Source of the DNA: Natrinema marinum
Lineage (GTDB): Archaea; Halobacteriota; Halobacteria; Halobacteriales; Natrialbaceae
Length of the DNA: 64,000 nucleotides
Direction of reading: 5' to 3'
Assembly: GCF_024296685.1 (NCBI RefSeq)
Contig: NZ_CP100763.1
Location: forward strand, 2,914,001 to 2,978,000
The notes below the pieces were generated by a model, which made no database searches, was not told the DNA's origin, and was given only the letters and a program-made list of their open reading frames with translations. Each line of letters starts with the position of its first letter. The stretch's first letter is position 1. Positions 1-64,000 of the stretch are shown in pieces. The position numbers were made by a program, and so were the translations under genes.

Positions 1-155
1 AGGACGCCGCCCTCGCTGAGCGGGGCGCCAAGCGGCGTGACGACGGCGAGTAGTGTGATCTCGGCGTCGGGGAACGTCTCTATGGCGTAGGCGAGCGCCT
101 CGTCGGCTCGTGGGCGGCCGAGCGTGGGAACGAGAACGCGGTCAGGATCGACCAT
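1..155 (-). CDS. Universal stress protein (UspA family), C-terminus outside window
   Basis: Read on the minus strand from ATG at 155, the frame stays open to the window edge and begins [15 protein letters not shown], followed by [22 protein letters not shown]. This is the first beta strand, helix and second strand of the UspA fold (DRVLVPTLG, then a helix, then ITLLAVVTP). UspA proteins are small cytoplasmic proteins, often ATP-binding, linked to stress survival; nothing here defines a specific role. Only about 51 residues are visible, so the ATP-binding glycine motif near the C-terminus cannot be checked. It is divergent from the Hel308 gene. Confidence 0.7.
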
Positions 156-270
156 GGACAGGGGTTCGGTCGCCGGTCCCATCGATCTGTCGCCCCTTCT
201 ATCGTGTTTGTCAGGTAAACGTCGAGGGAAGGGTGGGAAGGAAGCGTCCTGCTATCGCGCCAATATGGCG

Positions 271-380
271 TCGCCACGCCCTCCCCAGCCGATTCGCTCA
301 CTTCATTCGCTCATCCCTCGCACGGAGATTGTCGGCCGCCCTCACTGACGTTCGATCGGTCGACAGCGCGCGCCACCGCA
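271..380 (+). repeat. Interspersed repeat, copy A (conserved ends, variable core)
   Basis: The left end reads GCCACGCCCTCCCCAGCCGA, the core has TTCGCTCACTTCATTCGCTC, and the right end is CAGCGCGCGCCACCGCA. The same ends recur at 10511-10626, 60472-60634 and, reversed, 34762-34929. The gene-free stretch 156-490 holds this repeat and, at 458-467, the hel308 promoter; I see nothing else in it. Short open frames on both strands here are by-products of the repeat. Confidence 0.75.
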
Positions 381-457
381 TGCCGCTCGATCGGTTCGAG
401 GTACTCCATCCGTTCATCGAACGCTCGAGAGGGCGTGCCCGCGGTCGGCGAGACGAC

Positions 458-467
458 AGTTTAAACC
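458..467 (+). promoter_or_regulatory. TATA box of hel308
   Basis: CAGTTTAAACC lies 25 to 32 bases before the ATG at 491. That spacing puts the transcription start at or next to the start codon, the leaderless arrangement common in haloarchaea. It supports the start at 491 rather than the much longer open frame that begins at 110. Confidence 0.6.
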
Positions 468-490
468 ACGGGACGCGCCAAGGACGGACA

Positions 491-2905
491 ATGAATATCG
501 AGGAGCTGTCGGGGCTCCCGCCCGGTGCGACCCGTCACTTCCGGGAGGAGGGCATCGAGGAGCTCTACCCGCCCCAGGCCGAGGCGGTCGAGGCCGGCGC
601 GACCGACGGCGAGAGCCTCGTGGCCGCCGTCCCCACCGCCAGCGGGAAGACGATGATCGCCGCCCTGTCGATGCTGTCAGCGATCGAACGCGGCGGGAAG
701 GCGCTCTATATCGTCCCGCTGCGGGCGCTCGCCAGCGAGAAAAAGGAGGAGTTCGAGGCCTACGGAGAGTTCGGCGTCACGGTCGGCGTGACGACCGGCA
801 ACTACGAGAGCACCAGCGACTGGCTCGCGACGAAAGACATCATCGTGGCGACCAGCGAGAAGGTCGACTCGCTCGTGCGCAACGGCGCGGACTGGCTCTC
901 CGAGCTGACCTGCGTCGTCAGCGACGAGGTCCACCTGATCGACGACCGGAATCGCGGCCCGACGCTCGAGGTGACCCTTGCCAAACTCCGGCAGCTCAAC
1001 CCGCGCATGCAGGTGGTCGCCCTCTCGGCGACGGTCGGCAACGCCGACGAGATCGCCGACTGGCTCGACGCCGCGCTGGTCGACACCGACTGGCGGCCGA
1101 TCGACCTGCAGATGGGGGTCCACTACGGCAACGCCTTGAACTTCGACGACGGCTCGACCAGAGAGGTCCCCGTGGAGGGGAGCGAGAAGCAGGAGGCCGC
1201 GCTGGTCCGCGACATCCTCCAAGAGGGGGGCTCCTCGCTCGTCTTCGTCAACTCGCGGCGCAACGCCGAGGCGGCCGCGCGGCGGCTCGGCGGGGTCTCG
1301 AAAAACGAACTGACCGCCGAAGAGCGAACCGAACTCGCCGAGTTGGCCGACGAAATTAGAGACGACAGCGACACCGAGACCAGCAGGGACCTGGCCGACT
1401 GCGTCGAGCGCGGCGCAGCCTTCCACCACGCCGGCCTCTCGAGCACCCAGCGGAGCCTCGTCGAGGAAGCCTTTCGCGATCGGCTGCTGAAGGTCATCTC
1501 GGCGACACCGACGCTCGCGGCCGGGGTCAACACGCCGGCTCGGCGCGTGATCGTCCGCGACTGGCGGCGCTTCGACCCGAGCGCCGGCGGGATGGCTCCC
1601 TTAGACGTCCTCGAGGTCCACCAGATGATGGGCCGAGCGGGCCGTCCGGGCCTCGATCCCTACGGCGAGGCCGTCCTCCTCGCGAAAAGCCACGACGAGA
1701 GCGAGGAGCTGTTCGACCGCTACATCTGGGCCGATCCCGAGCCCGTCCGCTCGAAGCTGGCGGCCGAGCCCGCACTCAGAACGCACGTGCTCGCGACCAT
1801 CGCCTCCGGCTTCGCCCGCACACGTGAGGGACTCCTCGAGTTCCTCGAGGCCACCCTCTACGCGAGCCAGTCGAGCGAAGCCGGCCGGCTCGAGACGGTG
1901 ACCGACACGGTCTTACAGTACCTCGAGTCGAACGACTTCATCGAACGCGAGGCGCGTAGCGCCTCGGAATCCTCGAGCGGTTCACCGCGAGAGCGCGAGG
2001 GTAGTGACGACGACGCTGCAGCCGACGACGGCGGCGCGTTCACCTCCGCGGCCGATCTCGCCGACAGCGCCGGCCGAGACGAGTCGCTCGAGGCAACCAG
2101 CCTCGGCCACACCGTCTCGCGGCTCTACCTCGATCCGATGAGCGCCGCCGAGATCGTCCACGGGCTCGCAGACGCCGACGAGCGCCCGACCGCGCTCGGC
2201 CTCTACCAGTTGATCTCGCGGACGCCGGACATGTACGAACTCTACTTGCGCTCGGGCGAAGACGAGAAATTCGGCGAACTCTACTACGAGCGCGAGGCCG
2301 AACTGCTCGGCGATGCGCCAAGCGAGTTCGAGGAGGAGCGCTTCGAGGACTGGCTCTCGGCGCTCAAGACGGGCACGCTGCTCGAGGATTGGGCCGAGGA
2401 AACGGACGAAGAGCAGCTGACTGACCGGTACAAGATCGGGCCGGGCGATCTGCGGGGGAAAGTCGACACCGCCGAGTGGCTGCTCGGCGCGGCCGAGTCG
2501 CTGGCCGCCGAGATCGACAGCGAGTGGACGGTCGCGGTCCGGGAGGCCCGCGCCCGCGTCGAACACGGCGTCGGCGAGGAACTGCTCGAGCTCGTCTCGG
2601 TCGGCGGCGTCGGTCGCAAGCGCGCCCGACGGCTCTACGACGCGGGAATCGAGGAACCCGCGGACCTGCGAACCGCGGACAAGGGTGTGGTCCTCAGCGT
2701 GTTGAAAGGCGAGAAAACAGCGGAAACCATCCTCGAGAACGCCGGTCGCGAAGATCCTTCGATGGACGGCATCGAGCCGACATCGTCGGGGTCGGGTACC
2801 AGAAGCGCCACGGCTGATTCGGGTGAAGGGGCGAACGACGACGATCGGCCCCTGACGGAGGCGACCGAATCCGACGAGAGCCAGTCCAGTCTGGGTGATT
2901 TCTGA
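491..2905 (+). CDS. hel308: ATP-dependent DNA helicase Hel308
   Basis: A superfamily 2, Ski2-like 3'-5' DNA helicase of about 804 residues, the usual haloarchaeal size. In archaea Hel308 acts at stalled replication forks. Visible motifs: Walker [10 protein letters not shown] (residues 46-54), Ia [18 protein letters not shown] (about 146), [48 protein letters not shown] (about 378-387). A helix-hairpin-helix [17 protein letters not shown] lies near residues 705-720. An acidic, Ser-rich insertion sits near residues 490-520. The start at 491 is chosen from the TATA spacing and because the preceding frame is repeat sequence. Its stop overlaps the cgi121 start by one base, so the two are probably one transcript. 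Confidence 0.95.
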
Positions 2906-3441
2906 TGGAGCTACTCGAGTGCCGACTGACGATCGACGACCTCGATTCGTTCGTGGCCGATCTCGGCGATCTCGGCGACCGCCACGGCGTGACGATACAG
3001 GCCTTCGACGCCCGCTACGTCGCGGATCGGCGCCACCTCGAGCGGGCCGTCGAACTCGCGGATCGCGCCATCGAGCGCGGCGAGAACGTCGCGCGGGACC
3101 GCGCCGTCGAGATCCTGCTGTACGCCGCCGGCCGCCGACAGATCGACCGCGCCCTCGAGATGGGCGTCGGCGAGGGCGACAATCGGGCCGTGATCCTCGT
3201 CGACGGGAGCAGCGGTTCCACCGGAAGCGAAGCGGGTCGCGGCGAGGAAGACGAAGCGGCCGCCCTCGAGGAGGTCGCCGCTCTCGAGGCTGTCACGTCG
3301 ACCGAACCGACGCTCGAGGAGTCCGACGAGGAGACGCTGTCGTCCTTTTTCGAGATCACCGACGCCGAGCGCGGGGCGACCGACGCCTCGCTGTCGGCGC
3401 TGGTCCGCGAGCGCGTGGCGCTGCTCGAAGTCGAGAAGTAG
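2905..3441 (+). CDS. cgi121: KEOPS complex subunit Cgi121
   Basis: 178 residues beginning [17 protein letters not shown], with the family pattern of an early QAFDARYVADRRHLERAVELA segment and a downstream AVEILLYAAGRRQIDRALEMG segment. Cgi121 is a KEOPS subunit that binds tRNA for N6-threonylcarbamoyladenosine (t6A37) formation in the cytoplasm. Residues about 100-140 form an acidic insertion (GSEAGRGEEDEAAALEE) that looks like a haloarchaeal loop. The ATG shares its A with the TGA of hel308, so translation is probably coupled. Pairing of these two genes is widespread in archaea (from memory). Confidence 0.9.
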   Translation: MELLECRLTIDDLDSFVADLGDLGDRHGVTIQAFDARYVADRRHLERAVELADRAIERGENVARDRAVEILLYAAGRRQIDRALEMGVGEGDNRAVILVDGSSGSTGSEAGRGEEDEAAALEEVAALEAVTSTEPTLEESDEETLSSFFEITDAERGATDASLSALVRERVALLEVEK

Positions 3442-3459
3442 CCCGCGGGCCGACCGCCG

Positions 3460-4257
3460 TCAGTCGTCGGCCGACTTCTCGAGTCGCCCCTCCCTCGCCT
3501 CTCGGAGGCCGTCGCAGATCCCGCCCTGACTCGACATGTTGACTTTAGCGAGTCGGCCGCGTCGGCGGACGAGGTCGAACGCGTCGGGGTCGATCGGCTC
3601 GCCCTCGGGCGTTCGGAAGAGTCGATCGTCCGGGTCGGAGACGAGGCCGGTCTCGCGGGCCTTCTCGAGGTAGCGCTCGATCGGGGCCGCCGGCGCGGTG
3701 ACGGCGAACGAGCGATCGCCGACGTAGACGGCGACGGTCTCGTCCGCGCCGTCGGCCGCCGTCCCGCCGTCGAGTCCCTCGAAGTCGCGTCGCCGGAGGG
3801 CAACGATCGCGTCCGGATCGAGACCCGCCTCGAGCAGCGCCTCGACCGCGTCGTACTGGCGCGCGACTCGAGCCTTCTCGTCGAGTTCGGCGCGGACCGC
3901 GGCGACGTCGCCGTCGGCGTCGGGAAACGCCTCGGCGAACGAGCGGCGTTCGTTGACGCCGCGGGTGATCTCCGTCTCGTGCATGTGCGCGGTGAGCGTG
4001 ATCCGGGCGGTCTCGACGGTCGGCAGGGACTCGACCTCGTCGCGGGCGTCGACGGCCATCATCCAGGCGAACGCCGGCGAGCACCACGCCGTCGGGAGCG
4101 TGAACTCGACCGCGACGCGGGCGCCGTCGATCTCGATCCGATCGACGTACTCGAGGGCGACGATCGAGCGGTCGAGTTCCGGGTCGGTGACGCGGTCCAG
4201 TCGGTCGCGGACGGCCGCTCGGCTGGGTTCGGGCGTCGCGCGTTCGGTCCCGGTCAT
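3460..4257 (-). CDS. DUF59/MIP18-type iron-sulfur assembly protein with long C-terminal extension
   Basis: 265 residues. The first 80 carry the MIP18/DUF59 pattern: DPELDRSIVALEYVDRI, then EFTLPTAWCSPAFAWMM with a single conserved cysteine. Proteins of this fold help deliver or insert Fe-S clusters. The remaining 180 residues (DADGDVAAVRAELDEKAR onward) I do not recognise; they include an alpha-rich part and a charged tail. The start codon shares one base with the amidohydrolase stop (TGATG), so the two are an operon. Genes of this kind accompany amidohydrolase and alcohol dehydrogenase genes in actinobacterial binuclear-iron monooxygenase clusters, which is the basis for a possible link to ketone or alcohol metabolism (inference). 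Confidence 0.75.
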   Translation of the reverse strand: MTGTERATPEPSRAAVRDRLDRVTDPELDRSIVALEYVDRIEIDGARVAVEFTLPTAWCSPAFAWMMAVDARDEVESLPTVETARITLTAHMHETEITRGVNERRSFAEAFPDADGDVAAVRAELDEKARVARQYDAVEALLEAGLDPDAIVALRRRDFEGLDGGTAADGADETVAVYVGDRSFAVTAPAAPIERYLEKARETGLVSDPDDRLFRTPEGEPIDPDAFDLVRRRGRLAKVNMSSQGGICDGLREAREGRLEKSADD

Positions 4258-5321
4258 CAGTCGTCGGCCGCCGCGGGTTCCTCGCCGGCGTAGTGGTCTC
4301 CGAGACCGAACTCCCGGCTGATCTCGTCGTCCTGGAACGCTCGGCGCTTCGCTTCGATGTCGATGTCGTAGAGGTCGGCCGCGTTCTCGCCCATCACCTT
4401 CCGCTTGGTCTCGAGATCCCACTCGACGCCGTACTCCGTGCGGTGTTCCTGCGTGAGTTCGGCCTCGAGGACTTCCTCGACGAGCCAGTCGGGGTTCCAC
4501 AGCGCGTAGTCCGAACCGAACAGGATGCGGTCCTCGCCGAGCCACCAGAGCAGTTCGGACATGATCTCGGAGAACTTGCCCGGCCGGTTCTGGGCGAACG
4601 GCGCGGCGACGGCCAGGCCGCCGTAGACGTTGTTCTCCTGGGCGGCGATCCAGCAGAAGTCGTCGAGCCGCGGGAGACCGACGTGTTCGACGATGAAGTT
4701 GAGGTCGGGGAACGACGAGGCCGCGTCGTCGACGTCGGCGACGTCGAATGCGTCGCGGTTCAGCGGTCGAATGGTCGGTCCCTTGTGGGCGTGGATGTTC
4801 TCGATGCCGAGTTCGGCGCACTTCTCGAGGTAACGGAACGCCTCCTCGTCGTCGAGTCGCCACCCCTTCGAGTCGCCGCGCCACTCCGCGGTGTAGAGCT
4901 TGACGCCCGGGATGTCGTACGCCTCGTGGAGTTCCTCGAGGTACTCGAGGCCCGCCTCCCCGTCGCGGGGGTCGAAGGAGCCGTTGAGGACGAACCGCTC
5001 CGGATACTCGGTCGCGAGGTCGGCGTTCTGCTCGGTGGTGTTGAACCCCTCGACGTAGAAGTCAGAGAGGTACGTCGGTTGAAAGATCGCCATATCCGTG
5101 GCCGCGTTTCCGAACAGGTCCTCGACCATCCGGTCGGGGCCGTACTTCCGGTACTCCTCGATGCTCCACTGGCGATCTTCCGGCGTGAACGTCGTGTGAT
5201 AGTCGTAGAAACACTGGATGAACTCCTCTCCGCCGTCGTGGTCGATGTTCTCCGCCGTCGCGTCCCACAGGTGTACGTGCCCGTCGATGACGAATATCTC
5301 CTCGCCGTTGTGCTGGTACAT
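4257..5321 (-). CDS. Amidohydrolase family protein (COG2159-like metal-dependent hydrolase)
   Basis: 354 residues with the TIM-barrel amidohydrolase signature: DGHVHLWD (HxH at residues 15 and 17), HAHKGP mid-protein, EHVGLPR, and FGSDYALW holding the catalytic Asp. This matches the ACMSD-like COG2159 group, which catalyses decarboxylation or hydrolysis at a divalent metal; the substrate cannot be read from sequence. I start at the ATG at 5321 (MYQHNGEEIF) rather than ten codons upstream, because the conserved metal motif then lies at the usual distance from the N-terminus. It is the first gene of a two-gene operon with the DUF59 protein and is divergent from the alcohol dehydrogenase at 5508. 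Confidence 0.85.
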   Translation of the reverse strand: MYQHNGEEIFVIDGHVHLWDATAENIDHDGGEEFIQCFYDYHTTFTPEDRQWSIEEYRKYGPDRMVEDLFGNAATDMAIFQPTYLSDFYVEGFNTTEQNADLATEYPERFVLNGSFDPRDGEAGLEYLEELHEAYDIPGVKLYTAEWRGDSKGWRLDDEEAFRYLEKCAELGIENIHAHKGPTIRPLNRDAFDVADVDDAASSFPDLNFIVEHVGLPRLDDFCWIAAQENNVYGGLAVAAPFAQNRPGKFSEIMSELLWWLGEDRILFGSDYALWNPDWLVEEVLEAELTQEHRTEYGVEWDLETKRKVMGENAADLYDIDIEAKRRAFQDDEISREFGLGDHYAGEEPAAADD

Positions 5322-5507
5322 GGCACAGTGTATATCGTTACCACACCACATTACTCTTTTTCAGACACGACTGAGTTACGACCTGATAGCGATTTTCGCC
5401 CTCCACATGAGTTTTCACCGGACTCTATATCAACTATTGAACACTCACACGAAGCGAAACGGGTGGTGAACGTTATGACCGATGACGGTGAACTGTGACC
5501 CAGTCCC

Positions 5508-6551
5508 ATGCAAGCAGCCAGGCTCCACGAGTACACCGACGACATGAGCGACGCGCTGCGAATCGACGAGGTCGACCGCCCCGACATTGAGCAGTCCGAC
5601 GGGGTCCTAGTCGAGGTCGAGGGCGCGGGCTGGTGCCAGACCGACAACCACATCATCGAGGGAATGTGGGCCGACTACGCGCCACAGGACCTGCCGATGA
5701 CGCTCGGCCACGAGAACGCCGGCGTCGTCGCCGAGACCGGCGACGAGGTGACGCTGGTCGAGGAGGGCGATCCCGTGATCTGCCATCCCGTCCAGACCTG
5801 CGGCATCTGTCGCCCCTGCCGGCTCGGCGAGGACATGTACTGCGAAAACAGCGCGTTCAACGGACTCACGACCGACGGCGGCTTCGCCGAGTACCTGCAG
5901 ACCAACGAGCGCGCGGTGATCCCCCTCCCCGACGGCGTCGATCCGACCGACATCGCGCCCCACGCCGACGCTGGAATCACGGCCTACCACGCCGTGAAGA
6001 AGGCGGTCAATGAACTGAACCCCGGCGATACCAGCGTCGTCATCGGCGTCGGCGGCCTCGGCCACATCGGACTCCAGTGTCTCGAGGCGATGAGCGCCGC
6101 CGACATCGTCGCCGTCGACATCAAAGACGAGGCGCTCGAGTTGGCCGAGGATCTGGGGGCGCGACACACCGTCAACTCCGCCGAGGAGGAGGTCGCCGAC
6201 GTCGTCGCGGATCTGACCGACGACGAGGGGGCCCAGCAAGTGATCGACTTCGTCGGCGGCGACGAGACGACCGGGATGGCACCCGACATCGTCGCCGCCG
6301 GCGGCGACCACCACGTCGTCGGCTACGGCGGTCACGTCCACCAGCCCAGTCAGGCGCTGGTCAACGGTGAGTTCTCCTACCGCGGGACGCTGGTGGGCAA
6401 GTACGCAGAGCTCCAGGAACTGGTCGCGCTCGTGGACCGTGGGGCGGTCGAACTCCGCACCGAGCGCCACGACTTGGGCGAGATCAACGCGGTCGCCGAG
6501 CGACTCGAGCACAACGAGATCGAAGGGCGAGCGGTCGTCCTCCCGCCCTGA
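5508..6551 (+). CDS. Zinc-dependent NAD(P)-alcohol dehydrogenase
   Basis: A 347-residue medium-chain dehydrogenase. Catalytic zinc ligands are C43 (GWCQTD) and H68/E69 (GHEN). The structural zinc site is C98, C101, C104 and C112 in TCGICRPCRLGEDMYC. The Rossmann motif is VGGLGHIG near residues 178-186, followed by an acidic residue in VAVDIKD, which suggests NAD rather than NADP. It should oxidise alcohols or reduce aldehydes or ketones in the cytoplasm. A TATA-like CTCTATATC lies near 5421, giving a leader of about 60 bases. It faces away from the amidohydrolase-DUF59 operon; the three probably belong to one pathway (inference). Confidence 0.92.
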   Translation: MQAARLHEYTDDMSDALRIDEVDRPDIEQSDGVLVEVEGAGWCQTDNHIIEGMWADYAPQDLPMTLGHENAGVVAETGDEVTLVEEGDPVICHPVQTCGICRPCRLGEDMYCENSAFNGLTTDGGFAEYLQTNERAVIPLPDGVDPTDIAPHADAGITAYHAVKKAVNELNPGDTSVVIGVGGLGHIGLQCLEAMSAADIVAVDIKDEALELAEDLGARHTVNSAEEEVADVVADLTDDEGAQQVIDFVGGDETTGMAPDIVAAGGDHHVVGYGGHVHQPSQALVNGEFSYRGTLVGKYAELQELVALVDRGAVELRTERHDLGEINAVAERLEHNEIEGRAVVLPP

Positions 6552-6726
6552 TGGACAGCCGTCGCCGCGTCGCCGTCGCCGCGGACGGCTCGTTCGATTT
6601 CGCTCCTGACGGTCGGTCGAAAACACGGGGCGGTTCGCGACGGCCAGTCTACGGCGATCGGCGCGCCGACGGGAACGAACTCGGAATCGGCGCTACGCTC
6701 TTGTGTGACCGTCCGATACGCCCTGC

Positions 6727-8094
6727 ATGGCCACGCTCGAGGACCCCATCGAGATCGGCGATGTCACGGTCCCCAATCGACTCTACCGCGCGCCGTTGCT
6801 CGAGTGTGCGGGCAACGGCCCCGACGCGGTCGACGCGCTGATCGACGACCTCGAGCCCGCCGCGGCGTCGGGCGTCGGGCTGCTCTGTCAGGGCGCGACG
6901 ATCGTCCGCGGCGAGGGGGGCTGTGCCGCGCCGGGGATGACACGCGTCCACGATCCCGACTTCGTCGAGGGGCTGTCGCGGCTGACCGACCGCATTCACG
7001 ACCACGGGAGTCGGCTCTTCGTCCAACTCGAGCACGGCGGCCTGCGGAGCATGGAGACCTGGCACGCCGAGTATCGCGAGGAGCATCCGGACATAGAGCA
7101 ACTCGCCGTCTCGCAACCGCCGTGGCAGTTGCGGTCGCTGGATCGGCTCGGCTTTCTCGACTACGAGCCACACGTCTTGACGACTGACGAGGTGTACGAC
7201 CTCGCAGCGGACTTCGGCCGCGCGGCCGCCCGAACCGTCGAGGCGGGCTACGACGGCATCCACCTCGCCGGGGCGAACATGGGGATCGTCCAGCAGTTCC
7301 TGTCGCCCTTCTACAACCGCCGCGACGACGAGTTCGGCGGTTCGCCGGAGGCCCGCCTCGAGTTCCTCGCGGTCGTCCACGACGAGATCCGCGAGCGGGC
7401 CGGGGACGTGCCGATCATGACCAAGGTGCCGGCCGAGACGCCGGCACCCCCATCGCCGGTCGTCCGCCGGAAACTCTCGCTCGAGGACGGGGTCGAGATC
7501 GCTCGTCGACTCGAGCGGATCGGCTACGACGCGGTCGTCCCCGTTCAGACGTCGGTCGCGTGGGACATGAGCATCGTCCGCGGGGAGTATCCGGCTCGAG
7601 CGTGGGAGAACGAAGCGCTGCGTGAGGGGTACGACGCGGCCTTCGGCGGGCCAGCCCGGAGGCGACTCGTCGCGTTGGCCAATCGCGTGCAGTCGTTGCA
7701 GTACGACTTCGAGCCGGCGTGGAACGAGGACTTCTGCCGGCGGGTTCGCGAACAGGTGTCGATTCCGGTCTTGGCGGAGGGCGGCATTCGCGAGCGGGCG
7801 CAGATGGATCGATTGTTGGGCTCGAGCGAGACGGGAGCATACGGCGACAGCCACGGAGTGCCGGCCTGTGATATGGTCGGGATGGCCCGCCCATTCTACG
7901 CCGAACCGCGGCTGGGCGCGCGGCTGCTCGATTCCGATTCCGGGACCGAGAACCCGCGCGTCGTCTGTGAGAGCTGTAACAACTGCACGGTTCCACAAGT
8001 GACGGGCGCACCGGGGATCTGCCGGACCCCGGACGTGCTTCGAAAACGGGGCGAACTCGAGCGAGCGGGAGCGTACGAACGGTCCGAAACGTAG
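6727..8094 (+). CDS. NADH:flavin oxidoreductase, Old Yellow Enzyme family, with Fe-S cysteine cluster
   Basis: 455 residues. The N-terminus (EIGDVTVPNRLYRAPL) and the QLEHGG and GYDGIHLAGA segments match the FMN-binding TIM barrel of the Old Yellow Enzyme / 2,4-dienoyl-CoA reductase family. YNRRDDEFGGSPEARLEF is the family's usual post-active-site sequence. Near residues 415-433 lies C-x2-C-x2-C-x11-C (ESCNNC ... PGICRTP), the [4Fe-4S] signature of the trimethylamine dehydrogenase / dienoyl-CoA reductase branch. The second flavin and NAD domain of that branch is absent, as the protein ends soon after the cysteines. It would reduce an activated C=C bond; the electron donor is not evident. Confidence 0.88.
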   Translation: MATLEDPIEIGDVTVPNRLYRAPLLECAGNGPDAVDALIDDLEPAAASGVGLLCQGATIVRGEGGCAAPGMTRVHDPDFVEGLSRLTDRIHDHGSRLFVQLEHGGLRSMETWHAEYREEHPDIEQLAVSQPPWQLRSLDRLGFLDYEPHVLTTDEVYDLAADFGRAAARTVEAGYDGIHLAGANMGIVQQFLSPFYNRRDDEFGGSPEARLEFLAVVHDEIRERAGDVPIMTKVPAETPAPPSPVVRRKLSLEDGVEIARRLERIGYDAVVPVQTSVAWDMSIVRGEYPARAWENEALREGYDAAFGGPARRRLVALANRVQSLQYDFEPAWNEDFCRRVREQVSIPVLAEGGIRERAQMDRLLGSSETGAYGDSHGVPACDMVGMARPFYAEPRLGARLLDSDSGTENPRVVCESCNNCTVPQVTGAPGICRTPDVLRKRGELERAGAYERSET

Positions 8095-8103
8095 CGGGTC
8101 GGC

Positions 8104-8802
8104 TCAGGCCGTAATCGTGGTGCTCGTCAGCTCCTCGAGGGTTCCTTCGACGGTGTAGTCGGGGGCTTCGACTCTGAATCTGGAATCGGTCGAGCCGGCG
8201 TAGTGAAGCTGCAGGGTGTAAGAACCGTCGCCGGCGATCGGTGCTGCTTCGCGGCGGTCGGCGTCGACTTGCTCGAGCATGACCATCTCCCCAGTGTGGG
8301 CTGCATCGGACCGGCCCCGGATCGTGTAGGTCGTCCTGTTCGCCGAGACGTTCGCTCCCTCGATCGGATAGCCGCGATCGATCCACGCATTCAGTCCCTC
8401 GTCGATCGCGTATGTGCGTTCGTAGCCCGCGTCGATCAGCGCTGCGGCGCGCATCGTCGAGAGGTGATGAGGACACGCACAGTAGGTCACGATCTGCGTG
8501 TCGGTCGCCCACTCCTCGACCGGATCGTTCTCGGTCCCAGTCGGAGCCGGCGAGAAGACGGCACCCGTGATGTGGACCGCGTTGTACTGATCTCGGCCGC
8601 GTGCATCAGCGAACTTCGCCTCGTCGTTTTCGTACCACTGATACACGTCGTCGACCGGTGCCAGCGGTACCTTCGTCCCGTCGGTGGTCGTCGTTTCGTA
8701 CCCGTACTCGTTGGCCGGCGTGCCACCGTTGCTTCCGAGACAGCCGGCAACCCCGCCGATCGCCGCCGTCCCTCCAATAGCGAGGAACGTCCGTCGATTC
8801 AT
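8104..8802 (-). CDS. Tat-exported lipoprotein with rhodanese-like domain
   Basis: 232 residues. MNRRTFLAIGGTAAIGG is a twin-arginine signal, and the lipobox GVAGC21 predicts a lipid-anchored protein on the outer face of the membrane. Residues about 50-140 form a rhodanese-like domain: VYQWYENDEAKFADARG, YNAVHITGA, then IVTYCACPHH with Cys108 at the active-site position, and AALIDAGYERTYAIDEGLNAW. Such domains carry persulfides or act as redox sensors. Residues 150-232 are beta-rich and not assigned. It converges with the Old-Yellow-Enzyme gene, with a 9-base gap. Confidence 0.88.
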   Translation of the reverse strand: MNRRTFLAIGGTAAIGGVAGCLGSNGGTPANEYGYETTTTDGTKVPLAPVDDVYQWYENDEAKFADARGRDQYNAVHITGAVFSPAPTGTENDPVEEWATDTQIVTYCACPHHLSTMRAAALIDAGYERTYAIDEGLNAWIDRGYPIEGANVSANRTTYTIRGRSDAAHTGEMVMLEQVDADRREAAPIAGDGSYTLQLHYAGSTDSRFRVEAPDYTVEGTLEELTSTTITA

Positions 8803-8862
8803 ATTCGAGAACTAATGACGGCGACGAGATATGGCTTCTGGTGACGCCACAGTTACCGCTGG

Positions 8863-8883
8863 ACCCCTTCGTTTCAACTGGAG
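8863..8883 (-). repeat. Solitary ORB-like motif
   Basis: CCCTTCGTTTCAACTGG and its flanks are identical over 21 bases to the ORB element at 41142-41162 in the replication origin, in the same orientation. It lies between the rhodanese gene start and tRNA-Gln, about 32 kb from the origin, with no second motif or AT-rich region beside it. Confidence 0.6.
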
Positions 8884-8931
8884 ATCAAAGGACTGGGGAA
8901 CGAGACAACTCGAGTCGAAACGCGAGAGAAG

Positions 8932-9004
8932 TAGTCCCACCAGGATTCGAACCTGGGTCGAAGCCCCCAGAAGGCTTCAGGATTGGCCGCTACCCCATGG
9001 GACT
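8932..9004 (-). tRNA. tRNA-Gln (anticodon CUG)
   Basis: 73 bases on the minus strand. The acceptor stem AGTCCCA pairs with TGGGACT, with discriminator A. The anticodon stem AAGCC/GGCTT encloses the loop TTCTGGG, giving anticodon CUG for CAG codons. The T-arm has GGTTCGAATCC and the D-arm GGGGTAGCGGCCAATCC. No CCA is encoded and no intron is visible. An AT-rich CTATAG about 45 bases upstream may be the promoter. Confidence 0.95.
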
Positions 9005-9139
9005 TGACATGTTCCGTCGGCCTTCGTCTCCGACGGCGTAGTGACCTATAGTTCGGTTCCGTATTAGAGTGTTACGAACTCGGTTGCAGTCCGGAACCGA
9101 TAGGCGGATTCGAATACTGAATCCGAGTTGCGTTCGCAA

Positions 9140-9697
9140 TTACGACATTTCGGTGTCAGAATGTTCTTTCCGGTGGCAGTTCGCACAGAGAACGATACAC
9201 TTCTCGATCTCGTTTTCGATTCGGTCTTTCGCGTATCCGAAGGCGATCATCTTCCCGACAGCCATTTCTTTTCGCCCCTCGTCGACGTGATGGAAGTCGA
9301 GGCAGACCGGGTTCGTCTCGTCACAGCGAGCACAACCGCCACGCATTCGTTGCAGTCGGTTCGCCCAAGCCCTGTGTGATTCTCGCCTTTCGAGCGAACG
9401 CTCGGTATTCCAGTCGGCGTTTTTATAGTGCCACCGCTGGTCGACGGAAAGCTCCTCCCACGACGTTCCGTCGGGAAGATCGACATCGTCCGGCTTCGAA
9501 CCGACGCGTGCCCCTCTCGAGGGGTTTGTCTGTAGCCCCGCCATCTCTTTCGCGTCGTTCCACCCGCCACACGTCCGAATGATCGTCGCGGAAGCCGGTG
9601 TCAGCCCTAGTTCCTCGTACTGTGCTTTCGTCGGCGATTCGCCGAGGCGATCGGCCGCCTCCTGCAGCGCCTCGAGGCACTCGTCTTCCGTCGTCAC
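9140..9697 (-). CDS. HNH endonuclease with homing-endonuclease-associated repeat
   Basis: About 185 residues from a GTG at 9697 (reading TTEDECLEALQEAADRLG); an ATG at 9799 would add 34 residues but would leave only 8 bases to the divergent purO start. The N-terminal part (ESPTKAQYEELGLTPASAT then TCGGWNDAKEMAGL) matches the short helical repeat found with homing endonucleases. The C-terminal part has zinc knuckles CARC and CANC, and DFHHVDEGRKE with CIVLCANCHRKEH, the HNH nuclease core. It probably cuts DNA. It sits next to tRNA-Gln, but I found no duplicated tRNA end or other sign of an integrated element. Confidence 0.8.
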   Translation of the reverse strand: MTTEDECLEALQEAADRLGESPTKAQYEELGLTPASATIIRTCGGWNDAKEMAGLQTNPSRGARVGSKPDDVDLPDGTSWEELSVDQRWHYKNADWNTERSLERRESHRAWANRLQRMRGGCARCDETNPVCLDFHHVDEGRKEMAVGKMIAFGYAKDRIENEIEKCIVLCANCHRKEHSDTEMS

Positions 9698-9807
9698 ACC
9701 GCCGTTGGCCGCGGCATCGCCTATAAATTCGCAGACGATAGGAGCGATGTTCGCCCCCTCGAGCGCGAACCGACATCCCTTTTCCCCTCTCGCGTCCATC
9801 CCCGAAT

Positions 9808-10398
9808 ATGTACGTCGGACGATTCGTCGTCGTCGGCCCCGATGTCGGGGCGTACCGCGTGTCGTCGCGGTCGTTCCCGAACCGCGAGATCACCGCTCGA
9901 GAGGAGGCGCTCACGGTCGGTCCCACCGAAGACGCTCCCGAGACGGACAACCCCTACGTCTCCTACAACTGCCTCCGCGTCGTCGAGACGCCGACGGGCG
10001 AGACCGCGACGTTCGGTAACGGCTCGCACGTCGATCCGATCGCGGAGAAACTCGAGTTGGGCTATCCCGCCCGCGATGCGCTGGCCGAGAGCCTGCTGGC
10101 GCTCGACTACGAGAAAGACGACTACGACACGCCCCGGATCGCGGCGACGATCGGCGGCGGTGGCGAGGCGCTGATCGGTACGATCCGGAAGGACGCGCTG
10201 CTGGTCGAGACCGTCGATGAGCCGACGCTGGTCGCGACCTACGAGAAAGACGCGCCGGAGCCGATCGAACTCGAGGCGGGAAGCGCCGAGGACGCGGCGA
10301 CGGAGGCCTACGACCTCGAGTTCGAACACGCAGTGTGTGCGGCCGGCGTGGCCCGAACCGAGGACGGGTTCGAGACGGCACTCGAGAACGGCGACTGA
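9808..10398 (+). CDS. purO: Archaeal IMP cyclohydrolase PurO
   Basis: 196 residues beginning [20 protein letters not shown] and containing [28 protein letters not shown] and the glycine run [12 protein letters not shown], the pattern of archaeal PurO. It closes the ring of FAICAR to IMP, the last step of de novo purine synthesis, replacing the cyclohydrolase half of bacterial PurH. It is cytoplasmic and is probably transcribed alone. The start leaves little room for a 5' leader, so the transcript is likely leaderless. Confidence 0.92.
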
Positions 10399-10510
10399 GT
10401 TCCGAGCCTCCCTCGTGAACTGCTGTCTTCGTTCAGTGTCCGGATGCGTACACGTAGCGTCGTGCAATGATGAGGCCAACGACGCACCCTGCTACCGTGG
10501 ACACGGGGGA

Positions 10511-10626
10511 TTGCCACGTCCTCCCCAGCCGATTCACTCGGTCACTGCGTTCCCTCGTTTATCCCTCGCACGGCTTCCTGCTGCGGTTCGCCGGTGACTC
10601 ACCGCAGCACAGCGCGCGCCACCGCA
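10511..10626 (+). repeat. Interspersed repeat, copy B
   Basis: Begins TTGCCACGTCCTCCCCAGCC and ends CAGCGCGCGCCACCGCA. The core differs in sequence from copy A (TCACTCGGTCACTGCGTTCC) while both ends are nearly identical. The gene-free stretch 10399-10735 holds this repeat; AT-richer sequence around 10700-10725 may serve the next gene. I see nothing else there. Confidence 0.75.
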
Positions 10627-10735
10627 CGGCGGTGGACTAGCCCGGAGTGACGTGTAGTTCCCATCGGTGCCCACAGTCGGGTTCGGGGCGACTACCGGAT
10701 AACCTACAAATCCCTCGCGGCTCTTACCCTCGAGC

Positions 10736-11404
10736 ATGAAGGTCGGACTCATTTCGGATATCCATGGCAATCGGGTCGCCCTCGAGGCCGTCCTCGCGGA
10801 CATGCCAGCGGTCGACGCGCTGTACTGCGCCGGCGACGTGGTCGGCTACAACCCCTGGCCGGCGGACTGCGTCGACGAGTTGCGGGAACGGAACGTGCCG
10901 ACGGTGATGGGCAACCACGACGCCGCGGTCGCCGCGGAGACCCCCTTCCGGTTCAACGGGATGGCCAAAGCGGGCGTCGAGCACGCGAAGAATCAGCTCT
11001 CGGAGGGGCACCTCGAGTGGCTCGCTTCGCTGCCCGGCGAGCGCTGCGAGTGCGACGGACGGGTGAAACTCGTCCACGGGCATCCGGACGATCCCGACCG
11101 GTACACCCGGTATACGTACCCCAGAGAGTTCTCGCCCCGAATGCTCGGCGACGAAGACGTGCTGGTGCTCGGCCACACCCACGTCCAGGGCGCAAAGCAG
11201 TTCGCGGAGGGAATCGTGGTCAACCCCGGCAGCGTCGGCCAGCCTCGCGACGGCGATCCGCGGGCGGGCTACGCCGTCGTCGATCTGGATGCCCTGACCG
11301 TCGACACTCACCGCGTCGAGTACGATATCGAGGCGGTCCAGGAGGCGGTCGGCGAGGCCGGCCTCCCCGACCGCATCGGAACGCGGCTGGCTCGCGGCGA
11401 GTGA
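10736..11404 (+). CDS. Metallophosphoesterase, YfcE/DUF2437-type
   Basis: 222 residues with all calcineurin-like metal motifs: SDIHGN (residues 7-12), GDVVGYNPWP, MGNHDAAV, HGHPDD and GHTHVQG, then NPGSVGQPRDG. This is a binuclear-metal phosphodiesterase of the compact YfcE-like group. The substrate is unknown; relatives cleave phosphodiester bonds in nucleotides or model substrates. Length is normal and the protein should be cytoplasmic. It stands alone between repeat B and cysE. Confidence 0.88.
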   Translation: MKVGLISDIHGNRVALEAVLADMPAVDALYCAGDVVGYNPWPADCVDELRERNVPTVMGNHDAAVAAETPFRFNGMAKAGVEHAKNQLSEGHLEWLASLPGERCECDGRVKLVHGHPDDPDRYTRYTYPREFSPRMLGDEDVLVLGHTHVQGAKQFAEGIVVNPGSVGQPRDGDPRAGYAVVDLDALTVDTHRVEYDIEAVQEAVGEAGLPDRIGTRLARGE

Positions 11405-11604
11405 GCCGCGAGGGGGCGAAACGAATCTTTTTACACTGCTCCCACGGCTACGTTCGGCTATGGTAGCCACCGGCCCCACCGCGTGTCTCGACAGGAACTA
11501 TCCGCGTCGCGCCGCGGGCCGGTGTTGTCGGTCGCCGACGCGGTCGTCGGGTCGCGGCCAGCGGCGTCGCGAGATCGAGTCCGCGGTGGCGATCGGCGAG
11601 GGCG

Positions 11605-12114
11605 ATGTGTAGGCGCATCCGCGAAGACGTGCGCGCGATGTGCGAACGCGATCCCGCCGCGACAGGGTGGCTCGAGGTCCTGCTCGGCTATCCGGGGCTG
11701 CACGCCGTCTGGATGCACCTACTGTGTCACCGGCTCTGGAACGCCGGCTTCGGGCTGACCGCGCGGCTGCTCTCGAACCTCGTGCGATTCCTAACGGGCG
11801 TGGAGATCCATCCGGCCGCCGAGATCGGCCGCCGGGTGACGATCGATCACGGAATGGGCGTCGTCATCGGCGAGACGGCCGAGATCGGCGATGACGTCCA
11901 CATGTACCACGGGGTCACCCTCGGCGGCGACGCGAACGAACCGGTCAAGCGACATCCCACGGTCGAATCGGGCGCACAGTTGGGCGCGAACGCGACGCTG
12001 CTGGGCGACATCACGATCGGCGAGGACGCGGCCGTCGGCGCCGGCTCGGTCGTCACGGGGGACGTAGAACCAGGCGCGACCGTCGTCGGCGTGCCGGCGG
12101 AGCGAGTGGACTGA
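11605..12114 (+). CDS. cysE: Serine O-acetyltransferase (EpsC/CysE type)
   Basis: 169 residues. After a short helical part ([35 protein letters not shown]) comes the left-handed beta-helix of hexapeptide repeats: [39 protein letters not shown], then [21 protein letters not shown]. His residues in DHG and YHG fit the catalytic sites. It makes O-acetylserine from serine and acetyl-CoA for cysteine synthesis. It is of the short archaeal/Gram-positive length. The upstream 200 bases contain TCTTTTTAC near 11430, a possible promoter. The island begins 12 bases after its stop. Confidence 0.9.
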
Positions 12115-12167
12115 GAAATCGGCGGTGACGGTCCGCCGGCAACGAGACATCCTTCGACCAGGCCGAG

Positions 12168-15128
12168 GTGACGATTCCGATCGACGAGGGCGCGCTCGAG
12201 CGAACCGATGGAAACCTGTCGGTCTACAAGTGGGATCCGAGCACAGACGGGCGGTGGCACAAGGTCGAGACCGAGATCGACGCGGACAATCTGACGGCGA
12301 CGACCAACGTCTCTTCGTTCTCGTTCTTCACGATACTCGAGTCCTCGTTCATCCCGTCAACCGGGGACAAAACGGCGCTCGAGTGGCCCCAACTCGAGGA
12401 TTTCGAGTCGGCAGCGAGATGGGATCAGGAGGGGAACGTTTCGGTCACCGACGGCCACGTAACGCTCGCTAGCGAGGCCGAGAACAGCAATGGCGGTGGC
12501 GGCGGTGGTATCGGCGGCGGTGACGACGGTGACAGCGGAAGTGGCGACGGGGGCGATACCGGTGACGATCCACCGGAAATCTGTCTGCCGATCGTCGGCT
12601 GTTGGTCGGTTCCGTGGCTCCCCTTCTCGTCCGCGTCGGCCACGGAGACGGCGTCCGAGGTTGCGACGCAGGGCAGCGGCGAGAGTGCACGGCTCACCCG
12701 CACGTTCGAAATTCCGGCCGGCGCGGAGCGCGTCTGGTTCGAGACTCGTGCCTCGAGTACTGTCTCGGAGGGGAGCACTGCGATCGTCGTGACCGGCGAG
12801 TCCGACACCGAAATCATCGACGTGAACGAGCAGGGGTCGACGGGCTGGCAGACCCACGAGGCGGACTTGTCGGCGTTCGCGGGCGAAGAAGTGACGGTAC
12901 AGCTCGAGACCCAGGGGACCGCCGAACTGACGGTCGATTACGTCGGGACCCTCGTCGACTCCAGCGGGAGCGGCTTCCCGGACGAAGTCGAGAAGCTGGA
13001 TCTCAGGATGCCCGCTGGCGGCGACGGCGTCGTCGGCACACCGCTCGATCTGGATCCGACACAGGCGGATACGAGCGGTAACGGCCTTCGCGACAGCGAG
13101 GTCGTCGACATCGAGTGGCGGTACGAAGAGTACGATGCAGGGAAACAGATACTCGCAGCGGAGGTCACCGGTGCCAAAGCTCACCCCGCGCGGATCGATA
13201 CGACGAGTGACGGGCTGACGGATAGACAGCAACTCGAGGGCTGGGAGGTCGAGGTTATCGACAACCACGATGCTGCTACGGAATTACACAAGATCAATAC
13301 CGATGAAGATGATAATCGGGATTCCTTACAATTCTTCGAGACACAGACGGTAAAGGCGAATCCGCTGGTCAACAACTCAGACCACGACAGTCTCTCTGAC
13401 GTTAGGGAAGCGGACCTCGGAACCGATCCAGAATCGAGAGACACGACTGGTGATGGGATCAGTGATGACGAGGCACTCGAGTCAGTTCGCGAAGATCCGA
13501 CGGTGTTTACCACGACACCCCCAAAGGCACGGTTAGTAGACTATCGACAGTGGTCGGAACCGCCGAGCTTTGATTGGGACCCTGGGCTGGAGTTACCCGA
13601 TACCGAGGGTCCAAAATGGTACTTCGAGTATACCTTTGTTGTTGAGGACAAGGCTGGCATTGCTGAATACGAAGTAACACGCGAAGGTACAACAATCGCT
13701 AGTGGCGGAAGATATTGTCCTAATGTTATCTCTGGCGTCGCGCCCTACGAATCCCTCTGGGAGGGCTCGATGACCGCTCTGCGGGGGTCAAAGTCGGAAA
13801 TCTACGTCGAAGATGTTCACGGGAACTCCCAGCGAAAGCTGCTCTATGCGCAGACATCGGTCTACGGAAATCTTGCCAAAGAGGGGGTCCCCGCTCAGGA
13901 TGTGGGCCGACTTTCAGGATTCACCCACAGTGCATCCGAACTTCCGGAGTTAGTCCACTTGGTGTTGACACAACCTGTCGAGACAGGAAACGCAATCTAT
14001 GCGTTCCGCAAGGGAATTGGTGTAGAGTTATTACAGCAATTAATTTCAAATCTGCCTGCGAGTGTTCGCGATCAACAGCGTCTAGACAACCCCTACACCG
14101 ACGGAAATAGCGCCTGTGACCCTGGAGATACGAAGTGTCTGCAGTACGCACAGGGCTGGTATGAGGGATACGTTGTCCATTTCGTCGCTTCCGTAGCGTA
14201 TGGAGGCACTATTACGAGAGGGATCAGCAAAGCAACGGGGGTCTCAAAGCGGCTCAAAGCCGCACGGAAAGCTTACACACCCACGTTACGCGTCACGCGT
14301 GTATCGAAAACGGGGCGTGTATCACAGAAGGTGCTTGCTGATGGTGGCCGCCGAATAACGCTGCCTGATGGTGGTCGGATAGTCGACAATGTCCCGAAAG
14401 TGAGTACTGCAGGAAAAACAGCGGCGATCGTGAAGCGGCTTGACGATGTCGATACAGCAGTACTGAAGAAACTAGATGGGGCGCAGCGAACAGAGTTGTT
14501 GCGCCACCTCGGACGCTATCAGAACGGTGTTCGGCTCGTTGATGATCTCGGTCCGCAACGCACGGACGAATTCTTCTCCCTGTCGGTGCGACAGACAGAC
14601 AACGCACAGCTTCGGGAGAACTTGTTCCGATTACACGGCCAGGGCGTCTCGTCAGCCAAGATCGATCGATTCGTTCAGAACGCTGATGAGTTGCAAGGGA
14701 CAACCGGTCTTTCGGATGTCGTCGAGAGCATAGTGCGAGGCGGAGGAAAGAAGAACTTCCGAGGAGCGGCTGCCGAAGCTGATGTCGCAGCGACGATTAA
14801 ACGAAGTAATACACGCCAGATCGTTCAGCTTTCACGTGATATCTCAGTTGACGGTGTTGGATCGTCTGAACTCGACCTCGTGCTAAGAGACGGGACGACG
14901 ATAGAAATAAAGTCGGGAGACCTGAAGCTAGATCCAACCCAGAAAGGTGTACAGCAACGTCGGTTCAATCGCCTGGCGAACCAGCTAACTGTTCACCAGC
15001 AGTACCGCAGAGCGAATATGCAGGGAGGTAAGGGATACGTGATCATCAGAGGAAAAACAAGCAAACGAGTTGATCAACTGATCAGTGACCGAGACCTTCT
15101 GCAGACGACAGTAGAGGAACTCATCTGA
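12168..15128 (+). CDS. 5'-truncated polymorphic toxin: TSP3-like repeats plus PD-(D/E)XK nuclease tip
   Basis: 986 residues from a GTG at 12168, but the frame is open back to a stop at 12126 and begins mid-domain (FDQAEVTIPIDEGALER). No signal peptide or ribosome site precedes it, so the real N-terminus is missing. Order: end of a haloarchaeal surface-protein domain (1-68), a Gly/Asp linker (about 104-125), a beta-rich region (about 150-265), calcium-type repeats such as DTSGNGLRDSE, DTTSDGLTDRQ and DTTGDGISDDEALE (about 270-430), a helical part, and a C-terminal nuclease-like tip with RGAAAEAD, SELDLVLRDG and TIEIKSG. This layout matches polymorphic toxins. The stop abuts the next start, the usual toxin-immunity layout. 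Target and activity are inferred. Confidence 0.8.
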   Translation: MTIPIDEGALERTDGNLSVYKWDPSTDGRWHKVETEIDADNLTATTNVSSFSFFTILESSFIPSTGDKTALEWPQLEDFESAARWDQEGNVSVTDGHVTLASEAENSNGGGGGGIGGGDDGDSGSGDGGDTGDDPPEICLPIVGCWSVPWLPFSSASATETASEVATQGSGESARLTRTFEIPAGAERVWFETRASSTVSEGSTAIVVTGESDTEIIDVNEQGSTGWQTHEADLSAFAGEEVTVQLETQGTAELTVDYVGTLVDSSGSGFPDEVEKLDLRMPAGGDGVVGTPLDLDPTQADTSGNGLRDSEVVDIEWRYEEYDAGKQILAAEVTGAKAHPARIDTTSDGLTDRQQLEGWEVEVIDNHDAATELHKINTDEDDNRDSLQFFETQTVKANPLVNNSDHDSLSDVREADLGTDPESRDTTGDGISDDEALESVREDPTVFTTTPPKARLVDYRQWSEPPSFDWDPGLELPDTEGPKWYFEYTFVVEDKAGIAEYEVTREGTTIASGGRYCPNVISGVAPYESLWEGSMTALRGSKSEIYVEDVHGNSQRKLLYAQTSVYGNLAKEGVPAQDVGRLSGFTHSASELPELVHLVLTQPVETGNAIYAFRKGIGVELLQQLISNLPASVRDQQRLDNPYTDGNSACDPGDTKCLQYAQGWYEGYVVHFVASVAYGGTITRGISKATGVSKRLKAARKAYTPTLRVTRVSKTGRVSQKVLADGGRRITLPDGGRIVDNVPKVSTAGKTAAIVKRLDDVDTAVLKKLDGAQRTELLRHLGRYQNGVRLVDDLGPQRTDEFFSLSVRQTDNAQLRENLFRLHGQGVSSAKIDRFVQNADELQGTTGLSDVVESIVRGGGKKNFRGAAAEADVAATIKRSNTRQIVQLSRDISVDGVGSSELDLVLRDGTTIEIKSGDLKLDPTQKGVQQRRFNRLANQLTVHQQYRRANMQGGKGYVIIRGKTSKRVDQLISDRDLLQTTVEELI

Positions 15129-15824
15129 ATGACCGAATGTCACCATACTCTTGAAATCGTCCCTAGCCAGCCCCTGTCAAATTCAGAACAGCACGAGTAC
15201 CTCGAGTGGGCGTGTCATAGGTGGTGTCACGATTCTTCATCTGTGCGGTATTCGTGTCCGGCTACCGATGTCTGGTTCGATGAGGAAGTGCCCTTGTCAC
15301 ATGCGGTAAACGCGATTGTCACGCACGGTTCGGGAACGATCACTGGTCTTCAGAGCGACGGCCTGGCATTCACCATTTCGATCGGGATGGGTTCGCTCGA
15401 AGGAGTAGACAGCATGACGGTCTCAACGGAAGAATCAACGTTCAAATCCGCTTCGACGACTGGCGACCGTGGAGATCGCGTTGACGAATGGGTCAGTCTC
15501 ATGAAGTTGTTCTACAAGCGATTCGATGCGGTGCTCGCATTCGCGACGATTGAATCCGTCGACGAGGCCGGAACAGGTGAACTCGAATTTCGGTTAACGG
15601 CAGACGACGTTCGTAACCGCCGAATTTCGGATGTGTTCTGGCTTATGATCCTTGAATCTAAATTCGTCCAAGCGATCCAGTTGGAAGACGTATACAATGA
15701 TCCAAACGTCGAAATCGAAGTGCTAGCCGATGAAAGCCTGCTCGTTCAGTTCGTTGCCAACCCACTCGATTTTGGACCAGAACGTAAACGACAACTTCGG
15801 AAAATACTATTGAGCTCATCTTGA
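15129..15824 (+). CDS. Putative immunity protein 1 of the toxin locus
   Basis: 231 residues, no recognised domain and no signal peptide, so probably cytoplasmic. Its ATG follows the toxin stop with no gap, which suggests co-translation. Residues 55-85 (PLSHAVNAIVTHG then AFTISIGMG) and the last 70 (VFWLMILESKFVQAI, then LADESLLVQFVANP) align in order with the protein at 16936-17604, so the two are paralogues. The role as immunity protein is inferred from position, size and paralogy. Base composition is AT-richer than in core genes. Confidence 0.6.
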   Translation: MTECHHTLEIVPSQPLSNSEQHEYLEWACHRWCHDSSSVRYSCPATDVWFDEEVPLSHAVNAIVTHGSGTITGLQSDGLAFTISIGMGSLEGVDSMTVSTEESTFKSASTTGDRGDRVDEWVSLMKLFYKRFDAVLAFATIESVDEAGTGELEFRLTADDVRNRRISDVFWLMILESKFVQAIQLEDVYNDPNVEIEVLADESLLVQFVANPLDFGPERKRQLRKILLSSS

Positions 15825-15924
15825 TATGAGGTAACCCCTTTGGTTTATAGTATAGATAGTACCAACTCGAAGAATATACCAGCAGAATGTCGATAAAATG
15901 GTATTCGGATTTGAGATCTAGCTG

Positions 15925-16731
15925 ATGAGCGATTCGAAGCTGACGCACTCGTTCGTCCGGGACATCCGAACCAATCACAGTCAATTCATGGAGAATGAGA
16001 ATGAGGACCACGCGAGAGTTTCCACCGACAGCGGCGTCAATTGGGACTTCATCATTCCATCAGACGCGACTACGTGCTCCGAACAGTCGAACGAAATGAC
16101 GGAACTCTGTTCGAAGTTGTTGTGTTCGTTTGGTGAGTTCCTATTACCTGTCGGACTAACGTATCAGCTCCGAGTATATCCGAAGAATCAAAGCCTTCCA
16201 TATGGAGATAACACGTCCAAACCCACAGAAACGTATGTACGGGAATTGAGCGACGAATGTGGACTAACGGCCGATGATTTCATGACATCAACTCAGATTG
16301 ATCACTCGGGGTCACGATTCATTCCGCGAGTCCCATTCCATCACAATCGGCTCAAGGTTCGACTCAATAATAGCGATCAGTATATCGATCGAACGTACTG
16401 TATAGCATATAAGAAAGGAGAACCGGTAAATCGGGACCCAACGTGGGATCCGCTTGACCTCACTATCTCGTTCGCTCCGAATAGATATCACGACGATATC
16501 GATTCACCATATCTCTTTCATATCTCCGTTTCACTTCGTAGTGATATCTGGTTAGCGAAGACCGAACGAGGCGAAACTAATCGAGCGTATTTATCGGCGT
16601 TTCTCGGGCGCCTTTCTGATACTCTTCCAGTCGAGAAGGTGGATCGAGAAGTCTATTCTGCATCGGATATGTGGAACGATCTAGATATTCGATCGCTCGT
16701 CGGCAGTTTTGACCCGGAGGAGGTATATTGA
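15925..16731 (+). CDS. Unknown accessory protein in toxin-immunity locus
   Basis: 268 residues; I do not recognise the family. It has no signal peptide or membrane segment. There is mixed alpha/beta content, with YIDRTYCIAYKKGEP and LDLTISFAPNRYHDD in the middle and a C-terminal WNDLDIRSLVGSF. Cysteines are scattered without a zinc pattern. It lies 100 bases after immunity gene 1 on the same strand, in AT-rich DNA with CTAG sites, so it came with the island. It might be an unrelated immunity protein or a second effector fragment; neither can be shown here. Confidence 0.6.
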   Translation: MSDSKLTHSFVRDIRTNHSQFMENENEDHARVSTDSGVNWDFIIPSDATTCSEQSNEMTELCSKLLCSFGEFLLPVGLTYQLRVYPKNQSLPYGDNTSKPTETYVRELSDECGLTADDFMTSTQIDHSGSRFIPRVPFHHNRLKVRLNNSDQYIDRTYCIAYKKGEPVNRDPTWDPLDLTISFAPNRYHDDIDSPYLFHISVSLRSDIWLAKTERGETNRAYLSAFLGRLSDTLPVEKVDREVYSASDMWNDLDIRSLVGSFDPEEVY

Positions 16732-16811
16732 CAGTGAGCTCAACGCTCAAACAAACGAAAGCGTGGTACACAGTCAGTCGATGAAGAGTAGAAATGACTC
16801 CTGCCTTCTCC

Positions 16812-16920
16812 GGCTAATGATCGGGGCTCTAGATTCGTCCAAGCGATCCAGATGCCGAAATCGAAGTATTAGCCGACGAAATCCTACTCGTTCGATTCGT
16901 TGTCAACCCGTTCCAATCGA
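16812..16920 (+). pseudogene. Decayed copy of the 3' end of immunity gene 1
   Basis: The sequence follows 15640-15770 closely: TTCGTCCAAGCGATCCAG is shared exactly, then GAAATCGAAGT.TTAGCCGA and CGTTCGATTCGTTG.CAACCC follow with scattered changes. About 20 bases are missing after CGATCCAG, and one base is lost before TTCGTCC, so the frame is broken. It ends just before the start of the third gene of this group. It is the remnant of a third, tandem immunity gene. Confidence 0.75.
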
Positions 16921-16935
16921 AATCCAAGACCACCT

Positions 16936-17604
16936 ATGACGACTGAGTTTTTGGAAGTTCGGTTCTACATCCCCGATCGAGGGACGAGCGTCGACATAGC
17001 GGATTTGCTTCGCTACTGCGGTCGCACATTCGATCTATCCGGCGACGATCCCTCTACGACGCGGTGTCTCGGTCCGAACGCCGCCGGCGAATTTCCATCC
17101 GAACTCCCACTCGAGGACGCGATCGAACGCGTCAGTTCGGGGCGCCATGGAGTTCTCTGGTTCCAAACAGATGACATCGAGTTCGGAGTTTACATCCATC
17201 CTGACACCGACAGTCCGGCAACGGTAACAGTCTCAGTCCCCGATCACTACGTTCGGATCAGTCGGAGCGAGAACGTTCGAACGGTTGTCGACAATATCGT
17301 CATCCCACTGTACGAGTATACCGAACCAGTGTTCGTCTACGGTGGCACGTATCTCGAGGACTCTTCTCTCGACCGGAAACGTATCGAGACAGGATATATC
17401 GATCGGGCGTTCTGGCTACTCGCATTTGGACCACGGCTGGTACAGACGCTGGGCGAAGCGTGTCTCGAAGGGCTGACGACCGCTCGATTCACGGAACTCT
17501 CCGACGGTGGCCGTCTCCTCTTATTGAGCGACAATCCAAATACCTGTACCGAGACACAGCGATCGGACGCCGAGACGGTGCTTCTGGAGGAATGCGGACT
17601 ATAA
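16936..17604 (+). CDS. Putative immunity protein 2 (paralogue of protein 1)
   Basis: 222 residues from ATG at 16936 (MTTEFLEVRFYIPDRG). It has the same layout as the protein at 15129: an N-terminal strand-rich half, a PLEDAIERVSSGRHG segment matching PLSHAVNAIVTHGSG, an AFWLLAFGPRLVQTL segment matching VFWLMILESKFVQAI, and a final LSDGGRLLLLSDNP matching LADESLLVQFVANP. Identity looks low, so the pair is old or fast-evolving. No toxin gene precedes this copy directly; its immediate upstream neighbour is the remnant at 16812. Such orphan immunity genes are usual where toxin tips have been swapped. Confidence 0.6.
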   Translation: MTTEFLEVRFYIPDRGTSVDIADLLRYCGRTFDLSGDDPSTTRCLGPNAAGEFPSELPLEDAIERVSSGRHGVLWFQTDDIEFGVYIHPDTDSPATVTVSVPDHYVRISRSENVRTVVDNIVIPLYEYTEPVFVYGGTYLEDSSLDRKRIETGYIDRAFWLLAFGPRLVQTLGEACLEGLTTARFTELSDGGRLLLLSDNPNTCTETQRSDAETVLLEECGL

Positions 17605-17769
17605 CCAATCATCGTTATCTCAGGGTTGCGACAGGGTAGTACAAGTACCGCCCACGATCTCCATCAGAGGTAGACCGTGGCCTCCTGCAGACTGCAGATC
17701 TATGACTCACTCTATTTTTAAGTTCACATGTTGGATAGATTTCGTATACTCAGGAAGAGAATCCCTGCC

Positions 17770-18956
17770 ATGGTCGATACGAGAAACAGATGTGCGACGG
17801 AGATATCGATCTCCTTTGGAGAGCTAGATGTGAAGAAAACACAAAAAGCGAGAGAGGCTTGGCCAGTCCTGGTGCTTACGGTGTCCGATCACGAGACGGA
17901 CCGGGAACTCGAGCTTCGCTTCGATACCCTATCAGCAAGTTCGTCGAGTTCACTGCCGGGGCGATTCTCGACGCGACCGACGGAGCACGTTCCTGGGCAG
18001 TGCCGGTGCGCTGGTACTATCGACGTGAGGGAGAGCAGGTCGAGAGCGGAGAGAGTTCACTGATTTACCGGCCAATGGAAGCAGAGACAGGTACGGTCGA
18101 GGTCGATCTCGTTCAGGTTTCTGGGGAGGTGGCACCCGAAGGCGGGAAAGGTCGCTTTGAGGAGGAGGTTGAACTCGAGTCAGAGCTGTCGATCGATCCA
18201 ATTCCGGTTTCAATCACGGAGCAGCTTGCAGCAGTGGCAGAGGCCGGTCAAGAGACGATAGCGTTCTACCGTGAGCATGGAATAGACCCGTCCACAGTCC
18301 GTGGTTCGCTACCGACGTTGGTTGAAGATGTAGAACTAGCACTAGAGTCTATCAAAGAGTGTTCCAGTTTAGTCTTCGATAGCTCGCTTGACGTATACGA
18401 AGAACTACTCCTAGAGAATTCCACGAGTGCTGACGATACCTTCGGACCAATCAGAGACGACTGGCTTCTTCATCGCGCCCGCGAGACCGACGCGATCGAG
18501 CAGCTAATCGACGAGCGGATTCGGCCCGCAGACGCGGACACGGCCCGACGTTGGTACAAGTCCTTGCTCCTGTCGTTCGAGGACGAGATTATAGAACGGA
18601 CGCTGGATGCGCTGGCCACTGAGCCGGATCAGGGTGCGATCGGTGGGTTACTGCTGTTCGTCTGGGACGACGGTCCACGGTTTGGGCCGCGAGCAATTTC
18701 GATTCTTGGGACACTGCTGGCAACGTCCGAGACGTTCGAGGAAACGCGAGAGGAACGCCGGTTCGTGCTCGAGCAACTCGAGGAGATCGCTACTCACTCC
18801 GAGCACGCTCACGTCCGAGCCGCGGCCGTCGAAGCACTCGGCCAGATCGGCGAGTCGCGCTCTCGAACAATCTTCGAGACGGCTCGCGACGACCCTGATC
18901 CCGAGGTTCGTGCTGCGGCGGAAGCGGCCCTCGAACGCCTTGAGGGCGACCGGTGA
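17770..18956 (+). pseudogene. HEAT-repeat protein gene interrupted by a frameshift
   Basis: Two frames make one plausible protein. From ATG at 17770 the first frame reads MVDTRNRCATEISISF to about ELELRFDT near 17930. A second frame then continues SKFVEFTAGAILDATDGARS to 18956, while the first frame drifts into Ser-rich nonsense and stops at 18063. The C-terminal 60 residues are HEAT-type: HVRAAAVEALGQIGESRS and PDPEVRAAAEAALERLE. The middle is acidic and alpha-rich. A TATA-like CTATTTTTAAG lies at 17712-17722, about 50 bases before the ATG. Function is unknown; HEAT repeats usually bind proteins. If the shift is a sequencing error, the gene is intact at about 395 residues. Confidence 0.65.
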
Positions 18957-19035
18957 ACTCTCCGGTATTAGCAGTCGCTGACGCGTTCGTGAACGATCGA
19001 GGACGGGAGCTAGTCGGTGTGACCAACACGCAGAC

Positions 19036-20427
19036 TTACACCAGCGGTTCGACCAGTTCCCGCCCCGCCTCGAGCAATGCCCGAATCCGCTCCTCGTCCT
19101 CGGCCTCGGCGTAGACCCGCAACACGGGCTCGGTCCCGCTGGGCCGCACGAGCAGCCAGGAGCCGTCGGCCAGCAGGAGCTTGAAGCCGTCGGCGGTGTT
19201 GATGTCCTCGACATCGGTTCCCGCCACGGTCGCGGGGATCTCGTCCTCGAGATCCGATACCACCCGTTCTTTCTCGTCGTCGGGGCAGTCCACGCTGATC
19301 TTGTCCTGGGCGACGGTGCCGTGGGCTTCGAGCAGGCGATCCACGCGCTCGTCTACCGGTTCGTCGGCGTGCATCGCGGCCGCGAGCAGGGCCATGAGGA
19401 CGCCATCCTTTTCGCGGACGTGGCCTCGGACGGTGAAGCCGCCCGATTCTTCGCCGCCGACCAAGGCGTCGCCGTCGGCCATCGCCTCGGCGACCCATTT
19501 GAAGCCGACGGGGACCTCGCGGACGGTTTCGCCGTGGGCCTCGGCGACCCGGTCGATCAGGTAGGTGGTCGAGACCGAGCGCACCGCCGCGCCTGACTCG
19601 TCCTCGAGCAGATAGTCGTAGAGCGCAGCGAAAAAGAGATTCTCGTCCAGATAGCCGCGTTCGGGCGTGACGATGGCGATCCGGTCGGCGTCGCCGTCGT
19701 TGGCGATGCCGAGGTCGACGCCGTCGTCCGCTCTGACAGCTTCGATCAGCGCCTCGAGGTTCTCGGCGGCGGGTTCGGGCGAGCCGCCACCGAAATCGGG
19801 ATCGCGTTCACAGCGCAGGCGCTCGACGGTGGCTCCGGCGCGCTCGAGGAGGGCATCGGTCGTGTCGCGGCCGCTGCCGTGCATGGCGTCGTAGGCGACG
19901 GTCAGCCCCGAGAGGTCGGCGTCGCCCGCCAGTTCCGCGACCAGCTCGAGGGCGGCGTCGGCGTGCGATCCGGCGAAGTCGACCTCGCTGACGGTCCCGT
20001 GCTGGTCCTCGGGAAGCGGGTCGGGTTCGGCGAGCCGCGCCGCGATGGCGTCGGTGACGGCGGGCAGCGCCGGCGCGCCGTCCTCGGGGATGAACTTCAC
20101 GCCGTTGTACTCCGGCGGGTTGTGCGAGGCCGTGATGACGAGCCCGCCCGCGAGGTCTCGCTCGACGATCGCGTGGGCGACCAGCGGCGTCGGCCGGTCG
20201 CGGTCGGAGAGCAACACGTCGATGCCGTTCGCACACAGCACTCGCGCCAGTTCTTCGGCGAACCCGCGCGAGGTCTCGCGGGCGTCGTACCCCACCGCCA
20301 CCGGCCCCTCGAGCCCCTCGTCGGCGAGGTACGTCGCGACCGCCTGCCCCACCATCCGAACTCGGGGGGCCGTAAACTCCTCGAGCGTCGCCCGCCAGCC
20401 GTCGGTGCCGAAGCTGATCGTCTCCAT
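19036..20427 (-). CDS. Phosphohexomutase (phosphoglucomutase/phosphomannomutase family)
   Basis: 463 residues with all four active-site loops: TASHNPPEYNG with the phosphoserine at S101, metal loop DGDADR (about 242-247), sugar loop GGEESGG, and phosphate-binding RPSGTEP near the C-terminus. It interconverts hexose 1- and 6-phosphates in the cytoplasm. The family includes glucose, mannose and glucosamine mutases, and sequence alone does not settle which. Length is normal. It begins the core genome again after the island, convergent with it. Confidence 0.92.
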   Translation of the reverse strand: METISFGTDGWRATLEEFTAPRVRMVGQAVATYLADEGLEGPVAVGYDARETSRGFAEELARVLCANGIDVLLSDRDRPTPLVAHAIVERDLAGGLVITASHNPPEYNGVKFIPEDGAPALPAVTDAIAARLAEPDPLPEDQHGTVSEVDFAGSHADAALELVAELAGDADLSGLTVAYDAMHGSGRDTTDALLERAGATVERLRCERDPDFGGGSPEPAAENLEALIEAVRADDGVDLGIANDGDADRIAIVTPERGYLDENLFFAALYDYLLEDESGAAVRSVSTTYLIDRVAEAHGETVREVPVGFKWVAEAMADGDALVGGEESGGFTVRGHVREKDGVLMALLAAAMHADEPVDERVDRLLEAHGTVAQDKISVDCPDDEKERVVSDLEDEIPATVAGTDVEDINTADGFKLLLADGSWLLVRPSGTEPVLRVYAEAEDEERIRALLEAGRELVEPLV

Positions 20428-20499
20428 GCGCGGACCCTCGTCAGCCGGTGCGAAAAAAGCGACGGGACGGTCCAGCCCGTGCGACTCGAGCGAACGCGG

Positions 20500-21498
20500 T
20501 CAGACGTCGACGTCGGCCAGACGCTGTTCGAAGAGGCGCTCGCCGGTCTCTTCGCAGGTGACCGCGACGACCTCGTGGGAGCTACAACAGGATTCGACGA
20601 CTTCCTCGCCCATCTGGACGTTCCCGCCCGAGGGACAGGTCTCGAGGAACATCCGGAGCCCGTTGAGGACCTCGCCTTTCGTCTCGGGGGGGACGGCGTC
20701 CCAGTCGTCGACCCAGGAGGCGAAGGCGCGGCTGGCGGCGACGTCGGCGATCAACGCGGCGCGAGAGGGCCAGCGGCCGGCCCCGCCGGAGCGCGAGAGC
20801 AGCCGGTAGGTATCGTCCTGCGAATCGAGTTCGAACTCGTCGGGGTCGGCCTCGAAGCCGAACGCGTCGACGGCCGCCGCGGCGTCGACGCCGCCCTCGT
20901 CGAGCGGTTCGATCTCGTCGAACCAGTCGGCCTCGAACGGGTCGGTGAGACAGAGGTCGTCCCGCTCTTCGCAGGGCTCGAGGACCTCGTGATCGAGGAA
21001 GAACGTCTCGAGATCGGTGATCTCGGGCGCGTCGGCGTCGGTCGACGCCTCGGCGGGTCGGTCCGCTGCCGGCTCCGTCTCGTCGGGACCGTCGGCCTCG
21101 TCGACGTCGGCTTCGTCGAAGGTCGCGACATCGTCCGCGGGCGGCGACGGGTCCGTGGAATCGGCGACGCTGATCGACTCGGCGTCTCGCGACGTCGCGG
21201 TATCGACGCCGCCGAGTCCGCTGGCTACCTCGGATTCGGGGTCCTTGCCGAACCAGCGCAGGACCGCCGGCGGGAGGTATCGCTTCGTCAGCGTCGGCGT
21301 TCCGGGGACGAGATAACCGCGGAGGTAGATCAGCGCGAGCGAGACGCCGACGGCGACGAGACCGCCGAGTCGGGACTTGCGCGCGACGAGCGAGCCCACC
21401 ACCGCCGCGATGAGGAGGTTCAACACGGTACACGGTTCACACCGGTTCTCACCGGTGTACTCGGGTTGCTTCAGATCGTCGACGACGTCGATTTGCAT
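20500..21498 (-). CDS. Haloarchaeal membrane-anchored protein of unknown function
   Basis: 332 residues. A CEPCTVLNLLIAAVVG segment (cysteine pair followed by a hydrophobic stretch) and VAVGVSLALIYLRGYLV suggest two membrane helices within residues 20-65. A 90-residue acidic, disordered linker follows, then a C-terminal globular domain with CEERDDLCLTDP and ETCPSGGNVQMGEEVVESCC, rich in cysteine. I do not recognise the family; the layout resembles conserved hypothetical proteins of haloarchaea. It lies between the mutase and the GIY-YIG gene on the same strand. Confidence 0.7.
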   Translation of the reverse strand: MQIDVVDDLKQPEYTGENRCEPCTVLNLLIAAVVGSLVARKSRLGGLVAVGVSLALIYLRGYLVPGTPTLTKRYLPPAVLRWFGKDPESEVASGLGGVDTATSRDAESISVADSTDPSPPADDVATFDEADVDEADGPDETEPAADRPAEASTDADAPEITDLETFFLDHEVLEPCEERDDLCLTDPFEADWFDEIEPLDEGGVDAAAAVDAFGFEADPDEFELDSQDDTYRLLSRSGGAGRWPSRAALIADVAASRAFASWVDDWDAVPPETKGEVLNGLRMFLETCPSGGNVQMGEEVVESCCSSHEVVAVTCEETGERLFEQRLADVDV

Positions 21499-21588
21499 CT
21501 CGAGGAGAGTATCACGTCCGAGAGATATCTATTTTTCGGACGGGTGAGGAAAGATAATAGCGGACGACCCAGCGGGCGGACGACGGCG

Positions 21589-21837
21589 TCACTCGAGGCC
21601 GACGAGCCGTTCCTTCTCGGCGCGGCGCAGTTGCTTGATCTCGTACTCGCGGGACATCGCCGCTGATTTCGAGTCGAAGCGCTCGTGGTAGCGGAGTTCC
21701 ACCGGCGTTCGCCCGCGCGTGTACTTGGCGCCGTCGCCGGCGTCGTGTTCGGCGACGCGTCGCTCGAGGTCGGTCGTGTAGCCGGTGTACAGCGAGCCGT
21801 CGGCGCACTCGAGGACGTAGACCACGTGCTCGGTCAT
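21589..21837 (-). CDS. GIY-YIG nuclease domain protein (UPF0213/YhbQ-like)
   Basis: 82 residues from ATG at 21837 ([14 protein letters not shown]). The single domain has [29 protein letters not shown], with Y and the conserved R of GIY-YIG, and a C-terminal [17 protein letters not shown] carrying the catalytic Glu. The ORF start nine codons upstream is less likely. This compact group (YhbQ-like) is common and of uncertain role, probably DNA repair-related. Confidence 0.88.
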
Positions 21838-21909
21838 TGGCTGTGAAAACATGCGGGTGCACAAAAAGCGTCACGTCCGTGGGGGCGCGTGGTGATCGGT
21901 CGCGATGCG

Positions 21910-22059
21910 TTACGCGCCGCGAGCGCGCTCTTTCGCGGCTTCCGCGATTCCGGCATTGGCCGAACAACTGACACACGCGTGGATCTCGCCGCGTTCGTTG
22001 GCGAAGACACGCGCGAAGCGTTCGGAGACGTGCGCGCCGCAGTGGTCACACTTGGGCAT
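21910..22059 (-). CDS. Small zinc-finger protein (DUF7563-like)
   Basis: 49 residues from ATG at 22059: MPKCDHCGAHVSERFARVF, then HACVSCSANAGIAEAA. Two CxxC pairs (residues 4/7 and 29/32) make one zinc-binding site. Such mini zinc-finger proteins are frequent in haloarchaea and thought to have regulatory or RNA-related roles (from memory). The promoter palindrome at 22104-22115 lies about 50 bases before its start. Confidence 0.8.
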   Translation of the reverse strand: MPKCDHCGAHVSERFARVFANERGEIHACVSCSANAGIAEAAKERARGA

Positions 22060-22103
22060 TGGTCACACCGGCCGAAGCCGGTACTACGCACTACCGGGTG
22101 AAC

Positions 22104-22115
22104 GGTTAAATAACC
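22104..22115 (-). promoter_or_regulatory. TATA element of the small zinc-finger gene
   Basis: On the minus strand GGTTATTTAACC, an inverted repeat with arms GGTTA/TAACC, lies about 45-55 bases before the ATG at 22059. The TTATTTAA core fits a haloarchaeal TATA box, giving a leader of about 20 bases. Confidence 0.5.
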
Positions 22116-22178
22116 TTCTCCAAACGCTGTTTGGGTTTCCGGTTGTGGGAAGTATTTTTTCGAGATCGAGTGTGCACG

Positions 22179-22937
22179 TTAGTCGCGAGCGGCGCCGATC
22201 GCTCGCGCGATCAGCGTCGCCTGGGCGCCGGCGACGAACCCTGCGTCGATGTTGACGACGGACAGCACGGTACAGGACTGCAACATCCCGGCGAGCGCTG
22301 CCTGGCCGTCGCCCCTGTGGCCGTAGCCGCTCGAGACGGGAACGGCGATGACCGGCGTATCGACGAGGCCGGCGACGACGGTCGGCAGCGCGCCTTCACG
22401 GCCGGCGGCGACGATCAGCACGTCGGCGTCGCGGAGTCGGTCGAGTTGGTCCAAGGTTCGGGACAGTGCCGCGACGCCGATATCGTGGACTCGATCGACC
22501 GTCGCACCGGCGTCTTCGCAGACGAGCGCCGCCTCGTCGGCGACCCACTCGTCGACCGTCCCACCGGTCGCGATCCCCACCGTCGCCGCGAGTTCGGGCG
22601 GCTCGTAGTCGGGCATCGCGACGTGGACCGTCGGCCCACGCCGATCGATCGTCGCGTCCGGAACCGTCTCCGTGACGAGCGTCTCGAGGGCGTCGAACTG
22701 CGGTTCCGACACCCGAGTGAGGAGCGCACGGTCCGTCGTCTCGAGTGCGGTTTCGGCGAGTGCGACGACCTGGGCGATCGACTTCCCGTCGGCGAAGATC
22801 GCCTCCGGGACGCCGCGGCGGCGGTCGCGAGCGGCGTCGAACCGACCCGCCTCGCCGGTGGCGTAGCCCCTGAGTTCGGCTTCGGCCTGGGCCGGCGACA
22901 GCGAGCCGTCGGCGACGGCCTCGAGGAGTTCGCGCAT
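22179..22937 (-). CDS. larB: Nickel pincer cofactor biosynthesis protein LarB
   Basis: 252 residues from ATG at 22937 (MRELLEAVADGSLSPAQAEAELRG). The N-terminal helix pair, GRFDAARDRRRGVPEAIFADGK, then the PurE-like core LIVAAGREGALPTVVAGL and PVIAVPVSSGYGHRGDGQAALAGMLQSC mark LarB. It carboxylates and hydrolyses nicotinic acid adenine dinucleotide at the start of nickel-pincer cofactor synthesis for lactate racemase-type enzymes. The expected partners LarC, LarE and LarA are not in this window. The longer open frame upstream is not supported. Confidence 0.9.
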   Translation of the reverse strand: MRELLEAVADGSLSPAQAEAELRGYATGEAGRFDAARDRRRGVPEAIFADGKSIAQVVALAETALETTDRALLTRVSEPQFDALETLVTETVPDATIDRRGPTVHVAMPDYEPPELAATVGIATGGTVDEWVADEAALVCEDAGATVDRVHDIGVAALSRTLDQLDRLRDADVLIVAAGREGALPTVVAGLVDTPVIAVPVSSGYGHRGDGQAALAGMLQSCTVLSVVNIDAGFVAGAQATLIARAIGAARD

Positions 22938-23167
22938 ACTCGTCTTCGACGGCCGACGTACTCGAATCCGTCGCCCTGTCTCGGAGCGAATCGGATCAGT
23001 GCCGAACGCGTGTGCGAGGCCCGGAGAGCGCGCGCGAGCCGCGTTCCGGGGTTCGATCGGGACGAAACGGGGGCCGGGCCGCTCATCAAACATATACTTT
23101 CCGGTGATTCTGGGCTCCGAAACGGGCGAATGAACCGCTGCAACCCCCGTATTTCCGCCCCTAACCA

Positions 23168-23180
23168 GAATTTTTATATG
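23168..23180 (+). promoter_or_regulatory. TATA box of the histone-fold gene
   Basis: GAATTTTTATATGGGG places TTTTATAT about 28-36 bases before the ATG at 23206. That spacing is the leaderless arrangement, or a leader of only a few bases, and indicates a strong promoter. Confidence 0.65.
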
Positions 23181-23205
23181 GGGTAACGGGAAACGGATAC
23201 ATCGT

Positions 23206-23373
23206 ATGGCAGACCTTATCGTCAAAGCCGCCGTGAAGGAAGCGCTCGATGACAAAAACGTAGCCTCGGACTTCTACGACGCGCTCGACGACGAAGTCTC
23301 CGAGCTGCTCGAAGACGCCGCCCGACGAGCCGAGGCCAACGACCGGAAGACGGTCCAGCCCCGCGACCTGTAA
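23206..23373 (+). CDS. DUF1931-type small histone-fold protein
   Basis: 55 residues: MADLIVKAAVKEALDDKNVA, then YDALDDEVSELLEDAARRAEAN, then KTVQPRDL. The pattern of short helix, strand, long helix with DE and ARRAEANDRKTVQPRDL at the end is a single histone fold in the DUF1931 group. Such proteins may bind DNA or act as minor nucleoid proteins. It is translated from its own strong promoter and followed by a T-tract, so the unit is monocistronic. It is absent from automated calls at a 60-residue cut-off. Confidence 0.88.
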   Translation: MADLIVKAAVKEALDDKNVASDFYDALDDEVSELLEDAARRAEANDRKTVQPRDL

Positions 23374-23391
23374 GGAACGCCACGCGAGACG

Positions 23392-23398
23392 TTTTTTT
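23392..23398 (+). terminator. T-tract terminator after the histone gene
   Basis: Seven consecutive T (GTTTTTTTCGG) begin 18 bases after the stop codon of the DUF1931 gene. Archaeal transcription often ends at such U-runs without a hairpin. Confidence 0.6.
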
Positions 23399-23539
23399 CG
23401 GCCGCTAATCGACCAGCCGCGCCGCTACCCAGCGGATCCGCGACGAGACTCGTGACCAGCGACAGCGGGGCTACTCGGCAGCCAGTGGACGGCTGCCGGC
23501 TCGAGTTTTTTGCCCCCCGCCGTGGTACGGCCGTGACAC

Positions 23540-23998
23540 ATGTTACGCAAACTCCTCGTCGGCTTCGGGCTCGTCGAGATCGTCAAGCCCGAGCCGATCA
23601 TCGGGGCGTGCGAACGGATCGGACTGCGAAACCCCGAGTCGGTAAAGCGACGACCGCTGGCGCAGTCGGGGGCGCGACTCGAGGGGCTGGTCTTCGTCTG
23701 GCTGCTCGTCCGCGGTCGGAAGGGGTCGACGCTGGTCAGCGGACTCCTCGGGCTTGCCGGGCTGGCGCTCGTGATGCTTCCCCGGCCGATGATCACGCTC
23801 AGCCAGCACCTGGTCTATACGAACACCGACGACCTCGAGCTACAGCCGTGGGTGGTCCCGGCAGCGCGGCTGCTGGGTGTCCTCTACCTGACCGTCACGC
23901 TGCTCTCCCGGAGCACGGGCGAGGCGACGGCGACCGAGAGCGATAGCGACAGCGAAACCGAAGAATCGACGCGTCGGCTCCGGCTCACCTCGCGCTGA
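23540..23998 (+). CDS. Haloarchaeal membrane protein of unknown function
   Basis: 152 residues. MLRKLLVGFGLVEIVKPEPI begins a short amphipathic part, then hydrophobic segments LVFVWLLVRGRK, VSGLLGLAGLALVMLP and AARLLGVLYLTVTLLS, giving two or three membrane passes. The C-terminus (GEATATESDSDSETEES) is a disordered acidic tail. I do not recognise the family. It is preceded by an unremarkable gap of 140 bases. Confidence 0.65.
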   Translation: MLRKLLVGFGLVEIVKPEPIIGACERIGLRNPESVKRRPLAQSGARLEGLVFVWLLVRGRKGSTLVSGLLGLAGLALVMLPRPMITLSQHLVYTNTDDLELQPWVVPAARLLGVLYLTVTLLSRSTGEATATESDSDSETEESTRRLRLTSR

Positions 23999-24067
23999 GC
24001 GCCGACCTGCTCGGCGTGCGACCCGCGCTGCAGCCGAAAGCGACTGCCGCGTCGGCTGGCCAGACGG

Positions 24068-24775
24068 TCAGTAGCGGCGAACCGAGACGCCGTCCGCCGA
24101 ACCGACGTAGGTCGCGTCGGCCAGCCCGACGAACAGCCCGTGTTCGACGATGCCCGGAATCCGCGAGAGCCGTGCCGCCAGCGCGTCGGGGTCGTCGATC
24201 GCCCCGAACGCACAGTCGAAGACGAGGTTGCCGTTGTCGGTCACGACGGGGCCGTCCTTTCGCTCGGCGTCCCGGAGCGTCGGCTCGCCGCCCATCTCGC
24301 GGAGGCGCTCGGCGACGACTGGGCGAGCGTCCGGGAGGACTTCGACGGGTACCGGCCGCTCGAGCCGATCGGCGAGCTTCGAGGGATCGGCGACGACGAC
24401 GAACCGGTCCGCGGCCGCATCGATCAGTTTCTCTCGCGCGTGGGCCGCGCCGCCGCCCTTGATCAGCGCGCCGTGGCTCCCCCCTTCGGGATCGTCGACG
24501 ACCTGATCCGCGCCGTCGATCGCGAGGTCGACGCCGTCGACCGCGTCGAGGTCGGTCAGGGGGATGCCGACCTCGAGCGCCAACCGGCGCGATTGAAACG
24601 AGGTGGGGATCCCGCGAATCTCGAGGCCGTCGTCCACAGCCCGGCCGAGCGCCCGGATCGCGTGGGCGGTCGTCGAGCCGGTGCCGAGCCCGACGACGAA
24701 CCCGTCCTCGACGTCCTCGGCCGCGCGCTCGCCGGCGCGGCGCTTCGCCCCATCGGAGCCGCCCTCCGTCTTCAT
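24068..24775 (-). CDS. rpiA: Ribose-5-phosphate isomerase A
   Basis: 235 residues with the RpiA motifs: GLGTGSTTAHAI (substrate-phosphate loop), TSFQSRRLALEVGI, DLAIDGADQV, KGGGAAHAREKLID with the catalytic Glu, and VEVLP. It interconverts ribulose 5-phosphate and ribose 5-phosphate, supplying PRPP for purine and histidine synthesis. Length is normal for the family. It is transcribed toward the DUF1931 side and is divergent from the ABC transporter genes. Confidence 0.93.
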   Translation of the reverse strand: MKTEGGSDGAKRRAGERAAEDVEDGFVVGLGTGSTTAHAIRALGRAVDDGLEIRGIPTSFQSRRLALEVGIPLTDLDAVDGVDLAIDGADQVVDDPEGGSHGALIKGGGAAHAREKLIDAAADRFVVVADPSKLADRLERPVPVEVLPDARPVVAERLREMGGEPTLRDAERKDGPVVTDNGNLVFDCAFGAIDDPDALAARLSRIPGIVEHGLFVGLADATYVGSADGVSVRRY

Positions 24776-24888
24776 GCTTGCTCAAGCGAGCGGCGACGGG
24801 AAAAGCGTTGCATCTCGACGCGAGGTCCGCCCCGTGGCACTCGGTACCGCCGCGACGCACCGAAGTCGCCCCTCGTTGCGCAGAACAT

Positions 24889-24900
24889 TTTTTAAATAGT
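24889..24900 (+). promoter_or_regulatory. TATA box of the ABC transporter operon
   Basis: CATTTTTTAAATAGTCC lies about 17-28 bases before the ATG at 24917. The TTTAAATA core fits a leaderless or near-leaderless start for the two-gene transporter unit. Confidence 0.6.
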
Positions 24901-24916
24901 CCGTGGTCCACCCCGC

Positions 24917-25681
24917 ATGGCGACTTCGGGCACGGCCGTCTCCCTCTCGAGCGTCCGCAAAACCTACCGTATCGGCGAACCCGTCCACGCCCTCGACGGC
25001 GTCACACTCGAGGTGCCGCAGGGATCGTACACCGCGATCATGGGTCCCAGCGGCTCCGGGAAGTCGACGCTGATGAACCTCGTCGGCTGTCTCGACACGC
25101 CGACCGAGGGCGAGGTCGTCGTCGGCGGCCGCGAGGTGGGCGCGCTGAGCGACCGCGAGCGAACGCGTCTCCGGGGGACCGAGGTCGGCTTCGTCTTCCA
25201 GACGTTCAACCTGATGCCGCGGTTGAACGCCGTCGAGAACGTCGCGCTGCCGCAGCTGTTTCAGGGTGTCGACCGGACGGAGCGTCGAGAGCGGGCGCGC
25301 GATCTGCTCGAGCGCGTCGGGCTGGCCGATCGGGGCGATCACCTGCCGAACGAGCTTTCGGGCGGCCAGCGCCAGCGGGTCGCGCTCGCGCGGGCGCTGA
25401 TCAACGAGCCGGCGATCGTGCTGGCCGACGAGCCGTCCGGGAACCTCGATACCGAGACCGAGGCCGAAATCCTCGATCTCTTCGACGAGTTCCACGACGC
25501 CGGGACGACGATGCTGGTGGTCACCCACGAGCGCCACGTCGCCGAGCGCGCCGAGCGGATCGTTCACCTCCTCGACGGGAAGATCGAGCGGATCGAGGAG
25601 CTCGACGGTGCCGGCGCGGCCGGCACGTCGCAGGCCGATTCGGCGACGGGCGGCTCGAGTGCGGGAGGCGATTCCGAATGA
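24917..25681 (+). CDS. ABC transporter ATP-binding protein (MacB/LolD type)
   Basis: 254 residues. Walker A GPSGSGKS (near 50-57), Q-loop FVFQTFNLMP, signature LSGGQRQRVALARAL, Walker B IVLADEPSG, switch His in VVTHERH. The best match is the LolD/MacB group that energises FtsX-like permeases rather than solute importers. The C-terminal 30 residues are a Gly/Ser-rich tail. The stop overlaps the start of the permease (ATGA), so translation is coupled. Confidence 0.92.
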   Translation: MATSGTAVSLSSVRKTYRIGEPVHALDGVTLEVPQGSYTAIMGPSGSGKSTLMNLVGCLDTPTEGEVVVGGREVGALSDRERTRLRGTEVGFVFQTFNLMPRLNAVENVALPQLFQGVDRTERRERARDLLERVGLADRGDHLPNELSGGQRQRVALARALINEPAIVLADEPSGNLDTETEAEILDLFDEFHDAGTTMLVVTHERHVAERAERIVHLLDGKIERIEELDGAGAAGTSQADSATGGSSAGGDSE

Positions 25682-26988
25682 ACCCGCTCGAAAGCCTGCG
25701 CCTCGCGTGGCGCTCGATTCGCGGCCACAAGCTCCGGTCCGCGCTGACGACGCTCGGGATCATCATCGGGATCGCGGCGGTGATCGCGTTCGTCAGTCTC
25801 GGCGCGAGCCTCCAGGCAGGGATCATCGGCGATATCAGCCCCGACGATCAGCGCAGTCTCTACGGCTGGGCGGCCGAACCCGACACGGAGGGCGGCCCGC
25901 TGGCCGGTGCCCAGCCCGTCTTCACGCAGGACGACCTCGAGGCCGTCGAGGAGTTAGCGGAGGTCGACGCGGCCTACGGCTACGCGACGATCCAGACGCA
26001 AGCGATCTCGAACGGCAACGAGACGGTCGCTCAGGGCAACGGCTTGATCGCCTCGGGGCCGTCGTACATCCGCGACGATCAGTTGGCCGAGGGGAGACAG
26101 TTCCGAATGGGTGAGCGCGAAGCGGTGATCAACCCCGCGGCGGCGGGGCAGTTCGAGGAGAACGTCACCGTCGGCGACAATCTCACCGTGACCTTCCTCG
26201 GCGGCGAGCGGACGACGATCGAGGTCGTCGGCATCACCGAGGACAGCGAAGGGCTGAGCCCGTTCGAGGGGTTCGAGGCCTCACCGCGGATCTACGTCCC
26301 GACCGATCCTTACTACGTCGAACAGGCGGCCAGGTTGGGGTTCGGCGGAGGCGGGGGCGGTGACAACGCCAACGACAGCGGCAACGAGAGCGCCGATACC
26401 GGCGGCGGTCAGGCTCGCTTCCTCGCGATCGTCGTCGAGGCCCCTTCGGACGACGCCGCCGACATCGATGCCGCCCGACAAGCGGCGGCCGACTATCTCG
26501 AGAGCGATCGGTCCGACGCGAGCGAGCTGATGGGCGACGACCTCGAGGTGCAACTCCAAACGAGCACGGAGTTGCTCCAGCAGTTAGAGGACGTGCTGGG
26601 ACTCCTGCGGAACTTCATCGTCGGTATCGCTGCCATCTCCCTGCTGGTGGGCTCGATCGGTATTGCGAACATCATGCTCGTGAGCGTCACCGAGCGCACC
26701 CGCGAGATCGGCATCATGAAAGCAGTCGGCGCGCAAAACCGCGACGTACTCGGGCTCTTCCTGACCGAATCGGTGATCCTCGGCGTGATCGGCGCGATTC
26801 TGGGAACGGGGCTGGGACTCGTCGCGGGCTATCTCGGCGCGCAGTACATCGATCTGCCGCTGGTCTACCCCCTCGAGTACGTCGCGCTCGCGGTCGTCGT
26901 CGGGATGCTGGTGGGCATCGTCGCCGGGCTCTACCCGGCCTGGCGGGCCGCGCGGACGGATCCGATCGACGCGCTCAGATACGAGTGA
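25678..26988 (+). CDS. ABC transporter permease (MacB-like, FtsX domain)
   Basis: 436 residues from the ATG that overlaps the ATPase stop. A first helix (LTTLGIIIGIAAVIAFVSLG) is followed by a large extracytoplasmic MacB-PCD domain (about 50-290) with a Gly/Asn-rich loop GGGGGGDNANDSGN, then three helices forming the FtsX domain: NFIVGIAAISLLVGSIGIAN, VILGVIGAILGTGLGLVAGY and ALAVVVGMLVGIVAGLYPAW. TERTREIGIMKAVGAQ is the conserved coupling segment. Likely exports a lipid, peptide or lipoprotein, or acts in cell-envelope stress; the substrate is unknown. The longer open frame from 24778 is an artefact. Confidence 0.9.
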   Translation: MNPLESLRLAWRSIRGHKLRSALTTLGIIIGIAAVIAFVSLGASLQAGIIGDISPDDQRSLYGWAAEPDTEGGPLAGAQPVFTQDDLEAVEELAEVDAAYGYATIQTQAISNGNETVAQGNGLIASGPSYIRDDQLAEGRQFRMGEREAVINPAAAGQFEENVTVGDNLTVTFLGGERTTIEVVGITEDSEGLSPFEGFEASPRIYVPTDPYYVEQAARLGFGGGGGGDNANDSGNESADTGGGQARFLAIVVEAPSDDAADIDAARQAAADYLESDRSDASELMGDDLEVQLQTSTELLQQLEDVLGLLRNFIVGIAAISLLVGSIGIANIMLVSVTERTREIGIMKAVGAQNRDVLGLFLTESVILGVIGAILGTGLGLVAGYLGAQYIDLPLVYPLEYVALAVVVGMLVGIVAGLYPAWRAARTDPIDALRYE

Positions 26989-27024
26989 GAGGAGCCGGAC
27001 CGACGACTGCGCTCGAGGGACGGG

Positions 27025-27540
27025 TTATCGATCCCAGTCTCGTTCCCGTTCCGGGTCCGGTTCCTGCGCTCCGTCCCACTCCTCGGGCTCGCGGTCACGA
27101 GTCGGTGCGGCGTCGGCGTCCCGAGTGCGGGCTGCCGTCTCGAAGCCGATCGTCTCTCGGGTCCGTCGCCGTCGGTCGGGATACTCCGCGGCCAGATAGG
27201 CGCCGAGGTAGCCGCCCAGCGCCGACAGGCCGACGGTGTACAACAGGAAGAAGAGACCGGCGCTGACGACCAGTATCGAGAGGAGTACGATCCCGCTAAC
27301 GGGGAGCTCACCCGTGAGGACGAGACCGAAGAACCCGATGAAAAAGAAGCCGACGGCCGCGATCGGCAGGAAAGCGATCGCGCCGGCCAGCGCGCCGACG
27401 ATCGTCCCGTCGCGCTCGTTGGGCCCCTCGAGAAAGCCCGCGACGACGCCGCCGAGGACGGTCGACAGCGGGACAAAGGAGAGGACGACGCCGACGAGGG
27501 CACCGATGATCGCGTTGATGGCGGTTCGGCTGCGGACCAT
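27025..27540 (-). CDS. DUF5518-type membrane protein
   Basis: 171 residues from ATG at 27540 (MVRSRTAINAIIGALVGVV). Four hydrophobic segments occupy residues 8-120, including GGVVAGFLEGP, AGAIAFLPIAAVGFFFIGFF and LLSILVVSAGLFFLLYTVG. The pattern of a Gly-rich first pair of helices followed by two longer ones is seen in the DUF5518 family of haloarchaea. The last 45 residues form a charged cytoplasmic tail. A spurious frame continues far upstream. Confidence 0.75.
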   Translation of the reverse strand: MVRSRTAINAIIGALVGVVLSFVPLSTVLGGVVAGFLEGPNERDGTIVGALAGAIAFLPIAAVGFFFIGFFGLVLTGELPVSGIVLLSILVVSAGLFFLLYTVGLSALGGYLGAYLAAEYPDRRRRTRETIGFETAARTRDADAAPTRDREPEEWDGAQEPDPERERDWDR

Positions 27541-27614
27541 ACCGAACGAACGCGGAGCAGGGGGAAAAGTGTCGGTGGTCGGTGGTGTCGACTCGGATAG
27601 CAGTCGGTCCGCGG

Positions 27615-28736
27615 TCAGTCGTTCGTGGCCCGCGAACTGGGCTCCTCGAAGGTCGCCTCCGCGTCGTCGGTGTCGTCGGCGTCGGGGGGCTCCTCGAGAT
27701 CGGCTTCGACGAGCTCGCTGAACGTGGCGTCGGTGTTGACCTCGTCGGCCAGCAGGTCGACGGCCTCGACGAAGACGGCGACGATCAGCGGGCCGACGAC
27801 GACGCCGATCGCGCCGAGCGTGAAGAGCCCGCCGGTAAAGCCGACGAAGTAGAGGCTGCCGGGGAGGCCGGCCGACCGGCGGGCCAGCCGGGGGCGGACG
27901 GCGATGTCGGGGAGCCAGGCGACGAGGACGAGGCCGAGCCCGCCGATCAGCACCGCCGCGGCGAGATCGCCGGCGACAACGTGATAGAGCGTGATCGGGG
28001 CGATGAGCATGCTGGGACCGATGATCGGAACGAACTGCATGATCGCGGCGACGATCGCCAGCGTCAGGGCGCCCTCGTAGCCGAGCAGCCAGAACAGCGG
28101 ATAGGCGACCGCCAGCGTGGCGATCGAGGTCGCGACCTGCAGGACGTAGATCGCGTACAGCGTTTCGCGTGCCCGTTTCGCGAGCGCGTAGACGATATCT
28201 CGGTAGCCGTGGGGAACCGGCGCGATGGCAGCCCGACCGGCCTCGTCGCCTTTGAGCAGCAGGCCAAAGAGGAGGACGACGAACAGCGCGAGCTTGATCG
28301 CGAGCACCGGCAGCGCCAGCGCGAACGTCGCCGCGGCCCCGCTCAGGAACTCGAGGGCGGCAGCCTGAACCTGCCCCACCTCGATCGTGTGGGTCATCCC
28401 GAAGGCCGCGACCGAGACGTTCTCGGGGAGGCCGGCGACGACCGCGAGCACCTGCTCGAGTCGGAAGTAGAGCGCGACGGCCAGCGGCGTGAAGACGGCG
28501 ACCGCGCTCAGGAAGCCAAGCAGGGTCGCGACGAGAGCGCCGGTCCACTCCGAGAGGCCGCGCCTGACGAGCCAGCGCTGGACGGGCACGAGGACGTAGG
28601 CCACCGTGAGCGCGAAGAGGATCGTCCCGAGCACTTCGAGTAAGATGCCGCCGGTCAGGAGGCCGAGCGCGACGACGATCGCCGCGAGAACGTATCGACG
28701 ACGCGCGTTCGCGGTCGGGTTCTCGGTCCCTGTCAC
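27615..28736 (-). CDS. AI-2E family transporter (PF01594)
   Basis: 373 residues with about eight membrane helices. YVLVPVQRWLVRRGLSEWTGA and the end segments FVPIIGPSML and GVVVGPLIVAVFVEAVDLL match the AI-2E/YdiK/PerM family. Members export small molecules or act as sodium/proton antiporters; the substrate of this one is not known. The C-terminal tail (VEADLEEPPDADDTDD) is acidic and haloarchaeal. It is probably transcribed alone. Confidence 0.88.
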   Translation of the reverse strand: MTGTENPTANARRRYVLAAIVVALGLLTGGILLEVLGTILFALTVAYVLVPVQRWLVRRGLSEWTGALVATLLGFLSAVAVFTPLAVALYFRLEQVLAVVAGLPENVSVAAFGMTHTIEVGQVQAAALEFLSGAAATFALALPVLAIKLALFVVLLFGLLLKGDEAGRAAIAPVPHGYRDIVYALAKRARETLYAIYVLQVATSIATLAVAYPLFWLLGYEGALTLAIVAAIMQFVPIIGPSMLIAPITLYHVVAGDLAAAVLIGGLGLVLVAWLPDIAVRPRLARRSAGLPGSLYFVGFTGGLFTLGAIGVVVGPLIVAVFVEAVDLLADEVNTDATFSELVEADLEEPPDADDTDDAEATFEEPSSRATND

Positions 28737-28942
28737 AGGCGTGGGTTGCGTGCGGGCGGCATAATCTTTCGGTCTCGGTGACGGTCGACCGAGACGGTCC
28801 GATCACAGCCGTTTCTCCCACCGCGTACCGCCGGCCACTTCAGACCGACCGATCGCGTCGAAAGCGAGATTCACTCGCTTTCTCGGTTGCCTGTGTGAAT
28901 GAATACCATACTATTATCTCGGGCCGCGCTGTGTGCCATAGC

Positions 28943-29206
28943 ATGGCAGACACCAAGGCGAGTCGGATCGAGAAAGCCCGCAACGCCGAACGGCGCCAGC
29001 GAGAACGGGAACTCTCAGAGGCCCTCGAGCGAAGCGACGAACCCGAGCCGCCCCGCGAGGACGATCCCGCGGTCGATCGACCGACCGACGAGATCTCGAT
29101 CGAGGTACCAGGCGACGGCGAGACCGTGGTCCGACCGGTGCTCGAGGACGATATCGCACCCGAGCTCACGGAGCGCTACCCGGTCGAACCGCCGGACGAG
29201 CGCTGA
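28943..29206 (+). CDS. Small charged protein of unknown function
   Basis: 87 residues from ATG at 28943. MADTKASRIEKARNAERRQ begins an N-terminal helix with alternating basic and acidic charges, then Pro/Asp-rich disordered sequence and a final ISIEVPGDGETVVRPVLEDD. No cysteine, membrane segment or known motif. TACTATTATC at about 28911, some 30 bases upstream, is a possible TATA box. I do not recognise the family. Confidence 0.6.
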   Translation: MADTKASRIEKARNAERRQRERELSEALERSDEPEPPREDDPAVDRPTDEISIEVPGDGETVVRPVLEDDIAPELTERYPVEPPDER

Positions 29207-29243
29207 CCGAACGGCTCGAGAGCCGACTGGGGAATCGGAGCCG

Positions 29244-31115
29244 CTATGCCAGCCCCCAGAAGAACGCGATTCCGAGGACGGTCACGACCGACAACAGCAG
29301 CTGCAGCGGCGCGCCGATCCGGACGAAGTCCGAGAACTTGTAGCCGCCGGGGCCGTAGACGAACAGGTTCGTCTGATAGCCCACTGGCGTGAGAAACGCC
29401 GTCGAAGCCGCGAAGGTCACCGCGAGTACGAACGCGAACGGGTCGGCGCCGATCTGTCTCGCGGTCTCGACGGCCACGGGCAGCATCAAGACGACGCTCG
29501 CGTTGTTCGAGATGACGCCCGTGATGAGACCGGTCGCGATGTAGAACACCCACAACACGCCCAACGCCGGCAGGAAAGCACCCGTCGCGGCGACGAGGGT
29601 CCCCAGCAGGTCCGCGCCGCCGGTCTGCTCTAGAGCCATTCCCAGCGGGATGATCCCCGCGAGGAGGAAGATCACGTCCCACTCGACGGCGTCGTAGATC
29701 TCGGTCGGCCGGAGGACGCCCGTCGCGACCATCGCAACGACGCCCGCGAGCGCGGTGACGAGGATGGGCAACGAGAGCGCGGCAAGCCCCTCGAGCGCGC
29801 CGACGCCGGTCGCAGCCGCCGCCGCGGAGCCGATCACGCCCCACGGGACGGCGACGAAGCCGACCACGCCGGCCATGATCGCCGCTGCGTGGGGAATCTT
29901 CTCGGTCCGGTAGTCGGGCTCCTCGGGTTCGTGCGCGACGATGAAGTCGTCGTTTCGCGAGAGGCGGTCGATGCTGTCGGGCGCGGCCTGAACGAGCAGT
30001 GTGTCACCGACGCGAATGCGGCGTTCGTCCATGTTACTCCGGACGGTCTCGCCCCGGCTACGGAAGGCCAGCACGGTCGCGTCGTAGCGCTGGCGAAAGG
30101 TCGAACTCTCGAGGGATTCGCCCACGAGGAAGGAACCGCGCGGGACGACGATCTCGACGAGGGTCCGCTCGGGGACCTCGTCGGGCTCTAGCTCCGCGTC
30201 GGTTTCGGGGCTGCCGACGAGCGTGACGGTCTCGCGGTCGACGAGTTGCTGGACGGTCGTGCGGTCGGCGCGCAGCCGCAGCAGGTCGCCGGCCTGGATC
30301 GCCTTCTGGCCGATGGGTTCGATGAACTCCTCGCCGTCGCGGACGACCTGGAGGATGTCGGCGTCGAACTCGACGTGGTCGATGGCGTCCGCAACGGTGG
30401 TGCCAGCAAGCGGCGAGTCATCGTCGACGACGACCTCGGTCAGGTACTCTTCGATGGCGTACTCCTGAACGTAGTCCTCGTCGACGGGGACGCGCTCGGG
30501 GAGCAGCCGGTGGCCGACGGTAACGAGATAGAGACTGCCGACGAGGAGGACGACGATCCCGAGTTGGGTGAACTCGAACATCGAGAACGGACGACCGAGC
30601 AAGCGTGCGGAGACGTCGCTCGCGAGGATGTTCGTCGAGGTCCCGATGAGCGTGAGCATCCCGCCGAACATCGAGGCGTAGGACAGCGGGATCAGGAGTT
30701 TCGAGGGCGAGGTCTTCCCCTGATGTGCGATGTCGGAGATGACGGGAACGAGAATGGCGACGACCGGTGTGTTGTTGATGAAGCCCGAAATCGGGCCGCT
30801 GACGCCGATCGTCGCGAGCAGCTGTTTGTCGAGGTCGTCGCCCGCGAACGCGGACATCTTCCGCCCGAGAATCTGGACGACCCCCGTCTGACTGATCCCC
30901 GAACTGAGGATGAGCATCGCCAGCACGGTGATCGTCGCCGAGTTCGAGAAGCCCGATGTTCCTTCGGCCGTCGAGATCTCGGTGAGATTCACCACGCCGT
31001 CGGCCCCCAGCACCATCAGGAGGACCATGATGAGGATGGCAGTCACGTCGATCGGTAGCAACTCGGTCACGAACAGGACCAACGCGAGCACGATGATCCC
31101 GAACACGACCAGCAT
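29244..31115 (-). CDS. SLC13-family permease with two TrkA-C (RCK_C) domains
   Basis: 623 residues from ATG at 31115 (MLVVFGIIVLALVLFVTELL). The N-terminal half has the SLC13/DASS fold: GFSNSATITVLAMLILSSGIS, SGFINNTPVVAILVPV and SMFGGMLTLIGTSTNI, the sodium and substrate clamp motifs. Two TrkA-C domains follow (YAIEEYLTEVVVDDDSPLAG and RTLVEIVVPRGSFLVGES). The C-terminal helices have ISNNASVVLMLPVAVETA and FLTPVGYQTNLFVYGPGGY, a duplicated clamp. Substrates in the family are dicarboxylates, sulfate or related anions; cytoplasmic RCK_C domains suggest ligand gating. The frame extends upstream but contains no likely start. Confidence 0.88.
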   Translation of the reverse strand: MLVVFGIIVLALVLFVTELLPIDVTAILIMVLLMVLGADGVVNLTEISTAEGTSGFSNSATITVLAMLILSSGISQTGVVQILGRKMSAFAGDDLDKQLLATIGVSGPISGFINNTPVVAILVPVISDIAHQGKTSPSKLLIPLSYASMFGGMLTLIGTSTNILASDVSARLLGRPFSMFEFTQLGIVVLLVGSLYLVTVGHRLLPERVPVDEDYVQEYAIEEYLTEVVVDDDSPLAGTTVADAIDHVEFDADILQVVRDGEEFIEPIGQKAIQAGDLLRLRADRTTVQQLVDRETVTLVGSPETDAELEPDEVPERTLVEIVVPRGSFLVGESLESSTFRQRYDATVLAFRSRGETVRSNMDERRIRVGDTLLVQAAPDSIDRLSRNDDFIVAHEPEEPDYRTEKIPHAAAIMAGVVGFVAVPWGVIGSAAAAATGVGALEGLAALSLPILVTALAGVVAMVATGVLRPTEIYDAVEWDVIFLLAGIIPLGMALEQTGGADLLGTLVAATGAFLPALGVLWVFYIATGLITGVISNNASVVLMLPVAVETARQIGADPFAFVLAVTFAASTAFLTPVGYQTNLFVYGPGGYKFSDFVRIGAPLQLLLSVVTVLGIAFFWGLA

Positions 31116-31409
31116 CTCGGGGGTGACCGCGAGTTCGCCGGTGCCAGCGGCCAGCGGAAACGCGCCGGGACCGAACGGAAAACAGCCAGACACGGTTGAT
31201 GGTGCGGAATCGGTGACGGCCCCGCTTGAAAGCCCCGATTCAACAGCGGTACAATGGGACCGACGAGCCCACGAGGGCCGAAGCGCTCTCGCTCTCCGGT
31301 CGACGTTCGGCGAACATCTTCGTGCGAATTCCCTCGAGGCAAGAAGTGTAGCGGTACTCAAGTGCTGAGCCCGAATAGAGAACGGACGACGCAATCGGTG
31401 CGACGAGCC

Positions 31410-31718
31410 ATGAACGAGTACGCGCTCCCCATCGCGGTCGCGAACACGGCGACGGTGCTGACCGGCGGTGCCATCGCAATGCTGGCCTACCGCGCGTTTC
31501 GCCGGACCGGCGCCGCGGCGCTGCGAGCGGTCGCCGTCGGCTTCGCGGTCATCGTCGCCGGCTCGGTGCTCGGCGGTTGCATCCACCTCCTCTGGGACGC
31601 GGTAGCCCTCGGCGTGGCCCTCCAGAGCGCGGTGACCGCCCTCGGCTTCGCGATCTTGCTCTACTCGCTGTACGCCGAAACGTCCGACGTGACCGTCACC
31701 GCGGAGGTGAAGCTATGA
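31410..31718 (+). CDS. Small membrane protein (DUF7521-like)
   Basis: 102 residues with three membrane helices: [39 protein letters not shown] and [19 protein letters not shown]. Short cytoplasmic loop [14 protein letters not shown] recall similar proteins only as a haloarchaeal family of unknown role. The stop TGA overlaps the ribL start (ATGA), so translation of RibL is coupled to it. Confidence 0.7.
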
Positions 31719-32227
31719 CCGACGGACCGACCGCGGACGGATCGACGGGGCGGCCGACGCGGGTCGTCGCCCAGGGGACCTTCGACTTGCTCCATCCCGG
31801 CCACGTCGGCTACCTCGAGCAGGCCGCCGCGGCCGGCGACGAACTCCACGTTATCGTCGCCCGCGCGGCGAGTGTGACGCACAAGCCCGACCCAGTCCTG
31901 TCGGGCGAGCAGCGCCGCGACGCCGTCGCCGCGCTCGAGGCGGTCGATCACGCCCGACTCGGCCACACCGAGGACTTCTCGATTCCGATTCGGGAGATCG
32001 ACCCGGACGTGCTCGTCCTCGGCCACGACCAGCACCACGACGCAAGCGAGATCGAGCGGGCGCTCGCCGACTGGGGGATCGACTGCCGGGTCGAACGAGC
32101 GAGGGGACTCGAGCCGAGCGACGAGGGACTGTACTCGAGCAGCGATATCGTCGACCGGATTCTGGCCGAACGCGGTCGAGATCCAAGCGAGCGGCAAGCG
32201 ACTCTCGAGGCGGAGTCCGACGACTGA
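31715..32227 (+). CDS. ribL: FAD synthetase RibL (nucleotidyltransferase)
   Basis: 170 residues. [21 protein letters not shown] has the HxGH nucleotidyltransferase motif, [18 protein letters not shown] and VLGHDQHH follow in the order of the archaeal RibL family, and [10 protein letters not shown] resembles the family ISSTxI motif. RibL transfers AMP from ATP to FMN to give FAD. It is coupled by overlap to the membrane-protein gene upstream. Confidence 0.88.
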
Positions 32228-32265
32228 CGCCGGGGAGACCTCGGTCGTTCGTGATTCGACCCCAC

Positions 32266-34653
32266 TTACTGCGACGAACGCCGCGACCGGAACCGCTCCA
32301 GGCCGACCTCGAGCATGTCGGGGCTGACGGGCTGGAACTCGCCGTCGTCGGGCAGGTAGGGACGAACGGAGTCCCAGCTGTCGCGGGCGTAGCGCTCGTC
32401 GAGGAGGACGCGGACGCCGACGTCCTCGGGACTGCGGATGACGCGGCCGATCGCCTGTCTGGCTTTCCGTACCGCCGGAATCGTCAGCGCGTAGGTGAAG
32501 CCGTCGCCGAACTCGTCCTCGTAGGCCCGCCGGACCGCCTTCGTCCGGGGGCTCGAGGTGTTGACGATCGGAACACCGCAGACGACCGCCGCAGTGAGGC
32601 GATCGCCGCTGTAGTCGACGCCCTCGGTCAGCGTCCCCCGGAGGCTGGTGACGAGCACCTTCCCCTCGCCCGCGAAGAACTCGTCTTTGAGCGACTGGGT
32701 GGTCTCGTCGTCGCTCGCGGCGTCGAGCAAGACCGGCTTGTCGATCCGCTCCTCGAGAACGCCGGCGGCCCACTCGGCCTCGGCGTAGCTCGGCATCCCG
32801 ACGAGGACGTTGCCCGAGACGCGGGCGACTTTCGCGATGGCGTCGGCGTAGTGGGTCCGGGTCGGGTTCTCCTCGCCCGGCCGGCCACGGTTGTCGTAGG
32901 TGAACTTGGGCGCGGCGACGGCGAAGCTCTCGCGGTTCTCCGCGGGGAAGTGGAGGCCGTAGCGGCGCTCGACGACCGGCCGGTCTTCTTCGCGTGCGAG
33001 GTACTGGAGCCCCGTGACTTCGGTGAAGGCGTCCATCGGCTCCAGGGTCGCGCTCATCAGGATGCCGCCGCCGAACATCGCGAGCCGGTCGCCGATCGCG
33101 TCACTGGGGACGCAGTTGTGCAAGGAGAGGCGAGCGTTGTAGGCCCGCCGCCAGGAGTCGGCGGGTTCGGTGTCGTCCCACGTGCGCTCGAGTTCGATCT
33201 CGCGGAAGTAATCGGTGTGGCCCTGCCGATACCACTCGCCGAGGACGCGACCGACGGCGGGCGCGGCGCGGGTTCGGTCCTCGTCCTCGGCGTCGTTCAA
33301 GATTCGCGCGACGACGGCGCCGACGGCCTCGGCGCGGACCCAGTCGGCGTCGCCATACCCCGCCTCGCGAGCCCACTCGGTAAGGTCGTCCTCGGCAGGC
33401 ATTCCGGGATCGCGGAGCGGGAGTTCGGCGTCCGGGAGGTCGGTCAGGTTCGATTCCCACCCCCTGTGGTTCCGGTCGAGGAAGGCGGTGACCCGGCGGT
33501 CGAGTTCGGCCCGGAGATCCTGAACGAACTCGAGGGTCCGATTGAGTTCCTCGTAGGAGACGTCGCTGTCCGATAGTTCCGCGCGGACGAGGTCGGCGTC
33601 GGCAGTCTTCGACCCGCCCTGGGCCTGTCGGCCCTCACGCTCGAACTTGATCGGCTGGATCACCCGCGAGAGTTCTGTTTCGGCGTCTCGGAGCGTCGTA
33701 TCGGCGACCCCCTCGCTGACCAGATCGCGCACGCGAGGCTCAAGCATGTGGGCCTCGTCGCAGACGACGAAGGTGGAGTCGTCCAGTAGCGCGCCGGTGA
33801 AGGAGCCGACCGTTCGGGGGTCGAAGGCGTGGTAGTAGTTGCCGATCACGACTTCGACCTCGCCGAGCGCGGCTCCCATCACGGAGTGCGGGCAGGTGCC
33901 GTGTTTCACCGAGCGAGCGACGAGATCTTCGGGCGTGACCATGCCAGCAGCGGTGAAGTCGTAGGGGACCGCTTCGGCGGCGGCGCCGTCCTCGTCGTCC
34001 GGCAGGTCCTCCAAGTACTGCGCGTAGAACGGGCAGTACTCGGTCTCGGCGCCGACGGGGCCGCCCTCGCCGTACTCGGGCAGGTCCGGGGGGTAGGGTG
34101 TCGGTTCGCCCGCGGTCTCGAGGAAGCTACTGGTCGACTGCGCCCCGCTGTCGGCCAATCCGATCTGCTGGCTCCGGGCGCGAGCGGCCAGATTCTGTGC
34201 GGTCGTGTCGCCGCCCTCGCCGGTGAGATCGCGGGTGCGGTCTCGCAGCGTTTCACAGCGGTCGTAGACGTTGCCGTCGTCGATCCCCGCCGCGTTCTCG
34301 CGGTTGTACGGACAGACATCGGCTTTCCCGACGAGGGTCAGCCCCGAGATCGGATCCCAGTCGGCGGGTAGGTTCGCGTTGATCGTCTCGAGGTCGGCCT
34401 CGAACTGTCGCAGTTGCTGTTTGACGCTCGTCAGCACGAGGACGCGCTCGTAGTCGGTGTCCGGATCGCGCACCAGATCGATCCCCGCGGTGAGCGCGAT
34501 CATCGTCTTGCCGGTGCCACAGGCCCCTTCGATGACGGTGTAGCCGCCCTCCCGCCCGGTATCGATGGCGGCCTCGGTGCCGTCGACCTGCGGCTCATAG
34601 GGGCTGTCGTGGCCGAACACCGTCCGCCAGTTCGTCATTCCTGCCGTACTCAT
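32266..34653 (-). CDS. XPD/Rad3-like Fe-S DNA helicase (DEAD2 family)
   Basis: 795 residues. Walker A IEGACGTGKT (near 40-50), motif II VVCDEAHMLEPRV, motif V/VI region GVDYSGDRLTAAVVCGVPI and RQAIGRVIRSPEDVGVRVLLD. Cysteines in DVCPYNREN, YDRCETLR, EYCPFYAQ and GTCPHSVM make up the Fe-S domain found in XPD-type helicases. It should unwind DNA 5'-3' in repair. The family in haloarchaea includes several paralogues, so I give no symbol. Start at 34653 (MSTAGMTNWRTVFGHDSP) follows a TATA box at 34699-34709. The C-terminal part is standard for the family. Confidence 0.9.
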   Translation of the reverse strand: MSTAGMTNWRTVFGHDSPYEPQVDGTEAAIDTGREGGYTVIEGACGTGKTMIALTAGIDLVRDPDTDYERVLVLTSVKQQLRQFEADLETINANLPADWDPISGLTLVGKADVCPYNRENAAGIDDGNVYDRCETLRDRTRDLTGEGGDTTAQNLAARARSQQIGLADSGAQSTSSFLETAGEPTPYPPDLPEYGEGGPVGAETEYCPFYAQYLEDLPDDEDGAAAEAVPYDFTAAGMVTPEDLVARSVKHGTCPHSVMGAALGEVEVVIGNYYHAFDPRTVGSFTGALLDDSTFVVCDEAHMLEPRVRDLVSEGVADTTLRDAETELSRVIQPIKFEREGRQAQGGSKTADADLVRAELSDSDVSYEELNRTLEFVQDLRAELDRRVTAFLDRNHRGWESNLTDLPDAELPLRDPGMPAEDDLTEWAREAGYGDADWVRAEAVGAVVARILNDAEDEDRTRAAPAVGRVLGEWYRQGHTDYFREIELERTWDDTEPADSWRRAYNARLSLHNCVPSDAIGDRLAMFGGGILMSATLEPMDAFTEVTGLQYLAREEDRPVVERRYGLHFPAENRESFAVAAPKFTYDNRGRPGEENPTRTHYADAIAKVARVSGNVLVGMPSYAEAEWAAGVLEERIDKPVLLDAASDDETTQSLKDEFFAGEGKVLVTSLRGTLTEGVDYSGDRLTAAVVCGVPIVNTSSPRTKAVRRAYEDEFGDGFTYALTIPAVRKARQAIGRVIRSPEDVGVRVLLDERYARDSWDSVRPYLPDDGEFQPVSPDMLEVGLERFRSRRSSQ

Positions 34654-34698
34654 CGTCGGTCGCTCATAGGGTTGACGGACCGAACTGGCCGCGCGATG

Positions 34699-34709
34699 GT
34701 ATATAAACA
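34699..34709 (-). promoter_or_regulatory. TATA box of the XPD-like helicase gene
   Basis: On the minus strand GTTTATATACC lies about 46-57 bases before the ATG at 34653, giving a transcription start near 34675 and a leader of about 22 bases. Confidence 0.55.
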
Positions 34710-34761
34710 TCGGGACGGACGAGACGGGAGGGCGGGACGAAGCACGACTCGAGGATCAACG

Positions 34762-34929
34762 TGCGGTGGCGCGCGCTGACGGGCGACCGAACGAACGTGA
34801 GGACGCCCGGCGATAGCGCGCGAGGGGCGAGCGAGCGGCGGCGAGGGGTGAACGGAGTGACTCCCTCGAGAGCGAACGGTGACCGCCGGGAGCCGTGAGC
34901 AGCGAGCGAGTCGGCTGGGGAGGACGTGG
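34762..34929 (-). repeat. Interspersed repeat, copy D (reversed)
   Basis: On the minus strand it begins CCACGTCCTCCCCAGCCGA (34911-34929) and ends CAGCGCGCGCCACCGCA (34762-34778), with a longer, differing core in between. The gene-free stretch 34654-35081 holds this repeat and the helicase promoter. Between 34930 and 35081 I see only repeats of Arg-rich coding-like sequence in wrong frames and no clear signal for the next gene. Confidence 0.7.
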
Positions 34930-35081
34930 AAACCCTCGTCTCCACGCGAGCAGAACGCTCCGTCACCCTCGTTTCGTCCGGTACAGCGCGGCCGACACCA
35001 CGACATCTCGAGAGAGTACGTCTGAACGGATCGAGCAGAGCGGAACGTAACGCCTTCCCCTCCCGGCACCTTACCCCCGCT

Positions 35082-35663
35082 ATGAGCGACACCGGATCCG
35101 TCGATGTCGACCGCTGGCGCGACGAACTCGAGTCGAAACGCACCGAGAAAGACGAGTTCTTCGCCGACCACCCGCAGTCGCCGATCCCGCCCGAGGACCG
35201 CGACGCCTTCGACGGCCTCGACTACTTCGAGCCGGATCCGGCCTATCGCGTGACCGCGACCGCAACGGTCCACGACGACCCCGAGGTCGTCCTGCTGGAC
35301 ACCACCGCGGGCCGGGAGATGCGTTACCTCCGCGTCGCGACCCTCGAGTTCGAACTGTCCCGCGAGGACGACGACCTCGAGGACGGCACGTTCGAACTCG
35401 CGGCCTACGAACAGGAGCGCCCGACCGAGCAGCCGCTGTTCGTGCCGTTCCGCGATAAGACGACCGGACAGCAGACCTATCAAGGCGGGCGATACATGGA
35501 ACTCGCGCCGGAAGACGAGATCGCGGACGGCGACAAGCTCGTCGTCGACTTCAACCTCGCGTACTCGCCGTTTTGCGCCTACAGTGACACCTTCGACTGC
35601 CCGCTCCCGCCGGAGGAAAACTGGCTCGAGGTGGCGATTCCGGCCGGCGAGCGGTTCGAGTAA
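35082..35663 (+). CDS. DUF1684 domain protein
   Basis: 193 residues. RWRDELESKRTEKDEFFADHPQSPI, then GRYMELAP, and the family hallmark VDFNLAYSPFCAYSD followed by FDCPLPPEENWLEVAIPAGE place it in DUF1684. Members are widespread small proteins of unknown enzymatic role, often single-gene. The start is supported by MSDTGSVDVDRWRDELE following repeat D by 150 bases. Soluble, acidic, no signal peptide. Confidence 0.85.
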   Translation: MSDTGSVDVDRWRDELESKRTEKDEFFADHPQSPIPPEDRDAFDGLDYFEPDPAYRVTATATVHDDPEVVLLDTTAGREMRYLRVATLEFELSREDDDLEDGTFELAAYEQERPTEQPLFVPFRDKTTGQQTYQGGRYMELAPEDEIADGDKLVVDFNLAYSPFCAYSDTFDCPLPPEENWLEVAIPAGERFE

Positions 35664-35923
35664 CGGCCGCTCGAGCCAGCGAGCGAGGAGACGGTAGCGA
35701 CCGCCCGCGCTCGACGTGGACGAGCGATCGCGTCTGGGGAGCACAATATATCGCTCCCGATGATTGTAACCGGCATCGTCGGACCGTTTCGACTCGAGTC
35801 AGCGGGCCCGTCACGGGTTGTACCGGGTAGTTTGGATCCTCGAGTGGAAACCAAGGGGTTCGGGGGCGCGAAGCGAGCGGTACCCGAAAGCGGGGACGGA
35901 AAACGGCGGTGAACCGCCGACGA

Positions 35924-36604
35924 TCAGGGCGCGACGCCGACGGTGAGCAGCGTCCCGAACTCGCGATAGCGTTCGACCATCGCCTCGCGAGTGTCCCACT
36001 CCTCTATCGGGAACTCGGCCTCGGCGGGGATCGTGATCTCGCGGTCGGGGATGTTGTCCTGTTCGGCGACGTAAAGGCCGGCGTCGCGGAAGGCCTCGCG
36101 GTATTGCCGACGGTCCCAGCGGGTCATCTCGACGGAGATGAACTCCTGCCACTCGTGGGAGTGAACGTTCTCCTCGTAGTAGTTGACCGCACAGTAGAAG
36201 GTGCCGCCGGGCCGAAGCACGCGGGCGATCTCACGGAGCGCTTCGTGGGGGTCTGCGGCGTAATAGAAAGCCTCCATCGACCAGACGTGATCGATCGAGT
36301 CGTCGGCGAAGGGCAGGGAGTCGAAGTCGCCGACGACGAAGCCGACGGCGTCGTCGTCCGTGTAGCCCGCCGCATTGTGGGCCATCTCGGGTGAGCCGTC
36401 GAGGCCGTAGACCCGGCCGGCGTCTTTGGTGTCCCGGAGCGCCCGGCCCGCGTAACCGCTGCCACAGCCGAGATCGAGGACGGTGTCGCCCGGTTCGACG
36501 GGCAGCCGCGCCAGCGCGTGCTTGGCGGTGTGCCAGTGGCGCTCCTCCATGCCCTTATCCCGGCCGCTCGTTGCCCAGTCGTCGAACTCCTCACGAACGC
36601 TCAT
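35924..36604 (-). CDS. Class I SAM-dependent methyltransferase
   Basis: 226 residues. The AdoMet-binding motif VLDLGCGSGYAGRAL is at residues 42-56, followed by the acidic VYGLDGS and the post-I VVGDFDSLPFADDSIDHVWS. LREIARVLRPGGTFYCAVNY is the UbiE/ArsM-like motif III region. HSHEWQEFI may be part of a substrate cap. The methyl acceptor cannot be told. Start at 36604 agrees with a TATA box at 36627-36636. Confidence 0.88.
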   Translation of the reverse strand: MSVREEFDDWATSGRDKGMEERHWHTAKHALARLPVEPGDTVLDLGCGSGYAGRALRDTKDAGRVYGLDGSPEMAHNAAGYTDDDAVGFVVGDFDSLPFADDSIDHVWSMEAFYYAADPHEALREIARVLRPGGTFYCAVNYYEENVHSHEWQEFISVEMTRWDRRQYREAFRDAGLYVAEQDNIPDREITIPAEAEFPIEEWDTREAMVERYREFGTLLTVGVAP

Positions 36605-36626
36605 GAGCGGACGGTGGGATTCCCAG

Positions 36627-36636
36627 GGATAAACGC
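36627..36636 (-). promoter_or_regulatory. TATA box of the methyltransferase gene
   Basis: On the minus strand GCGTTTATCCC lies 24-32 bases before the ATG at 36604, a leaderless spacing. Confidence 0.5.
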
Positions 36637-36789
36637 ATTCGCATGGCCCCGCGTTTACCGCTTACTTTCGTCCGGGCCGCGCTCGTCCGAATCGGTCACG
36701 CTGTCGCGGCGTCCGACTCGAAGCGGAGGTGGGCGACTCGAGCGGCGACCGACTCCGTTCTCACCCTTCCGAGAACCGCCGATAGATTC

Positions 36790-36805
36790 TTTAGGCTGGC
36801 CTAAA
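36790..36805. promoter_or_regulatory. DtxR/IdeR-type metal-repressor operator
   Basis: TTTAGGCTGGCCTAAA has arms TTTAGGC/GCCTAAA around TG, the core of operators bound by iron- or manganese-dependent repressors of the DtxR family, common in haloarchaea. It is followed directly by the TATA-like AAATTATAAC. The gene-free stretch 36605-36984 also holds the methyltransferase TATA box at 36627 and TATA-like TCTTAAGG at 36951. The palindrome is about 180 bases before the gene at 36985, so its target is not certain. Confidence 0.55.
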
Positions 36806-36950
36806 TTATAACGAGTGAAGGGTCGATCGACCGAAATCCGTGGGCATCCGGATCTCGGTTCGACTCGGTGAGTACGACTGTCCCACCCCTCGACCCGTTT
36901 CAGACCCTTCCTCCGCGTTCGGCGTCGAATCCGACGAGACACATCCGCAC

Positions 36951-36957
36951 TCTTAAG
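36951..36957 (+). promoter_or_regulatory. TATA-like element before 36985
   Basis: TCTTAAGG lies about 28-34 bases before the ATG at 36985, giving a leaderless transcript. A second TATA-like AAATTATAAC at about 36803-36812, next to the metal-repressor palindrome, might provide an alternative start. Confidence 0.4.
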
Positions 36958-36984
36958 GGATTGCCGAAAGTTGTTCACGGCAGT

Positions 36985-37563
36985 ATGGAATACACGCTCG
37001 AAATCGACGGGACGCCGGAAACGGTACCGGGTGGGACCGGCATCCTTCTCTTGCATCCGAGCACGGGTGAAACGGATCGCATCGACACCGATTTCCTCAA
37101 AACGGACACCGACAACTTCCTCGTCATCTCCACGCGAACCACCGCTCGAGAGGTCAGACAGAAACTCGAGTACTACGACGTCGACGAGGAACGCGCCGAG
37201 ATTCTGGACACGCTGAGCATCGAACGCGGCTACTCCCGGCGCTCGTCCGATACCGTCCACTACGTCGCTGCCCCCGACGATATCGACGGCATCGTCGACC
37301 ACATCGACGGCTTCCTCGGCGACCACGACGGGAAACTCCGCATCAGCTTCGACTCCGTGACGGAACTCGCCTACTACGCCGGTGAGGAGGAGGCACTCGA
37401 GGCGGTCGAACGTATCCTCTCGTTGCTCGAGGACCACGACGCTGTCGGCCTCTTTCACCTCTCGGAAGAACCCCACGACGAGGCCACCGTCGACGAGTTC
37501 CGCGCGCTGTTCGACGGCGTCGTCGACTTAGACGAAGACGGGAGTATCGACGCCGACTTCTGA
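36985..37563 (+). CDS. Haloarchaeal protein with degenerate RecA/KaiC-like fold
   Basis: 192 residues from ATG at 36985 (MEYTLEIDGTPETVPGG). The pattern ILLLHPSTGETDRIDTDFLK, FLVISTRTTAREVRQKLEYY, LRISFDSVTELAYYAGEEEALEAVERILSLLEDHDAVGLFHL is that of DUF835/HTR-like RecA folds: strands and helices are in order but no Walker A is present. Such proteins in haloarchaea may be signalling partners; the family is unknown to me by function. A frame extends to a GTG at 36868. An upstream DtxR-type palindrome hints at metal control (inference). Confidence 0.65.
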   Translation: MEYTLEIDGTPETVPGGTGILLLHPSTGETDRIDTDFLKTDTDNFLVISTRTTAREVRQKLEYYDVDEERAEILDTLSIERGYSRRSSDTVHYVAAPDDIDGIVDHIDGFLGDHDGKLRISFDSVTELAYYAGEEEALEAVERILSLLEDHDAVGLFHLSEEPHDEATVDEFRALFDGVVDLDEDGSIDADF

Positions 37564-37656
37564 GCGCGAGCGGTACGGACGATAGTTCTCGTCGAACCAC
37601 CGCGCAGCCACAGACGGTGCTCCAGTCGAAACAGCAAACGGGGAGCGGATACGGGC

Positions 37657-38439
37657 TCACCCCTCGAGCGACTCGAACGTCTTTTCGGCCCAGCGGATCG
37701 CGTACTCGGGTCCGTGATCCAGATACGCCTCGGTGTCGAGCGCGGCGAAGGGGGCCGGCAGCTCGATCGCGTGTTTGATCGCCGCGCAGGCGAGTTCCGT
37801 CGCGTCGGCAAAGTCGGTGTCACCGCGTGCGACCGCACGCGAGAGATCGGTGACGCGGTCCTCGAGCCGGTCCCCGGCGTCCTGCCAGGCGTCGGCCAGG
37901 TCCGACTCGTCGTCGCGCCAGCCCGCGAACACCTCGCGAGTCTGGAGGCCGATCCAGCCGTCGTAGAGCGCGGCGGCGATCTGGTAGGTGCCGTTCGGAT
38001 CGAGCGGGGTCGCCCGGTCGAGTTCGCGGTAGGACTCCTCGAAGAAGCCGATGAAGTGTTCTGGCACCTCGAGACCTACCTGAACGAACGCTTCGGCGAG
38101 CAAGAAGTCGACGAACGGCTCGGGCGAGCCCTCGACGCGGGGCTTGACGATGACCACCGGCGGTTCTGTTTGTCGCGTCCAGGCGATACTCCCGTCGCCC
38201 GGCATTCCGATCGTGAGATCCGAGCCGGCATAGCGGGCGAGCAACGTCGGGGCGTCGTCGGGAAGCCAGGCCGCGGGATAGGTCGCGGGCTCGAGCGCGT
38301 TGACGAGTAAACCGAGATCCTCGGCCTGTGCCGGCGGAAGCGTCTCGAAATCGCGTTCGCAGTCGAGGACTCGAGTGTCCGGCGCGTGACGCTCGCGGAC
38401 GGCCGCGACCCGCTCCGAGAGCGCACGGGCCTCGAACAT
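37657..38439 (-). CDS. Conserved haloarchaeal protein of unknown function (DUF7089-like)
   Basis: 260 residues, soluble and acidic. Mostly helical: ALSERVAAVRERHAP, LVNALEPATYPAAWLPDD, then LLAEAFVQVGLEVPEHFIGFF and a C-terminal AIKHAIELPAPFAALDTEAYL. No catalytic motif recognised. Its ATG shares one base with the stop of a 29-residue membrane peptide gene (TGATG), so the two are translated together. I know of the pairing only by sequence and cannot name a function. Confidence 0.65.
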   Translation of the reverse strand: MFEARALSERVAAVRERHAPDTRVLDCERDFETLPPAQAEDLGLLVNALEPATYPAAWLPDDAPTLLARYAGSDLTIGMPGDGSIAWTRQTEPPVVIVKPRVEGSPEPFVDFLLAEAFVQVGLEVPEHFIGFFEESYRELDRATPLDPNGTYQIAAALYDGWIGLQTREVFAGWRDDESDLADAWQDAGDRLEDRVTDLSRAVARGDTDFADATELACAAIKHAIELPAPFAALDTEAYLDHGPEYAIRWAEKTFESLEG

Positions 38440-38528
38440 CAGGCGAACGCGGACTGGAAGACGAGCAGGACCGACAGCAGTGCCGATACAGCGATCGTGG
38501 CGAGAACGACCTTGGTTGCAGTACTCAT
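38439..38528 (-). CDS. 29-residue membrane peptide coupled to DUF7089-like gene
   Basis: ATG at 38528 reads MSTATKVVLATIAVSAL then LSVLLVFQSAFA and a TGA at 38439-38441. It is one hydrophobic helix with a short polar N-terminus. The TGA overlaps the ATG of the next gene in the TGATG pattern, which argues for translation and for a true gene. Such a short gene is normally missed. Role unknown. Confidence 0.6.
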   Translation of the reverse strand: MSTATKVVLATIAVSALLSVLLVFQSAFA

Positions 38529-38913
38529 GTGCGAGGCGTCGTATCCGCGTCGCTTAAATCCATCTGTCTCCGGCCGTCCGTCCAACTCGGTTCCAGTCCA
38601 CCACGCCGGTAGTCGCTGCTCATCCGCGCCGACTCGAGGGCGTCGTAGACGGAGAATCCGTCAGGCGCGGACTGTCGATCGGTTCGGTGTCGGTCGTCCT
38701 CGAGTAGCGAGAGCGGCTATCGTCGATCCGGAACGCCTTCGAAAACCAGAGTTTCGAGTGGAATCCCCTTACGGGAACGTATACAGAACCGCCGCGTGAG
38801 TAGAACGGTTGCAGTCGAAACGAGCCGGTGGACGGCGGCCGGTCGCGGGACGGGACCGTCGGTCGGCAGATGCGGGCAAAGAGCGCGATACAGAGACCAC
38901 CGCAGTCGGCGGG
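38529..38913. other. Gene-free stretch, no clear feature
   Basis: Between the 29-residue gene and oapC. CGCTTAAATCC near 38551 is a possible minus-strand TATA region for the small gene (about 25 bases upstream). The rest is GC-rich with short antisense frames that have no start signals or plausible protein. No RNA gene, repeat family copy or palindrome was seen. Confidence 0.4.
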
Positions 38914-39834
38914 TCAGTCGTCACCGTCGTCGCCGCGCCACGAGTCGGGAACGTCGATGACGTACCGGCCGTCTTCTTGCAGCGAGATGATGTACTCGTC
39001 ACGGTTGTAGAGCTCCATCAGATTGAGTTCGTACTGTCCCGGCCGAACGATCTTGATGCTCTCGAACTGCTCGTTGAGTTCCGCGCGGAGTTCCTCGATC
39101 GACGGCCGTTCGCCGCTCGGTTCGCTGACGACGCGGCCGTGTTCCGGTGGCGAATCATCGTCGCGCTCTGCCGTCGTTGACCCGTCGTGATCGACCGATC
39201 GACCGGCCGTTTCGTGTCCCGGTTCCCGCTGGTCGGTACCGCCAGCGTGCGGCGGAAGATCGTCGGACGGGACGACCTCGCTTCGAGCGTCGGCCTGTGC
39301 CGAGTTCTCGTCGTCCGCGAGCGTGGCAGTGGGTCGATCGGACGACGGATCCGGCCGCTCGGCGTCCAACTGGGTGTCGTCGTCGGGGCCGGCGGGCTCG
39401 CTCGAGCCGTCGGATCGATCTTCGGGTCGCCGTGCCGTCTCGGGCCACTCCTCGAACTCGCCGTCGGTCGGCGATTCGCGCTCGACGGGATCGGGTTTCG
39501 CACTCGAGGGCCAGGAGCCGTCGCCGTCGTCCGAGGAGCGAGCGGAGACGAACTCGCGGACGGTTTCTGCGGCCCGCGTGGTAACGCTGTCCGAGCCGGA
39601 GGTCGGTCGGGCGTCGCTCTCGCCGGCGTCGGCCGAGTCGGACGTGCCGGTCGCAGCGGGCGATCCCGAGGTGGCGGTCGCCCCCGCACCGCCACCCTCG
39701 TCGAACGATTCGGCTGCGGCCGTGGCCGTCGGCGCGAACTGGAACTTGTTCCCGCCGCAGTCGGGACAGCCCGATAACATCTCCTTGGAGCCGTCGGCGA
39801 ACGTTCGGCCGCAGTTCGTACACTGATGAGGCAT
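38914..39834 (-). CDS. oapC: Origin-associated Zn-ribbon protein OapC
   Basis: 306 residues. MPHQCTNCGRTFADGSKEML then GCPDCGGNKFQF is a zinc ribbon (C5, C8, C23, C26). Residues 40-230 are a long acidic, Ser/Asp-rich disordered stretch. The last 75 residues (EELRAELNEQFESIKIVRPG, YELNLMELYNRDEYIISLQ, DGRYVIDVPDSW) are the conserved domain of this archaeal family. It overlaps the oapB stop by one base (TAATG). The three oap genes are conserved beside the Orc1 origin in haloarchaea; the molecular role is not settled. Confidence 0.85.
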   Translation of the reverse strand: MPHQCTNCGRTFADGSKEMLSGCPDCGGNKFQFAPTATAAAESFDEGGGAGATATSGSPAATGTSDSADAGESDARPTSGSDSVTTRAAETVREFVSARSSDDGDGSWPSSAKPDPVERESPTDGEFEEWPETARRPEDRSDGSSEPAGPDDDTQLDAERPDPSSDRPTATLADDENSAQADARSEVVPSDDLPPHAGGTDQREPGHETAGRSVDHDGSTTAERDDDSPPEHGRVVSEPSGERPSIEELRAELNEQFESIKIVRPGQYELNLMELYNRDEYIISLQEDGRYVIDVPDSWRGDDGDD

Positions 39835-40235
39835 TAGTTGCGGGACACGAGCGCGCTGATGAGCGTTTCGTCTTTGTGAAGCGTTTCGATCTGGTTGGCC
39901 GGGCCGATCACCGTCAGTTTCGTCTCGGCCTGATCGCCGCCCATGATACGGCCGAGCAGCGACGAGTCGTGGGTGTCGGATTTGGGATAGGTCTCGATCT
40001 CGATCCCGTTGAACTCGTCGGGACTGATCTCGGCCATCGTCACCTCGATGAGTCGGCTCTCCTCGTCGGGCGTGAGCCCTTCCTCCAAGATGACGATGTT
40101 GCCGTCGTGGACGCCGTCTAAGATCATCCTGATCTTTTCCATCGTCGCCATCCCGTCCATGCGCTCGCCGCTGATCAGGTCGATCTGTACGCCGTCGGAT
40201 GGCTCCGAGTCGTCCGCATTAGTTGCTTTCGGCAT
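39834..40235 (-). CDS. oapB: Origin-associated protein OapB (DUF2073)
   Basis: 133 residues from ATG at 40235 (MPKATNADDSEPSDGVQIDL). VQIDLISGERMDGMATMEKIRM, GNIVILEEGLTPDEESRLIEVTM and TKLTVIGPANQIETLHKDE are the DUF2073 pattern. Soluble. Four bases separate its start from the oapA stop, and its own stop overlaps oapC, so the order of transcription is oapA-oapB-oapC. DUF2073 genes almost always adjoin the OapA-type GTPase in archaea (from memory). Confidence 0.88.
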   Translation of the reverse strand: MPKATNADDSEPSDGVQIDLISGERMDGMATMEKIRMILDGVHDGNIVILEEGLTPDEESRLIEVTMAEISPDEFNGIEIETYPKSDTHDSSLLGRIMGGDQAETKLTVIGPANQIETLHKDETLISALVSRN

Positions 40236-40239
40236 GGTA

Positions 40240-40878
40240 TCACCCGAAGTACTCCGCGATCTTGTCGTAGACTTCGTCCATGTTGTCACCTTCCTTCGCG
40301 GAGAGGGGCACAGTCGTGTGCTGAGGGAAGGCGTCCTCGATCCGCTTGACGCTGGATTCGTCGAGGTCGATCTTGTTCGCGAAGATGAGAACCGGGAGAT
40401 CGCGGGATTCGATGATGCCGATCAGCATCGTGTTGACCTGCGTGATCGGATCCTCAGCGCTGTCCAGGACATAGACAACGCCGTCGACGTCTTCTCGAAG
40501 CCAGTGCATCGCCTCGGCGACGCCCTCGGTCGCTTCCCGTGAGCGACGGATGGCGTCGTCTTCGTCCATCTCGTCGGTGAACTCCTCGTAGTCGACTTTG
40601 GTCGTCACGCCGGGCGTATCGACGATATCGATGGTCACCGTCTTCCCGTTGCGTTCGATCTCGACATTTTCTTTCCTGCGTGCGCGACGCGTCTCGTGAG
40701 GGATACGACTCTCCGCGCCGACGGCGTCACCCGTCCAATCGCGTGCGATGCGGTTTGCAAGCGTCGTCTTGCCTGCATTCGGCGGACCGTAGATACCGAT
40801 TCGTTTGGGCTCCTGTTCCGAGAACAGGCGATCCGTAACCCGAGAGATACTATCTTTGAGTTCTGTGAACAGTCCCAT
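40240..40878 (-). CDS. oapA: Era-like GTPase OapA (origin-associated)
   Basis: 212 residues from ATG at 40878 (MGLFTELKDSISRVTDRL). G1 GPPNAGKTTL (near 30-38), G3 DTPGV, G4 NKID, and G5 LSAKEG are all present, so it should bind and hydrolyse GTP. It opens the oapA-oapB-oapC operon that transcribes away from oriC. GGCTTAAGTGGG on the minus strand near 40940 is a probable promoter. The link with the origin is one of gene order; its function in replication is not shown. Confidence 0.9.
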   Translation of the reverse strand: MGLFTELKDSISRVTDRLFSEQEPKRIGIYGPPNAGKTTLANRIARDWTGDAVGAESRIPHETRRARRKENVEIERNGKTVTIDIVDTPGVTTKVDYEEFTDEMDEDDAIRRSREATEGVAEAMHWLREDVDGVVYVLDSAEDPITQVNTMLIGIIESRDLPVLIFANKIDLDESSVKRIEDAFPQHTTVPLSAKEGDNMDEVYDKIAEYFG

Positions 40879-41141
40879 CTGTGGGGGCCTCCAGCACCGC
40901 GGGGTGCATCTGCGCGTACTACTAACTGGACCCACTTAAGCCTACGTCAGACATGTAGACTGTCCTACGGGAGTGAATTGCCGCCACGAACGATCGTTCG
41001 GAACCGGGAGGACGGAACGACAAGGTGCGACCCAGTCGGAGAGGCCTCCTCGAGCATGCGCCCACGAAGCCAACCGGGTGTCGACAAGAGCCGCCATCGA
41101 TACCGGGACACGTCGTGAGTTCCAGCCTTCCGGACACCCCC

Positions 41142-41162
41142 ACCCCTTCGTTTCAACTGGAG
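41142..41162 (-). repeat. Origin recognition box ORB1
   Basis: On the minus strand it reads CCAGTTGAAACGAAGGGG followed by a G-rich end (TGGGGG). The CCA-GAAAC-AAGGGG frame is the haloarchaeal ORB core bound by Orc1/Cdc6. It points toward oapA. Confidence 0.8.
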
Positions 41163-41218
41163 AGCGACGAGAGACCCGGTGGAAACCAGCGCTGTCGAGG
41201 CGGAACGAACTGACCTCA

Positions 41219-41240
41219 ACCCCCTCTTTTCCACTCGAGG
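41219..41240 (-). repeat. Degenerate ORB-like element
   Basis: On the minus strand CTCGAGTGGAAAAGAGGGGG matches the ORB frame with changes in the GAAAC and AAGG parts. Its position and orientation beside ORB1 suggest a weak or decayed Orc1 site. Confidence 0.45.
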
Positions 41241-41280
41241 CACGCATTGGACGATTTTGCGGCGGATTACGGCCGACGAG

Positions 41281-41440
41281 ATCTCGCTAGTAATATCACG
41301 ATCAGTCTAGTAACTCGAGACACCGTGAAACGGACTTCTAGGAGCAACTAGCAATACACAACAATCATCTAGTAAAGAAATCTATTCTGCTAGTTCTGCG
41401 GATACTGTTTCTTCGCTATTGTTATAAAACCTCTCATCAC
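41281..41440. other. AT-rich unwinding element with CTAG cluster
   Basis: About 160 bases markedly richer in A+T than neighbouring DNA (for example CTAGTAAAGAAATCTATTC and TTGTTATAAAACC). It lies between oppositely oriented ORB elements, the expected place for DNA unwinding. CTAG occurs at 41287, 41307, 41338, 41348, 41369, 41390 and 41440, seven times in 157 bases. Confidence 0.65.
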
Positions 41441-41476
41441 TAGAGACACCTTCGACCCCCACCCTCCCTTTCGAGC

Positions 41477-41504
41477 GTTCCACCTGAAACGAAGGGGTGG
41501 GGGG
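41477..41504 (+). repeat. Origin recognition box ORB2
   Basis: GTTCCACCTGAAACGAAGGG continued by GTGGGGGG. Together with ORB1 it brackets the AT-rich region in inverted orientation. It is the best full match in the origin to the haloarchaeal ORB frame. Confidence 0.85.
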
Positions 41505-41994
41505 CTTCCCGATAGCTGACCTGTCTCTTCCGGACCCGGAATCCCATTCGACGAGGATCCTCCATTTCGACCGAGTCGGCGGATCACGGATGCGGATGGA
41601 TCACAATCTCTGACCGTTGTAGTCACAGTCGGTCTCCCATCTCTCGTCACCGGCGGACTCGCGTCTCCATCAAAAGTTCCAGCAGTGACGGTCCGGCAGT
41701 GATACGGAGCTCCGGTGAAAGGAACGTACCGGCCGACGAGACAGAATATCGATCACGGTGCCCTGTTTCGTCGTCGTTTCGACTCGAACCGCCCCCCTCT
41801 CGGGACCGTTCGACTGACTTCGCTGCGAACGAGCGGCGTTATCGGTCCCGTACTGGGGACGGGAAAGGAAGAATTTATTAGCATGCTTTTCCTCTGGTTC
41901 GTTTGCATCAACTGGACCCGAATCGAGATCTGGAAACGATAGATACCCTCGCGGAGGCTATCACGCCGTGAAATTTCCACCTCTTGGTTCGGCG

Positions 41995-42018
41995 CTCCAC
42001 TCGAAATAAGGGGGTTCG
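41995..42018 (+). repeat. Origin recognition box ORB3, next to orc1 start
   Basis: CTCCACTCGAAATAAGGGGG, then TTCG, ends 11 bases before the orc1 ATG. Besides serving initiation it could let Orc1 act on its own gene, since it covers the 5' leader (inference). Confidence 0.75.
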
Positions 42019-42028
42019 TGTACGACGA

Positions 42029-43759
42029 ATGTCAGACGATAACTCAGAGATTGCGGGTTCGGACGAGGTCGATATCGACGAAACGAGCGGGTTCTCGACG
42101 AACCTCGAGAACGCGGATCTCGGTGACGAGGAGTCGAATCAGGGCCTGTTCGACGACCTGCTCAGCGGCGAGCCGATCTTCGAGAACAAGGAAGTCCTCC
42201 GACCCTCCTATACGCCACACGAACTCCCCCATCGGAGCGATCAGATCAACAAGATGGCGACGATTCTCGTCGCCGCGCTCCGCGGGGAAACGCCGTCGAA
42301 CATCCTCATATACGGCAAAACCGGCACCGGAAAGACGGCGAGCGCGAAGTTCGTCAGCAAGGAACTCGAGAGCACCTCCCAGAAGTACAGCGTCCCGTGT
42401 GACGTCGAGTACATCAACTGTGAGGTCACGGACACACAGTATCGCGTCCTCGCACAGCTCGCGAACAAGTTCATCGAGAAGAACAAAGCACGGATCGACG
42501 ACCGTGTCGCCGACCTCGAGTCGTTACTCGAAGAACTCGAGGAGTTCGAGGACGACCGAACGTCCACCGCGGGCGACGGCAGCGCCGACGACGCGACGGC
42601 ATCCGATCCGTTCGACTTCGTCTCGGACGAGGAAATCGAGTCACCTCCCGACAGTTCGAATGGAGACGATATCGAGACGGAGTCTGGTGATTCTCCACCT
42701 GAAGCGGAGGGGTCTTCTGAGCGGACGACGCCGACGGCCAACGACACTGAGCGCGATCCCGCGACGGAGTCGACGGCGCTGGAATCCGAGCACCCGCTCG
42801 AGTCGACGCCGTTCGACGATCGAAACGCGGTCGAGGAGCGAATCGCGGACCTCGAGGACGACAAGGACTCGTTCGAGGAGGTCCCGATGACCGGCTGGCC
42901 GACTGACCGGGTCTACAGCGTCTTCTTCGATGCCGTCGACTACGACGAGCGGGTCGTCGTCATCATGCTAGACGAGATCGACAAACTCGTCGAGAAAAGC
43001 GGCGACGACACGCTCTATAACCTCTCGCGGATGAACTCCGAACTCGAGAACTCCCGGGTCTCGATCATCGGCATCTCGAACGACCTCAAGTTCACCGATT
43101 TCCTCGACCCGCGGGTCAAGTCCTCGCTGGGCGAAGAGGAGATCGTCTTCCCGCCCTACGACGCGAACCAGTTGCGGGACATCCTCGAGCACCGCTCGGA
43201 AGTCGCGTTCAAGGGGGGTGCGCTCTCGTCGGACGTAATCCCGCTGTGTGCGGCCTTCGCCGCGCAGGAACACGGGGACGCGCGACGCGCGCTAGACTTA
43301 CTGCGGACCGCCGGTGAACTCGCCGAGCGCTCCCAGGCCGAGACGATCGTCGAGGAACACGTCCGGCAGGCCCAGGACAAGATCGAACTCGACCGCGTCG
43401 TCGAGGTCGTCCGCACCCTTCCGACCCAGAGCAAGCTCGTCCTCTTCGCGATCATCTTGCTCGAGAAAAATGGCGTCCACAGCATCAACACGGGCGAGGT
43501 GTTCAACATCTACAAGCGCCTCTGCGAGGAGATCGACGCGGACGTGTTGACCCAGCGGCGGGTCACGGACCTCATCAGCGAACTCGACATGCTGGGGATC
43601 GTCAACGCCATCGTCGTCTCGAAGGGCCGATACGGCCGGACCAAGGAGATCAGCCTCTCCGTTCCACTCGAAGAGACGGAGGCCGTGCTTCTGAGCGACT
43701 CCCGACTGAGCGACATCGACGACGTGCAGCCGTTCGTCCAGGCCCGATTCGAGAACTGA
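42029..43759 (+). CDS. orc1: Origin-binding AAA+ initiator Orc1/Cdc6
   Basis: 576 residues from ATG at 42029. Walker A YGKTGTGKT (96-103), Walker B VVVIMLDEIDKL (about 309-320), sensor 1 IIGISNDLKF, arginine-rich HGDARRALDLLRTAGELA (sensor 2), then a C-terminal winged helix (EVFNIYKRLCEEI to RVTDLISELDMLG). Unusually, about 110 acidic residues (FEDDRTSTAGDG to DLEDDKDSFEE, about 165-285) sit between Walker A and B. That insertion lengthens the protein beyond the usual 400-420 residues. It binds ORBs at the adjacent oriC and loads the helicase. AATTTATTAG near 41872 may be its promoter, leaving a long leader. Confidence 0.96.
   Translation: MSDDNSEIAGSDEVDIDETSGFSTNLENADLGDEESNQGLFDDLLSGEPIFENKEVLRPSYTPHELPHRSDQINKMATILVAALRGETPSNILIYGKTGTGKTASAKFVSKELESTSQKYSVPCDVEYINCEVTDTQYRVLAQLANKFIEKNKARIDDRVADLESLLEELEEFEDDRTSTAGDGSADDATASDPFDFVSDEEIESPPDSSNGDDIETESGDSPPEAEGSSERTTPTANDTERDPATESTALESEHPLESTPFDDRNAVEERIADLEDDKDSFEEVPMTGWPTDRVYSVFFDAVDYDERVVVIMLDEIDKLVEKSGDDTLYNLSRMNSELENSRVSIIGISNDLKFTDFLDPRVKSSLGEEEIVFPPYDANQLRDILEHRSEVAFKGGALSSDVIPLCAAFAAQEHGDARRALDLLRTAGELAERSQAETIVEEHVRQAQDKIELDRVVEVVRTLPTQSKLVLFAIILLEKNGVHSINTGEVFNIYKRLCEEIDADVLTQRRVTDLISELDMLGIVNAIVVSKGRYGRTKEISLSVPLEETEAVLLSDSRLSDIDDVQPFVQARFEN
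42691..42714 (+). repeat. ORB-like motif inside the orc1 insertion
   Basis: TCTCCACCTGAAGCGGAGGG and GTC follow the ORB frame with two changes in the core (GAAGC, GGAGG). It lies in DNA encoding the acidic insertion, where the protein sequence is free to vary. Confidence 0.45.
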
Positions 43760-43954
43760 ACGCGCCGTTCCCGACTCTCTTCTCGACTCCCCGGTCGTCG
43801 TTCGCCGTCTCGCGTTTCCCCCCGTTTCGACTCGAGCGTGGCTGGCGAGGAGAGGTCACTGCTGTCTCGACGCGCGCCGCCGGCAGCCAGCGCCGGGAAC
43901 GAATGGAAAAGGGAGGCGGAGCGATGCAACCGAGCGCGAAGCGACACGGCTGAC

Positions 43955-44902
43955 TCAGCGACGATATCGAGTGGCGGCTGCTGCGGTACCGACACCGGCG
44001 ACGGCGGCCATGCCGGCGAACTCGCCGTCGAGTCCGGAGCTGGAGGGTCCGGAAGGCGTCGGCGTCACCGCTGTCGTCGCGGGTGCCGCTCCTTGTAGCG
44101 GCGGACTCGAGGGCGCTGTCGGGACGATCATCCCGCCGAGGAGTTTGTCGAAGGTCAGGCGGACGTGGCCGAGCCACGGGATGCGGACCATCGCTTTGCC
44201 GGTGATCCACTCCGGTTTGACCACAGTCGTGTCAGCGCCGCCACTCAACTGATCGTAGCTCGGATTGTGATCGCCTTTCGTGATGAATCCTGCATGGGGT
44301 GCGGGACAGGTACGAACGTCATTGCAGGATACGTCACCGACGAGTTCTTCGCTCGCCTTGGTCTGGATCCAGTTTTCGTCCTCCTCGACCCAGAAGCGAG
44401 CGCGGTGAATCACCGGCGTCTTCCGTTCACTCCCTCCTGGTTTGAAGACGATTACGTCGCCTGCTTTCCCGAACTTCTTATGACCGGCTTCTTTCCCTTC
44501 CTCGAGGGTGACGATACCAGTACCCTGAACGGCTGCATCGCCGGCGAAGCGCCCCTCCTCGGCGATGAAGATCAGGTCGCCGCGTTCCATGTGGGGTTCC
44601 ATGCTGCCGCTTTCCACCGCGACGAGCGGCGGCCAGATGCCGCTGATTCCGAACAGCAGGAGGCCGACGACGGCGACGATGGCGACGCTGCTCAGCACGT
44701 CGCGTACCATCATGACGCTCTCGTCGTCGGTCTCTAAGAACCAGCGGACGACTCCGTCGTCTTCGATCGTCACGGCGTCGGGATCGGGAGCCGATCGGGG
44801 CGGACCGCCCGACGCTCGAGACGCCCCGGCGCTGCTGTCCTGCCGGCCGCCCTCGTCGTCGCCGGGATCGTCTGGCGGACTCCCGGAGCTAGAACCGCTC
44901 AT
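43955..44902 (-). CDS. Signal peptidase I, Sec11 type, copy 1
   Basis: 315 residues from ATG at 44902. An acidic N-terminus, one membrane helix (VLSSVAIVAVVGLLLFGIS), then the catalytic ESGSMEPHM with Ser100, VIHRARFW carrying the His that replaces bacterial Lys in archaeal/ER-type enzymes, and ITKGDHNPSYDQ with the Asp. It removes signal peptides from Sec-exported proteins at the outer membrane face. A Pro/Thr/Ser-rich segment and a weak C-terminal hydrophobic stretch follow. It is in tandem with a second copy (44967-45857), 64 bases apart. Confidence 0.88.
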   Translation of the reverse strand: MSGSSSGSPPDDPGDDEGGRQDSSAGASRASGGPPRSAPDPDAVTIEDDGVVRWFLETDDESVMMVRDVLSSVAIVAVVGLLLFGISGIWPPLVAVESGSMEPHMERGDLIFIAEEGRFAGDAAVQGTGIVTLEEGKEAGHKKFGKAGDVIVFKPGGSERKTPVIHRARFWVEEDENWIQTKASEELVGDVSCNDVRTCPAPHAGFITKGDHNPSYDQLSGGADTTVVKPEWITGKAMVRIPWLGHVRLTFDKLLGGMIVPTAPSSPPLQGAAPATTAVTPTPSGPSSSGLDGEFAGMAAVAGVGTAAAATRYRR

Positions 44903-44966
44903 CGTGACCCGTTTTGCCGGGGTCGACAATCAACTTTCTGTTCGTCGGAGCGCGAAACGGAGTGCG

Positions 44967-45857
44967 TTACGAGCCGCCCCTGTCCGATCCGGCGAGGGCT
45001 CCGAACAGGAGTAGCGCGACCGCACCTGCCAAGACGACGCCGATGATCGAGCCGAGGCCGACCGCCGAGCGAATCGAGTCGACCAGTAGTCGAATCATGC
45101 CGAGTTGCGGCATCTTGAACATCGCTTTGCCGGTGACCCAGTCGGGGCTGACGACGGTGGTCTCCGACCCGGAGCGTGGCAGCTGGTCGTACGCCGGGTT
45201 GGCGTCGCCTTTCGTCACGAACCCGTCGTGGGGTGCCGGACACGAGCGGATGTCCGCGCAGGTCGCGCCCTCGAGAGAGCCGGGATCGGCCGTCGTCTGC
45301 ACCCAGTTTTCGCCTGCCTCGACCCAGAAGTGTGCGCGGTGGATCACCGGCGTCGCGGTCGGGTCGCCGTTCGGCCGGAAGACGATCACGTCTCCGGGCT
45401 TCCCGAACTTTCGATAGCCGTTTTCTCGCCCTTGCTCGAGGGTGACGACGCCGGTTCCCTCGACGGCACCGTCGCCGGCGAACCGGCCCTCCTCGACGAC
45501 GAAGACGATATCGCCGGCGTGCATGTTCGGCGTCATACTCCCGCTTTCGATGGCGACGAGCACCGGAAACTGGCCGCTAATTAAGAACAGCAGGAGCCCG
45601 ACGATCGCGACGATGGCGAGGCTCGCCAGGACGACGCGGACGGCCGACACCGTTCGGTCGTCGGTCTCGAGGAACCAGCGAACGAGTCCGTCTTCGATTC
45701 GGACGGTCTCGTCGCGCCGGACTCGAGCCGAGCGATCCCCCAGCGGCCGCGGATCGCCGACCGAAGCGTCGTCGCTCGGGTGCTCGTCGGCTCCCGGCCG
45801 TCCGGCTCGGGAATCGGCGTGGGGACGGCCCGAGTCGCCGGCGTCGCGCCCGTTCAT
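44967..45857 (-). CDS. Signal peptidase I, Sec11 type, copy 2
   Basis: 296 residues, clearly paralogous to copy 1 along its length: GLVRWFLETDD, IESGSMTPNMHAGDIVFVVE, VIHRAHFWVEAGENW and VTKGDANPAYDQLP. Ser, His and Asp of the triad are conserved. It has an N-terminal helix (VVLASLAIVAIVGLLLFLIS) and, unlike copy 1, a convincing C-terminal membrane helix (IIGVVLAGAVALLLFGALAG). The two genes form a likely operon, divergent from the DP1 gene. The pair probably arose by tandem duplication. Confidence 0.88.
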   Translation of the reverse strand: MNGRDAGDSGRPHADSRAGRPGADEHPSDDASVGDPRPLGDRSARVRRDETVRIEDGLVRWFLETDDRTVSAVRVVLASLAIVAIVGLLLFLISGQFPVLVAIESGSMTPNMHAGDIVFVVEEGRFAGDGAVEGTGVVTLEQGRENGYRKFGKPGDVIVFRPNGDPTATPVIHRAHFWVEAGENWVQTTADPGSLEGATCADIRSCPAPHDGFVTKGDANPAYDQLPRSGSETTVVSPDWVTGKAMFKMPQLGMIRLLVDSIRSAVGLGSIIGVVLAGAVALLLFGALAGSDRGGS

Positions 45858-45970
45858 CGGACACCCGTTTCTCGGACCGGGGCATCAACCTTCCGGCGAA
45901 TTATGTCGTCTCGTCGCTCGATGGCCCGGGATCCGCTATCCTTTTGCCGTCGCTCGCGAATGTCTGGGCT

Positions 45971-47575
45971 GTGCCACTCGAGGCTCCGGCGCGGATCGTC
46001 AGCGAACTCACGAGCCGCGGCTACAACGTCGAGCGCGAGGCGGTCACCCGGCTCGCCGCCGCCGACGATCCGAGCGCGGCCCTCGAGCGCGTGCTCGAGG
46101 GGGTTCCCGACGACGCGCTGGTCGTTCGGACAAACCACGTGACGGCCGCGCTCTCGACGGCCGACGCCGCGGACGTCGTCGATGGGCAGGGACTCGCCGA
46201 TGGCGGTGCCGTCGATCCGGCTTCGACGGCCGCGAACGCGTCTCCCCCCGCCGAGTCGACCCCCTCCGTTTCAACTGGAACTGACCTACCCACGGCCGGC
46301 GAATCGACCGATCGATCTCCAGTCGAAACGGAGGGGTCGTCTCGCATCGAACGCTCCGTGGATCCCGCCCTGCGGTCGCTCGAGATCGTCGGCGATATGA
46401 CCGGCGAGAGCACGGGAACCGGCGAGTACAGCGACTTCGTCTCCGTCTTTCGCGACCGACTCGACAGACTCGGCGGCAAGCTCCGCGGCCGAGTCAACCA
46501 CCGGCCGGCCTCGGCGATCCAGAACATGCCCGGCGGTAGCGAGGCCGGGATGGTCGGGCTGGTCAACGATATCCGGTCGACCGCCAGCGGCCACTGGCTG
46601 ATCGAACTCGAGGACGCGACCGGGACCTTCCCGTGGCTCGTGATGAAAGACCGGGAGTACGTCGACCTCGTCGACGAATTGCTGTGCGACGAGGTGCTGG
46701 CGATGGAGGGGACGCTGGCGGACGACTCGGGGATCGCCTTCGTCGACTCGATGTACTTCCCGGATGTCCCCCGGACCCACGAGCCGTCGACGGCCGACCG
46801 CCACGTGCAGGCGGCGCTGATCAGCGACGTCCACGTCGGCAGCCAGGAGTTCATGGCGGACGCCTGGAACGCCTTTGCCGATTGGCTTCACACCGAGCAG
46901 GCCCAGCACGTCGAGTACCTGCTGATCGCCGGCGACATGGTCGAGGGCGTCGGCGTCTATCCCGATCAGGACGAGGAACTCGACATCGTCGACATCTACG
47001 AGCAGTACGAGGCGTTCAACGAGCACCTGAAGCAAGTACCCGGCGACCTCGAGATCGTCATGATCCCCGGCAACCACGACGCGGTCCGCCTCGCGGAACC
47101 ACAGCCGGGGTTCGACGAGGAACTCCGGGGGATCATGTCCGCCCACGACCCACAGATCGTGAGCAACCCCTCGACGGTGACCGTAGAGGGGGTCTCCGTC
47201 CTGATGTACCACGGCGTCTCGCTGGACGAAGTCATCGCGGAACTCCCCGAGGAGAAAGCCAGCTACGACGACCCCCACAAGGCGATGTACCACCTCCTCA
47301 AGAAGCGCCACGTCGCGCCGCAGTTCGGCGGCCACACGCGCCTCGCGCCCGAAGAGCGCGATTACCTCGTGATGGAGGAAGTCCCCGACATCTTCCATAC
47401 CGGTCACGTCCACAAACTCGGCTTCGGCAAGTACCACAACGTCCTCGCAATCAACTCCGGCTGCTGGCAGGCCCAGACTGACTTCCAGAAGAGCGTCAAC
47501 ATCGACCCCGACGCCGGCTTCGCCCCGATCGTCGATCTGGATACGCTCGACGTGACGGTCCAGAAGTTTTCCTGA
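45971..47575 (+). CDS. polB: DNA polymerase D small subunit DP1
   Basis: 534 residues from GTG at 45971 (PLEAPARIVSELTSRGY). After an N-terminal domain and a Ser/Thr-rich linker, an OB-like part (LVNDIRSTASGHWLIELED) leads to the phosphodiesterase domain: LISDVHVGSQEF, AGDMVEGVG, MIPGNHDAVR, LMYHGVSLDEV, GHVHKLGFG. All metal-binding residues appear intact, so 3'-5' proofreading exonuclease activity is expected. DP1 works with the large subunit DP2, which is not here, in replication. Its place near the origin is typical of haloarchaea. The linker encodes two ORB-like motifs. Confidence 0.93.
   Translation: MPLEAPARIVSELTSRGYNVEREAVTRLAAADDPSAALERVLEGVPDDALVVRTNHVTAALSTADAADVVDGQGLADGGAVDPASTAANASPPAESTPSVSTGTDLPTAGESTDRSPVETEGSSRIERSVDPALRSLEIVGDMTGESTGTGEYSDFVSVFRDRLDRLGGKLRGRVNHRPASAIQNMPGGSEAGMVGLVNDIRSTASGHWLIELEDATGTFPWLVMKDREYVDLVDELLCDEVLAMEGTLADDSGIAFVDSMYFPDVPRTHEPSTADRHVQAALISDVHVGSQEFMADAWNAFADWLHTEQAQHVEYLLIAGDMVEGVGVYPDQDEELDIVDIYEQYEAFNEHLKQVPGDLEIVMIPGNHDAVRLAEPQPGFDEELRGIMSAHDPQIVSNPSTVTVEGVSVLMYHGVSLDEVIAELPEEKASYDDPHKAMYHLLKKRHVAPQFGGHTRLAPEERDYLVMEEVPDIFHTGHVHKLGFGKYHNVLAINSGCWQAQTDFQKSVNIDPDAGFAPIVDLDTLDVTVQKFS
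46259..46280 (-). repeat. ORB-like motif in the DP1 linker, left
   Basis: On the minus strand TTCCAGTTGAAACGGAGGGG, then GT. It matches ORB1 except for one base in AAGG. It faces the copy at 46317-46340 in inverted orientation, 36 bases away, within the Ser/Thr-rich linker of the protein. Confidence 0.45.
46317..46340 (+). repeat. ORB-like motif in the DP1 linker, right
   Basis: CTCCAGTCGAAACGGAGGGG, then TCGT. With the motif at 46259-46280 it forms an inverted pair, the arrangement seen around the unwinding element of oriC, although the 36 bases between are not AT-rich. Confidence 0.45.
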
Positions 47576-47593
47576 ACCGAACTTTTGCGCTGC

Positions 47594-47614
47594 GGGCGCG
47601 GCGGAGCCGCGCCC
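47594..47614 (+). terminator. GC hairpin after DP1
   Basis: GGGCGCGGC, loop GGA, GCCGCGCCC: a perfect 9-base stem beginning 19 bases after the DP1 stop. There is no T-run, so it may act as a transcript-end or stability structure rather than a classical terminator. Confidence 0.45.
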
Positions 47615-47755
47615 TCGGCAACACGTTGATGAAAAGCACTCCTCCCTCCGATCCGAACGCGTAGCGTTCTCCACATCGGTCGTCGGCCCGCTCGTTCGCG
47701 CCTTCGGCACTCACTCGCGGTACAACTCCTCGCTTCGAGGCCGTCTCACGTTCTC

Positions 47756-48193
47756 CTACGGCTCGAGTCGAAACCGTACTGTCGGGGAGCCGTCGAACTG
47801 CGGGCCGCGACCGCGTCGTTCGAAGCCGACTTCTTCGGCGGCGCGGTGGATCGGCTCCGCGTCCTGCGAAGCGAGCACCTCAACGGCCATCGACTCGCGC
47901 TCGGCGAATCGGACGGGTTCGCCCAGCAGCCGTTTACAGGCCTCGTCCGTGCCATCGAGCTGGGTGACGTGTACGGTGTCTTCGCGGGCGTCGAAGCTGA
48001 TAAATCCGAGTAAGTCCTCCGGGTCCGAGCCGTCGTACTGCGAGTCCGAGACATCGGCGTTCGGATCGTGGTTCCCATCCTCGGCGACGCGCACCGTCCG
48101 GTCGTGGACGAGATTTCGCATTACGTCCGTCGGGGAGTCCGCGATCGACGCGAGCGCGTCTGCGTCGGCTTCGAGTGCATCCCGTACGTTCAT
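47756..48193 (-). CDS. GNAT-like acetyltransferase domain protein
   Basis: 145 residues. MNVRDALEADADALASIADS begins like a GNAT protein, LLGFISFDAREDTVHVTQLDGTDEA gives strands 2-4, and AEPIHRAAEEVGFERRGRGPQF matches the family's C-terminal end. The acetyl-CoA motif A (R/Q-x2-G-x-G/A) is not clear, so enzymatic activity is uncertain. An acidic loop (DGNHDPNADVSDSQYDGSDP) is inserted early. Function unknown. Confidence 0.65.
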   Translation of the reverse strand: MNVRDALEADADALASIADSPTDVMRNLVHDRTVRVAEDGNHDPNADVSDSQYDGSDPEDLLGFISFDAREDTVHVTQLDGTDEACKRLLGEPVRFAERESMAVEVLASQDAEPIHRAAEEVGFERRGRGPQFDGSPTVRFRLEP

Positions 48194-48408
48194 CGACGTA
48201 TGGTAATGATGCGCGTGACAATAAATCCCGGTCGCGACCGAGCGAGCGATCGGTCGGCTGTCAGCGCGGCGTCGACGACTCGTCCGTCGGTCTCTGCAGC
48301 CGGGGCAGGTAAAAACACGGGCGATGGGACACAGTTATCTGCCCGCTCTGGTAACGGTTCGGGTATGAGTCACAGCATCGCAATGCGGGCCGTCCGCGAG
48401 GTGGCAGC

Positions 48409-49587
48409 ATGCGCGTCGTAGCCAAGTTCGGTGGGACGAGTCTGGGGAGCGGCGACCGGATCAACCGCGCCGCCGACTCGATCGCCGCGGCCGTCGAGGA
48501 TGGCCACGAGATCGCCGTCGTCGCCAGCGCCATGGGGTCGACCACGGACGAACTGCTCGACGAGATCACCTTCGAGACCGACGAGGCCGACCGCGCCCAG
48601 ATCGTCAGCATGGGCGAGCGAACGTCGGTTCGGATGCTCAAGGCTGCCCTGTCGGCCCGCGGCATCGACGCGACCTTTTTAGAGCCTGGCAGTGACGAGT
48701 GGCCGATCGTCACCGACGAGTACGGCGAGGTCGATGTCGAGGAGACCCAGCGACGCGCTGCGAAGGTCGCCGCGGAACTCGATGGGACGGTGCCGGTCAT
48801 CACCGGCTTCCTCGCGGAGGGGCCGGACGGTTCGATCACCACGCTCGGCCGGGGCGGCAGCGACACCACGGCGGTCATGATGGGCAAGTACATGGACGCC
48901 GACGAGGTCGTCATCGTGACCGACGTCGAGGGCGTCATGACCGGCGATCCCCACGTCGTCGAAGGGGCCCGCAACGTCGGCGAAATCTCCGTCGACGAAC
49001 TTCGGAATCTGTCCTTCCGCGGGGCCGAGGTCGTCGCTCCCTCCGCGCTGTCGTACAAGGACGGCAAACTCGACGTTCGTGTCGTCCACTACCAGCACGG
49101 CGACCTCCTCTCGGGCGGGACGAGCATCGAAGGCGAGTTCCGGAACCTCGTCGACCTGCGCGAGCGGCCGCTGGCCTGTCTGACCGTCGCCGGTCGGGCG
49201 ATCCGCAACCAGCCCGGCATCTTCAACCACCTCTCGGAGGCGCTTGCCGAGAGCGACGTCAACATCGACGCCGTCGCCAGCGGCATGGACACCGTCACGT
49301 TCTACATCGACGAGGAAGAGGCCGAACGCGCCGAGAACATCCTCCACCGCGAGGTCATCGCTCGCGACGAACTCTCCTCGGTCACCGTCGACTCGCCGGT
49401 CGCCGTCATCCGCGTCACCGGCGGCGAACTCCCCAACCAGCCGGGGATCATCAGCGAGATCGTCAACCCCCTCGCCGAGGCGCGCATCCACCTGAACGAT
49501 ATCATCACGAGCGCGACCAGCGTCGCCCTCTTCGTCGACTGGGACGACCGCGAGGAGACCTTAGAGCTCACTCAGGACCTGTTCTGA
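48409..49587 (+). CDS. lysC: Aspartate kinase with two ACT domains
   Basis: 392 residues. VAKFGGTSLGSGDRINRAAD is the kinase N-terminal motif, GFLAEGPDGSITTLGRGGSDTTA the substrate/ATP region and DEVVIVTDVEGVMTGDP the aspartate loop. Two ACT domains follow (LTVAGRAIRNQPGIFNHLSE and IRVTGGELPNQPGIISEIVN), which bind allosteric amino acids such as lysine or threonine. It phosphorylates aspartate, the first step toward Met, Thr and Lys. An 18-codon frame (48365-48421) overlaps the start. Confidence 0.92.
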   Translation: MRVVAKFGGTSLGSGDRINRAADSIAAAVEDGHEIAVVASAMGSTTDELLDEITFETDEADRAQIVSMGERTSVRMLKAALSARGIDATFLEPGSDEWPIVTDEYGEVDVEETQRRAAKVAAELDGTVPVITGFLAEGPDGSITTLGRGGSDTTAVMMGKYMDADEVVIVTDVEGVMTGDPHVVEGARNVGEISVDELRNLSFRGAEVVAPSALSYKDGKLDVRVVHYQHGDLLSGGTSIEGEFRNLVDLRERPLACLTVAGRAIRNQPGIFNHLSEALAESDVNIDAVASGMDTVTFYIDEEEAERAENILHREVIARDELSSVTVDSPVAVIRVTGGELPNQPGIISEIVNPLAEARIHLNDIITSATSVALFVDWDDREETLELTQDLF

Positions 49588-49737
49588 GCCGCGACCTCGT
49601 TCGACGTTCGGTCCCGGTGTTCGGGTTCCGATCGCGGACAAGTAGGGGGCCGTGACTATCGTTGCAGCGAATGAAACGACCTGCTAGCCAGTGGTAACAG
49701 CATCGTAACGAAGGGGGGTGACGGTGCCTTCAGCGCT

Positions 49738-50160
49738 ATGAGCAGCGACCCGACAGTGACGGAGGTCTTCGAGGAGATCGAACCAGACCCGGACGCGATC
49801 CTCGGGGCGTTCGACGCGGACTCCCCCGAGTCCGTCCTCGAGGGGGCCGGCGAGCACGACCCGGTTCCCGACGACGCGGTCGACGCCGACGACGTGACCG
49901 CCAGCGAGGTGTTCGCGGACCTGAAAGCGATCTCGCTCGAGGTTTCGGACGCCGAGACGAGGGACGAACCCGCCGCGGAGACGGCATATGCGACGGGCCA
50001 TCACGAGTCCGGCGGCCGGAGGAGTACCGCCTCCGACGGCGACTGGAAACTGGTCGGTCCCGAACCACCGGCGACGAGAATCGAAAACGACGCCTTCGGC
50101 GGGTTCGGCTTCGAGCCAGACGGCGACGCCACGGCCGAGTTCGCCTGGATCGACGTATAG
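49738..50160 (+). CDS. Acidic haloarchaeal protein of unknown function
   Basis: 140 residues, very acidic and largely without predicted structure. MSSDPTVTEVFEEIEPDPDA and ASEVFADLKAISLEVSDAE are two similar helical segments (TEVFEEIEPD / SEVFADLKAI), perhaps a small repeat. The end has DAFGGFGFEPDGD. No cysteine or membrane segment. I do not recognise the family. Confidence 0.55.
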   Translation: MSSDPTVTEVFEEIEPDPDAILGAFDADSPESVLEGAGEHDPVPDDAVDADDVTASEVFADLKAISLEVSDAETRDEPAAETAYATGHHESGGRRSTASDGDWKLVGPEPPATRIENDAFGGFGFEPDGDATAEFAWIDV

Positions 50161-50234
50161 CTCCGGGGCGTCGGCTGGTTCGGAACCGATAGCGGGTGAC
50201 CTCCTCGAGCGAGAAAACGGTCGCCGAGGCCCGG

Positions 50235-50603
50235 CTACAGACTCGCGATGACCGCACGAGCCCGGTCCCGGAGCGTCGGTTCCGGTTCTGGCTCGGACCG
50301 GCCGCGGAATCGCTGTTTCGCGATGGTTCGGACCCCGCGCGAGGCGGCGTCGGAGGTGGCGATATCGGCCGCCCAGTCCGGCAACTGGGACTCGAGTTCC
50401 CGCTGTTTTTCGGCTTTGATCTTGCTGAACCGACGCAGTACCAGTCCGACGCCGAGGAAGAGGCCGGCGTCGAGCAACTCGCGTCTGAACCGCTCTCGAT
50501 CCTTTCGGACCGCGATCGCTTTCGCCAGCGAGAGGGCACCGATCGCCAGATAGACCTTCGAACTCTTCGACGGATCGCCGCTGAGCATCCGTTGGAGCGC
50601 CAT
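50235..50603 (-). CDS. Haloarchaeal protein with two hydrophobic segments
   Basis: 122 residues from ATG at 50603 (MALQRMLSGDPSKSSK). VYLAIGALSLAKAIAV and ELLDAGLFLGVGLVL are moderately hydrophobic and may form a membrane hairpin. The rest is charged (IKAEKQRELESQLPDWAADI and FRGRSEPEPEPTLRDRARA). Function unknown. It converges with the acidic protein gene at 49738. Confidence 0.55.
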   Translation of the reverse strand: MALQRMLSGDPSKSSKVYLAIGALSLAKAIAVRKDRERFRRELLDAGLFLGVGLVLRRFSKIKAEKQRELESQLPDWAADIATSDAASRGVRTIAKQRFRGRSEPEPEPTLRDRARAVIASL

Positions 50604-50675
50604 GCGAGAGATTCCTACCACGCTCTGTCGGATAAAACTGCGCTGGCAGGAGACGGGTTCCGTCGGTGCCGCCGA

Positions 50676-51122
50676 TCACGCGCGCTCGGCGGTCACCGCG
50701 ACGCCGCGGTTTCGCCGCTCGTCGATCGGCTCGATCGAAAACCCCAGTCGCTCGTAGAACGGGCGCACGCCGTCGTCGAACCGGGCCGTGAGCCGTCCCT
50801 CGCGTTCGAGGGCGCGTTCGATCAACGCTCGGCCGATCCCCTGGCCCCGATGGCGACGCCGGACGCCGATCGCGCCGACGTGCGCGCCGGAGTCGGCCGC
50901 TATGGGCTCGAGGACGGCCGTGCCGAGGATCCGCTCGCTGCCGTCGTCGCCGTCGCTACTGCCACCGTGGCCGTCGGTCTCCGTTCCCCCTCGTCGATCG
51001 CCCGCGACGAGGACGTCCCCGGCGGCGATCCGCTCCTCGACGTCGCCGGGCTCGAGCAACGCGGCGTCGAGGATCCGTCGGACCTCGAGGGCGTCGTCTG
51101 GGGTGGCGGTACGGACGAACAT
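50676..51122 (-). CDS. GNAT family N-acetyltransferase
   Basis: 148 residues. FVRTATPDDALEVRRILDAA, then LEPIAADSGAHVGAIGVRRRHRGQGIGRALIE gives motif A (RRRHRGQGIGRAL) with the acetyl-CoA pyrophosphate loop, and FDDGVRPFYERLGFSIEP is motif B. It should acetylate a small amine or protein N-terminus; the substrate is not known. Three bases separate it from the redoxin upstream in the same minus-strand unit. Confidence 0.88.
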   Translation of the reverse strand: MFVRTATPDDALEVRRILDAALLEPGDVEERIAAGDVLVAGDRRGGTETDGHGGSSDGDDGSERILGTAVLEPIAADSGAHVGAIGVRRRHRGQGIGRALIERALEREGRLTARFDDGVRPFYERLGFSIEPIDERRNRGVAVTAERA

Positions 51123-51125
51123 GCG

Positions 51126-51668
51126 TCACGAACAGCGGTCGGCCTGGGCCAACAGGGCGTCGATTTCGGGTCGGTCGAGGATCGTTTCGCCGCGGTAGGC
51201 CGCGGCGATCGGCAACTCGTCCGTGTCGGCGTCGCGCACGTCGAACACGATCGCGGCGGGCATCCGGCCGACGAGGTCGAACCGCCGGCCGAGCGTGCCG
51301 AGACGAACGGGCTGGTCGAAGGCGTCGCCGAGCCTCGCCTCCGGGTCCGCGCAGATCGGGTACGGCAGCTCGTACTGCTCTTGCCACTCTCGGACCCGCT
51401 CGCGCGGTTCGGGGACGATCGAGACGACCTCACAGCCCCGCTCGCGGAACTCGTCGTACCGGTCGCCGATCGCCCGGACCTGCCGGCGACACTGCCCGGC
51501 GTGGTGGTCGCGGTGGAGCAACAGGACGACGGCGTCGTAGGTGGGATCCGACTCGTCGGTCGTCGTCGGATCGGTCGGCACGACCGGTTCGGTCAGGTCC
51601 ACGAGCGCGAGCGGATCCGGCCCCGGTCCGACGTTCGGCAGGGCCACCTCGACGGGGTTGCTGTGCAT
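51126..51668 (-). CDS. Redoxin of the peroxiredoxin (AhpC/TSA) superfamily, atypical active site
   Basis: 180 residues. DAVVLLLHRDHHAGQCRRQVRAIGDRYDEF occupies the place of the peroxidatic site, but the typical PxxxTxxC motif is replaced by HRDHHAGQC, so it has one Cys at that point. VSIVPEPRERVREWQEQYELPYPICADPEARLGDAF matches the fold. A disulfide or thioredoxin-type role is possible; a peroxidase is uncertain. It is in one transcript with the GNAT gene. Confidence 0.7.
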   Translation of the reverse strand: MHSNPVEVALPNVGPGPDPLALVDLTEPVVPTDPTTTDESDPTYDAVVLLLHRDHHAGQCRRQVRAIGDRYDEFRERGCEVVSIVPEPRERVREWQEQYELPYPICADPEARLGDAFDQPVRLGTLGRRFDLVGRMPAAIVFDVRDADTDELPIAAAYRGETILDRPEIDALLAQADRCS

Positions 51669-51707
51669 ATTGCCCTTTCCCTGCGGCCCGGCAAAACGAC
51701 CGGGCTT

Positions 51708-52031
51708 TCACTCCCCTGCGTCGACCCGTCGTCTCCTTTCGTCGGCCGTCGCGGGCGGTTCGTTACTCGAGCGGGCGTCGCTGCCGCCCTTGATGAGCCG
51801 CAACACCGTCACGTGGTCGTGTTCGACCGGCTGATCCTCCGGGACCGGTCGCCCGTCGACGAGGACGCTCACTTCGTGGGGGCTCAGATCGATCTCGCGG
51901 AGCAGGTCCGCGTAGGTCGGCGTCGTATCGGCCTCGGAACCGCCAGCGCTCTCGTCCGCCTCGGCGTCTGCCACCGCCTCGAGTTCGAGTTCGAAGGTAT
52001 CCTCGCCCTTGACGTCGACGGTGACGTGCAT
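51708..52031 (-). CDS. samp2: SAMP2-type ubiquitin-like modifier with extra C-terminal tail
   Basis: 107 residues. The beta-grasp fold is clear: MHVTVDVKGEDTFELELE, TYADLLREIDLSPHEVSV, LVDGRPVPEDQPVEHDHVTV, LRLIKGG, close to Haloferax SAMP2 through the diglycine at residues 82-83. SAMPs attach by their C-terminal glycine to lysines (sampylation) and, for SAMP2, also serve sulfur transfer to tRNA. Here 24 residues (SDARSSNEPPATADERRRR to GE) follow the diglycine, and residues 20-38 hold an acidic loop. It needs trimming to act as a modifier, as ubiquitin precursors do, or has another role (inference). It shares the strand of the redoxin and GNAT genes. Confidence 0.8.
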   Translation of the reverse strand: MHVTVDVKGEDTFELELEAVADAEADESAGGSEADTTPTYADLLREIDLSPHEVSVLVDGRPVPEDQPVEHDHVTVLRLIKGGSDARSSNEPPATADERRRRVDAGE

Positions 52032-52136
52032 ACCTCGAGTTGCGGGAGGAGGGCCTTGAGCGCGTCGCTCCGTGAGTATCGGGCGCGCCGCTCGAGCATG
52101 GCCGTCCGGGGCCGAGCCGCGGTCCGCGAGGCCGCG

Positions 52137-53231
52137 TCAGTCGGTCGTCGGCTCGTCGGTGCCGGGACCGACCCGTCGATCGCGCTCCCGCTCTCGAGCC
52201 CGCCGCCGGTGTCCGTACAGCCCGCGGGCGATCGCACCGAGCCCTAGCAGCAGGAAGACGAAGTTGATCGCGCCGCCGACGATGGGGAGTCTCGAGAGGG
52301 CGGCCCCGCCGAGTAGCCCGACGACGAGCGCCAGCCAGCGGTTCCCGATTCCGACCGCCGAGAGGAGCCACGCCGCGACGGCGAACTGGCCGTAGACGGT
52401 GCCGATCCACAGTAGCAGGGCGAACGCGATCGCGCCGAGGACCGCGAGCGGAATCCCGACGACGGTGATCGCGAGCGCGATCAGCAGTATCGGGATGCCG
52501 ACGAAGACGCCGAGCCCGGCCAGCCCGGAGCGCAGCGGGCCCGTCGAGACGCTGTCGGCGACGCCGCCGGAGAACCGCGGGAACAGCGCGAGCAGCGCGG
52601 CCCCGAGCAGCAGGTTCACCGCGAAGGCGTAGACCGCGAACAGCCACGACGCGAACGGTTGGACTGTCGGCGCCACGTCGATGCCGAGCGAGGAATCTTC
52701 CTGAATCGCGCCCGCGACCGCATCGGTGTTGCCCTGCAGATCGCCGTCGTATCGCAGGTCGCCCGCGATCGAGGCGGTGTCGCCCAGTCGGATCGTGTCC
52801 GCGCCGATCACCGCGTCGCTCTCGAGGGTCCCGTCGACGACTACGTTCCCGCCGCCGGCCGTAAACTCGCCGCCGACGGTGCCGGACTCGGTCACCGTCA
52901 CGCTCCCACCGGCGGCCTCGACGTTTCCGTTGACGGCTCCCGCGATGGTCACGCTCCCGCCGGCCGCCTCGAGATCGCCGTTGACCTGACCCGTGTTCGC
53001 GATCGTCACGTCGCCCCCGACGGCGCTCACGTCGCCGGTGACCGTGCCGCGAACGACGACCGTGCCGCCGAACGCCTCGAGGTCGTCGACCGTCTCTCCC
53101 TCGTCGACAACGACGGTGCCGCCGGCCTGTGCGCCGGACTGGGCGGCGACCGTCATCGGAACGATACCGATGATCACGACCGCGACCAGCAACGCGACGA
53201 CGAGCCGTGATCGGTGGTTTTCCCCATCCAT
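52137..53231 (-). CDS. Bactofilin-like polymer-forming domain membrane protein
   Basis: 364 residues. After a signal or anchor helix (LVVALLVAVVIIGIVPMTVA) comes a right-handed beta-helix of about 6 turns: VDDLEAFGGTVVVRG, VTGDVSAVGGDVTIAN, VNGDLEAAGGSVTIAG, VNGNVEAAGGSVTVTE, GEFTAGGGNVVVDG, the bactofilin/PbpA-type repeat. Four or five membrane helices follow (SWLFAVYAFAVNLLLGAALL, GLAGLGVFVGIPILLIALAI), then an Arg-rich tail. The helix side should face outside if the first segment is a cleaved signal. Possible role in surface or shape organisation (inference). Confidence 0.8.
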   Translation of the reverse strand: MDGENHRSRLVVALLVAVVIIGIVPMTVAAQSGAQAGGTVVVDEGETVDDLEAFGGTVVVRGTVTGDVSAVGGDVTIANTGQVNGDLEAAGGSVTIAGAVNGNVEAAGGSVTVTESGTVGGEFTAGGGNVVVDGTLESDAVIGADTIRLGDTASIAGDLRYDGDLQGNTDAVAGAIQEDSSLGIDVAPTVQPFASWLFAVYAFAVNLLLGAALLALFPRFSGGVADSVSTGPLRSGLAGLGVFVGIPILLIALAITVVGIPLAVLGAIAFALLLWIGTVYGQFAVAAWLLSAVGIGNRWLALVVGLLGGAALSRLPIVGGAINFVFLLLGLGAIARGLYGHRRRARERERDRRVGPGTDEPTTD

Positions 53232-53362
53232 AGGACGGTCTCCAACGAGCAGATAGAAAAACGTGTTACGCAGATATCAGTATCCGTGGCGGTTTCGACG
53301 GCGGCTCGAGAGGCGAGAACGCCCTTCGGGCGATTTATCTTGCGCCCGCGCCTTCGACCGGT

Positions 53363-54355
53363 ATGAGCGAGGCCGACGCCGAGGCAGCGGAGCCCACCCC
53401 CGGGAAGACGGAAGTCTGGATCGAGAAGTACCGACCGGAGCGCCTCGACGAGATCAAGGGCCACGAGAACATCGTCCCGCGACTCCAGCGGTACGTCGAG
53501 CAGGACGACCTGCCGCATCTCATGTTCGCGGGGCCGGCGGGTACGGGCAAAACCACCGCCGCACAGGCCATCGCCCGCGAGGTCTACGACGACGACTGGC
53601 GCGAGAACTTCCTCGAGTTGAACGCCTCCGACCAGCGCGGGATCGACGTCGTCCGCGACCGGATCAAGGACTTCGCGCGCTCGAGTTTCGGCGGCTACGA
53701 CCACCGCATCATCTTCTTGGACGAGGCCGACGCGCTGACCTCCGACGCCCAGTCGGCCCTGCGCCGGACGATGGAGCAGTTCTCGAACAACACGCGCTTT
53801 ATTCTCTCGTGTAACTACTCGAGCCAGATCATCGATCCGATCCAGTCGCGGTGTGCGGTCTTCCGATTCACCGAGCTCACCGAGGACGCCATCGAGGCCC
53901 AGGTCCGCGAAATCGCCGCCGAAGAGGGGATCGCAGTCACCGACGACGGCGTCGACGCCTTGGTCTACGCGGCCGACGGCGACATGCGGAAGGCGATCAA
54001 CGCTTTGCAGGCCGCCGCAGTGATGGGCGAGACCGTCGACGAGGAGACCGTCTTCGCGATCACTGCCACCGCCCGCCCCGAGGAGGTCGAGGCGATGGTC
54101 GATCACGCCATCGCCGGCGACTTCACCGCCGCCCGCGCCGCCTTGGAGGACCTGCTGACCGACCGCGGCCTCGCCGGCGGCGACGTGATCGACCAACTGC
54201 ACCGCTCCGCCTGGGAGTTCGATATCCCCGAACAGGCGACCGTCCGGCTGCTCGAGCGGCTGGGCGAAGTCGACTACCGGATCACCGAGGGTGCGAACGA
54301 ACGGCTCCAACTCGAGGCGATGCTGGCGTCGCTGGCGCTCGAGAACGAGGCGTAG
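53363..54355 (+). CDS. rfcS: Replication factor C small subunit
   Basis: 330 residues. RFC box and Walker A GPAGTGKT (57-64), Walker [11 protein letters not shown], arginine-finger SRC motif ([10 protein letters not shown]), sensor 2 [12 protein letters not shown], and the C-terminal collar ([20 protein letters not shown]). It loads the PCNA clamp at primer ends together with the large subunit. No intein is present. Starts at ATG 53363, which follows MDG-gene upstream region and is divergent from the bactofilin-like gene. Confidence 0.95.
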
Positions 54356-54375
54356 TCGTCCGACACTGCTCCCTT

Positions 54376-56511
54376 TTACTCACCGTCCCGAGCGTCGACG
54401 CCCCGAAACGCGAACGCGATTCGACTCTCGTCCTCGGCGACACCAACGTTCCAGCCGTGGGCGTCGGCGATGCGCTCGACCGTACCGAGCCCGAAGCCGG
54501 TGCCGTCGGCCGCGGCCAGCCGGCCGGGGACGGGGTCCGTCTCGAGTCCGCCGTCGACTACTTCGGCGTCGGTTTCGGCGGCGCGGCGGGCGACGTAGAA
54601 GCCGTCGTCGGTCGCGCCGACGGTGACGACTGCCGTCGCGTCGCCTGCACCGGTGCTCGCTGCCCCGTTTTCGTCGTCGCCATCGTCAGTCTCGTCGGCG
54701 ACGGCCTGGAACAGCCGCTCGAACAGTTCGCGGAGCCGCGTCTTGTCGGCCTCGAGGACGCGATTCTCCGGCGATCGAGTCACGAGCCGCGCGTCGCCGG
54801 TCTCGACGGCGACCCAGGCCCGGCGGGCCACGTCGTGGACGGCGACGGGTTCGGTGTCGACGAGTACGTCGTCCTCGCGAGCGATCGCGACCAGCCGGTC
54901 GAGGTGTTCGCGGAGTCGCTCTTGGGCGTCGTCGACCTCCGCGAAGTGCTCCCGGTCGCCGGTTTCGGCGGCGAGTTCGAGGTAGCCGCGGGCGACGTTC
55001 AGCGGCGTCCGCGCGTCGTCGTCGACCAGATCCGCGATGGTCTCGAGGCGCGATTCGGCGGCGGCCAGTTCCCGCTCCCGGCGGTTGTGCTCGGTCACGT
55101 CGCTGTAGATGATCAGGCCTTCGGGGTTGTGACCGTCGGAAGCACCGCTTTCTCCGCCGGCGTTCGCCTCGAGCGGGATCAGCGTCAGCAGGAACTCGCG
55201 GACGCCCGCTGCAGTCTCTCGGCGGCTGACGAGTTGGCGGCGCTCGCCCGACCGCAGCGCCTCGAGCAGCGTTGCTCGCCGGTGCTCGAGCCCCGGCGGG
55301 ACGGTGTCCTCGTCGACGGGGTGATCGACGACCGATTCGGGGTCGGTGCCGAAAACATCGGTGAAGGTGTCGTTGACCGTTCTGACGACCGGCTGGCCGT
55401 CGTCGATCTCGTAGCGGATCGCCGGCTCCGGGACGTTCTCGAACAGCGAGCGGTAGCGGTCGCGCTCGGCGATCAGTTGGTCACGCTCGGCCGCCAGTTG
55501 GTCACGCTCGGCAGCCAATTCGTCGCGGTCAGTTTCTAGATCATTCCGTTTGGCGACGAGCCGTTCCCGGCTCTCCCGCAGGCGCTGCAGTTCTCTCCCG
55601 CGGCTTTCCGCGGCGTCGATCCGCTCGAGGACTGCGGCCGCGACCGCTCCCCACGCCGACAGCAGGTCGGCGTCGCGCTCGTCGAACCCGTTCGCTTCGG
55701 GGGCGGCGACCTGCAGGATGCCGCTGTCGGCCATCGGCACGCAACACAGCGATCGACTCCCCTCGAGCGGTGCCGATAGCCGGTCCTCGTCCGCGAAGTC
55801 GTCGATGCGAACGGGCTCGCCCGCCTGCAGGGCGTCGCCGAGCGGCCCCGTTCGCGGGACGGACGCGAGGTTGGCGTCCGAAATCGCGGCCGTGGTCGCT
55901 CGCGGGACGAACTCGCCGAAGTGGACCGTCGACAGCCAGCAGTGATCGCGCTCTATGGCGGCGGCCGCGGCCTCGACCACCAGTTCGAAGAGCCGGTCGC
56001 GGTCGCGGCAGGCGACGAGGTCGGGGACCGACTCGAGAAGCCGGTTCGCTGGTCGCCAGTCCACGGCTGGCGAGGCGGCCGCGACGATCGGCTCGTCGCC
56101 TGCCGCGTCGTCCGGGCCGGCGTCGTGGCACACCCACTCGACCTCGTCTGCGAGGTGTCTGACGGCGTCGTCGGTATCGCAGCGGACGTAGCCGTCGATC
56201 CCGTCGGTCGATCGAGCGGCCGTCGGCGCGTACGACGGATCGCAAAAGAGGACCAGCGGCGTCTCGCCGCAGGCGTCGGCTACTTCGAGCAGGGTCGACC
56301 CCGCCGCGGTCGTCGGCGTCTCGCCGAAGACGACGCAGTCCACCGCCGGCGCCCAGTTCCGGACGCGTTCGACCGTCGTCGCCGGCCGAACGGAGCGGTC
56401 CGGTCCCGACTCGACGGTCTCGAGCGCGTCGGCGCCGTCGCTGGCGGCCGCGTCGGTCGCGGCGACGTAGAGGATCGTCCGCGGTCGCGTGGTCGCTGGC
56501 GGCTGCGTCAT
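54376..56511 (-). CDS. Sensor histidine kinase-like protein with REC-like, GAF and PAS domains, degenerate catalytic core
   Basis: 711 residues from ATG at 56511. Residues 1-130 resemble a receiver-like domain (TILYVAATDAAASDG, VLFCDPSYAPTAARS), about 165-320 a GAF domain (LFELVVEAAAAAIERDHCWL), then a coiled coil (RNDLETDRDELAAERDQLAA) and a PAS domain (LFENVPEPAIRYEIDDGQP). The final HATPase part has DGTGFGLGTVERIADAHGW. But the phosphoacceptor region reads VDDDARTPLNVARGYLELA without the expected His, and the N-box reads LRELFERLFQAVADE without Asn. It is likely a pseudo-kinase or sensor. Confidence 0.85.
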   Translation of the reverse strand: MTQPPATTRPRTILYVAATDAAASDGADALETVESGPDRSVRPATTVERVRNWAPAVDCVVFGETPTTAAGSTLLEVADACGETPLVLFCDPSYAPTAARSTDGIDGYVRCDTDDAVRHLADEVEWVCHDAGPDDAAGDEPIVAAASPAVDWRPANRLLESVPDLVACRDRDRLFELVVEAAAAAIERDHCWLSTVHFGEFVPRATTAAISDANLASVPRTGPLGDALQAGEPVRIDDFADEDRLSAPLEGSRSLCCVPMADSGILQVAAPEANGFDERDADLLSAWGAVAAAVLERIDAAESRGRELQRLRESRERLVAKRNDLETDRDELAAERDQLAAERDQLIAERDRYRSLFENVPEPAIRYEIDDGQPVVRTVNDTFTDVFGTDPESVVDHPVDEDTVPPGLEHRRATLLEALRSGERRQLVSRRETAAGVREFLLTLIPLEANAGGESGASDGHNPEGLIIYSDVTEHNRRERELAAAESRLETIADLVDDDARTPLNVARGYLELAAETGDREHFAEVDDAQERLREHLDRLVAIAREDDVLVDTEPVAVHDVARRAWVAVETGDARLVTRSPENRVLEADKTRLRELFERLFQAVADETDDGDDENGAASTGAGDATAVVTVGATDDGFYVARRAAETDAEVVDGGLETDPVPGRLAAADGTGFGLGTVERIADAHGWNVGVAEDESRIAFAFRGVDARDGE

Positions 56512-56754
56512 TCCGTCGGAACCTGTCTCGTCTCTCCGTGACCACTGCACGCCAGCCTATTGGGTCTACTGGATGTATCGATCGCTGAGTCACCCCGTAG
56601 ATACCCGTCGTGGCCCTTCGAAGACGGGTATTCGAGTGAGTCGCGACCGCCGACTGAGAATCGATCGCCCTGCTGCGGTTTCGAACGGTCGGGGACGGCC
56701 CCGCGGGCCGGTTTGCGGAACTGTTTTACGCGCTGCAGGGCCACTAGACGCGTA

Positions 56755-59529
56755 ATGAGCGAACTGGCGGAGGAATACCGCCTCGAGTACTTCGAGGAGG
56801 AAGGGTTCGAGCGCAAGGAGTGTCCGGAGTGTGGGGCGCACTTCTGGACGCGCGACAGCGACAGGGTGACCTGCGGCGAGCCGCCCTGCGAGGAGTACGG
56901 GTTCATCGACAACTCGGGGTTCGACGACGCCTACAGCCTCGAGGAGATGCGCGAGGCCTTTCTCTCTTACTTCGAGGCCAACGAGCACGAGCGAATCGAC
57001 CCCTATCCGGTCGCGGCGAACCGCTGGCGCGACGACGTGTTACTGACGCAGGCGTCGATCTACGACTTCCAGCCCCTCGTCACGTCGGGCGAGACGCCGC
57101 CGCCGGCGAACCCGCTGTGTGTCTCCCAGCCCTGCATCCGGATGCAGGACATCGACAACGTCGGCAAGACCGGCCGGCACACGATGGCCTTCGAGATGAT
57201 GGCCCACCACGCGTTCAACGCGCGCGAGGACGCCGAAGACGAGTACGCCTACGAGGGCGAGGTCTACTGGAAAGACGAGACCGTCGAACTCTGTGACGGC
57301 TTCTTCGACTCGCTGGGCGTCGATCTCGAGGAGGTCATCTACATCGAGGATCCGTGGGTCGGTGGCGGCAACGCCGGCCCCGCGATCGAGGTCATCTATC
57401 GGGGCGTTGAACTCGCCACGCTCGTCTTCATGTCGATGGAGCAAGACCCCGACGGCGAGTACGAGATGAAAGACGGGAACCGCTACAGCCCGATGGACAC
57501 CTACATCGTCGACACCGGCTACGGGTTAGAGCGCTGGACCTGGGTCTCTCAGGGAACCCCGACCGTCTACGAGGCAGTCTATCCCGACATGATCGCCTTC
57601 CTCAAGGACAACGCGGGGCTCGAGCACACCGACGAGGAGGAGGCTCTCGTCCACCGCGCCGCCAAACTCGCGGGCCACATGGACATCGACGAGGCCGAGG
57701 ACATGGAGACCGCCCGCGGCGAGATCGCCGCCGAACTCGGTGTCGACGCCGCGGCACTAGAAGAGCTCATGGAGCCCCTTGAGGACATCTACGCCATCGC
57801 CGACCACTGCCGAACGCTGGCGTACATGCTCGGCGACGGCATCGTCCCCTCGAACGTCGGGACGGGCTACCTCGCGCGGATGGTCCTTCGCCGGACCAAA
57901 CGGCTCTGTGACACCGCCGGCGTCGACGCGCCGCTGGACGAACTCGTCGACATGCAGGCCGAGCGCTTGGCGTACGAGAACCGCGATACGATCCGCGACA
58001 TCGTCCGCACCGAGGTCGAGAAGTACCGCGAGACCTTAGAACGCGGCGGTCGCCGGGTCGAGACGCTGGCCGAGGAGTACGCGACGAAAGGCGAGCCGAT
58101 CCCGACCGACGAGCTAATCGAGCTCTACGACTCCCACGGCATCCAGCCGGACATGGTCGCCGAAATCGCCGACGAAGCGGGTGCGGAGGTCGACGTGCCG
58201 GACGACTTCTACAGTCTCGTCGCGAAGCGCCACGACACGCCCGAAGCCGTACTCGAGGCCGAGGAGGGCGAAGACGAACGCTTCGAGGACCTCCCGGAAA
58301 CGGAGAAGCTCTACTACGACGATCAGGAGCGCACCCAGTTCGAGGCGGTCGTCCTCGACGTCTTCGAGCGCGAGGACGGCTACGACGTGGTCCTCGATCA
58401 GACGATGTTCTACCCCGAAGGCGGCGGCCAGCCGTCGGACACGGGAACCCTCTCGACGGACGATACGACCGTCGAGATCGCGGACGTACAGATCGTCGAC
58501 GGCGTCATCCTCCACCGGGCCGACGAGAACCCCGGAAAGGGTGAACTGGTCAACGGGCAGATCGACGGCGACCGCCGCCGGCAGCTCATGCGCCACCACA
58601 CGGCGACCCACATCGTCATCCACGCCGCGCGTCAGGTACTCGGCGAGCACATTCGACAGGCGGGTGCTCAGAAGGGCGTCGAGAGCTCCCGGATCGACGT
58701 TCGCCACTACGACCGGATCTCCCGCGAGGCGGTCAAAGCCATCGAGTCTCGCGCCAACGAGATCGTGATGGCCAACACCGCGGTCTCCCAGGAGTGGCCC
58801 GACCGCCACGACGCGGAGGCCGAACACGGCTTCGATCTCTACCAGGGCGGTATCCCGCCGGGCGAGCAGATCCGCCTGATCACCGTCGACGAGGACGTAC
58901 AGGCCTGTGGTGGCACCCACGTCGCCCGCACCGGGGACATCGGCACGATCAAAGTGCTCTCGACGGAGCGCGTTCAGGACGGCGTCGAACGGATCACCTT
59001 CGCCGCCGGCGAGGCCGCCGTCGAGGCGACCCAGCAGAAAGAAGACGCCCTCTACGCGGCCGCCGAGATCCTCGATGTCTCGCCCGAAGACGTGCCCGAC
59101 ACCGCCGAGCGATTCTTCGAGGAGTGGAAAGACCGCGGCAAGCAGATCGAGGATCTGAAAGAACAACTCGCCGAAGCCCGCGCCGGCGGCGGTGGCAGCG
59201 GCGAGGAAGTCGAAGTCGGCGACGCGACCGCCGTCGTCGACCGGATCGACGCCGACATGGACGAACTGCGCGCGACCGCCAACGCCCTCGCCGAAGACGG
59301 CAAGATCGCCGTGCTCGGCAGCGGCCAGAGCGGTGCCCAGTTCGTCGTGGCCGTCCCCGACGCCGTCGGCGTCAACGCCGGCGAAGTCGTCGGCGAACTC
59401 GCCTCCAAAGTCGGAGGCGGCGGCGGCGGTCCGCCGGACTTCGCCCAGGGCGGCGGCCCCAACGTCGAGGATCTCGACGACGCACTCGAGGACGCCCCCG
59501 ACGTCCTTCGGCAGGTCCAGAACGCCTGA
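56755..59529 (+). CDS. alaS: Alanyl-tRNA synthetase
   Basis: 924 residues. The class II core holds [17 protein letters not shown] and [27 protein letters not shown] and [18 protein letters not shown]. The editing domain has [18 protein letters not shown] and [14 protein letters not shown] (the HxxxH and CGGTH motifs that clear mischarged Ser and Gly). A zinc site lies at the archaeal N-terminus ([11 protein letters not shown]). C-terminal coiled coil and DHHA1-like end ([18 protein letters not shown]). Charges tRNA-Ala in the cytoplasm. CTGTTTTACGC near 56720 is a likely TATA. Length is normal. Confidence 0.96.
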
Positions 59530-59598
59530 CCGAGCCGCGACCGATCCGTTCGAGTCGAAACCGTCCCCTTCTTTCACCGCCGTCCCCTCGAGGTACTC

Positions 59599-60384
59599 AT
59601 GCCCACTGCGTCGAACGGGAGCGTCTCGCTGTACTACGACCGCGCGGGTGATGGCGCGCCGGTCGTCTTCGTCTCCGAAGCCGGCCTCGGCGGCTGGCTC
59701 TGGGGCTGGCAACACGCCGCCATCGCGGGTCCCCACGAGGCCGTCGTCTGGGACCTCCGGGGCACCGGCCGCTCGGACGCGCCGGTCGGCCCCTACGACC
59801 TCGAGACGCTCGTCGCCGACCTCGAGTCGATCCTCGCCGACTGCGGCTTCCGGAACGCCCACCTCGTCGGCTGTGGCCTCGGCGGCGCGGTCGCGCTGGC
59901 GGCGGCCCGGACCTCGAGTCGCGTCGCGACGCTGTCGCTGTTCGGGACCGCGGCCCGGGGCGAGGCCTTCGATCTCGAGGCGCTGTTCGCTCCGCCGGAC
60001 GATCGAGACGCGCTGTTCGGGTCGCTCGAGGCGGGACTCTCGGCCGACTTTCGCGAGGCACAGCCCGACGCGGTCGATGGGATCGTGGACTGGCGGGCCG
60101 ACGGCGACGCCGACCGCGCGGGCTGGGAAGCGCAGGTCGCGGCGCTCGAGGGATTCGACGCGACCGACTGGCTGGTGGAGGTGACTCAACCGACGCGGGT
60201 AATTCACGGCGGCGCGGACGAGTTGGTCTCGCCCGACGCGGGACGGGAACTGGCGCGAGGGCTGCCCCGCGGGGAGTTCGTCGAACTCGAGGGGGCGGGC
60301 CACCTCTGTTTCGTCGAGCGTTCGCGGACCGTCAACGATCGGCTGGTGGATTTTCTCGAGGCGCAGACGGACGATTCGAGGTAA
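59599..60384 (+). CDS. Alpha/beta hydrolase with cysteine at the nucleophile position
   Basis: 261 residues. Oxyanion loop VVFVSEAGLGGWLWGW, GTGRSDAPVGPYDLETLVADLESIL, and the nucleophile elbow HLVGCGLGGAVAL, where G-C-G-L-G replaces the usual G-x-S-x-G. VIHGGADELVSPDAG provides the acid and AGHLCFVERS the His, so the triad looks like Cys-Asp-His. Family enzymes hydrolyse esters, lactones or epoxides. A Cys nucleophile is known in dienelactone hydrolases. Substrate unknown. It follows alaS by 69 bases. Confidence 0.82.
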   Translation: MPTASNGSVSLYYDRAGDGAPVVFVSEAGLGGWLWGWQHAAIAGPHEAVVWDLRGTGRSDAPVGPYDLETLVADLESILADCGFRNAHLVGCGLGGAVALAAARTSSRVATLSLFGTAARGEAFDLEALFAPPDDRDALFGSLEAGLSADFREAQPDAVDGIVDWRADGDADRAGWEAQVAALEGFDATDWLVEVTQPTRVIHGGADELVSPDAGRELARGLPRGEFVELEGAGHLCFVERSRTVNDRLVDFLEAQTDDSR

Positions 60385-60471
60385 TTCGTCGGTCGGCCTC
60401 GGATCTGTAGCACCGTCCGAGTGGTGAGTTTCTCCTGCCGCAGTACTACCGACGTATCGTGGCAACGAGGG

Positions 60472-60634
60472 ATCGCCACGCCCTCCCCAGCCGATTCGCT
60501 CACTTCGTTCGCTCATCCCTCGCGCTTCGAGCAGCGATTCGCGGACTCACGGCTCGCTTCCGCTCGCCGTTCGTTTTCCGAGGCGCTCATGCCATTCGCG
60601 CCTCGTTGTCGCTCATCGCTGCACAGCGCGCCGA
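60472..60634 (+). repeat. Interspersed repeat, copy C
   Basis: Begins ATCGCCACGCCCTCCCCAGC and has TTCGCTCACTTCGTTCGCTC; the right end CACAGCGCGCCGAGA matches the other copies only in part. The gene-free stretch 60385-60756 holds this copy. No other signal was seen; an alternative upstream ATG of the next gene at 60694 is less likely than the GTG at 60757. Confidence 0.7.
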
Positions 60635-60756
60635 GACGGTGATCGGGTCGCTCAGTCGCCGTTACGAGTAGCGTCCTCGAGCCTCGCCGACCGTTGCCGT
60701 CCGTGCTTGCGACTGACCCCCCGCCTACTACGTGCTCGAGCGTGGGAGTCCCCGCC

Positions 60757-61998
60757 GTGACTCTCTCGCTGGCGCGTCGGGCGGCGCACTTCCCGGATCG
60801 GACCGCGGTCGTCGATATCTCGGAAGCGCGGCTGTACGCCCCCGCGGAGACGATCGACGAGGATCGAGTCACGTACGAGGGGCTGTCGACGATCGCGACG
60901 CGGACGGCCGAGCGACTCTCGACGCGCGGCGTCGTTCCGGGCGATACCGTCTGTCTCGTCACGCGCAACCGAGTCGCCTCCCTCGCGCTGTTTTTCGCGT
61001 GCCGGCGGCTCGGGGCCACGTTCGCGCCGATATCCCATCTGCTGACGCCGGCCTCAGTCGACCGCCCGCTCGGCGTCCTCGAGCCGGCCCTCGTCGTCGG
61101 CGAGGCGGCCCAGCGCGACCTGCTGCGCTCGATCCCGTTCGATCGGCTCGTGACGCTCGAGGAACTGACCGAGACGGAGCGCGATTCGGTCGACCTCGAG
61201 AGCGGACGGCCGAACGCGAACCCGTTGCTTGCCCTTCACGGCGAATCGGGGCGCCCGGTCGCCGGCTACTCGGCCGACGCCATAGAGCGCAACTGCGCCA
61301 CGGCCGTCGTCGCGTGGGGGCTCGCCGCGAACGACACCGTTCCCCTCACGATGCCGCTGTCGACCGCCGGCGGACTGGTTCGCGTCGCGCTGTCGACGCT
61401 GTACGTCGGCGGCACGCTCTTGCTCGACCGCGCGTTCGACCCCGGTGACGCCGCGGCCGCGATGGCCGCCGAGGACGCGACGTTTTTGGCCGGTCGCGAG
61501 ACGGCAATCCGGGACATCGCGGCAGAAACCGAGTTCGCGGACGCCGCGGCGTCGCTCGAGCGCGTCGTCTGCGAGGGTGCCGTCGCCGACGATATCGTCG
61601 CTCCCTACCGCGAGTGCGACGTGTCGGTCGCGAGAGCGTACGGCCGCCTCGAGTGTCCGACCGCCTTGAGTCAGGGGTTCGATGGTGACCGCGACGGCTC
61701 GAGCGACGAGGAACCCAGCGTCGGCCGCCCCGTCCCGGACTGTCGGGTCCGACTGGTCGACGAGGCGGGCGAGGTGCTCGAGGATGTGGCGGTCGGCCGC
61801 CTCCAGCTTTCGGGATCGGTGGTCGCCGACGGCCATGTAACCGTTGCCGGAACTGACGACGAAAACTGGGACGAGCCGGCCGGCCTCGAGCGTGCAGCCG
61901 ACGACGCGGCCGACGACCGCGGCCGGTTCGTCGACGGCTGGTTCGACACCGGCGAGCGGTTCCGCCGGGACGAGGACGGGCACTATTATCCGCGATGA
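60757..61998 (+). CDS. Truncated AMP-dependent synthetase/ligase-like protein
   Basis: 413 residues from GTG at 60757 (TLSLARRAAHFPDRTAVVD). The N-terminal acyl-AMP-forming core is recognisable (GVVPGDTVCLVTRNRVASLA, ALFFACRRLGATFAPIS). The P-loop is degenerate (LLALHGESGRPVAG in place of TSGTTGxPK), and the frame ends at GWFDTGERFRRDEDGHYYPR, so the C-terminal domain with the catalytic lysine is missing. It is therefore either a pseudo-enzyme or a 3'-truncated gene. The upstream ORF start at 60694 has no support. Confidence 0.72.
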   Translation: MTLSLARRAAHFPDRTAVVDISEARLYAPAETIDEDRVTYEGLSTIATRTAERLSTRGVVPGDTVCLVTRNRVASLALFFACRRLGATFAPISHLLTPASVDRPLGVLEPALVVGEAAQRDLLRSIPFDRLVTLEELTETERDSVDLESGRPNANPLLALHGESGRPVAGYSADAIERNCATAVVAWGLAANDTVPLTMPLSTAGGLVRVALSTLYVGGTLLLDRAFDPGDAAAAMAAEDATFLAGRETAIRDIAAETEFADAAASLERVVCEGAVADDIVAPYRECDVSVARAYGRLECPTALSQGFDGDRDGSSDEEPSVGRPVPDCRVRLVDEAGEVLEDVAVGRLQLSGSVVADGHVTVAGTDDENWDEPAGLERAADDAADDRGRFVDGWFDTGERFRRDEDGHYYPR

Positions 61999-62099
61999 TC
62001 GCTTTCGACTCGACCGCCTGCCCCGGCCGCCGTCACCGCTGACGGCAACGACGGCACCGTGCGCAAGGCCTATTCTTATCCAGCCGCCACTAGCGTGTG

Positions 62100-62825
62100 A
62101 TGAGTCAGCTCAGAATCGCCGTCCTGAACGCGGCCCATCGGGACGAGAACACGACGCGGAACTTCCGGCGCGAACTCGACGCCTCGCTGGCCGAGTTCGA
62201 CGCCACCGACGGCACGGTCCCCGACGATTTCGAGTACGACGGCGCGGTGGTCACCGGCTCCCGCGCGTCGGTCTACTGGGACGACGACTGGATGCGGCCC
62301 GTCAAGGAGTGGGTCGGCGAGGCGATCGACCGCGGCGTCCCTTTCCTCGGGGTCTGCTGGGGCCACCAGCTACTGGCCGACGTGCTCGGCGGCACCGTCG
62401 CCGATATGGGCGTCTACGAGGTCGGCTACAGCGAAATCGAGCACACCGGCGAGTCGCGGCTGTTCGACGGCATCGACGACACCTTCCTCGCCTTTACCAG
62501 CCACTCCGACGAGGTCGCCGAGCTGCCCCCCGGGGCAGCGCCGCTGGCCGAGAACGACTACTCGAACCACGGCTTCCGCAAGAACCGCGTCTTCGGCGTC
62601 CAGTTTCACCCCGAGTACGATACCAAGACCGCCCGCGAACTCGTCCACCGCAAAGAGCTCTCCGACGAACGCCGCGAGTCGGTCCTCGACGAGATCACCG
62701 AGGAGAACTATCAGCGGTCCTGCGAGGCGAAACTCGTCTTCGAGAACTTCCTCGAGTTCGTCCGCGAGACGAAACGCGTCGATGCCGCCGCCGACGCTTC
62801 GGTGTCGGCCGGTTGTTCTGACTAG
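62100..62825 (+). CDS. Class I glutamine amidotransferase (GMP synthase-like)
   Basis: 241 residues. The nucleophile elbow is GVCWGHQLLADVLGG with Cys, the His in VFGVQFHPEYDTKTA and a following Glu complete the triad. It is of the length and order of stand-alone GATase1 proteins (YvdE/GuaA-N-like). VVTGSRASVYWDDDWM and HTGESRLFDGID place it in the group. Which acceptor it serves is not clear; no partner synthase is next to it. ATG at 62100 follows the non-coding gap after the AMP-ligase-like gene. Confidence 0.85.
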   Translation: MSQLRIAVLNAAHRDENTTRNFRRELDASLAEFDATDGTVPDDFEYDGAVVTGSRASVYWDDDWMRPVKEWVGEAIDRGVPFLGVCWGHQLLADVLGGTVADMGVYEVGYSEIEHTGESRLFDGIDDTFLAFTSHSDEVAELPPGAAPLAENDYSNHGFRKNRVFGVQFHPEYDTKTARELVHRKELSDERRESVLDEITEENYQRSCEAKLVFENFLEFVRETKRVDAAADASVSAGCSD

Positions 62826-63079
62826 TTACCGAATCTCCACGGTTGCCGGTTCCCCCGCGATACTCGAACGTTCAGCACGATCGGAAACGCTTTCCACGGG
62901 ACTCCTCGAGCGAATCGCTCGGGTCGCCTACGGGTCGAAAGACGAAGCGGTCGACCGGTTCCGCGACGGTTCTCCACCGTGGCTGAACGGTCCGTAGCGT
63001 CCTCCCAGTGTGGCTGTCTTCGTAAATGCAACTCGGAGAACGCGAGTCGATCGGAGAAACGGCGCCGATTGGGAGTCGA

Positions 63080-64000
63080 TCAGTCAGCAGCGACTTCGAC
63101 CTTCGCCTCGTCTTCCTTCCCGATCGCTTCGACGATGAGTTCGGCCACGTCGACGATCTCGATCTCGTCTTCGTAGCCGCCGGTCTTGCGGCCGTCCTCG
63201 TACATCGTCATGCACATCGGGCATGCGACGACGAACTTCTCGACGCCGCTGCCGGCGTCGGTGTCCTCGAGCGCCTCCCGAATGCGCTCCTCGCTGGGCT
63301 TGGGCTCTTCCTCGAAGTCCATCCAGAGGCCACCACCGCCGCCGCCACAGCAGAAGGAGTTGGCGCGGTTGCGGGGCATCTCGTCGAGCTCGCAGCCCGT
63401 CGCTTTGATGAGTTCGCGCGGGGCCTCGTACTCGTCGTTGTATCGGCCCAGATGGCACGGATCGTGGTAGGTGACCGTGTAGTCGAGTTCGGTACCGTTC
63501 AGGTCGAGTTTGCCGTCGGTGACGAGCTCCTCGACGGCCTGCGTCCAGTGGAGCACGTCGATCTCGCCGTCATCGTTCCACTGCTCGTCGTACTCGAAGG
63601 GCATCATCGGGTCGTCCGAGAACTCGTCGAAGTTGAGCTCCGGATACTCGTTCTTGAAGGTGTTGTACGAGTGGGGGTCCGTACAGACGATCTTGTCGAA
63701 CTCACAGTCCTCCCAGGTCTCGACGTGGTGGCCGGCCAGTTCGACGTAGAGCAGTTCCTCGCCGACGCGGCGGATGTCGTTGCCGTCGAACTTCTCGTCG
63801 TCGAAGAGGATGCCGAAGCTCACGTCGGCCTCTTTGAGGATGGTCGCCAGCGAGCGGGCGACCTGCTTGTTGCGCTCGTCGTAGCTCGGGAAGTCGCCGA
63901 CGTACCAGAGGTAGTCGACTTCCTCCTCGCGAGCGTCGGTGACATCGAACTCGAGTTCGTCGGTCCAGTCGCCGCGGTTGCGCGGCGAGTCGCCGAAGGT
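63080..64000 (-). CDS. Heterodisulfide-reductase-related (CCG-domain) Fe-S protein, partial
   Basis: The gene runs off the right edge; about 306 residues are visible. DPCHLGRYNDEYEAPRELIK, NSFCCGGGGGGLWMDFEE and VVACPMCMTMYEDG are one CCG domain (C-x31-39-CC-x33-C-x2-C), which binds a [4Fe-4S] cluster in HdrB/D, GlpC and glycolate oxidase subunits. Upstream in the reading (63824-64000) the protein continues LWYVGDFPSYDERNKQVARS, a partner half of another CCG segment. It is probably part of a larger redox protein that donates electrons to a quinone or disulfide. Neighbours beyond 64000 cannot be seen. Confidence 0.85.
   Translation of the reverse strand, partial: TFGDSPRNRGDWTDELEFDVTDAREEEVDYLWYVGDFPSYDERNKQVARSLATILKEADVSFGILFDDEKFDGNDIRRVGEELLYVELAGHHVETWEDCEFDKIVCTDPHSYNTFKNEYPELNFDEFSDDPMMPFEYDEQWNDDGEIDVLHWTQAVEELVTDGKLDLNGTELDYTVTYHDPCHLGRYNDEYEAPRELIKATGCELDEMPRNRANSFCCGGGGGGLWMDFEEEPKPSEERIREALEDTDAGSGVEKFVVACPMCMTMYEDGRKTGGYEDEIEIVDVAELIVEAIGKEDEAKVEVAAD

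Follow-up and report, generated by a model that had tools for sequence, protein, structure and literature searches.

The window, a stretch of 64,000 nt from the genome of Natrinema marinum, carries on its minus strand a gene for a SAMP2-like modifier (samp2), followed by genes for a redoxin and a GNAT acetyltransferase (Table 1). The initial annotation had described the modifier as having 24 residues after its diglycine, and this description holds: in the ORF the motif LRLIKGG is followed by SDARSSNEPPATADERRRRVDAGE.

Table 1. The samp2 locus of Natrinema marinum (positions in the window) and SAMP2 fusions at the loci of relatives
Feature	Position or locus	Strand	Basis or remark
samp2 gene, putative precursor of SAMP2 with tail	51708..52031	minus	ORF: ATG at 52031, 107 codons, TGA at 51710-51708
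SAMP2 domain, residues 1-83, end LRLIKGG	51783..52031	minus	Pfam and NCBIfam matches, structure model
Diglycine, residues 82-83, codons GGC GGC; predicted cleavage site immediately 3'	51783..51788	minus	Sequence, alignment
Tail SDARSSNEPPATADERRRRVDAGE, 24 residues after the diglycine	51711..51782	minus	Translation of ORF
TGA, sole stop separating samp2 from the redoxin gene in the shared frame	51708..51710	minus	Codon list
Inverted repeat GCCCGG/CCGGGC with T-rich loop, in the 39-nt spacer just 3' of the TGA	51686..51705	minus	Sequence
Redoxin gene, AhpC/TSA-like, 180 aa	51126..51668	minus	PF00578 1.5e-15; fused to SAMP2 in relatives
GNAT acetyltransferase gene, next after redoxin	50676..51122	minus	PF13508 2.2e-11; homologues fused to SAMP2 in g57
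SAMP2-redoxin (AhpC/TSA-like) in-frame fusions	L077, L079, L084, L087, L089, L092, L099 (Halorussus); L120, L122, L131, L132, L135
SAMP2-GNAT in-frame fusions	L340, L382, L418, L434, L439, L457, L458, L477 (g57); L353 (g30)

The product belongs to the SAMP2 family by whole-length matches to curated models, PF21965 of Pfam (4e-30 for residues 1-83, model positions 1-63 of 63) and the equivalog NF041919 of NCBIfam (118 bits against a cut-off of 70, positions 1-66 of 66), and by the diglycine encoded where the beta-grasp domain ends. G82 and G83 are invariant in an alignment of 67 SAMP2 sequences, and the N. marinum protein has an intact core that retains LRLIKGG and the invariant positions. The protein shares its family and the LRLIKGG fold end with the Haloferax volcanii SAMP2 (PDB 2l32, 4hrs; match 7.8e-20 over residues 32-85). 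Unlike that protein, it has an acidic loop after residue 20, and it continues for 24 residues where the Haloferax genes surveyed stop at the diglycine or two residues further. The acidic segment, residues 21-40 (51912-51971, minus strand), is a variable insert in the SAMP2 fold, its length and sequence differing among members of the genus.

In the structure model of the tailed protein most of the beta-grasp fold has a pLDDT of 84-88, with lower values in the acidic loop 21-40; no secondary structure is predicted for the tail (pLDDT 51-62). A model of a SAMP2-redoxin fusion likewise places a segment of pLDDT <50 (residues 63-75), beginning at the diglycine, between two confident domains. With the diglycine in a flexible segment, both predicted models leave the cut site accessible.

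SAMP2 is encoded once in the genome, a single contig of 3.77 Mb; two other matches have E-values of 0.14 and 0.31. A search of the 3.77 Mb for a further SAMP2 gene that could replace the tailed one found none, so the tailed copy must carry any SAMP2 function.

Past the diglycine, 24 codons lead to a single TGA, and a further 13 codons lead to the ATG of the redoxin gene, which lies in the frame of samp2. The TGA closes the frame between the diglycine and the redoxin domain; without this one stop, which separates two in-frame genes, the locus would encode a SAMP2-redoxin fusion. A redoxin gene was found within 1400 nt of SAMP2 at 47 of 216 loci, directly downstream in most and always on the same strand, and a GNAT gene adjoins SAMP2 downstream in many haloarchaea. 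According to a survey of 2010, the neighbours include GNAT in Halobacteria and a peroxiredoxin in Thermococcales (PMC2948915). The N. marinum redoxin has HAGQC in place of the C-x-x-C (e.g. YRCRNC) of most fused relatives, and has therefore lost one of the two redoxin cysteines.

C-termini of SAMP2 were surveyed in 384 haloarchaeal genomes, 376 of them in an even sample of the class and eight more from the genus of N. marinum. The protein ends exactly at the diglycine in 259 genomes, has 1-28 residues beyond it in 104 and is part of an in-frame fusion in 21, so that 125 of the 384 SAMP2, the N. marinum type included, do not end at the diglycine as encoded. The initial annotation knew of no haloarchaeal SAMP2 with such a tail. 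As a statement about genomes this does not stand, given the 104 tailed cases, although natural tails on haloarchaeal SAMP2, and fusions of SAMP2 to a redoxin or a GNAT domain, are not described in the literature searched, mostly open-access papers. The annotation had also reasoned that many close relatives ending at the diglycine would expose the tail as a local error. This applies in part only: within the genus 18 of 29 SAMP2 end at the diglycine and 11 are tailed, the ten tails other than that of N. marinum being just 2-3 residues long. Tails starting with Ser recur among these genus members.

All 40 genomes surveyed from another genus, coded g30, have a tailed or fused SAMP2, often with acidic ATDGA-like tails (e.g. 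L426, L427, L429, L447); the similarity of these tails suggests that the tail may be under selection in that genus. In one genome (G394:C1:2116505-2116701) two SAMP2 matches overlap but lie in different frames, which probably reflects a frameshift in the copy or an error of assembly.

Directly after the diglycine Ser and Ala prevail. When tails are collapsed by genus, Ser occupies this P1' position in 16 of 53 (about 9% of spacer codons encode it), and Pro, at about 11% of spacer codons, in none of the 53. The bias would fit a constraint imposed by a protease, though it is not independent of ancestry.

The lengths of the tails bear on their origin. In relatives that end at the diglycine the next in-frame stop lies at a median distance of 64 codons, and within 24 codons in 25% of cases. 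The surveyed tails have a median of 4 residues, most having 2-6. Chance read-through as the source of all tails is rejected by this comparison (4 residues seen, 64 codons expected), and the short tails must accordingly be held short. Among all tails, only the 24 residues of N. marinum appear to fit chance read-through. A tail this long occurs once in the genus; it contains a basic RRRR run and adjacent AGG AGA codons, which have a frequency of 2.5 per 1000 in five genes of the window. Since its length is unique in the genus and typical of chance read-through, and its Arg codons are rare, the tail most likely arose when the stop was lost in this lineage and the frame ran on into the spacer ahead of the redoxin gene. 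The loss was probably recent, the tail resembling newly recruited spacer in its length and its AGG AGA codons.

In another member of the genus (L021) the tail is SKW, also starting with AGC, and a short similar spacer block is kept. The surviving block resembles the region of the GCCCGG/CCGGGC inverted repeat. In L021 the GNAT gene comes directly next, and a search of 1400 nt downstream gave no redoxin-like sequence. We infer that the 24-residue tail would be an extension of an earlier short tail; the stop loss probably happened in a lineage whose ancestor bore a short tail starting with Ser.

The 21 fusions of the final set comprise 12 to redoxin and nine to GNAT, and Pfam confirms examples of both. 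The redoxin fusions fall in groups f6 g37 (which matches the Halorussus loci), f4 g34, g68 and g74, and the GNAT fusions in genus g57 (all eight genomes) and once in g30. An earlier pass over 216 loci, named genomes included, had yielded 17 redoxin fusions, seven named Halorussus species among them. The diglycine is kept within the chain in every fusion. Among the redoxin fusions the segment VLRLIKGG varies little or not at all, and it is followed by an unconserved linker. In 10 of the 17 redoxin fusions there is no ATG, GTG or TTG between the diglycine and the redoxin. An internal redoxin start is thus excluded for these ten, and the redoxin must be part of the fused chain. Each fusion-bearing genome has one SAMP2 match.

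JAMM protease genes, which the initial annotation had proposed to look for, are present in N. marinum: the genome encodes JAMM1, recognized by the desampylase equivalog NF041370 (152 bits against a cut-off of 130) and with the metal motif HSHP...SETD in its translation. It also encodes one E1-like protein (UbaA; single ThiF match, 2.7e-82). Across the class the NF041370 cut-off was reached in 289 of 391 genomes and an E-value of <=1e-5 in 296; one genome with a weak match (G106, 3e-6) was scored as lacking JAMM1, which left 295 with the gene. Among the 376 genomes of the class sample, the 281 with JAMM1 have 160 SAMP2 ending at the diglycine, 100 tailed and 21 fused. The 95 without JAMM1 all have SAMP2 ending at the diglycine, with no tail and no fusion. 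A tail or fusion is therefore found in 121 of 281 genomes with JAMM1 and in 0 of 95 without it (Fisher P = 9e-20).

Since species are not independent, genera were collapsed and the association was simulated on a tree. P was 2e-5 at the genus level and 1.0e-4 with genera collapsed within families. Under an Mk model on the SAMP2 gene tree, which is weak (65 aa), 28-33 tailed tips without JAMM1 were expected, and zero was reached in 0 of 20000 runs (P <5e-5); a sign test on independent pairs had only three supported pairs and no power. JAMM1 has been lost from whole genera (e.g. g33, g44, g46, g47 and g60, in the 95 SAMP2-bearing genomes of the class), with weaker JAB proteins kept. JAMM1 does not require tails, as the 160 genomes with JAMM1 and a terminal diglycine attest. 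The direction of the dependence may be either way: JAMM1 permits tails, or tails forbid the loss of JAMM1. Both directions imply that tails are matured by JAMM1.

N. marinum thus has residues past the diglycine in its sole SAMP2 copy and a JAMM1 gene, in a class where tails are absent without JAMM1, as expected of a ubiquitin-like (Ubl) precursor processed by a JAMM protease. We consider it probable that its SAMP2 is a precursor matured by JAMM1, the stop having been lost and translation running 24 codons into the spacer. The initial annotation had offered a JAMM-trimmed precursor and a lost stop as alternatives; the two are compatible and are favoured together by the presence of JAMM1, the contrast of 121/281 with 0/95 and a tail of the kind that stop loss leaves. 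In the proposed sequence of events, samp2 would be translated as a precursor up to the TGA ahead of the redoxin gene. JAMM1, the desampylase whose gene lies at another place in the genome, would cut directly after the diglycine, leaving a mature SAMP2 of 83 residues that ends in a free glycine. Activation by UbaA, the only E1-like enzyme, would then prepare it for conjugation and for tRNA thiolation or sulfur relay. Both translation of the tail and its removal by JAMM1 are inferred here from the genome. Because JAMM1 would accept any sequence beyond the diglycine at which it cuts, a stop codon at that point would be dispensable in haloarchaea that have this protease.

Such processing is known from biochemical work on related proteins. 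HvJAMM1 hydrolyses linear linkages of SAMP1-3 (PMC4048286). In vitro it severs a linear SAMP1-MoaE fusion precisely behind the glycine of SAMP1, and H. volcanii needs jamm1 for the fusion to function in vivo (PMC4443979). The likeness lies in a beta-grasp modifier with protein past the diglycine and in JAMM1 freeing a functional glycine; the difference is that those fusions join a MoaD/SAMP1-type modifier to MoaE, whereas here SAMP2 carries a spacer tail, a redoxin or a GNAT domain. The H. volcanii SAMP1-MoaE fusion was engineered, natural archaeal Ubl-MoaE fusions being reported only from Crenarchaeota (PMC4443979). In Caldiarchaeum subterraneum, where residues are also encoded past the diglycine, SAMP precursors are processed by CsJAMM and CsRpn11 removes a 9-residue tail of CsUb; that lineage is distant, its modifiers and proteases are separate ones, and tails were not compared there with the presence of the protease (PMC6043591). 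On the other side, where PMC8832034 cites Hepowit 2012, HvJAMM1 is reported to cleave linear fusions in vitro without needing the SAMP1 diglycine, which counts against reading the tailed SAMP2 as a precursor. The closest relative in eukaryotes, Urm1, is synthesized in its mature form (PMC12625751).

The alternative that survives best, though we regard it as unlikely, is that the tail is a neutral stop loss and that a peptidase other than JAMM1 exposes the diglycine, either a carboxypeptidase or the JAMM2-type protein that the N. marinum genome also encodes. Most natural tails are short enough to be within reach of general peptidases, and short ones might be trimmed by another peptidase. The fusions, however, with 128-219 added residues, need an endoprotease, and recombinant HvJAMM2 was reported not to be functional (PMC4895103). 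Moreover, another JAB protein is retained in each of the 55 JAMM1-less genomes tested, and still tails are missing wherever JAMM1 is; the Prok-JAB matches of these genomes are weaker (about 30-50 bits, mostly one each, against 81 bits for the JAMM1 of N. marinum).

It is considerably less probable that SAMP2 of N. marinum stays unmatured, the tail blocking activation and the protein decaying or acting only non-covalently. The rare codons and the RRRR run of the tail, unlike established haloarchaeal sequence, would suit such decay, but the core is intact, the copy is the sole one, the E1 and JAMM1 genes are both present, and the diglycine is kept also in relatives with longer additions. That a sequencing or assembly error erased the true stop at the diglycine is the least credible explanation: so long a tail occurs in only one genome of the genus, but that genome is a single finished contig, there is no stop near the diglycine in this frame, so that more than a trivial error would be needed, and Ser-starting tails appear repeatedly in the genus.

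Maturation by JAMM1, preferred here for N. marinum, could extend further. In eukaryotes, the precursors of ubiquitin and SUMO and the fusions of ubiquitin to ribosomal proteins have a tail or carrier that is removed by a processing protease, and the fusion partner varies. The haloarchaeal proteins resemble them in having a tail or carrier past the diglycine and differ in that the protease class is not homologous. Tentatively, and short of an even chance, we suggest that haloarchaeal SAMP2 is widely a JAMM1-dependent proprotein, carried in several lineages on a redoxin or acetyltransferase much as ubiquitin is on ribosomal proteins. In addition, SAMP2 may preferentially modify its redoxin carrier, which would recall the link of eukaryotic Urm1 to the peroxiredoxin Ahp1. 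What seems new, as far as genome comparison goes, is that Ubl precursors and carrier fusions, known elsewhere, are now seen for SAMP2 and tied to the presence or absence of JAMM1.

Taken singly, the N. marinum tail departs only modestly from known SAMP2; the wider pattern to which it belongs seems not to have been described in the literature searched. The gene order and the fused proteins tie SAMP2 to a redoxin, close to the Urm1-peroxiredoxin theme. If the proposed maturation is true, jamm1 should be needed for SAMP2 function in species with tails and not in those ending at the diglycine, and the survey names many cultivable species in which the JAMM1-tail pattern can be tested. Haloarchaeal JAMM1 would then be a maturation protease of SAMP2 precursors besides being a desampylase, and a Ubl precursor stage would be widespread among archaea without E2 and E3 enzymes.
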